This document shows, in pieces, positions 1 to 23,459 of a stretch of DNA of 23,459 nucleotides. The stretch comes from a virus. Position 1 is the stretch's first letter. Each line of letters opens with the position of its first letter. The position numbers and the translations under genes were made by a program. The stretch is taken from positions 1 through 23,459 of the IMG/VR virus record IMGVR_UViG_3300037278_000365. The stretch is one strand, 5' to 3'. The notes beneath the pieces are model-generated. The model did no database searches. It was not told the DNA's origin and saw only the letters and a program-made list of their open reading frames with translations.

Positions 1-1
1 C

Positions 2-1558
2 GGAACACTTTTAACGAGTGCTGGTGCAGTTACATCCATTACAGGAACTGCTAACCAAGTTATTGCATCTTCATCAACTGGTGCTGTGACATTAAGTTTG
101 CCTCAATCCATAGCAAGTACAAGTTCGCCAACTTTTGCAGCACTGACGTTAACTGCAGCATTAACAGTTCCTAATGGTGGTACAGGTTTGGCGGCTACTG
201 TTGCAAATCAAATTTTATACAGCTCAGCAACCAATACTATTGCAGGATTAAGTGCTTTGGCAAATGGTGTTTTAATCACTAATAACAGCAGTGTTCCTTC
301 ATTATTGGCAAATAGTGGTACCGCTGGCTGGGTATTGACTGCAAATAGCGGTGCTCCTCCATCTTGGCAGGCAGTCGCTTCATCTGGTATCACTACAGTC
401 GGTGACGTTACATCTGGATCCGTAGCATTCAATGGTACAGCAGGAACAACGCTAACGAGTACAACTGTTGGTCTAACATTGACAACAGCTAGCAATAGCA
501 GTGGTGTTGGCGCTCCAATCAATGTTACCGCAGGAGCCACAAGTAACGCGGGAAGTAATGGTGGATTAATAACACTCACATCCGGGACAGGAAACACATC
601 TGGAAGCGGAGGCATGATTTCTATTCTTGCTGGTACAAGTGGGAATTCAAGTGGCTCTGGTGGTGGAATTAATATTACAGCGGGGAACACCAATGGTTCA
701 TCAACAGGTTTTGGTGGGACAATAAATATAACCAGCGGACTTTCTTCAACTTCAAGTCGAGCTGGTGGTGCAATAAATATCACGACAGGAGCGGGGAATG
801 GTCTTGGCGGAACTTTAACATTACTCACCGGGAAAGGTTCGGGAACTAATTCTGGTGGTCCGTTAAATATAACAACTGGTACTGGAGGAACTGGAGCCGG
901 AACTGGAGCAGGCGGTCCTATAGCCATAACACCCGGTCTAGGCGGATCAACAAGCGGTGCAGGAGGATCATTAAACATAAATAGTGGATCTTCTCAGACA
1001 AGCGGCGTTGGTGGAGCACTGAACATTACTGGTGGCGCTGCTGTAGGTACAAATCAAAATGGCACCAATATTATAATTACTGCTCCTACATCAACAGGTA
1101 CAGGAACGCCTTCACAAATACAGCTTCTGGCCGATGCGTCAGGCGGAACAACTGGAACAGCGGCTGCAACATCGGTGCCTCGTCTAGTATTGAACGGAAC
1201 AGCGGCTCTAACAAGTGCATCTGCTGTCACGATTGTAACGCCTACGATTGCCTCTGGCTCTATGGTTGGTGGCGTAATCCATTATACCGTTGAAGCTACT
1301 GACGGCACAGATTATCAGTGCACCTCAGGCATAATGGCTTATGCAATCACGAACAAAGCAGGCACGATATCAGGAACAGCAACGATAATTGGTACGGAAG
1401 TGTCTAATCATACAGTCGGAACTTTGGTGGATACGTTTGCGGTGACGGCTGCAGGATTGATACAAATAACATCCACATCCGTTGGGATTACGCCATCACG
1501 ATATCGCGTCACATTTTCTGTGATAAGTAATTCACAACAAGCAATAGTTGTTGCCTAA
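2..1558 (+). CDS. tail-fibre / adhesin-like protein, N-terminus outside the window
   Basis: The frame is open from base 2 without a stop, so the gene starts left of the window; the GTG at 86 is internal, because the preceding codons ([20 protein letters not shown]) match residues about 317-334 of the next gene. At least 518 residues are present. The first 100 or so are the same kind of fibre repeat as the neighbour. From about base 560 to 1035 there are ten units of the form GG-x-(I/L)-x-(I/L)-T-x-G, spaced 14-19 residues, which suggests a stacked beta-strand or beta-helix shaft. The last 140 residues lose the repeats and look like a compact beta-rich head, a likely receptor-binding or trimerisation tip. 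The amino-acid make-up is almost entirely G, S, T, A, N, I, V. A role in host attachment is inferred from composition, repeats and the similar gene alongside. The stop is followed 15 bases later by the next start. Confidence 0.8.
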   Translation, partial: GTLLTSAGAVTSITGTANQVIASSSTGAVTLSLPQSIASTSSPTFAALTLTAALTVPNGGTGLAATVANQILYSSATNTIAGLSALANGVLITNNSSVPSLLANSGTAGWVLTANSGAPPSWQAVASSGITTVGDVTSGSVAFNGTAGTTLTSTTVGLTLTTASNSSGVGAPINVTAGATSNAGSNGGLITLTSGTGNTSGSGGMISILAGTSGNSSGSGGGINITAGNTNGSSTGFGGTINITSGLSSTSSRAGGAINITTGAGNGLGGTLTLLTGKGSGTNSGGPLNITTGTGGTGAGTGAGGPIAITPGLGGSTSGAGGSLNINSGSSQTSGVGGALNITGGAAVGTNQNGTNIIITAPTSTGTGTPSQIQLLADASGGTTGTAAATSVPRLVLNGTAALTSASAVTIVTPTIASGSMVGGVIHYTVEATDGTDYQCTSGIMAYAITNKAGTISGTATIIGTEVSNHTVGTLVDTFAVTAAGLIQITSTSVGITPSRYRVTFSVISNSQQAIVVA

Positions 1559-1573
1559 TAACGAAGGATAATT

Positions 1574-4201
1574 ATGACGACTCAAAATAGTGTTGGCACA
1601 TCGCTCTCTGGTCAGTCTGGAACGGGTAATTTTGTTGGATCAGATTCTCCTTCGTTAATAACTGCTACTTTAAATACACCTGCATCAGGTATTCTCACGA
1701 ATTGTACTGGTTTACCCCTAACAACAGGGGTAACCGGTAATTTATCAGTAGGAAACCTTAATAGTGGCACCAGTGCTTCGAGCACGACTTATTGGGCAGG
1801 AAATGGCATATGGTCTGTACCTGCAGGCACCGGCGTAACCAGTGTCTCAGGAACTTCAAATCGAATCACATCTACTGGCGGAACAACGCCAGTAATTGAT
1901 ATTTCCCAAAGTTACGTAGGCCAGACATCAATTACTACTCTGGGCACAATTGGGACAGGAACATGGCAGGCATCTGTCGTACAACCTACCTATGGCGGCC
2001 TAGGCACAGGAATAGCGCCCACTGCCGGACAAATACCGATTGGATTAACAGGCGGAACATATGCACCAGCGGCTATCAATTCTGGCACAAACATTCTGGT
2101 AGGAAATGCTTCGGGTTCAATCACGATTAATTTCTCTGGCAATCTGCCCGTTACAAATCTAAATTCTGGCACAAGTGCATCCGGCACGACCTTCTGGCGC
2201 GGTGATGGCACATGGGGAACGCCAGCGGGAACGGGCGTAACAAGTGTTTCCGGCACATCTAACAGAGTTACATCCACAGGTGGAATTACTCCAGTCATAG
2301 ACATATCTGCGTCTTATGTTGGCCAGAGTTCGATAACCACGCTAGGTACGATTGGTACCGGCGTATGGAACGGAACATTGATTGGCCCTACTTATGGCGG
2401 CACCGGCGTAAATAACGGCTCTAATACGCTGACATTGGCGGGAACTCTTTCAACATCGGGCGCATTTGCTTCTACGTTTACTATGACGGGTGCAACAAAT
2501 GTTACCTTCCCCACAAGCGGAACACTTTTAACTTCGGCTGGCGCAGTTACATCCATCACTGGCACTGCCAATCAGGTGATTGCTTCTGCTAGCACTGGGA
2601 CTGTTACCCTTAGTTTGCCGCAGAGTATTGCAACAAGTAGTGCAGTTCAGTTTAATACTGTAAGACTTAATGCATCTAATATTTTGGACTCAAATGGTAA
2701 TATAGCAGCTTCATTCCCCGCCACCTCTTCGGCAGTTAATTATTTTGTATTAAATAATGCAGCGGGGGTTTCTAATCCAAGCTTATCTCCTGCTGGAATA
2801 CCAACTGACCTTGGCATTAACTTCACTGCCAAAGGTCTAGGTGTTTTTAATTTATCCACTACTGCTGCAACGAATCAATTTATAATGTTTACTGGTTCTG
2901 GTTATCAGCATACTAGCGCATTCTCATTGCCTTCAGCCGCTAGTACTAGTGTATACACCTTCCCAGATGCGAGCGGAACAGTTGCATTGACCTCTGGAGT
3001 TGTATCATCTATCGCAGGAACGTCCAATCAAATCGCAGCATCAGCATCAACTGGCGCAGTTACATTATCCTTGGTTAGCAATCCTATTTTACCAGGTACA
3101 GGAGGCGTTCAATTGCCGGGTGGAACGACTGCTCAGCGTGCAGGAGGAGCAGGTACGATTCGGCTTAATACTCAGACATCATTATTTGAAAGTACAGTTG
3201 ATGGCTCAACATGGGCTACGATAGAAACGAGCGCGGTAGGCGTGACTTCGGTGGCCGGGACGGCTAATGAAATCTTAGTTAATGGTACTACCGGAAGTGG
3301 ACAAACAGGAGCGCTTACGCTTACATTGCCTCAGGCTATTGATACTACCAGTTCACCTACGTTTGCTAGCCCAACATTTACAGGTAATGCTGTGCTCGGA
3401 ACTCCTGCATCCGCCACGTTAACGAATGCTATAGGACTTCCTTTAACGACTGGCGTGAGTGGCAATTTACCTGTGACTAATCTTAATAGCGGAACTGGAG
3501 CATCTAGCACCACTTACTGGTCTGGATCAGGCACATGGACTACTCCAGTTGGTTCATCATTTTCAATTAATGTCCAAACATTTTCAGCAACTGGAACTTA
3601 TACGCCTACGTCAGGAATGGTCTATTGCATCATTGAATGTTGGGGCGGTGGTGCTGGTGGAGGGGGCATAGCTGGATCATCTATACAGGGAGGAGGTGGT
3701 GGTGGTGGACAAGCCGGAGGTTATTCTAGGAAATTTGCATCTGCGACTACAATTGGAGCATCTAAAACCGTAACTATAGGAGGAGCTGGAAATGGTTCAG
3801 GAGGAAATGTTACTGGAGGAGCAGGAGGAAATACTTCAGTAAGCACAATTTGCGTCGCATTAGGTGGAGCTGGAGGAGGAGGATCAGGAGGAGCTGGAGC
3901 TATTGGTGGATATTTAATATCTTTATCAGGAGCTGTAGGTGACATTACTTCCGTGGGAATGGGTGGATTGTCTTCAATAGGAGGAAACACTTCTGTTTAT
4001 GGAAATTCTGGTCAAGGTGGATCTTCATTAATTGGATCAGGTGGAACAGGTATAAATTCTATTGCTACATCTGGAGCTACTGGATCCAATGCTACTGGAT
4101 TCGCATCTGGAGGCGCAGGAGCAGCTGCAAATGGGACAACATCATCTTTTTCTGGTGGTAATGGAACTGGAGGATATGTAGTAATTACAGAATTCATTTA
4201 A
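1574..4201 (+). CDS. modular tail-fibre protein with glycine-rich C-terminal tip
   Basis: 875 residues; ATG preceded by GAAGGAT at a spacing of 6. A module containing [36 protein letters not shown] and PTYGG occurs at residues about 62-146 and again at about 196-280. The pattern [18 protein letters not shown] near residues 35-60 recurs near residue 610-640, directly before the tip. From about residue 665 the protein turns into a glycine-rich domain opening with [18 protein letters not shown] and the WGGGAGGGG run, and ending [10 protein letters not shown], as in glycine-rich receptor-binding tips of phage tail fibres. The repeated cassettes at both ends of the shaft suggest growth and tip exchange by homologous recombination. 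Likely role: host-receptor binding at the distal tail. The family is recognised by architecture only; the receptor cannot be inferred. Confidence 0.82.
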
Positions 4202-4283
4202 GGACAAAATCATGCCTCTAATCAAAAGTATGAAATTTCAAAGAAAATGGTTAAAAGATAATAATTAAATCTATAATTGATAA

Positions 4284-4445
4284 TCAGGATATGTAAATGC
4301 AATTATTACTAGTCCTTCTGCAACTTATTCTTATGCTGTAGGAACTGCGGGAACTGCGGGAACTGCGGGAACTGCGGGAACAGGCGGTAGTGCCGGTGGA
4401 GCAGGCGGCTCAGGCTACATTGTTATCAGAGAGTATTATCAATAA
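4284..4445 (+). pseudogene. orphan glycine-rich tail-fibre C-terminus
   Basis: An open stretch after the TAA at 4281-4283 encodes about 53 residues with no good start: GYVNAIITSPSATYSYAVG, then four exact copies of the 9-base unit GGAACTGCG (4341-4376, Gly-Thr-Ala), then GGSAGGAGGSGYIVIREYYQ and a stop. The ending GYIVIREYYQ parallels [10 protein letters not shown] of the intact fibre just upstream. I read it as the tip of a former or alternative fibre left behind after recombination. Between the intact gene and this remnant, an AAGGA plus ATG at 4212 opens an 18-codon frame that stops at 4268; I give it no function. Alternatively, the remnant is a silent cassette that can replace the active tip. 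Confidence 0.6.
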
Positions 4446-4461
4446 CTATGCTACCATAAAC

Positions 4462-4495
4462 TGCCCCTGACGTTGAGCAGGGGCATTAACTCAAC
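4462..4495 (+). terminator. hairpin with a competing stem, possible terminator or leader
   Basis: TGCCCCTG (4462-4469) and CAGGGGCA (4478-4485) form an 8-bp stem with an 8-base loop. The loop contains GTTGAG (4472-4477), which can instead pair with CTCAAC (4490-4495), directly before the AAGGA ribosome site of the next gene. There is no T tract, so intrinsic termination is uncertain; a translational role is equally possible. Confidence 0.45.
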
Positions 4496-4508
4496 AAGGA
4501 ATATAATC

Positions 4509-4775
4509 ATGTCAGAATTATCAACTTTTGTAGCATCTATGGAAGCACGTATCAAAGAATACGAAACCGCAATTGCAACGTCCCTTGCAAATCACAACGG
4601 CCTTCTAGGCGCATTGGCTGAACTAAAAAATGTTCTAACTATTGCTGCACCTGTTGTAGAAGCATTAGTTCCAAGCGCATCGGCCATTATTAATACAGTG
4701 GAAAATGTGGTAAATGATGTGGATAATGCTGTAGAACCTGCTGTTTCTGGTGCTACGGGTGCCGCTGCAGAATAG
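4509..4775 (+). CDS. small Ala/Val-rich phage protein of unknown function
   Basis: 88 residues from the ATG at 4509, chosen because AAGGA lies 8 bases upstream; the frame is open further up but has no ribosome site there. Residues 1-40 (MSELSTFVASMEARIKEYET onward) are predicted helical with a coiled-coil look; the second half (TIAAPVVEALVPSASAII) is an amphipathic Ala/Val stretch, not hydrophobic enough for a clear membrane segment, and the end is acidic and Ala/Gly-rich. I do not recognise the family. Its place between the tail fibres and the lysis genes would fit a tail-fibre accessory protein or a lysis-associated protein, but neither is shown. Confidence 0.7.
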   Translation: MSELSTFVASMEARIKEYETAIATSLANHNGLLGALAELKNVLTIAAPVVEALVPSASAIINTVENVVNDVDNAVEPAVSGATGAAAE

Positions 4776-4805
4776 TTCACAATTGATTCATGCTTTAAAC
4801 ACAGG

Positions 4806-4833
4806 CTTACGCACAGGATTATTTGTGCGTAAG
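4806..4833 (+). terminator. perfect 10-bp hairpin, probable terminator
   Basis: CTTACGCACA (4806-4815) and TGTGCGTAAG (4824-4833) are exact reverse complements around the loop GGATTATT. It lies 30 bases after the stop at 4775. The following TTGTTGATGATC is only moderately T-rich, so it could act as a terminator of the structural transcript or as an RNA 3'-end stabiliser. Confidence 0.6.
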
Positions 4834-5007
4834 TTGTTGATGATCAAATCTTATTCAAGATTATACATAAAACAAGCCACGCTTATAATAACAATAGTAT
4901 TACTTCTTAAGATCTAATATTATAATAACTGATGGCCTCCATTCCATCACTCCTAGTCAGTCAGTACAGCTCTTGTCATCCGCAAGGGCTGTTCTCAAAG
5001 GGATATC
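4834..5007 (+). promoter_or_regulatory. leader of the lysis genes: two TATAAT boxes and a hairpin
   Basis: This intergenic stretch holds two perfect TATAAT hexamers (4884-4889 and 4921-4926) without convincing -35 partners. It also holds a stem of ACAGCTCTTG (4966-4975) with CAAGGGCTGT (4983-4992), ten pairs including one G-T pair, around a 7-base loop. The hairpin lies 15 bases before the start at 5008. It could be a terminator read through under antitermination, or a translational control element. Confidence 0.4.
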
Positions 5008-5175
5008 ATGAAGTTATTTATTGTCTTATTAATGTTAATGTTTGGTGCCTTTTCCAGTTTACTGTTACATTATTCAAAACATCCCACGCATTCTGTAGTT
5101 GTATACCAATCTGAGGTTGATAACGATGATGGCTATGTTCAAATCCCTGTGGAGCCGATTATTTATGCAAACTAG
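5008..5175 (+). CDS. 55-residue membrane protein of the lysis cluster
   Basis: ATG at 5008 behind AAAGGGAT at a spacing of about 5. Residues 3-22 (LFIVLLMLMFGAFSSLLL) form one hydrophobic segment or uncleaved signal anchor, followed by a polar tail of about 33 residues with an acidic EVDNDDG patch. The last 50 bases overlap the lysozyme gene in another frame, an arrangement common in phage lysis cassettes. It may be a small holin-like or spanin-like protein, but one membrane segment and a short tail do not identify a family. The assignment to lysis rests on position and topology only. Confidence 0.65.
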   Translation: MKLFIVLLMLMFGAFSSLLLHYSKHPTHSVVVYQSEVDNDDGYVQIPVEPIIYAN

Positions 5176-5632
5176 TGTCAAGGGGGTTATAGCTCCGAGC
5201 GCTGTTCCTGATGAGATGTTAATTGGTTGTCTTGGTGCACATGAAGGCATAAAACAATTTGGTTATCTTGATTCAGACAAAAACATGACTATTGGTTGCG
5301 GTAGATGTATCCAAGAAGGTGTTGGTCGTGGATTAAGTGTTGATGAGATTTTTTATCTTCTTAAAAATGATATTGCATATTTTCGTTTACAACTTCAGGT
5401 TTATGATTGGTATAAGATTCAAGACCAAGTGCGTGCAGATGCTTTGGTTGAGCTCGCATTTAACATGGGTATTTCGCATTTACTTGAGTTTGCCGATATG
5501 TTGTACGCATTAAAAAGAAAGTCGTATCCTGAGGCTGCTAAGGCGCTTCTAGCTAGCAAGTGGGCGGAACAAGTGGGACCGATAAGAAGCAAGGATTTAG
5601 CTTACAGGATTTTAAATGGCCGTTACACTTGA
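5126..5632 (+). CDS. endolysin, T4-type lysozyme (glycoside hydrolase 24)
   Basis: 168 residues from the ATG at 5126, which has GAGG nine bases upstream; an ATG immediately follows, and the frame is open upstream to 5099. The segment HEGIKQFGYLDSDKNMTIG carries the catalytic Glu, with Asp at +9 and Thr at +15, exactly the E11-D20-T26 spacing of T4 lysozyme; GCGR follows as in the family. The later ALVELAFNMGISHLLEF segment matches the helical lobe. It should cleave the N-acetylmuramic acid to N-acetylglucosamine bond of peptidoglycan during host lysis. The N-terminal MMAMFKSLWSRLFM is amphipathic rather than a clear signal peptide, so export probably depends on a holin, perhaps the overlapping gene. 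The 3' end overlaps the VRR-NUC gene by 17 bases. Confidence 0.93.
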   Translation: MMAMFKSLWSRLFMQTSVKGVIAPSAVPDEMLIGCLGAHEGIKQFGYLDSDKNMTIGCGRCIQEGVGRGLSVDEIFYLLKNDIAYFRLQLQVYDWYKIQDQVRADALVELAFNMGISHLLEFADMLYALKRKSYPEAAKALLASKWAEQVGPIRSKDLAYRILNGRYT

Positions 5633-5963
5633 AGACATTGAACAAATAAAAATTATCGAATGGATAAAGCAATGCTCAGATTTGCCAGTAATCCACATTG
5701 CAAATCAACGGAAAACATCTGCTCAACATGGTGCTCTTTTAAAGCGCATGGGTGTAAGAGCAGGCGCTGCCGACTTGTTTTTACCTCGTAGTAATGGCAT
5801 TCATTCTGGCTTATGGATTGAATTAAAAACCTTATCTGGCAAGCCAACTAAATTACAGTTAGATTTTTTAGTTGATATGATCAAAGAAGGCTATTCGGCC
5901 AAAGTATGTTATGGCGCTGAGCATGCGATTGACTTGATTAAAAAATTCTATAATATGGCATAA
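5616..5963 (+). CDS. VRR-NUC domain nuclease
   Basis: 115 residues; ATG preceded by AGGA at a spacing of 6, overlapping the end of the lysozyme gene. The conserved core is present: GVRAGAADLFL (Asp), GLWIELKT (E-x-K) and KLQLDFLVDMIKEGY (Gln), the PD-(D/E)XK active-site set of the VRR-NUC family, near full length for the stand-alone phage form. Relatives include FAN1 and phage enzymes thought to cut branched or Holliday-type DNA; here a role in DNA processing before packaging or in recombination is inferred. It is the last plus-strand gene before a convergent boundary with the minus-strand recombination operon. Confidence 0.88.
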   Translation: MAVTLEDIEQIKIIEWIKQCSDLPVIHIANQRKTSAQHGALLKRMGVRAGAADLFLPRSNGIHSGLWIELKTLSGKPTKLQLDFLVDMIKEGYSAKVCYGAEHAIDLIKKFYNMA

Positions 5964-6032
5964 GCCCAAACAGCTAAATAAGAGCCCTTCAAGCCTCTAT
6001 ACTTATGCTCAAATCGTGAGGGCCTTCTGATT

Positions 6033-6085
6033 CCCATCGAGAGGGTCATCATTGATGATCATATGCGCAAGACGCTGCCGATGGG
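6033..6085. terminator. inverted repeat in the convergent gap, possible two-way terminator
   Basis: CCCATCG (6033-6039) and CGATGGG (6079-6085) pair across a loop that itself contains the near-palindrome TCATCATTGATGA. It sits in the 134-base gap between the convergent VRR-NUC and helicase genes, where both transcripts should end. No clear T tracts, so this is a structural guess. Confidence 0.4.
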
Positions 6086-6097
6086 ATCTTAATTGTA

Positions 6098-7780
6098 TCA
6101 ATCAAACACCTTCTTAATAATCCGATAATATCCGTCATCACTCAAAGTACATACCAACGTATGCGGTGTTTTGATATAATGCGATTCAATTAATTCACGC
6201 ATTTTGTTGATATTGGATAAATGCATATAAAATTGGCTGGCATTATCGACGTGTGGTCTCAAAAATTTGGCGTAAAGTATATTTTTATTCTTTGGTGTAT
6301 TAGTGTAGTAGCTTTCAAATACCCTGTGAGCGCCACAGTCGTACGATATATTTATTATCGGCAACAATGTAGTGCCCATTGGAACAACGCTGTATCGGGC
6401 CTCAGTGACGGTTAAAGTGTATGTTTCAGCTTTGATTCGCTTGAGTTTTGCATTTGGGTCGATGAGTTCGGCTTGGCATGATCGGCACATTCTTGCGCAC
6501 TGATCATTTTTTGTTCTACAATTAGGGCATTCTCGCCAATCAAAAAAGTGATCACATCTTTTGTCATCGACAATACCTCGGCACCTCCTTGCCATAAGAG
6601 AGTTATTGCAGCCGCAAGTAAAACATGGTATCGGGTAATCTTCTTCTTTTTCATTTTCTTTTGGCCTAAGAGCTTCATTAATTATTAAATTATCTATATC
6701 TTGATGTCTAGTTAAATTACCAGCAAAATCCAAAATAAGTGCATTTTTTTTTGAATCATGCAGTCGAAGAGCGCGACCTATTCCTTGAACATATAATACC
6801 AGAGATTCCGTAGGCCTCAACCATATTGTTGTGCAGAAATTTGGCACGTCAATGCCTGTCATCAAACAATTGACGCTGATCAAGTATTTTATTTCATTAT
6901 TGCGAGCCATGGTTAATATTTTGTGACGTTCTTTTTCTGGAGTGTCACCTGTAATAATGTATGCTGACCCTTGAGGTAATGCTGCTAAGGCTTCATCGCA
7001 GTGCTTTTTACTACTGCAAAACACAAATGCACCGTTTCTGTCCGCCATGACTTGATTTGCTTCTTGTAATATTTCCCATGTTAAACGCTTGTTTTTGTCA
7101 ACGACTGCCTGTAGTTCAGTAGTGTTGAATTTGCCGGCTTTCATTCTGACCGAGCTAAAATCAAAAGATTGTGTTTCAGGATAACCATAAACCGGTCTTG
7201 CTAAGAAATTATTTTCGATTAACCATGACGTGGTTATATTGGCTACGCGCGACTTAAACAAGCATGAGTCACCAACAATATCATTTCCAGAGCCTCTGAA
7301 ATCTGTGCCCGTTAAGCCGAGTAGCCGCATGGGTTGATACTCTTGCTTATAGTGTCTTAGTATTCTCATGAATTGCGAATCATGAGCTGTATAATTAATT
7401 GAATGAGCCTCGTCTACAACCACTATATTGAAAATAATGTCTTTAATGGGGTGATTGTTCTTGATAGCTGCAATGATTGACTGAGGCGTTGCGAATATAA
7501 TATTCGTATCGAATTCTTTTTTGTTTAATGATGCACAGAAAACTGATGGATTGCCTCCTAATCGTTTAAATGTTTCTGAATTATTTCGTACGAGCTCTGA
7601 GCTGTTGACAAGGCATAATGCGCGTTTATTTTTAAGTTCAAGTTCGCGCATCATACTTCCAATCATGACCGATTTTCCGCTGCCCACACTAGAAACAAAC
7701 AGAACAGGATCATCATTTTTCTTTAATGCTACCCATGCCTCATTGATCCCTGTTTTTTGATAATCCCTTAATTTAAACAT
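6098..7780 (-). CDS. superfamily 2 helicase, RadD-like
   Basis: 560 residues, close to the length of E. coli RadD. N-terminal lobe: LRDYQ near residue 5, Walker A VGSGKSVMIG near 32-41, VVVDEAHS (DEAH box) near 120, LGLTGTD (motif III) near 155. C-terminal lobe: TGIDVPNF and QGIGRALRL (motif VI with arginine finger) near 315-340. Then a cysteine-rich zinc ribbon (CFTCGC, RCRG, CDHF, CPNC, CARMCRSC) and a tail of about 110 residues. Expected activity: ATP-driven DNA unwinding or remodelling, probably at forks or recombination intermediates. The start overlaps the endonuclease VII stop by 8 bases and has no strong ribosome site, so translation is probably coupled. It is the last gene of the leftward operon. 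Confidence 0.88.
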   Translation of the reverse strand: MFKLRDYQKTGINEAWVALKKNDDPVLFVSSVGSGKSVMIGSMMRELELKNKRALCLVNSSELVRNNSETFKRLGGNPSVFCASLNKKEFDTNIIFATPQSIIAAIKNNHPIKDIIFNIVVVDEAHSINYTAHDSQFMRILRHYKQEYQPMRLLGLTGTDFRGSGNDIVGDSCLFKSRVANITTSWLIENNFLARPVYGYPETQSFDFSSVRMKAGKFNTTELQAVVDKNKRLTWEILQEANQVMADRNGAFVFCSSKKHCDEALAALPQGSAYIITGDTPEKERHKILTMARNNEIKYLISVNCLMTGIDVPNFCTTIWLRPTESLVLYVQGIGRALRLHDSKKNALILDFAGNLTRHQDIDNLIINEALRPKENEKEEDYPIPCFTCGCNNSLMARRCRGIVDDKRCDHFFDWRECPNCRTKNDQCARMCRSCQAELIDPNAKLKRIKAETYTLTVTEARYSVVPMGTTLLPIINISYDCGAHRVFESYYTNTPKNKNILYAKFLRPHVDNASQFYMHLSNINKMRELIESHYIKTPHTLVCTLSDDGYYRIIKKVFD

Positions 7781-8504
7781 TTTTTTTCAAATAATTAATT
7801 GCCCGCTCTAAGATGGTGCAAGAATCTTGTAATAATCCAATTCCAGAATTGCATTTTGTACACAACAACCCTCTAATATGACCTTTTTTATGACAATGGT
7901 CGACGGAAAGTTTTGATAAGGTTCCTTTTACCATTCTTGATTCTGGTTTAGAGCATATAGCGCAGACATTTTTCTGTTTCATAAGTAATTTATCAAAATC
8001 CACTCTATTTATAATGCATCGAGTAGAAACACTTGTATTGTCTTTTATTTTTTCATTAATTATTTTTTCACAGGATTTGCATAGAGGATTTTTTCTTTTT
8101 ATGCCTCCTGCATTAAACATTGAAATGCATTTATTTGTTTTGCAAACAAAACATGTTAGAACTTTATTATTATTACTTCTAAACCTAAATCTTTCTTCTC
8201 GAATTTGATGATATTTTGATTTTTGACAGTCGCTGCATTTGTTTCTATGGCCATCAGAACTTGAAAAACATTTAACGAAATTTGAAATATCCTTTTCAAT
8301 AAAACATCCTCTGCAATATTTTTTATCAATGACAATTTTTTCTTTTAGTGTCTGGTTTTCTTTTCTACGCTGAACAACATATTTTTTGTTATATTGAGAA
8401 TGACAATATTTGCACTTACTGTCATAACCACTTTTTCGTTGGTTGTTTTTTGTGAAATCAGTTATTTCTTTTATTTCTTTACAAACACGACATATCTTGG
8501 CCAT
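7773..8504 (-). CDS. endonuclease VII-like HNH nuclease with three N-terminal zinc repeats
   Basis: 243 residues; ATG behind GGAGGGG. The C-terminal third holds the endonuclease VII core: CAICSKPE, LSVDHCHKKGHIRGLLC, CTKCNSGIGLLQDS. The two CxxC zinc pairs, the catalytic Asp-His of VDHCH and the Asn of KCN are retained, so it should be active. T4 endonuclease VII resolves Holliday junctions and branched DNA before packaging. The first 140 residues are three repeats of C-x2-C, about 20-25 residues, C-x2-C (CRVC..CKYC, CRGC..CSDC, CFVC..CKSC), each with a conserved F in the middle; such repeats often precede this domain in phage proteins and may bind nucleic acid. Expressed from the promoter inside the end of the previous gene; overlaps the helicase start. 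Confidence 0.88.
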   Translation of the reverse strand: MAKICRVCKEIKEITDFTKNNQRKSGYDSKCKYCHSQYNKKYVVQRRKENQTLKEKIVIDKKYCRGCFIEKDISNFVKCFSSSDGHRNKCSDCQKSKYHQIREERFRFRSNNNKVLTCFVCKTNKCISMFNAGGIKRKNPLCKSCEKIINEKIKDNTSVSTRCIINRVDFDKLLMKQKNVCAICSKPESRMVKGTLSKLSVDHCHKKGHIRGLLCTKCNSGIGLLQDSCTILERAINYLKKNV

Positions 8505-8531
8505 AACCCCTCCATCAAGGCATCAAAAAGG

Positions 8532-8598
8532 ATCCAAACCAACATGTGATGAGCATGTATTCACTCCGTCGAGCTAGGTTTGGATAAACATTATATCA
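8532..8598 (-). promoter_or_regulatory. extended -10 promoter and hairpin leader of the endonuclease VII gene
   Basis: On the minus strand TGATATAAT (8598 down to 8590) is a perfect extended -10 (TG-N-TATAAT); its TGA is also the stop codon of the upstream gene. No good -35 is present, as expected for the extended type. Just downstream, ATCCAAACC and GGTTTGGAT (8577-8585 with 8532-8540 on the plus strand) form a 9-bp stem enclosing a second ACATG/CATGT stem. The ribosome site GGAGGGG follows, close to the start at 8504. Confidence 0.55.
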
Positions 8599-9078
8599 CA
8601 ATCTCGAATATTCCTCTTTCGCTTTCAGATAGGCTGCGTGGGCTTCTTCGGGGGTGTTGTGCCAGCTAATATATTTGTACTTCTTCCCCAACCAAAGACG
8701 AGCCGCAAATCGTTTGTTGTCTTGATAGACCCCTTTTAAACCATGTTTATTTTTTACTTGCAGGTCACATTGCTTCATCATCTGCGAGTGGTCTACAGAT
8801 TTTAAATTCTCTATTCTATAATTAGTTGGGTTGCCATCAATTTCAATTAAATAATCTGGTTTTATTTTATGATGATATAAATAAATCAAATGACCATAAG
8901 ACCAATTGTATTTTTTGTTTTTTACGCGAAATGAAACCGAGAATAATAATTTCTTACTGTTTCCGTTAATGGAGCCATAAATTGTCGTGTTGCATTTTCT
9001 TCGTATCAACTCACCATCCCGATACACATAATTCTCATGCAAATAATCATAAATCAACTCAACTTCGGCTTCTGTCAT
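8596..9078 (-). CDS. HNH/AP2 protein, homing-endonuclease type, altered active site
   Basis: 160 residues; ATG overlaps the previous stop (ATGA at 9078-9075). Residues about 60-100 match the HNH_3 fold (GHLIYLYHHKIKPD and YLIEIDGNPTNYRIENLKSV), and residues 110-155 form an AP2-type DNA-binding domain (LKGVYQDNKRFAARLWLGKK then TPEEAHAAYLKAKEE). In HNH_3 enzymes the line reads xHIDGNxxNN; here the His of that position is Glu and the second Asn is Tyr, so cleavage may be lost. It could be a homing endonuclease that has decayed or been recruited as a DNA-binding regulator. The stop TGA is shared with the promoter of the next gene. Confidence 0.8.
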   Translation of the reverse strand: MTEAEVELIYDYLHENYVYRDGELIRRKCNTTIYGSINGNSKKLLFSVSFRVKNKKYNWSYGHLIYLYHHKIKPDYLIEIDGNPTNYRIENLKSVDHSQMMKQCDLQVKNKHGLKGVYQDNKRFAARLWLGKKYKYISWHNTPEEAHAAYLKAKEEYSRL

Positions 9079-9419
9079 TTTCGAACACTCTCCACAGCTC
9101 TTTGTATCTTATCAATAGCAATACCTCCAGCACAGGGTGCCGCCTGTATTTTAGGTCTAAGCATCTTCCGAAACACATTCTCAACAATCGCATACATCTC
9201 AGGCGAACTACGTTCTTCTTTATTGGTATCAGCATGGTGTCGACCAGGACGAAGATTAATCTTCGGATTTTTTTCCCATTCCAAATAAGCCATAGAAGCC
9301 TCTTCAATAGTATCAAAATATCCTAAGTAATGACCTTTTCGATCAATCCATCCGATAGCACAATATCTGTCGCCTTTTTTATAAACACCCTTAAATCCTG
9401 TTTGGTTGGGACGGCTCAC
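9075..9419 (-). CDS. AP2-domain protein
   Basis: 114 residues with a GTG start that overlaps the stop of the upstream gene (GTGA at 9419-9416), so coupled translation. Residues 7-50 (TGFKGVYKKGDRYCAIGWID, YLGYFDTIEEASMAYLEWE) are an AP2-type three-stranded DNA-binding fold, related to the one at the end of the next gene. No nuclease motif follows: the remaining 60 residues are basic (RPGRHHADTNKEE) then helical (MYAIVENVFRKML). It may be half of a split homing-type endonuclease or a small DNA-binding regulator. Recognised by domain only. Confidence 0.75.
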   Translation of the reverse strand: MSRPNQTGFKGVYKKGDRYCAIGWIDRKGHYLGYFDTIEEASMAYLEWEKNPKINLRPGRHHADTNKEERSSPEMYAIVENVFRKMLRPKIQAAPCAGGIAIDKIQRAVESVRK

Positions 9420-9661
9420 TTATATTCATCCTCAACGATAGATTGATAAGTCTCTAAATTCATATTTTTAATTTGCTCTTGAATAATTGACATTTCTGCT
9501 TTTAATTTTTTAATGTTAACCATCATCAAAAATAAATCTTTATTATAAAAATAATCTTTAAAAACAATATGAAAATGTGAATAAAGAATAATCATCAAAG
9601 CAATTGATGAAGCAGCTCCACCAAGCATTCCAATTAAAAATACATCCATTTCAGTCAGCAT
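9416..9661 (-). CDS. small membrane protein with coiled-coil tail
   Basis: 81 residues from the ATG at 9661, which has AGGA nine bases upstream; an upstream TTG in frame at 9697 lies inside the exonuclease gene and is less likely. The start overlaps the exonuclease stop by 11 bases. Residues about 6-30 (VFLIGMLGGAASSIALMIIL) form one membrane helix, then HFHIVFKDYFYNKDLF and a heptad-like helix (MVNIKKLKAEMSIIQEQIKN). Topology resembles small phage inner-membrane proteins. No family recognised; its presence in a recombination operon has no obvious explanation. Confidence 0.65.
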   Translation of the reverse strand: MLTEMDVFLIGMLGGAASSIALMIILYSHFHIVFKDYFYNKDLFLMMVNIKKLKAEMSIIQEQIKNMNLETYQSIVEDEYK

Positions 9662-10298
9662 GGCAAATTTTCCTATATGAACACATATTGCACACAAAAA
9701 ATATAGGGTTCTTATTTATTTTTTCAGGGGCTTCTGTAGCCATTGCAATCTTTCGTGCCTTTTCGCGCAGCTCATGATAATAAATATCATCATAAGTCAC
9801 CCATTCGTGATGAAGCTCAGATGTGTTTTTATCTATTGCTAACAAAACACCGCGCGAATAACCAGCCATCCCCATGTAAGCCTGTAATTGCGCGTAATAG
9901 CTTTCCCGCCATGCAATTAATCCTTTAGATTTAAAGCTTGAAAATGAAGCTGTATTAGCGGTTTTAATCTCAACAATGGCAATGGGTTCTGCTTTAGACA
10001 AGAGAATGGCATCACAGTGACCTTGAAACAATGGAAAAGAAGCATCTCGCAATGGCTTATCACGAACAATATGCAATCCAGCCTGCTCCATATAATCCAA
10101 TAGCATTCCCTCGAGACGCTTGCCAATATCAAAGGTGGTCTTTAAACTAGGTGACGGCTTTGAGGATTCGGCTCCTTTGAAGCCGTACCATATTGCGCGA
10201 TCACATTTATTCCCTATACTGCTTGCGCCAATGTAATGACGCTTTGCGTCTAGCGGAGATTCAGCTATTGTTTTTGTTATTATTGCCGACAGATCCAT
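9651..10298 (-). CDS. PD-(D/E)XK exonuclease, RecB/Cas4-like with iron-sulphur cysteines
   Basis: 215 residues; ATG behind AAGGAATCACA. Active site: GHCDAILL (Asp near residue 97), AIVEIKT (E-x-K near 109-111), and YYAQLQAYM (Q-x3-Y motif). A single Cys in SIGNKCDRAIWY near residue 32 and the C-terminal CNMCSYRKIC give four cysteines in the 1+3 arrangement that binds a 4Fe-4S cluster in Cas4 and AddB nucleases. Expected role: DNA end resection yielding single strands for the Sak4-type annealing protein encoded upstream. It follows the SSB-like gene after a 52-base gap that holds a 6-bp hairpin (10320-10338). No CRISPR array or other cas gene is present, so it is a phage recombination nuclease. 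Confidence 0.87.
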   Translation of the reverse strand: MDLSAIITKTIAESPLDAKRHYIGASSIGNKCDRAIWYGFKGAESSKPSPSLKTTFDIGKRLEGMLLDYMEQAGLHIVRDKPLRDASFPLFQGHCDAILLSKAEPIAIVEIKTANTASFSSFKSKGLIAWRESYYAQLQAYMGMAGYSRGVLLAIDKNTSELHHEWVTYDDIYYHELREKARKIAMATEAPEKINKNPIFFVCNMCSYRKICHAD

Positions 10299-10350
10299 TG
10301 TGATTCCTTATTAAATTAGTGCTGGTTTACGTCCAGCAACGTCACTCATA

Positions 10351-10923
10351 TCAGAACGGTAAATCATCGCCAATATCCGGCATCTTATTAGCATTACGCT
10401 GCAGTGCACTGTCAGTAGGATGGCGAACAACTTCAGCCTTTATGCCTGTTTCAGTGGCAATAGAGCCAGAAACGTGAACTTCACGGACAAAGTTGCCTTG
10501 CATCATCCCGCCATCAGCTTTAGGCATAGACCATTCACCAACTTTAATGGAAACAATCTTATTTATCATAAATCCAAGTTCAATATCATTAGGGGCTTCA
10601 TTATGGGTAGGCTTGAATTCACATAGCTGCATGATTAATTTAAGCATATTCAAATTGCGTTGTATTTGCTCTGGCTTTCCATCAAAGCATTTTATTTTCA
10701 ACGCCACTTCACGCGACTTGAAATCACCGTCAAGCAGTTTGAAATTAACATTGTAAAATTTATCAGTAGTTCCGGTGTGTTTATTCTCTTTTTCAACTAG
10801 ATTAAAGTTTTTAATCATTGCTGATGCAATGGTTCCTTCTGGCAATATGGTGAAGTCGCCGACAAAGGCATCTTCTGGTTTACCACTTGGTAATTCGCCC
10901 GTTCCCGAGGTCCAAAAACTCAT
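10351..10923 (-). CDS. phage single-stranded DNA-binding protein
   Basis: 190 residues; ATG behind TCAGGAGAAA, two bases after the Sak4 stop. The body (FTILPEGTIASAMIKNFNLV then FYNVNFKLLDGDFKSREVAL) has the alternating strand pattern of an OB-like fold, and the protein ends in MPDIGDDLPF: the acidic tail with terminal Pro-Phe is the partner-binding tip of bacterial and phage SSB proteins. It should coat single strands made by the exonuclease and hand them to the annealing protein. The exact family is not certain, but the tail plus position between Sak4 and exonuclease make the role likely. Confidence 0.75.
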   Translation of the reverse strand: MSFWTSGTGELPSGKPEDAFVGDFTILPEGTIASAMIKNFNLVEKENKHTGTTDKFYNVNFKLLDGDFKSREVALKIKCFDGKPEQIQRNLNMLKLIMQLCEFKPTHNEAPNDIELGFMINKIVSIKVGEWSMPKADGGMMQGNFVREVHVSGSIATETGIKAEVVRHPTDSALQRNANKMPDIGDDLPF

Positions 10924-10924
10924 T

Positions 10925-11689
10925 CTATTTCTCCTGATTAAAATACGGTATATGTTTTGCTATTTCATCGAAAGACATCTTTATCTCTGATGGCATATTA
11001 AATCGGTTTTTACTGACATGCCCATCTGATACTCCAGCCATGATGACTCTGTCATTTGTGCTTCGAACAAGCGTTCTTCCGCTATCAGTCTCACTAGTAA
11101 ATGACTTCAGTCGACAGAAGAAAACCCCGTCAACATCATCGACGTAAACAGCGCGGCTTTTCTCATGATTCATAATGATTGAATAAATATCAAAATCCTC
11201 AGCATCAGGGGCTTTGTGTTTGATCACCCCAATATGAGCTACGTAAATCACGCAAATACCGCGCTCTTTGAACTTATCCATCAAACCCTTGAATGCAGCA
11301 TGGATTGAGGCAGCTTTCAGATATCCAGCTCCGTAGCCGCCACAAGCAGCCGTCAGCGTGGATGGCTTTACGCCATTTTTACCGATCGGTTCACCTTCAA
11401 GAATATACTCAACAATTAGCTGGTCAAGCTTGCTAATGCTATCAATGACAATGGTTTTAAATGGAATCTCTTCGAGCGCCAACAACGCTTTGATGTTTTT
11501 CCATATTTCATTGAATGATAAGGCTATTGGTAATGCTTGAATCCCCGGAAGCTCATTATCTTCAGTAAGCACAAATAATGGTGAAGGGAAGTGACTGGCA
11601 AGCGTGGATTTTCCAACCCCAGGCTTGCCATAAAGTGTAATTCGTGGAGCACCAGGCTGCGTGGTGATCACACTATCTAAAATACTCAT
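10925..11689 (-). CDS. Sak4-type RecA-fold recombinase / nucleotide-binding protein
   Basis: 254 residues from the ATG at 11689, whose first base is the last base of the lipoprotein stop (TGATG) with GAGGA nine bases upstream; a TTG at 11698 in the same frame is too close to the ribosome site. Walker A YGKPGVGKSTLASHF near residue 20, Walker B KTIVIDSISKLD near 80, and CVIYVAHIG near 150 give the AAA_24/Sak4 pattern of a RecA-core ATPase. Sak4 proteins promote single-strand annealing with a cognate SSB, both present here in order with the exonuclease. Likely task: phage recombination, repair and possibly concatemer formation. Confidence 0.87.
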   Translation of the reverse strand: MSILDSVITTQPGAPRITLYGKPGVGKSTLASHFPSPLFVLTEDNELPGIQALPIALSFNEIWKNIKALLALEEIPFKTIVIDSISKLDQLIVEYILEGEPIGKNGVKPSTLTAACGGYGAGYLKAASIHAAFKGLMDKFKERGICVIYVAHIGVIKHKAPDAEDFDIYSIIMNHEKSRAVYVDDVDGVFFCRLKSFTSETDSGRTLVRSTNDRVIMAGVSDGHVSKNRFNMPSEIKMSFDEIAKHIPYFNQEK

Positions 11690-11811
11690 CAGCAGCAATC
11701 CTCAACATACAACCCAGCAGACTTAGGGGTATCAATCTCGATTGTCTCTGGTTTGTAATTGTTGGTACAGGCGCCCAAGAGCACCATAATTAGTAAAAAT
11801 CCATATTTCAT
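11689..11811 (-). CDS. 40-residue lipoprotein
   Basis: ATG at 11811, one base after the stop of the 141-residue gene; the stop overlaps the Sak4 start by one base (TGATG). MKYGFLLIMVLLGACTNN is a clear lipoprotein signal: one positive residue, a hydrophobic core and the lipobox LGAC with Cys15. The mature part would be 26 residues (CTNNYKPETIEIDTPK then SAGLYVEDCC) ending in two cysteines. It should be lipid-modified and anchored in a membrane facing the periplasm. Small phage lipoproteins serve as outer-membrane spanins or superinfection blockers; neither is shown. The exact fit between neighbours argues that it is translated. Confidence 0.7.
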   Translation of the reverse strand: MKYGFLLIMVLLGACTNNYKPETIEIDTPKSAGLYVEDCC

Positions 11812-11812
11812 A

Positions 11813-12238
11813 TTAGTTGGCACTCGTAATTAGCACGTTAAGTTTAGATGGTTTTTTGCTCACCATCGTTGCGATCAGCTCCAATTCTTCAGCGCTAGCG
11901 TATTTCTCTGCATCACGAAGAGTAGCTTTATCGATATCAAACGATATACGTTGTTTGACGAAATTGAAACATTGAGGTAATCGTCCAGCTGATATTTGAT
12001 ATTCTTCTTTATTTAAACTGTAGATATAGCCGGTTTTGGCTGTTATCTTCCACTTTCCAACCGTGTAGGATTTGCTGCCATCATCAGTATGATTGAGTAA
12101 TTCAGCAACACGTGGCTCAAGCGCTTCCTTAATTCTTTTTAGCTCGGCAAGTTGGAAATTTATGTTATTCAGCGTGGACACCAAGTCTTGTAATTCATTA
12201 TCACGGGCTTCTTCAGGACTGTATTGATATTCGTTCAT
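11813..12238 (-). CDS. coiled-coil protein at the head of the recombination operon
   Basis: 141 residues; ATG with GAGG nine bases upstream. Residues 8-50 (ARDNELQDLVSTLNNINFQL, then AELKRIKEALEPRVAELL) are a coiled coil; then GKWKITAKTGYIYSLNKEEY begins a strand-rich middle part, and the end (AEKYASAEELELIATMVSKK, PSKLNVLI) is helix then strand. This plan is common among small phage proteins next to Sak4 and SSB genes, some of which modify exonuclease or recombinase activity, but I cannot name a family. First gene after the minus promoter at 12281-12309, so probably an early gene. Confidence 0.7.
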   Translation of the reverse strand: MNEYQYSPEEARDNELQDLVSTLNNINFQLAELKRIKEALEPRVAELLNHTDDGSKSYTVGKWKITAKTGYIYSLNKEEYQISAGRLPQCFNFVKQRISFDIDKATLRDAEKYASAEELELIATMVSKKPSKLNVLITSAN

Positions 12239-12280
12239 GTGTTGCTACCTCTTCAATTGCGACGGTAATGTCGTGAGGCC

Positions 12281-12322
12281 ATTATATTTCACCTTGTAAT
12301 TTATTGCAACATGAATTACAAT
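12281..12322. promoter_or_regulatory. overlapping divergent promoters with operator dyads
   Basis: Minus strand: TTGCAA (12309-12304), 17 bp, TATAAT (12286-12281), for the recombination operon. Plus strand: TTGTAA (12294-12299), 17 bp, TACAAT (12317-12322), for the Cro-like gene. The two overlap, so they probably exclude each other. A perfect inverted repeat TTGTAATT / AATTACAA (12294-12301 and 12314-12321, 12 bp apart) and a GTAAT-TT-ATTGC dyad (12296-12307) lie inside, as expected for operators of the Cro-like protein. Confidence 0.75.
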
Positions 12323-12341
12323 TAATTTTTAATTAATTTGG

Positions 12342-12542
12342 ATGATTATGTTACTAGATGAAGTGATTAAACATTACGGCAGTAAGCTCAAACTATCGAA
12401 GGCGGTTGGTATTGCGATATCTGTTCCGCATGTCTGGGCATTCCGTGGCTACATACCTATTGAAGCTCAGCATAAGATTGAAGATCATTCCCGCGGTCAT
12501 TTAAAAGCTGATTATGCACATGCAAGGAGAAGGTGTTGCTAA
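12342..12542 (+). CDS. Cro-like / YdaS-type repressor
   Basis: 66 residues; a second in-frame ATG at 12348 (MLLDEVIKHYG) has GGAT four bases upstream and may be the true start. The protein is one small helix-turn-helix domain: LDEVIKHYGSKLKLSKAVGI, then SVPHVWAFRGYIPIEAQHKI, as in Cro/YdaS antitoxin-like phage regulators, followed by a basic tail HARRRCC. It should bind the operator dyads just upstream and choose between the two overlapping promoters; the related promoters at 17632 and 18240 carry a similar dyad and may be further targets. No CI partner is visible in the window. The end overlaps the next gene by 10 bases. Confidence 0.82.
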   Translation: MIMLLDEVIKHYGSKLKLSKAVGIAISVPHVWAFRGYIPIEAQHKIEDHSRGHLKADYAHARRRCC

Positions 12543-12721
12543 GTATTAGCGAAAAGGAGGAGCTCGAGCGTTTACGACGTTATGCGTCTAATATTATTAG
12601 CAACCCATATGACAGAGCTTTTTTTAATCTTCAGAAGTTGATTGACCAAACGCCTTCGTCCTCTCCTTTTAATGTGATTGCTATGGCTATTATGGAATTA
12701 AAAAGGCAAATTGATAAATGA
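12533..12721 (+). CDS. small helical protein
   Basis: 62 residues from the GTG at 12533, or 61 from the TTG at 12536, which lies better spaced behind AAGGAG (12524-12529). It overlaps the repressor end and is coupled to the next gene through ATGA. The protein is helical and charged (SEKEELERLRRYASNIISN, then AFFNLQKLIDQTPSSSPFN, MAIMELKRQID). No family recognised. Position directly after a Cro-like gene suggests an early regulator or accessory protein. Confidence 0.55.
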   Translation: MLLSISEKEELERLRRYASNIISNPYDRAFFNLQKLIDQTPSSSPFNVIAMAIMELKRQIDK

Positions 12722-12837
12722 AATGGCTTACTTTATTAATTGGGATGATTATCTTGTTGGGTTTATTAGCACTTCGCTTTCTGCCATTTTTAGTGGTAGC
12801 TTATATCATCGTACATTTTCTTCAAAAATGGTGGTAG
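12718..12837 (+). CDS. 39-residue hydrophobic membrane peptide
   Basis: ATG at 12718 overlaps the preceding stop (ATGA). MKWLTLLIGMIILLGLLALR and FLPFLVVAYIIVHFLQKWW give two closely spaced hydrophobic stretches broken by Arg-Phe-Leu-Pro: either a helical hairpin or one long membrane helix. It ends four bases before the DUF1003 gene, so the two membrane proteins are probably made together. Function unknown; small phage membrane peptides of this form include exclusion factors and toxins. Confidence 0.6.
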   Translation: MKWLTLLIGMIILLGLLALRFLPFLVVAYIIVHFLQKWW

Positions 12838-12840
12838 AGC

Positions 12841-13260
12841 ATGGTCATGATAAATGTAAAAGAGGCGATCGAGGATCGAGTTCGATATGAGCATGCGGCA
12901 GAAACCTCCACATTAAAAGAGCGCGCAGCCGATATTGTAGCTGAATTCGGTGGTAGCTGGACTTTTATCGCATCATTCAGTGTATTTGTTGTTGTTTGGG
13001 TGGTATTGAACTGCCTTTCTCATGCGATCGATCCCTATCCATACATCTTACTCAATCTGATTTTAAGCTGCTTGAGCGTCTTCCAAGCGCCATTCATTCT
13101 GATGTCTCAGAATAGAATGGCGCATATTGATCGTCGACGTGCTGAAGAGGATTATAAAATCAATCTGAAAGCCGAACTTGAGATCCAATCTCTTCACGAG
13201 AAACTTGATGCTTTGTCTCGGCGACTGGCGTCATTGCCTGAGTTTGTGACGGCTCTATAA
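12841..13260 (+). CDS. DUF1003 family membrane protein
   Basis: 139 residues. Matches the DUF1003 pattern over residues about 30-125: AEFGGSWTFIASFSVFVVVW, then DPYPYILLNLILSCLSVFQA, PFILMSQNRMAHIDRRRAEE and DYKINLKAELEIQSLHEKLD. Two membrane helices (about 40-60 and 67-88) are followed by a long cytoplasmic helix. The family is widespread in bacteria and its function is not established. Finding it in the early region of a phage, next to a repressor and a hydrophobic peptide, suggests a host-envelope function such as blocking superinfection or a lysogenic-conversion gene, which is inference. The start has only a weak ribosome site (GTAGAGC), fitting coupling to the peptide before it. Confidence 0.87.
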   Translation: MVMINVKEAIEDRVRYEHAAETSTLKERAADIVAEFGGSWTFIASFSVFVVVWVVLNCLSHAIDPYPYILLNLILSCLSVFQAPFILMSQNRMAHIDRRRAEEDYKINLKAELEIQSLHEKLDALSRRLASLPEFVTAL

Positions 13261-13369
13261 CATCTGATGTGGTTTTTCTCTGACAGAAGAACCCACAATG
13301 ATATCTTTTGGTGCCCGCATCGACTTTAAAAGTAGTTGAAGTTGAATTGTGTACTGGATTATGTTCCAT
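13160..13369 (-). CDS. possible small protein antisense to the DUF1003 end
   Basis: 69 residues on the minus strand, ATG preceded by GAGGATTTCATC, a good ribosome site. The first 36 codons lie in otherwise empty DNA and encode MEHNPVHNSTSTTFKVDAGT and YHCGFFCQRKTTSDVIE; the last third is antisense to the DUF1003 gene. No family recognised and no clear promoter. Plausible because of the ribosome site and the coding-like N-terminal part; it may equally be chance. Confidence 0.35.
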   Translation of the reverse strand: MEHNPVHNSTSTTFKVDAGTKRYHCGFFCQRKTTSDVIEPSQTQAMTPVAETKHQVSREEIGSQVRLSD

Positions 13370-13415
13370 GATGAAATCCTCAGTTAGTGGATGTCATGAT
13401 CAGTTTAACATGGAT

Positions 13416-13449
13416 TTAGATTGATCTAATAGTGTTTAAAATGTAGAAT
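13416..13449 (+). promoter_or_regulatory. promoter with a palindrome over the -35 box
   Basis: TTGATC (13421-13426), 17 bp, TAGAAT (13444-13449) is a fair sigma-70 promoter. The perfect dyad TTAGAT-TG-ATCTAA (13416-13429) covers the -35 box and looks like an operator. Predicted start of transcription is near 13456, at the foot of the large hairpin that follows; the replication gene is downstream. Confidence 0.5.
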
Positions 13450-13452
13450 GAT

Positions 13453-13525
13453 TGGCTCAAAGGTATATCAGTACCTATGAGCCAGAGGGCGTAGCCCGTT
13501 GGCAATTTCAACCTGCGACAACAGG
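13453..13525 (+). ncRNA. structured untranslated region before the replication gene
   Basis: Several stems in a row: TGGCTCA/TGAGCCA plus AGGTA/TACCT (13453-13484, 12 pairs with one A-A mismatch, 6-base loop); GGGC-GTA-GCCC (13487-13497); GTTG/CAAC (13498-13512); CCTG/CAGG (13512-13525). It sits in the 392-base stretch 13261-13652, which otherwise holds only the antisense frame above and AT-rich DNA (13536-13652) ending with the AAGGATAG ribosome site. It could be a regulatory leader of the replication mRNA, a small RNA, or (for the first dyad) an operator overlapping the transcription start. Confidence 0.4.
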
Positions 13526-13652
13526 CGAAACATGCAGATATATTATACATACCGCGTTCAAAAGTCAAGTATTAATTTAAATAAATCTATGTCATTGTTA
13601 TGGCAGGGATTTTATCGTCTGAATTTTCATAAGCTCACAAGGATAGAAAGTC

Positions 13653-14831
13653 ATGAATCATTATTTTGATGTAGATGTAGCAACAAAATATAGCGTTAAT
13701 ATAGCAATCTTTTTAAATAACTTGGCGCATTGGACAGTTGTTAATATCGCCAACCGTAAAAACTATTATGATTTTAGGTATTGGACTTATAACAGTCGAC
13801 GAGCCTTCTTGGAATTATTCCCTTACTGGACTGATGATCAACTTCGCACAGTGATTTTAAATGCGATTAAATCCGACTTAGTGATCGAAGGTTGTTATAA
13901 TTCCAAAGGCTATGATCGCACAAAATGGTATTCACTTTCTGATAAAGCCTTGGCTCTTTACAAGATCAACCCAATAGCTCCAACTGATCAAGAATCAAGC
14001 AAAAACGAACCATTAGAACTTCCCAATTCAAGCCCAGCCTCATTTGGGAAAAATCCCAATTCGACCTGGGAGAAATCCCCAATGGACCTGGGAGAAATCC
14101 CCAATGCATTGGGGAAAAATCCCCAACCTATACCAAATAGTATTCCAGATGATAAACCAAATACTACTACTACAAGAGATCAAATTTTGAACAAAAATCC
14201 TGACCCTGAACCGGTAGTAGTATTTACTGATTCTTTAACTTCAACCCCTAAGGTCAACCCCTTAATTCCGATTAACAGGATTGTGGCTACGACTGACATC
14301 GAGCTATTAACCGCATATCGTTCCAGACCGATCTTTTCTGAAAACATTCTTTGTGAAGATGATTTTCTTTCTGCGTGTGATTCCATGATTAAAGACAGGG
14401 GCGATATGCCATTGCGAGGACGCATCAAAGGGATTGTAGGATGGATTTTGACCGGTAATTTTGAGGAGCCAAAAGAATGGGCACGAGAGCAACGTAATAT
14501 AAAAAACAGAGCCAAAGGTGAAGCGAATATGCTTTTACAAGAACAGGCGACGCGCAAAAAAGCCCCTATTACTACAAAATCAAAAACAAAAGAAGAATGC
14601 ATGAAGGAAATAATGGAAAATGCATTGAAAGATAAAAAAGAAACGATTATTGAGCCGATTTACAAAGAATCTACTTTTGATAAAAATAGTAAAAATTTAA
14701 AAAAGCAGTATAAAAAAATAGATCCTCCAGAAAATGAACAAGAAATGATGTTTCAACCCGATATGAACTTAATCGAAGAAGATAAAAAAGAGGAAGAAGA
14801 GCTACCTGAAGTATGGGAAGCTAGATTATAA
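13653..14831 (+). CDS. replication initiator (lambda O-like), winged-helix N-terminus
   Basis: 392 residues; ATG behind AAGGATAGAAAGTC. Residues 1-105 (MNHYFDVDVATKYSVNIAIF, WTYNSRRAFLELFPYWTDDQ, YDRTKWYSLSDKALALY) are the winged-helix domain of phage replication initiators. Residues 110-200 are a Pro/Asn-rich linker encoded by the iterons. Residues about 215-290 (ELLTAYRSRPIFSENILCED onward) form a helical domain, and the last 100 residues are strongly charged and lysine-rich, perhaps for contacting a helicase or loader. Like lambda O, the protein should bind the origin located in its own gene and recruit replication enzymes. No helicase loader is visible, so host proteins probably supply that step. 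Confidence 0.78.
   Translation: MNHYFDVDVATKYSVNIAIFLNNLAHWTVVNIANRKNYYDFRYWTYNSRRAFLELFPYWTDDQLRTVILNAIKSDLVIEGCYNSKGYDRTKWYSLSDKALALYKINPIAPTDQESSKNEPLELPNSSPASFGKNPNSTWEKSPMDLGEIPNALGKNPQPIPNSIPDDKPNTTTTRDQILNKNPDPEPVVVFTDSLTSTPKVNPLIPINRIVATTDIELLTAYRSRPIFSENILCEDDFLSACDSMIKDRGDMPLRGRIKGIVGWILTGNFEEPKEWAREQRNIKNRAKGEANMLLQEQATRKKAPITTKSKTKEECMKEIMENALKDKKETIIEPIYKESTFDKNSKNLKKQYKKIDPPENEQEMMFQPDMNLIEEDKKEEEELPEVWEARL
14045..14132 (+). repeat. four 22-bp iterons, probable replication origin
   Basis: Four consecutive 22-bp units begin at 14045, 14067, 14089 and 14111. Each holds an inverted repeat of the form GGGGAAAAATCCCC (best in the fourth unit, TGGGAAAAATCCCA in the first), and units 2 and 3 differ only at their ends. 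A half unit (CCCAATTC) occurs at 14022-14029. The array lies within the replication initiator gene and is followed by A/T-rich DNA (14130-14200), the same plan as the four dyad iterons inside lambda O. Origin function is inferred. Confidence 0.75.
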
Positions 14832-14838
14832 TCACTCC

Positions 14839-14915
14839 GCGTGGGTACCTCAGCTGGTTAGAGGGGATGGCTTAAAACGCCGGTCAAGTCGCCAGTTCGA
14901 TTCTGGTCCCACGCA
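14839..14915 (+). tRNA. tRNA-like gene with enlarged anticodon arm
   Basis: 77 bases. Acceptor GCGTGGG/CCCACGC pairs perfectly with discriminator A; TA at 8-9; D arm CCTC-AGCTGGTTA-GAGG; G26; variable loop AAGTC; T arm GCCAG-TTCGATT-CTGGT. All match the canonical plan. The anticodon arm is 20 bases instead of 17: GATGGC, loop TTAAAAC, GCCGGTC with one bulged G. Read from that loop the anticodon would be AAA; canonical counting would give UAA (Leu), so identity is unclear. No CCA is encoded. A perfect TATAAT (14827-14832) lies 7 bases upstream, overlapping the stop of the replication gene. It may be a phage tRNA, a rearranged remnant or a tRNA mimic. Confidence 0.6.
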
Positions 14916-14939
14916 CTTAATCTACATTTAGGATTCAAA

Positions 14940-15155
14940 ATGACAAGACACAGAGGCACAGTAAAATGGTTTAACGAAAGCAAAGGATATGGATTTATCA
15001 CTAACAATGACCGTGACTACTTCGTTCACATTAAAGCAATAAAAGACAAAGTTGTTCCTGTTCAAGGACAGCATGTAACATTCATCCCAAAACCTGGCAC
15101 CAAAGGCGAGCAGGCGGGGGATGTTGAGGTGATTGAGGCTGATGGCAATAGGTAG
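14940..15155 (+). CDS. cold-shock domain protein
   Basis: 71 residues; ATG behind AGGA at a spacing of 6. TVKWFNESKGYGFITNNDRD contains the RNP1 motif KGYGFI; YFVHIKAIK is the RNP2 position (usually VFVHFS, so one aromatic is changed to Ile); the C-terminal HVTFIPKPGTKGEQAGDVEV completes the five-stranded OB barrel. Such proteins bind single-stranded RNA and DNA and melt RNA structure, or act as antiterminators. In a phage it may ease translation or termination on its own transcripts. It sits 24 bases downstream of the tRNA-like gene and ends 23 bases from the convergent csrA gene. Confidence 0.9.
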   Translation: MTRHRGTVKWFNESKGYGFITNNDRDYFVHIKAIKDKVVPVQGQHVTFIPKPGTKGEQAGDVEVIEADGNR

Positions 15156-15178
15156 TGGCGGGTTAAGTTTTGATTGGC

Positions 15179-15346
15179 TTAAATCGCGTTTAAATCGGTT
15201 TCGTTCTCGGCTTTGGTGATTTTGATATGCGCAGGCGCATCAATGGACATTTTAATTTGTGTCTCACTGATAGAAATTACTTTGATTTTAATTTCTGTAC
15301 CATTGATAAAGATACGCTCATTTAGGCGTCTAGTTAAACTCAGCAT
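15179..15346 (-). CDS. csrA: CsrA-like RNA-binding translational regulator
   Basis: 55 residues from the ATG at 15346, behind ACAGGAGTAATC. MLSLTRRLNERIFINGTEIK aligns with the start of bacterial CsrA, including L4, R6 and R7, and IKMSIDAPAHIKITKAE aligns with the segment carrying R44, which is Lys45 here. CsrA dimers bind GGA motifs in mRNA leaders and block or alter translation. The gene is last in a minus-strand run of small genes, and its own ribosome site contains ACAGGA, the core of a CsrA site, so self-repression is plausible. The R-to-K change keeps charge but may alter specificity. Csr homologues also occur on other mobile elements, where they interfere with host regulation. Confidence 0.85.
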   Translation of the reverse strand: MLSLTRRLNERIFINGTEIKIKVISISETQIKMSIDAPAHIKITKAENETDLNAI

Positions 15347-15357
15347 GATTACTCCTG

Positions 15358-15522
15358 TTATAAAGTTAAATAAAGTTTTTTTTCTGATTGCCATTTCTTT
15401 TGCACTCGAGCAGTACAGGAGCGACAACAGGTAGTATATTTTTTATTTCCTTCACGAGTCATTTTATACATTCTATATTGATTAATTGGTTTTTCAATAA
15501 GGCATGTTGTGCATAAAATCAT
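15358..15522 (-). CDS. 54-residue zinc-knuckle protein
   Basis: ATG at 15522 overlaps the previous stop (ATGA), behind AGAGGAG; the stop TAA abuts the csrA ribosome site. MILCTTCLIEKPINQYRMYK, then YTTCCRSCTARVQKKW: two cysteine pairs C4-x2-C7 and C33-x2-C36 about 25 residues apart, with an aromatic-rich middle and a basic end. This is the same form as the single zinc repeats at the front of the endonuclease VII gene (7773-8504), so it may be a free-standing nucleic-acid-binding copy. Tight coupling to csrA suggests a common purpose. Confidence 0.7.
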   Translation of the reverse strand: MILCTTCLIEKPINQYRMYKMTREGNKKYTTCCRSCTARVQKKWQSEKKLYLTL

Positions 15523-15821
15523 CTCCTCTTCCCTTTATATTTATGTGTATCACAATTATTATACTGATCACATTTAATGAACCAACGATACTCATGATGA
15601 TGCGACTCAGCGCTGCAAGTTGTGGTGAACGTTTGCATCCATGGTGTCATCATGCCAGCGTAATGTTGATTATATCTAACCCATGTTTGTTTGGCGTATA
15701 CTTCGCATTGTTCGGCTGTATCAGCTTTGTATCGCATGTTCCATTGGTGCGCCTCTTTTGGTTGAGAGGGTGATTGCAAAAGGACGATTAACATCCATGC
15801 GCCTGATGTTGCTCCTAACAT
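15519..15821 (-). CDS. small protein with N-terminal hydrophobic segment
   Basis: 100 residues; ATG behind AAGGATAAAAA. MLGATSGAWMLIVLLQSPSQ looks like a membrane anchor or weak signal peptide; the rest is polar with four cysteines (EQCEVYAKQTW, TTTCSAES, IKCDQYNNCDTH) and ends basic (HKYKGKRR). Cysteine spacing suggests disulphides if exported. The start is 14 bases past the preceding stop and the end overlaps the zinc-knuckle start. No family recognised. Confidence 0.65.
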   Translation of the reverse strand: MLGATSGAWMLIVLLQSPSQPKEAHQWNMRYKADTAEQCEVYAKQTWVRYNQHYAGMMTPWMQTFTTTCSAESHHHEYRWFIKCDQYNNCDTHKYKGKRR

Positions 15822-15835
15822 TTTTTATCCTTGTT

Positions 15836-16300
15836 TTAAATGTATCGTAATTTGGTTGCTATTGCGTCGGTTATTTCCTGGGCTAACATTTCTGGATAGA
15901 CTTCTAGGTATTCACAGATCTCCATATTGATGTGCAAATGATTTTCTATCGTCTCCAGTATCGTGTCCTTTATGCTGAATCCATTGATGGTATAGTCCAT
16001 ATTGGTTAGGTTTGATGGTATCGTGCCGGTTGCTGCGTTTCCGGATAATGAGATAGATTTTGGCATGGAATAATGACACTCATCTTTAATCTCTCCTTGG
16101 CATTCTTCTCCGCATTTTAAACAGTCACGGGTATTGTACTCATCATCCCAGCATATCCATTCATGATCACAATAGTTGTCGATTAGGGATTGGATTTTGT
16201 GTATCAAAGGATTAGGTTCAACCATGCATTCAATGCCATAGATTCGATCCCATAGACTTGCCAATAGTTCTTTTAACTCTTCTTTCGTGAAGTCATTCAT
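15836..16300 (-). CDS. protein with MNDFTKEEL head and zinc ribbon, unknown role
   Basis: 154 residues from the ATG at 16300, five bases after the GGGGG ribosome site; another ATG lies directly before it. The start overlaps the preceding gene by 8 bases. MNDFTKEELKELLASLWDRI begins a helical domain resembling the head of the preceding protein (MNNFTKKEI). Residues about 40-68 (YCDHEWICWDDEYNTRDCLKCGEE) give a CxHEW...CxxCGE zinc ribbon typical of small phage proteins. The last 80 residues (FSIKDTILETIENHLHINME, then EMLAQEITDAIATKL) are helical and acidic. No enzymatic motif. Confidence 0.65.
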   Translation of the reverse strand: MNDFTKEELKELLASLWDRIYGIECMVEPNPLIHKIQSLIDNYCDHEWICWDDEYNTRDCLKCGEECQGEIKDECHYSMPKSISLSGNAATGTIPSNLTNMDYTINGFSIKDTILETIENHLHINMEICEYLEVYPEMLAQEITDAIATKLRYI

Positions 16301-16463
16301 CATCACCCCCTTCTGGGCAATACATTGGTTTGCCATAACTATCAAGTCTCGCTTTCAGTTTGTCTCTCAGTACATAAGACGAATCAGGTTCGTGATACTC
16401 CTCGATTGCCCAAGTAATCATTTGCCATAATGTATGAATTTCTTTTTTCGTGAAGTTATTCAT
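16293..16463 (-). CDS. 56-residue acidic helical protein
   Basis: ATG at 16463 overlaps the stop of the 28-residue gene (ATGA). MNNFTKKEIHTLWQMITWAI, then EYHEPDSSYVLRDKLKARLD, ending CPEGGDDE. The first 20 residues resemble the head of the next protein, suggesting a duplication in which this copy lost the zinc ribbon, keeping only one Cys. No known family and no recognisable active site. Confidence 0.6.
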   Translation of the reverse strand: MNNFTKKEIHTLWQMITWAIEEYHEPDSSYVLRDKLKARLDSYGKPMYCPEGGDDE

Positions 16464-16546
16464 GATAACAACCAAAGCGTTACGCAAACGATTAAAGTAC
16501 AAGCAATGACTGTTTTGCATATATTTTCTATGTCTTCACTATTCAT
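16460..16546 (-). CDS. 28-residue single-span membrane peptide
   Basis: ATG at 16546 overlaps the previous stop and its own stop overlaps the next start, both as ATGA; this exact fit is the main support. MNSEDIENICKTVIACTLIV, then CVTLWLLS: an acidic nine-residue head and one membrane helix. Function unknown. The duplicated DNA block at 16542-16579 supplies its start region. Confidence 0.5.
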   Translation of the reverse strand: MNSEDIENICKTVIACTLIVCVTLWLLS

Positions 16547-16758
16547 CTGTAAAACTCTCCGCAATGAATACATTTAAATCGTGGGGGATTGGTCAAATAA
16601 CAATTTCCATCCGCATGATGTTCATGTGATTTTAGTTTAGAGAAATCATATTTATTTATGAAGTTCTCAAGACTTGTTATTCTTTGCTCCAAGCGCAAAA
16701 ACATGTTGATAACATCAGATTTCATCTGTAGAATTCTCCGCATTTAATGCACTTAAAT
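16542..16758. repeat. direct repeat of gene-end and start signal (two 38-bp copies)
   Basis: Copies at 16542-16579 and 16721-16758 agree at 32 of 38 positions by my alignment. Each encodes the ending F-K-C-I-x-C-G-E-F-Y-R, the stop and the overlapping ATG of the next gene. Between them lies the 60-residue gene, consistent with a tandem duplication or recombination that inserted it. Confidence 0.7.
16543..16725 (-). CDS. 60-residue coiled-coil and zinc-knuckle protein
   Basis: ATG at 16725 overlaps the preceding stop (ATGA). A coiled coil (MKSDVINMFLRLEQRITSLE) is followed by SHEHHADGNCYLTNPPRF and the ending FKCIHCGEFYR, which matches the end of the upstream protein (FKCIKCGEFYR). His and Cys spacing gives a possible zinc site. 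The shared ending is encoded by a duplicated DNA segment. Probably a derived partial copy of the larger neighbour; role unknown. Confidence 0.65.
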   Translation of the reverse strand: MKSDVINMFLRLEQRITSLENFINKYDFSKLKSHEHHADGNCYLTNPPRFKCIHCGEFYR

Positions 16759-17408
16759 TTATAACCATCATCTTCTTTTTTAAATTGATTCCAATCGGTT
16801 TCATGCTTGCATTCAATTTGTAATCCGCATTCTCCGCAATCACCATATTTACTCATTAATTCATGCTCACATTCTTCACGATTACCCAGCTTTGCGCCGG
16901 AGACGTTGCAGTATTCGCTATCTTCAAAGTTTGAACGCATAAATCCTATCCCATAATTTAGAGCGTCTTCCGATGCTTTTTTGTATGCCTCATTGAATGA
17001 GGTCTTCCATTCGCCGCTTAATATTTGTTCATTCCTCAATTCTTGCCAATATTCAATCTGGGATTCGATTAATTGGGCTTTGGTGGGGTATATTTTTAAT
17101 CCGCCTTCAGTGCATTCCTTGTATTGTTCAAGAGTAAATTGATGGTCTGAAATATCCATGTCACCATTAACGAACCATCCATGAATTAATTCCGGCTCTG
17201 GCTGGGTTAATTCTTTCAATCTAGCAACCAAGGCATCAACTGAATCAAAAGTATTGTGAGGCAACCTGTCACCAGACAAGATATACTCAATTGTTGGTTT
17301 ATTATCGTATACATGATTAAAGTTGTAGCGTTCAATGCTGATTCTCGTATAACCAGCGGTTTTAGCCGTATATTGGTCTGCAAGCTCATAAGCCAATTCA
17401 ATACTCAT
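16722..17408 (-). CDS. 228-residue protein with C-terminal zinc ribbon, unknown role
   Basis: ATG at 17408 overlaps the preceding stop (ATGA). Residues 1-70 (MSIELAYELADQYTAKTAGY onward) look alpha/beta; residues about 75-170 contain FVNGDMDISDHQFTLEQYKE and a helical, acidic middle (AYKKASEDALNYGIGFMRSN). The last 55 residues hold CEHELMSKYGDCGECGLQIE, then CKHETDW and KFKCIKCGEFYR: two Cys/His sets likely to bind zinc. Largest gene in the small-gene operon; no known catalytic motif. A hub or sequestering protein during early infection is possible. Confidence 0.65.
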   Translation of the reverse strand: MSIELAYELADQYTAKTAGYTRISIERYNFNHVYDNKPTIEYILSGDRLPHNTFDSVDALVARLKELTQPEPELIHGWFVNGDMDISDHQFTLEQYKECTEGGLKIYPTKAQLIESQIEYWQELRNEQILSGEWKTSFNEAYKKASEDALNYGIGFMRSNFEDSEYCNVSGAKLGNREECEHELMSKYGDCGECGLQIECKHETDWNQFKKEDDGYKFKCIKCGEFYR

Positions 17409-17605
17409 AACAATTTCTCCAAGTCAGATGCCATTTGAACAATGCTGTCTGCAATTTCTTCAAGCGATAGGTTTGACTCATATATATCAAACGGGATGAC
17501 GTCATCCCAGTCATTTAATAACGTTTCGATAATCGTATCAAAATTCATATCTGGATTGTATTTTTGAAGATAATGATTGACCGCAAATTGCTGGTATTTA
17601 TTCAT
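17405..17605 (-). CDS. 66-residue acidic protein, first gene after promoter at 17632
   Basis: ATG behind AACAGGAGTTTTAA, a strong ribosome site that also contains ACAGGA, the core of a CsrA site. MNKYQQFAVNHYLQKYNPDM, then NFDTIIETLLNDWDDVIPFD and LSLEEIADSIVQMASDLEKL: helical and rich in Asp and Glu, a composition seen in phage DNA-mimic or inhibitor proteins, though nothing more specific supports that. Coupled to the next gene. Confidence 0.65.
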   Translation of the reverse strand: MNKYQQFAVNHYLQKYNPDMNFDTIIETLLNDWDDVIPFDIYESNLSLEEIADSIVQMASDLEKLL

Positions 17606-17631
17606 TTAAAACTCCTGTTGGTTATGCCTGT

Positions 17632-17660
17632 ATTATATTACATCGTGCAATGAATTGCAA
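17632..17660 (-). promoter_or_regulatory. repeated early promoter, copy 2
   Basis: Minus strand TTGCAA (17660-17655), 17 bp, TATAAT (17637-17632). Within it lies the perfect dyad GCAAT-TC-ATTGC (17659-17648). The promoter overlaps the last codons and the TAA stop of the gene at 17633-17848, and drives the gene starting at 17605. Confidence 0.8.
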
Positions 17661-17848
17661 TGCTTTAATGGAAATTCTGATTGTTTGTATAGACTGATCG
17701 CGTGAGCCAGGTTTGTTAATCCATATTCTAAGTCTTCAATTTCTTCGTAGTTTAATACGGTGGTTCTACCGTTTAAGGTGATGTAGGTTAACGGCTCTAT
17801 ATATTTTATGTTTAATTTGAAGTTTTTGGTTAGGTCGGTCAGGTTCAT
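17633..17848 (-). CDS. 71-residue protein of unknown function
   Basis: ATG overlaps the preceding stop (ATGA at 17848-17845). MNLTDLTKNFKLNIKYIEPL, TYITLNGRTTVLNYEEIEDL, then EYGLTNLAHAISLYKQSEF: strands, then helices. The final codons (CNSLHDVI) are also the -35 box, operator and -10 box of the next promoter, so the end of the protein is constrained by regulation. No family recognised. Confidence 0.65.
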   Translation of the reverse strand: MNLTDLTKNFKLNIKYIEPLTYITLNGRTTVLNYEEIEDLEYGLTNLAHAISLYKQSEFPLKHCNSLHDVI

Positions 17849-18045
17849 GATTGCTCCAGCTTCAATGGCTCGGGTTTCAATTCAATATTATTGTCTATTG
17901 CATAAGCGCTTAACGTATGAAAATTATCATAACCATACCATCGTGATACTAGATGCAGGAGCTTGTTGTATGATGCTTTATCGTCATATTGTTCGAGTAC
18001 GTTCTGCATCTTTCTTGCTATTGCTTTTACGTCTTGGATGGCCAT
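17845..18045 (-). CDS. 66-residue helical protein
   Basis: ATG overlaps the stop of the first operon gene (TAATG). MAIQDVKAIARKMQNVLEQY, then YNKLLHLVSRWYGYDNFHTL and SAYAIDNNIELKPEP. The piece LLHLVSRWYGYDNFHTLSA resembles a short helical motif (…GYxxWxTLSA) seen in several mobile-element proteins, which may be a nucleic-acid or protein-binding module; the match is by eye. Function unknown. Confidence 0.6.
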   Translation of the reverse strand: MAIQDVKAIARKMQNVLEQYDDKASYNKLLHLVSRWYGYDNFHTLSAYAIDNNIELKPEPLKLEQS

Positions 18046-18206
18046 TATTCTTCATTCCAGTCTGATATAGCTATTCGTCCATCTTTGCGTGCTTCTAGTT
18101 CGGTTGCAAAGTCATTGCCGCTTTCTGCTACTGAGTCGCCTACGTAGTTTTCTATTGACCATGCCCATAGGCCGTTGTATTCGGATACTTTTAGTTTGTA
18201 GTTCAC
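18045..18206 (-). CDS. 53-residue protein, first gene after promoter at 18240
   Basis: GTG start at 18206 behind AACAGGAGTTAAAA; stop overlaps the next ATG by one base. MNYKLKVSEYNGLWAWSIEN, then YVGDSVAESGNDFATELEAR and KDGRIAISDWNEE: a small strand-rich acidic protein with conserved-looking Trp residues. No ATG alternative fits. The leader with ACAGGA is nearly the same as that of the gene at 17605 and of csrA. No family recognised. Confidence 0.6.
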   Translation of the reverse strand: MNYKLKVSEYNGLWAWSIENYVGDSVAESGNDFATELEARKDGRIAISDWNEE

Positions 18207-18239
18207 TTTTAACTCCTGTTATGTTGTTTTGATGTGGTA

Positions 18240-18268
18240 ATTATATTGCACGGCGTAATGAATTGCAA
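18240..18268 (-). promoter_or_regulatory. repeated early promoter, copy 3
   Basis: Minus strand TTGCAA (18268-18263), 17 bp, TATAAT (18245-18240), with the dyad GCAAT-TC-ATTAC in the spacer (18267-18256). It matches copy 2 at most positions and shares its downstream AACAGGAGT leader. It drives the operon starting at 18206. Confidence 0.8.
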
Positions 18269-18397
18269 GGGATTGATGAGGAATATGAGTTTTTTGTAGT
18301 GAATTGCTGTGGTAAAGATGTGTGCAGCACCTCTTTAGTCCTGTTGATTGCCTGTGGACAGGGGTTGTGATACCATCGTTCACAGTTACACACAGCT

Positions 18398-18420
18398 TTA
18401 TCAACAGTTCTTGTGGATTA
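18398..18420. promoter_or_regulatory. two DnaA-box-like 9-mers in opposite orientation
   Basis: TTATCAACA (18398-18406) and TGTGGATTA (18412-18420, reverse TAATCCACA) each differ by one base from TTATCCACA. They lie in the 155-base gap 18269-18423, which also holds the small dyad CCTGT-GG-ACAGG (18350-18361) and the start region of the plus-strand late genes. I see no clear promoter for the plus strand. Confidence 0.3.
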
Positions 18421-18423
18421 ATA

Positions 18424-18540
18424 ATGTTTGAGTTCGAGCGATACGTGCATGATGTAAACAACAGAGAGCTGTTATCGGCTTATCTATATCGTGTTGCGTT
18501 GCGTATTGATGTATTGAAGGTGATTCATGGCATTAGTTAG
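18424..18540 (+). CDS. 38-residue helical peptide
   Basis: ATG at 18424 with a weak GTGGA seven bases upstream. MFEFERYVHDVNNRELLSAY, then LYRVALRIDVLKVIHGIS: amphipathic helix pair. The end overlaps the next gene by 14 bases. The frame is open further upstream, but that part has no ribosome site. First plus-strand gene of the packaging region; function unknown. Confidence 0.45.
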   Translation: MFEFERYVHDVNNRELLSAYLYRVALRIDVLKVIHGIS

Positions 18541-18790
18541 ATGTAACCGTTGCGTTGGTACGGGTGAGATTATGGGTGGTGGCATGATGATGCAGGATTG
18601 CGTTGCGTGTGATGGCAGTGGAAAGATTTCTGATGATCCGGCTGTTGTTGATCCTGTTTCCGTAGTTAACCTTGATAGATGCAGTAAAACATATAAAGAA
18701 GCTATAAATGGGATCATGAATTTGCGTAGCTGCGATAAAGACGAGGCTGTGCGGGTTTTTGATGATGAATTTTCTAAGCTTGATGCGTGA
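18527..18790 (+). CDS. DnaJ-type zinc-finger protein
   Basis: 87 residues; ATG behind GAAGGTG. CNRCVGTGEIMGGGMM and DCVACDGSGKI give two CxxCxGxG motifs, the zinc-binding hairpin of the DnaJ central domain, without a J domain. The rest (NLDRCSKTYKEAINGIMNLR then SCDKDEAVRVFDDEF) is helical. Small phage proteins of this type often lie next to replication or packaging genes; they may bind proteins or nucleic acids. The stop overlaps the methyltransferase start (TGATG). Confidence 0.78.
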   Translation: MALVRCNRCVGTGEIMGGGMMMQDCVACDGSGKISDDPAVVDPVSVVNLDRCSKTYKEAINGIMNLRSCDKDEAVRVFDDEFSKLDA

Positions 18791-19959
18791 TGAACCCTCC
18801 GAATTATAAGCAAATTTCAATCGATTTAATCAAAAATTACTCACAAAATTCACGAACACATTCTGATGATCAGGTGCAACAAGTAGTTAATTCGATCAGG
18901 GAATATGGCTTTACGAATCCTATTTTAATCGATGAAAACAACGTTATTATTGCGGGTCATTGTCGCGTTGAGGCAGCCAAGCGTTTAGCGTTGACTCAGC
19001 TGCCTTGCGTTATATTAGCGCATTTATCCGAAACACAAAAGCGCGCCTATGTTATTGCAGATAACAAGTTGGCGTTAAATGCTGGTTGGGACTTGGAAGT
19101 GTTACGTGCTGAGTTTGATTTATTACGTGATGATGATTTTAATATTGAGCTGACGGGTTTTACGCTGGATGAATTGTGTGAATTATTGCCTGATGCGGAA
19201 CCCGAGGTTCTTTGTGATGAGGATGATTGCCCCGATGTGCCTGATGAGCCTGTCACGAAGCTTGGTGATGTTTGGTTGTTGGGTGAGCATCGTTTGATGT
19301 GTGGTGATAGCACTAATATTGAGTCAGTTGAAAAACTCATGGAGAGTTTTAGTGCTCACATGGTATTTACTGATCCGCCATACGGTGTTAATTATCAATC
19401 CAATATGCGCACAAAAACAAAAAAATTCGATGTATTAGCGAATGATGATGTATTTTTAGATATCGCGCCTGTAATTGAATACCTATCAAAAGGCTGGGTA
19501 TTTATTTGGACAAGCTGGAAAGTGCAAACCAAATGGATTGATCAATTTAAATCATTTGGCTATCCATCTAATATGATAATTTGGCATAAACCGGGTGGCG
19601 GGATTGGTGATTTAAAAAAGACATTCTCAAGTGATTATGAGGTTGGGTTGGTTTGGCACCGTGATGCCGCGCTATGCGGTAAGCGCATTGGGTCGGTCTG
19701 GACAATCAATAAAGACGGCGCAATGACTTATGTCCACCCCACACAGAAGCCTGTTGCATTAGCTTCGGAAGCATTAGATAAGTGTACTAAAATTGGTGAT
19801 TATATTCTTGACCTTTTCGGCGGCTCAGGCTCAACCCTAATCGCATGTGAAAAGCTAAAACGCAAATGCTTTATGATGGAGCTTGACCCAAAATATTGTG
19901 ACGTTATAATTAAGCGATACGAACAATACACTGGCAAAAAAGCCGTTTTGGAGCAATGA
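18790..19959 (+). CDS. ParB-domain DNA methyltransferase (beta class, adenine or N4-cytosine)
   Basis: 389 residues from the ATG at 18790, which overlaps the preceding stop; a GTG one codon earlier is in frame. Residues 1-105 are a ParB/sulfiredoxin-like domain (HSDDQVQQVVNSIREYGFTN, ILIDENNVIIAGHCRVEAAK). The methyltransferase part has motif IV MVFTDPPYGVNY near residue 193 and motif I DYILDLFGGSGSTLIACEK near 348, preceded by HPTQKPVAL; the order IV then I is the beta class. It should transfer a methyl group from S-adenosylmethionine to an adenine N6 or cytosine N4. No restriction enzyme is adjacent, so it is probably an orphan enzyme guarding phage DNA or marking it for packaging. ATGA-coupled to the small terminase. 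Confidence 0.92.
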   Translation: MNPPNYKQISIDLIKNYSQNSRTHSDDQVQQVVNSIREYGFTNPILIDENNVIIAGHCRVEAAKRLALTQLPCVILAHLSETQKRAYVIADNKLALNAGWDLEVLRAEFDLLRDDDFNIELTGFTLDELCELLPDAEPEVLCDEDDCPDVPDEPVTKLGDVWLLGEHRLMCGDSTNIESVEKLMESFSAHMVFTDPPYGVNYQSNMRTKTKKFDVLANDDVFLDIAPVIEYLSKGWVFIWTSWKVQTKWIDQFKSFGYPSNMIIWHKPGGGIGDLKKTFSSDYEVGLVWHRDAALCGKRIGSVWTINKDGAMTYVHPTQKPVALASEALDKCTKIGDYILDLFGGSGSTLIACEKLKRKCFMMELDPKYCDVIIKRYEQYTGKKAVLEQ

Positions 19960-20327
19960 TGGGATTACCCGGTGTAGCACATGTGCCAACAGACAAAACT
20001 AAAGCTGAGGTCGCTGCTCTATTAAGTTTCGGTAATACTCAAGCCGAAATATGCTCATATCTTGATATTACTGACAAAACATTCAATAAGCATTATGAGC
20101 ATGAGATTCGTACTGCTGTAGTTCGCGCTAATGCAGGTGTTGCACGTAAACTTTACAATAAAGCCATGGTTAATGATGATTTGCAAGCTCAGATATTTTG
20201 GCTTAAGACGCGAGCTCGGTGGCGCACTGCAGATGTCCCTGAAGACAAGCAAGATGCATCTGACACCCTCAACAAAATACAAGCATTGGTTGCGGATTTA
20301 AATAAGACTAATGTAAGTGATATTTAA
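19956..20327 (+). CDS. terS: terminase small subunit
   Basis: 123 residues; ATG at 19956 overlaps the methyltransferase stop, while the ATG at 19959 has better spacing to GGAG. The N-terminal TKAEVAALLSFGNTQAEICS and YLDITDKTFNKHYEHEI form a helix-turn-helix with the pattern of small terminase DNA-binding domains, followed by the oligomerisation part RKLYNKAMVNDDLQAQIFWL, KTRARWRT, common in this family. It should recognise the packaging site and pass DNA to the large subunit. Identity is supported by length and by position directly before terL. Confidence 0.8.
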   Translation: MMGLPGVAHVPTDKTKAEVAALLSFGNTQAEICSYLDITDKTFNKHYEHEIRTAVVRANAGVARKLYNKAMVNDDLQAQIFWLKTRARWRTADVPEDKQDASDTLNKIQALVADLNKTNVSDI

Positions 20328-20394
20328 CAGTTTATGAGGTCGACTGTGGCACAGATCATAAATCCTGTAGTTAGCCCTAGCAGGTGCCTCACCA

Positions 20395-21927
20395 ATGAAT
20401 GACCAAGAACACGCCCAACTAATCAGCGACCTACAATCCTCATTCTTTCTATTCGTACGTACATTCTATCCAATACTTACCGGTCGTGACTTTATTATTA
20501 GCAACCCACACGGTCGTGAGTCACACATCATTACAGTGAGCCGTGAGCTCGTTAAATGCGCCAATCTTGAGACATTGAAGCTTGTCATTAACATTCCACC
20601 GGGTCATGGTAAGTCAACTCTATTGGCGTTCTGGACGGCTTGGTGCTTGGCTAAGAATCCTGATAGCCGCTTTCTTTACATATCCTATTCACAAACCCTT
20701 GCGGCATCACATACGGATACGATTAGACGTATATTGATGATGCGGGAATTTAAGGAGTTATTTGGTGTCGAACTTAGACCAGATAGCAAAGCAAAAGACT
20801 ATTTTCAAACAACTGCAGGCGGCGCTGTTGGAGCATTTGGTAGTGCTGGAGCGATTACTGGACGAGATGCTGGATTGCCAGGACTTGATAGATTCTCAGG
20901 TGCTCTCATTCTTGACGACCCACACAAACCTGATGAAGTCTATAGTGATACGATTAGAGAAAAAGTTATACAAAATTATCGAGATACAATTCAACAGCGC
21001 GCACGTGGAATAAACGTCCCCTTCATTATGATAGGCCAGCGCTTACACGAGGCAGACTTAGCAGCCTACTTACTAAACGGTGAAGATGGCCACGAATGGC
21101 GTCGCGTAATATTAAAATCAATTGACGAGGCAGGCAATGCGTTATATCCAGAAGCGTTTCCACTATCCATGTTACGTATTCGCCAGGAGAAAGATATCTA
21201 TGTGTTTGCTTCGCAGCACCAACAAGACCCACAGCCTGCGGGTGGCTCATTATTTAAAATGGACTGGTTTATTAAACTCGATTTTGAACCACCAATCACT
21301 GTTACATTTATTACAGCAGATACCGCAGAAACCGACAAATCCTACAATGATGCAACGGTTTTTAGCTTCTGGGGCTTATATGAAATTGAAACGATGGGTA
21401 GAAAGACCGGAGAATACGGACTCCACTGGATAGATTGCCAAGAGTTACGAATAGAACCTAAGGATTTAAAAGAGGCCTTTATGGATTTCTACGGTGATTG
21501 CATGCGTCATAAAGTTCCCCCTAAAGTCGCATTTATTGAACGTAAGTCTACTGGCGTAACACTAACCAGCGTATTATCAGATTTAAGGGGGCTTAGTGTG
21601 CGTGGAATAGAGCGTTCACGTGCCTCCGGTAGCAAGACGCAGCGTTTTCTAACTACTCAGCCATATGTTGCAGCTAGGCAGATATCATTTAACAACGATG
21701 CCAAGCATGCTAGTATGTGTATCAATCACATGTCTAAAATTACGGCAAATGATAGTCATCGTCACGACGATATTGCAGATACCCTTTGCGATGCTGTCAA
21801 AATCGCACTCATTGACAAGTCAATCCAACGCAACATTACACAAAATGACACATTATCTGCTACTATTATGAGACCTCAACTTGAACGTCTACAAATAGAG
21901 AGCGATTTATATTATGGCGGACAATAA
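20395..21927 (+). CDS. terL: terminase large subunit
   Basis: 510 residues. ATPase: INIPPGHGKSTLLAFW (Walker A, residue about 65), FLYISYSQTLAASHTDTIRR, ALILDDPHK (Walker B with catalytic acid near 165). Nuclease (RNase H-like): TFITADTAETDKSYNDATVF with the first Asp, FIERKSTG, and RHDDIADTLCDAVKIAL with the late acidic pair. This is the motor that pumps DNA into the prohead and cuts the concatemer, docked to the portal encoded next. The 67-base gap from the small subunit contains only a 22-codon frame of doubtful meaning. The stop overlaps the portal start by 14 bases. Confidence 0.95.
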   Translation: MNDQEHAQLISDLQSSFFLFVRTFYPILTGRDFIISNPHGRESHIITVSRELVKCANLETLKLVINIPPGHGKSTLLAFWTAWCLAKNPDSRFLYISYSQTLAASHTDTIRRILMMREFKELFGVELRPDSKAKDYFQTTAGGAVGAFGSAGAITGRDAGLPGLDRFSGALILDDPHKPDEVYSDTIREKVIQNYRDTIQQRARGINVPFIMIGQRLHEADLAAYLLNGEDGHEWRRVILKSIDEAGNALYPEAFPLSMLRIRQEKDIYVFASQHQQDPQPAGGSLFKMDWFIKLDFEPPITVTFITADTAETDKSYNDATVFSFWGLYEIETMGRKTGEYGLHWIDCQELRIEPKDLKEAFMDFYGDCMRHKVPPKVAFIERKSTGVTLTSVLSDLRGLSVRGIERSRASGSKTQRFLTTQPYVAARQISFNNDAKHASMCINHMSKITANDSHRHDDIADTLCDAVKIALIDKSIQRNITQNDTLSATIMRPQLERLQIESDLYYGGQ

Positions 21928-23459
21928 AGAATATTATAGCATCGAGAATCTCTCACGCATCAAACGCAATATCGCTACATCTTATTTGTACTTTGAAGAC
22001 AATTACAAGCGGTTTAGAGACTTTCGCAGGTTTGTGTTTTGTGAATCGGTCACTGAAGACCAGCGTTCCATGCTTCGTAGACTTAATCGACCGGCTACGG
22101 AATTCAACATTTTAGAGGCGTTTATTAGTCGATTGCTGGGTGAGTTCAGCAAGCAAGAGCCATCGATTGTTGTATCACCAGCTGAGGACGCGCCAATACC
22201 CGACGAACTATTAAAGCTTATTGAAAATAACATACGTCACGTCATGTATGACGCTAACAAAAACTCATTTGCTTATGAGATTTACAAAGACTTGTTGTCT
22301 GGTGGATTCTCAGTCGGCAAGGTCTGGACTGAGTATGCTAATCCCATGGCGATGGAGCAAGTGATACGTTGGGCGCGCGTGTTTGATCCAACTTTGTGCG
22401 GATTTGACCCATTAGCAAGATCTAGTCATAAAGGGGATGGAGCGTACAGCTTTGAATTGTTTCCTATGCTGCAAGAAGATTTTGAGTTGATGTACCCTGA
22501 TTTGCGTGTTGAGGAGCTAGAGTATCTTCGCGATATTGAGGGATTCAGTTGGACTTATGAGGACTCTCAGCAACGCAAGACTATTCTTGTTGGCGAGTAT
22601 TACGAAAAGAAGAAGCGCAAAGTTAAAATAGTTAAGCTTGCTAATGGATCTACGATGCCATTGAGTGATTATAATAAACTTGCTAAGAAGTGGGTTGAAT
22701 TGAATGTACTTGAGCAAATGCCTGTAATTACTGCTCGACGTACTACTGAGCTTGAGACTATTTGTTATTATAAGATTATTGGTTGCAAAGTTCTTGAATA
22801 TCGCGAAACAGACTTTACATTTTTGCCCCATGTATTCTTTGATGGCCATTCAATTATATTGTCTCGTGGTGAGTCTAGTTCGCAGTCTTATCAAATGACA
22901 AGGCCTTATGTTTATCATGCTAAAGGCATTCAGGATTTAAAAAACTTTGCGGGTCAGACATTGGCCAATTATCTCCAAAATCAGGTGCAACATAAGTTTA
23001 TCGTGAAGAAAGAGGCTATTCCACAAGAGAAAGATTATTTGTCTGCTCTGACTAACCCGCAGCGGGCTAGTACGCTTGTTGTGAATGCTTTTTATGAAAA
23101 CGATCCTCAGCAAGCAATTCCCGATCCAATTCGTGAAGTGGTTAACATGCCTGCGCCTCCAGAGGTTATGGCGGCGTTTCAAGTTACCGATCCAACCACA
23201 CAGACTATTCTTGGCAGTTATGCGAGTAATAATGGACAAAATGAAAATGACGCGTCGGGTAAAGCGGTTATTGCCACTCAAAGTGCTGGCAATGCTGCGG
23301 CTATGCCTTACGTAGTTGGCTATCTTGCTGGTCTTAATCAAATGGGCATTATCCATACAAACCTCATGCCTAAATATGTAGTTGAGAAAGGACGCAAGCT
23401 TCCAACCATGAACAATGCGGGTGATAGAGACTATCAAGAGGTTAATGGTGATCAGTCTC
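21914..23459 (+). CDS. portal protein, P22-like, C-terminus outside the window
   Basis: Open to the right edge with 515 residues visible; ATG at 21914 overlaps the terminase end. ENLSRIKRNIATSYLYFEDN, then RLNRPATEFNILEAFISRLL and LGEFSKQEPSIVV start the clip and wing region typical of podovirus portals; DLLSGGFSVGKVWTEYANPM follows, and PYVYHAKGIQDLKNFAGQTL lies in the stem region. The gene order terS, terL, portal is the standard packaging block. Twelve copies should form the ring through which DNA enters and leaves the capsid. Family named from architecture and order rather than a database match. Confidence 0.82.
   Translation, partial: MADNKEYYSIENLSRIKRNIATSYLYFEDNYKRFRDFRRFVFCESVTEDQRSMLRRLNRPATEFNILEAFISRLLGEFSKQEPSIVVSPAEDAPIPDELLKLIENNIRHVMYDANKNSFAYEIYKDLLSGGFSVGKVWTEYANPMAMEQVIRWARVFDPTLCGFDPLARSSHKGDGAYSFELFPMLQEDFELMYPDLRVEELEYLRDIEGFSWTYEDSQQRKTILVGEYYEKKKRKVKIVKLANGSTMPLSDYNKLAKKWVELNVLEQMPVITARRTTELETICYYKIIGCKVLEYRETDFTFLPHVFFDGHSIILSRGESSSQSYQMTRPYVYHAKGIQDLKNFAGQTLANYLQNQVQHKFIVKKEAIPQEKDYLSALTNPQRASTLVVNAFYENDPQQAIPDPIREVVNMPAPPEVMAAFQVTDPTTQTILGSYASNNGQNENDASGKAVIATQSAGNAAAMPYVVGYLAGLNQMGIIHTNLMPKYVVEKGRKLPTMNNAGDRDYQEVNGDQS

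Follow-up and report, generated by a model that had tools for sequence, protein, structure and literature searches.

The window, by which we mean the whole 23.5-kb viral-class record analyzed here, belongs to an uncultured tailed phage and encodes a CsrA-family protein, and three genes of its leftward csrA operon share the string AACAGGAGT just before their starts. We think it rather probable that this string is an ordinary ribosome site, twice copied with a promoter, that the operon is switched at transcription, and that the phage CsrA acts elsewhere.

The csrA gene and its phage lineage

The csrA gene (15179..15346, minus strand; 55 aa), assigned from Pfam, PHROG, a sequence alignment and an AlphaFold model, has its ATG at 15346 and is the final gene of a leftward array. 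PF02599 matched positions 15206-15346 on the minus strand (E 2e-15, 51.8-53.3 bits against a cut-off of 27), and the product matched PHROG 9500, "CsrA-like regulator", at 5.7e-13. The AlphaFold model has a mean pLDDT of 80.6 and a pTM of 0.56, with a short C-terminal portion of low confidence. Its top 14 Foldseek matches in the PDB are all CsrA, RsmA or RsmE chains (probability 1.00, TM 0.63-0.76), with E values of just 1e-3 to 2e-2 for a protein of only 55 aa. By profile and modeled fold the product is a member of the CsrA family, and the phage csrA gene claimed in the original prediction is real.

We compared 46 CsrA sequences, that of the window and 45 others (44 phage-encoded, plus E. coli). 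Residues L2, R6, A36, P37, and E46 are invariant across this set and are all kept in the window's CsrA, which also retains the RNA contacts L2, L4, R6, R7, and E46, with V40 and V42 each present as Ile. In the CsrA family, L4 and R44 count as the critical contacts. Residue 44, an Arg in 45 of the 46, is Lys in the window's protein, which is also the only one with Asn, not Ile, at residue 47. Arg44 makes a stacking contact with the A of A(N)GGA where the site is N-less or single-stranded (PMC4005645). The R44A variant of E. coli CsrA is binding-defective, with regulation abolished, and placing R44A in one face of the dimer showed that full glgC repression needs both faces (PMC7652899). Some RNA binding may be retained with Lys at this position.

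Relatives were gathered via the terminase, giving 75 contigs, or 76 with the window; when viral contigs were scanned with this CsrA as the only query, no relative emerged. The terminase is at most about 33% identical to those of named phages, and by this measure the lineage is one without close cultured relatives. Rhodospirillaceae and Bacteroidetes were considered as hosts and rejected, the terminase search having given just two MAG contigs so labelled, which were not trusted. Including the window, 26 contigs are csrA-positive, and in all 26 csrA lies upstream of the terminase gene and antisense to it, a fixed location that is a new result. Identity between the window's CsrA and the other CsrAs of the lineage is 28-47%, and the persistence of one site despite such wide divergence suggests that these phages repeatedly profit from the gene. 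The inheritance of csrA and that of the terminase are weakly correlated (Mantel r 0.14, p 0.04), a relationship that vanishes without close pairs, and in-place replacement of csrA is possible.

A gene for a cold-shock (CspA-like) RNA/DNA-binding protein (14940..15155, plus strand; PF00313, 3.1e-16) is convergent with csrA; in the window, as in L047 and L056, 0-30 nt separate the two. Cold-shock-domain genes were found in 7 of the 26 csrA-positive and 3 of the 50 csrA-negative contigs and are listed for L047, L056, L040, L042, L054, and L063. The window also has a tRNA (14839-14916; Rfam tRNA, 45.6 bits), flanked by the replication gene and the cold-shock gene, its predicted identity being Phe and its anticodon, AAA, an unusual one.

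The shared string, predicted promoters and a candidate operator

It had been claimed that a common string stands directly before three starts, over their ribosome sites, and this was borne out: AACAGGAGT has exactly three copies in the window and none elsewhere in it, each 4-5 nt 5' of a start. The copies, all read from the minus strand as ribosome sites, lie at 15351..15359 (csrA; leader and start ttataACAGGAGTaatc-ATG), 17611..17619 (gene 17605; aaccAACAGGAGTtttaa-ATG), and 18212..18220 (gene 18206; cataACAGGAGTtaaaa-GTG). These genes belong to a run of small minus-strand genes extending leftward from 18206 to 15179, with csrA last. Gene 18206 (18045..18206, minus strand; 53 aa, GTG start) heads the array, and for neither it nor gene 17605 (17405..17605, minus strand; 66 aa) were relatives found except the same virus in another sample. 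The gene just upstream of csrA (15358..15522, minus strand; 54 aa) encodes a zinc-ribbon-like fragment that resembles part of the HNH / endonuclease VII families (PHROG 2255, 3.2e-5). Its TAA stop (15360-15358) is overlapped by csrA's copy of AACAGGAGT, so that terminating ribosomes would cover the site.

The exact pattern TTGCAA-N17-TATAAT occurs three times in the window, always on the minus strand. Two of these predicted promoters precede gene 17605 (17632..17660, overlapping the TTGCAATTCATTGCA dyad) and gene 18206 (18240..18268, a consensus match in the second copy of the module). Positions 17598-17700 align with 18199-18308 over promoter and leader, and in both modules TTGCAA-N17-TATAAT is followed by AACAGGAGTT. 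Because each ends a duplicated promoter module, the leaders of 17605 and 18206 are not independent. The proposed operon and the csrA within it are real, with the amendment that a separate promoter is predicted for each of 17605 and 18206, within this duplicated module. The third predicted promoter (12281..12309, minus strand) stands ahead of the other operon that reads leftward (gene 11813-12238). The leader behind it is without ACAGGA, which we counted in favor of the ribosome-site reading.

The motif TTGYAATTYAT has five exact matches in the window against 0.18 expected. Two inverted copies lie in the divergent control region ahead of a Cro-like gene (12294..12321), where they form a candidate operator for the Cro-like protein; others lie at 17650-17660 and 18258-18268, within both csrA-operon promoters, and the fifth is just inside gene 11813-12238. 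A P22-Cro-like transcription regulator (12342..12542, plus strand; 66 aa) was recognized by PHROG 409 and by PF14549 (5.3e-7; 29.7 bits, slightly below the cut-off of 30.2). The promoter and operator assignments, which are consensus matches with a motif picked after inspection, suggest as a hypothesis that the phage's own regulator controls the csrA operon at transcription via TTGYAATTYAT.

In the explanation that we prefer, AACAGGAGT would serve simply as a ribosome site, its AGGAG lying 5-6 nt 5' of the start; two copies would be alike through joint duplication of promoter and leader, and the third through convergence or a chance match. The csrA operon would be switched mainly at transcription from its two TTGCAA-17-TATAAT promoters, probably via the Cro-type operator TTGYAATTYAT common to the phage control region. 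The phage CsrA would probably act on other RNAs, most likely host mRNAs, by analogy with RsmQ.

Shuffled sequences would be expected to contain 0.09 copies of AACAGGAGT, and 0 of 100 reached three; ribosome sites are not random sequence, and for this reason the leaders of related phages are the fair yardstick. Among 1925 leaders of the 75 terminase-related contigs, with starts picked by a simple script, AACAGGAGT occurs once, compared with 3 of the 42 leaders of the window (p 3.6e-5, or 1.3e-3 with the duplicated pair counted once). ACAGGAG occurs in 13 of the same 1925 against 3 of 42 (p 0.004; 0.04 counted once). We counted the over-representation of AACAGGAGT, with the duplicate taken once, against the ribosome-site reading. 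Some 9-mer common to three leaders was present in 12 of the 76 contigs (window included), csrA-less ones among them, and was mostly placed around the ribosome site, so such sharing is itself not rare. The signal that is left after the duplication and this 9-mer background is modest.

Leader features and the record of relatives

The original prediction took ACAGGA to be the core of the known CsrA consensus, which is wrong. In the SELEX consensus RUACARGGAUGU, ACA and GGA are invariant and a single nucleotide separates them; the site mostly lies in a hairpin loop, and the core is ACA-R-GGA (PMC7652899). The three leader sites read ACAGGAG, without the R. RsmE bound the ANGGAX hexaloop at 16 and 185 nM and other RsmZ sites, N-less ones included, at 1.5-3.5 uM (PMC4005645), GGA sites without the intervening nucleotide forming a low-affinity class. 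GGA is the minimal CsrA contact, CsrA bridging uses two sites 10-63 nt apart, and one single-site target is known (PMC7652899). Each of the three leaders has a single GGA from -80 to +90, that of the ribosome site, with no second site in this interval, two or more being usual and not obligatory. Folding of the leaders is no more stable than that of shuffled sequences (z 0.60, 0.61, and 0.33). They contain no stable hairpin, with short segments reaching only -0.3 to -1.4 kcal/mol, and in none of them does a stem close an A(N)GGA(N) loop. An Rfam search of the window gave no decoy RNA of the known CsrB/RsmZ kind, a tRNA being the sole match.

A surplus of GGA sites near the starts of phage csrA genes (2.27 vs 2.01 per 120 nt, p 0.13) was considered and rejected, as were two would-be marks of csrA-bearing phages: hairpin-presented GGA (33/780 in csrA-bearing and 54/1189 in csrA-less relatives) and ACAGGA in general (1.5% of leaders in csrA-positive relatives, 1.9% in csrA-negative ones, p 0.59). 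Several late-gene leaders of relatives form a perfect 4-7 bp hairpin immediately 5' of the start, with the GGA of the ribosome site in its loop (L084:10001, L080:2189, L029:8668, L088:14069, and L079:10631 among others), as in ATGAATA-AGGAT-TATTCAT before a terminase gene. Pooled and set against permuted flanks, GGA-loop hairpins number 85 versus 51 expected in csrA-positive contigs and 131 versus 76 in csrA-negative ones, the contigs being related and not independent. Hairpins of this late-gene type were not seen in the window.

Conservation of ACAGGA at orthologous csrA leaders is absent in nearly all relatives. Before csrA these relatives have strong ribosome sites, for the most part AAGGAG or AAGGAT; among the csrA-bearing terminase relatives, ACAGGA at this place is confined to one related pair (L096/L097), and ACAAGGA is found there in L100 and L114. 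In a wider scan of 46 non-redundant phage csrA leaders, among which L024 was mis-cut and has no valid leader, ACAGGA precedes csrA in 4/44 cases versus 48/1763 other leaders with GGA (p 0.035). In the same scan ACA(R)GGA precedes csrA in 6/44 cases versus 125/1763 leaders with GGA (p 0.13). When 18 csrA-positive contigs were compared by operon position, window and one related pair included, ACA(R)GGA was present in 22% of csrA leaders (p 0.008) and 17% of csrA-operon first-gene leaders (p 0.047) versus 4.5% of the rest, and in 8% of other csrA-operon leaders. With the window left out, it was present in 9.6% of leftward leaders and 3.4% of rightward leaders upstream of the terminase in the same csrA-positive contigs (p 0.007). 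Leftward leaders of csrA-less contigs had it in 5.0% of cases, a difference from the 9.6% that is not significant (p 0.115; p 0.31 given GGA), and ACAGGA alone showed no excess in this leftward comparison of relatives (2.9% vs 4.4%). The contigs being related, these p values are optimistic, and several patterns were tried. The mild enrichment of ACA(R)GGA in csrA-operon leaders, which better ribosome sites partly explain, was counted against the ribosome-site reading, as was ACAGGA before phage csrA (p 0.035).

Two observations concern relatives. In L013 the gene heading the csrA array (6948-7145, minus strand) has the leader and start GACAAGGATTGTC-ATG, with a near-perfect CsrA consensus ACAAGGAU, a 4-bp stem and an AGGAU loop; judged by its leader, it would be the best candidate for phage CsrA control. 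In L034/L035 the leader of csrA and that of another gene of the same operon (2597-2782 and 3884-4024, minus strand) share the 13 nt AAAAGGAGATTTA.

Competing explanations and known systems

The original prediction envisaged an autonomous translational switch, in which the phage CsrA would bind the ACAGGAG that overlaps each ribosome site of csrA, 17605, and 18206 and repress all three, limiting its own synthesis. Of this proposal csrA, the operon and the string stand, while the switch itself, for want of a second site, a hairpin, the R, Arg44 and motif conservation, is a less likely reading than the ordinary ribosome site, and we judge it unlikely; the caution attached to it, that the match was suggestive only, was fair. 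That the window has the exact 9-mer at these three leaders only argues for such control, as do the repression by E. coli CsrA of its own translation and the precedent of a single-site target (PMC7652899), and the main contact residues are all kept save R44 and I47. Against this, N-less sites bind RsmE at micromolar strength, compared with 16 nM for the hexaloop, and the residue that stacks on the A in such sites (PMC4005645) is the one that is Lys uniquely among 46 sequences; the leaders have one GGA each and no hairpin, and ACAGGA is missing before csrA in nearly all relatives. The enrichment of ACA(R)GGA in csrA and first-gene leaders of the 18 related phages is the sole positive comparative sign for a switch, and a weak one, losing significance against csrA-less leftward leaders, where ACAGGA has no excess. 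A broader version, in which the lineage's CsrA sets csrA-operon translation via weak, rapidly shifting ACA(R)GGA sites and the window is the most visible case, we consider quite unlikely.

The substitutions also allow for a protein that pairs with host CsrA monomers and, through an RNA face weakened by K44, N47 and a short C-terminus, dampens host Csr. Among the 46 sequences R44K and I47N each occur in the window's CsrA only, its short C-terminal part is modeled with low confidence, and the R44A results, including the need for both faces in full glgC repression (PMC7652899), are consistent with such a decoy. Lys preserves the charge at 44, however, the remaining contacts (L2, L4, R6, R7, E46, and V40 and V42 as Ile) are kept, and the lineage's other CsrAs keep Arg44 and look competent, making this very unlikely in our estimation. 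It is scarcely credible that host CsrA binds the three leaders while the phage copy has no part in controlling them: the sites coincide with ribosome sites and the GGA in them is the minimal contact (PMC7652899), but they have the same weaknesses for host as for phage CsrA, and ACAGGA is rare in the leaders of these phages with or without csrA.

If true, autoregulation of csrA would constitute a compact phage translational circuit, and the Lys44 variant bears on whether such proteins still bind GGA RNA. The E. coli csrA gene likewise has a GGA at its own ribosome site, but its leader contains four CsrA sites, compared with one GGA and no ACARGGA core in the window (PMC7652899). RsmQ of plasmid pQBR103 is likewise a CsrA-family protein of a mobile element, and it acts on host translation, a role that was tested, whereas the window's CsrA is known from sequence and a model (PMC9928087). 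Phage csrA genes have already been described: CsrA/Rsm homologues were found in 30 of 2517 phage genomes (Sobrero and Valverde 2020, PMC7366521), a survey that names no functionally tested phage CsrA, and these, like the members of PHROG 9500, are small CsrA-family proteins in phage genomes. Compared with the surveyed homologues, the csrA of the window belongs to an uncultured lineage in which it holds one fixed position, and it encodes Lys at residue 44; this variant and the conserved genomic position are the points worth keeping.
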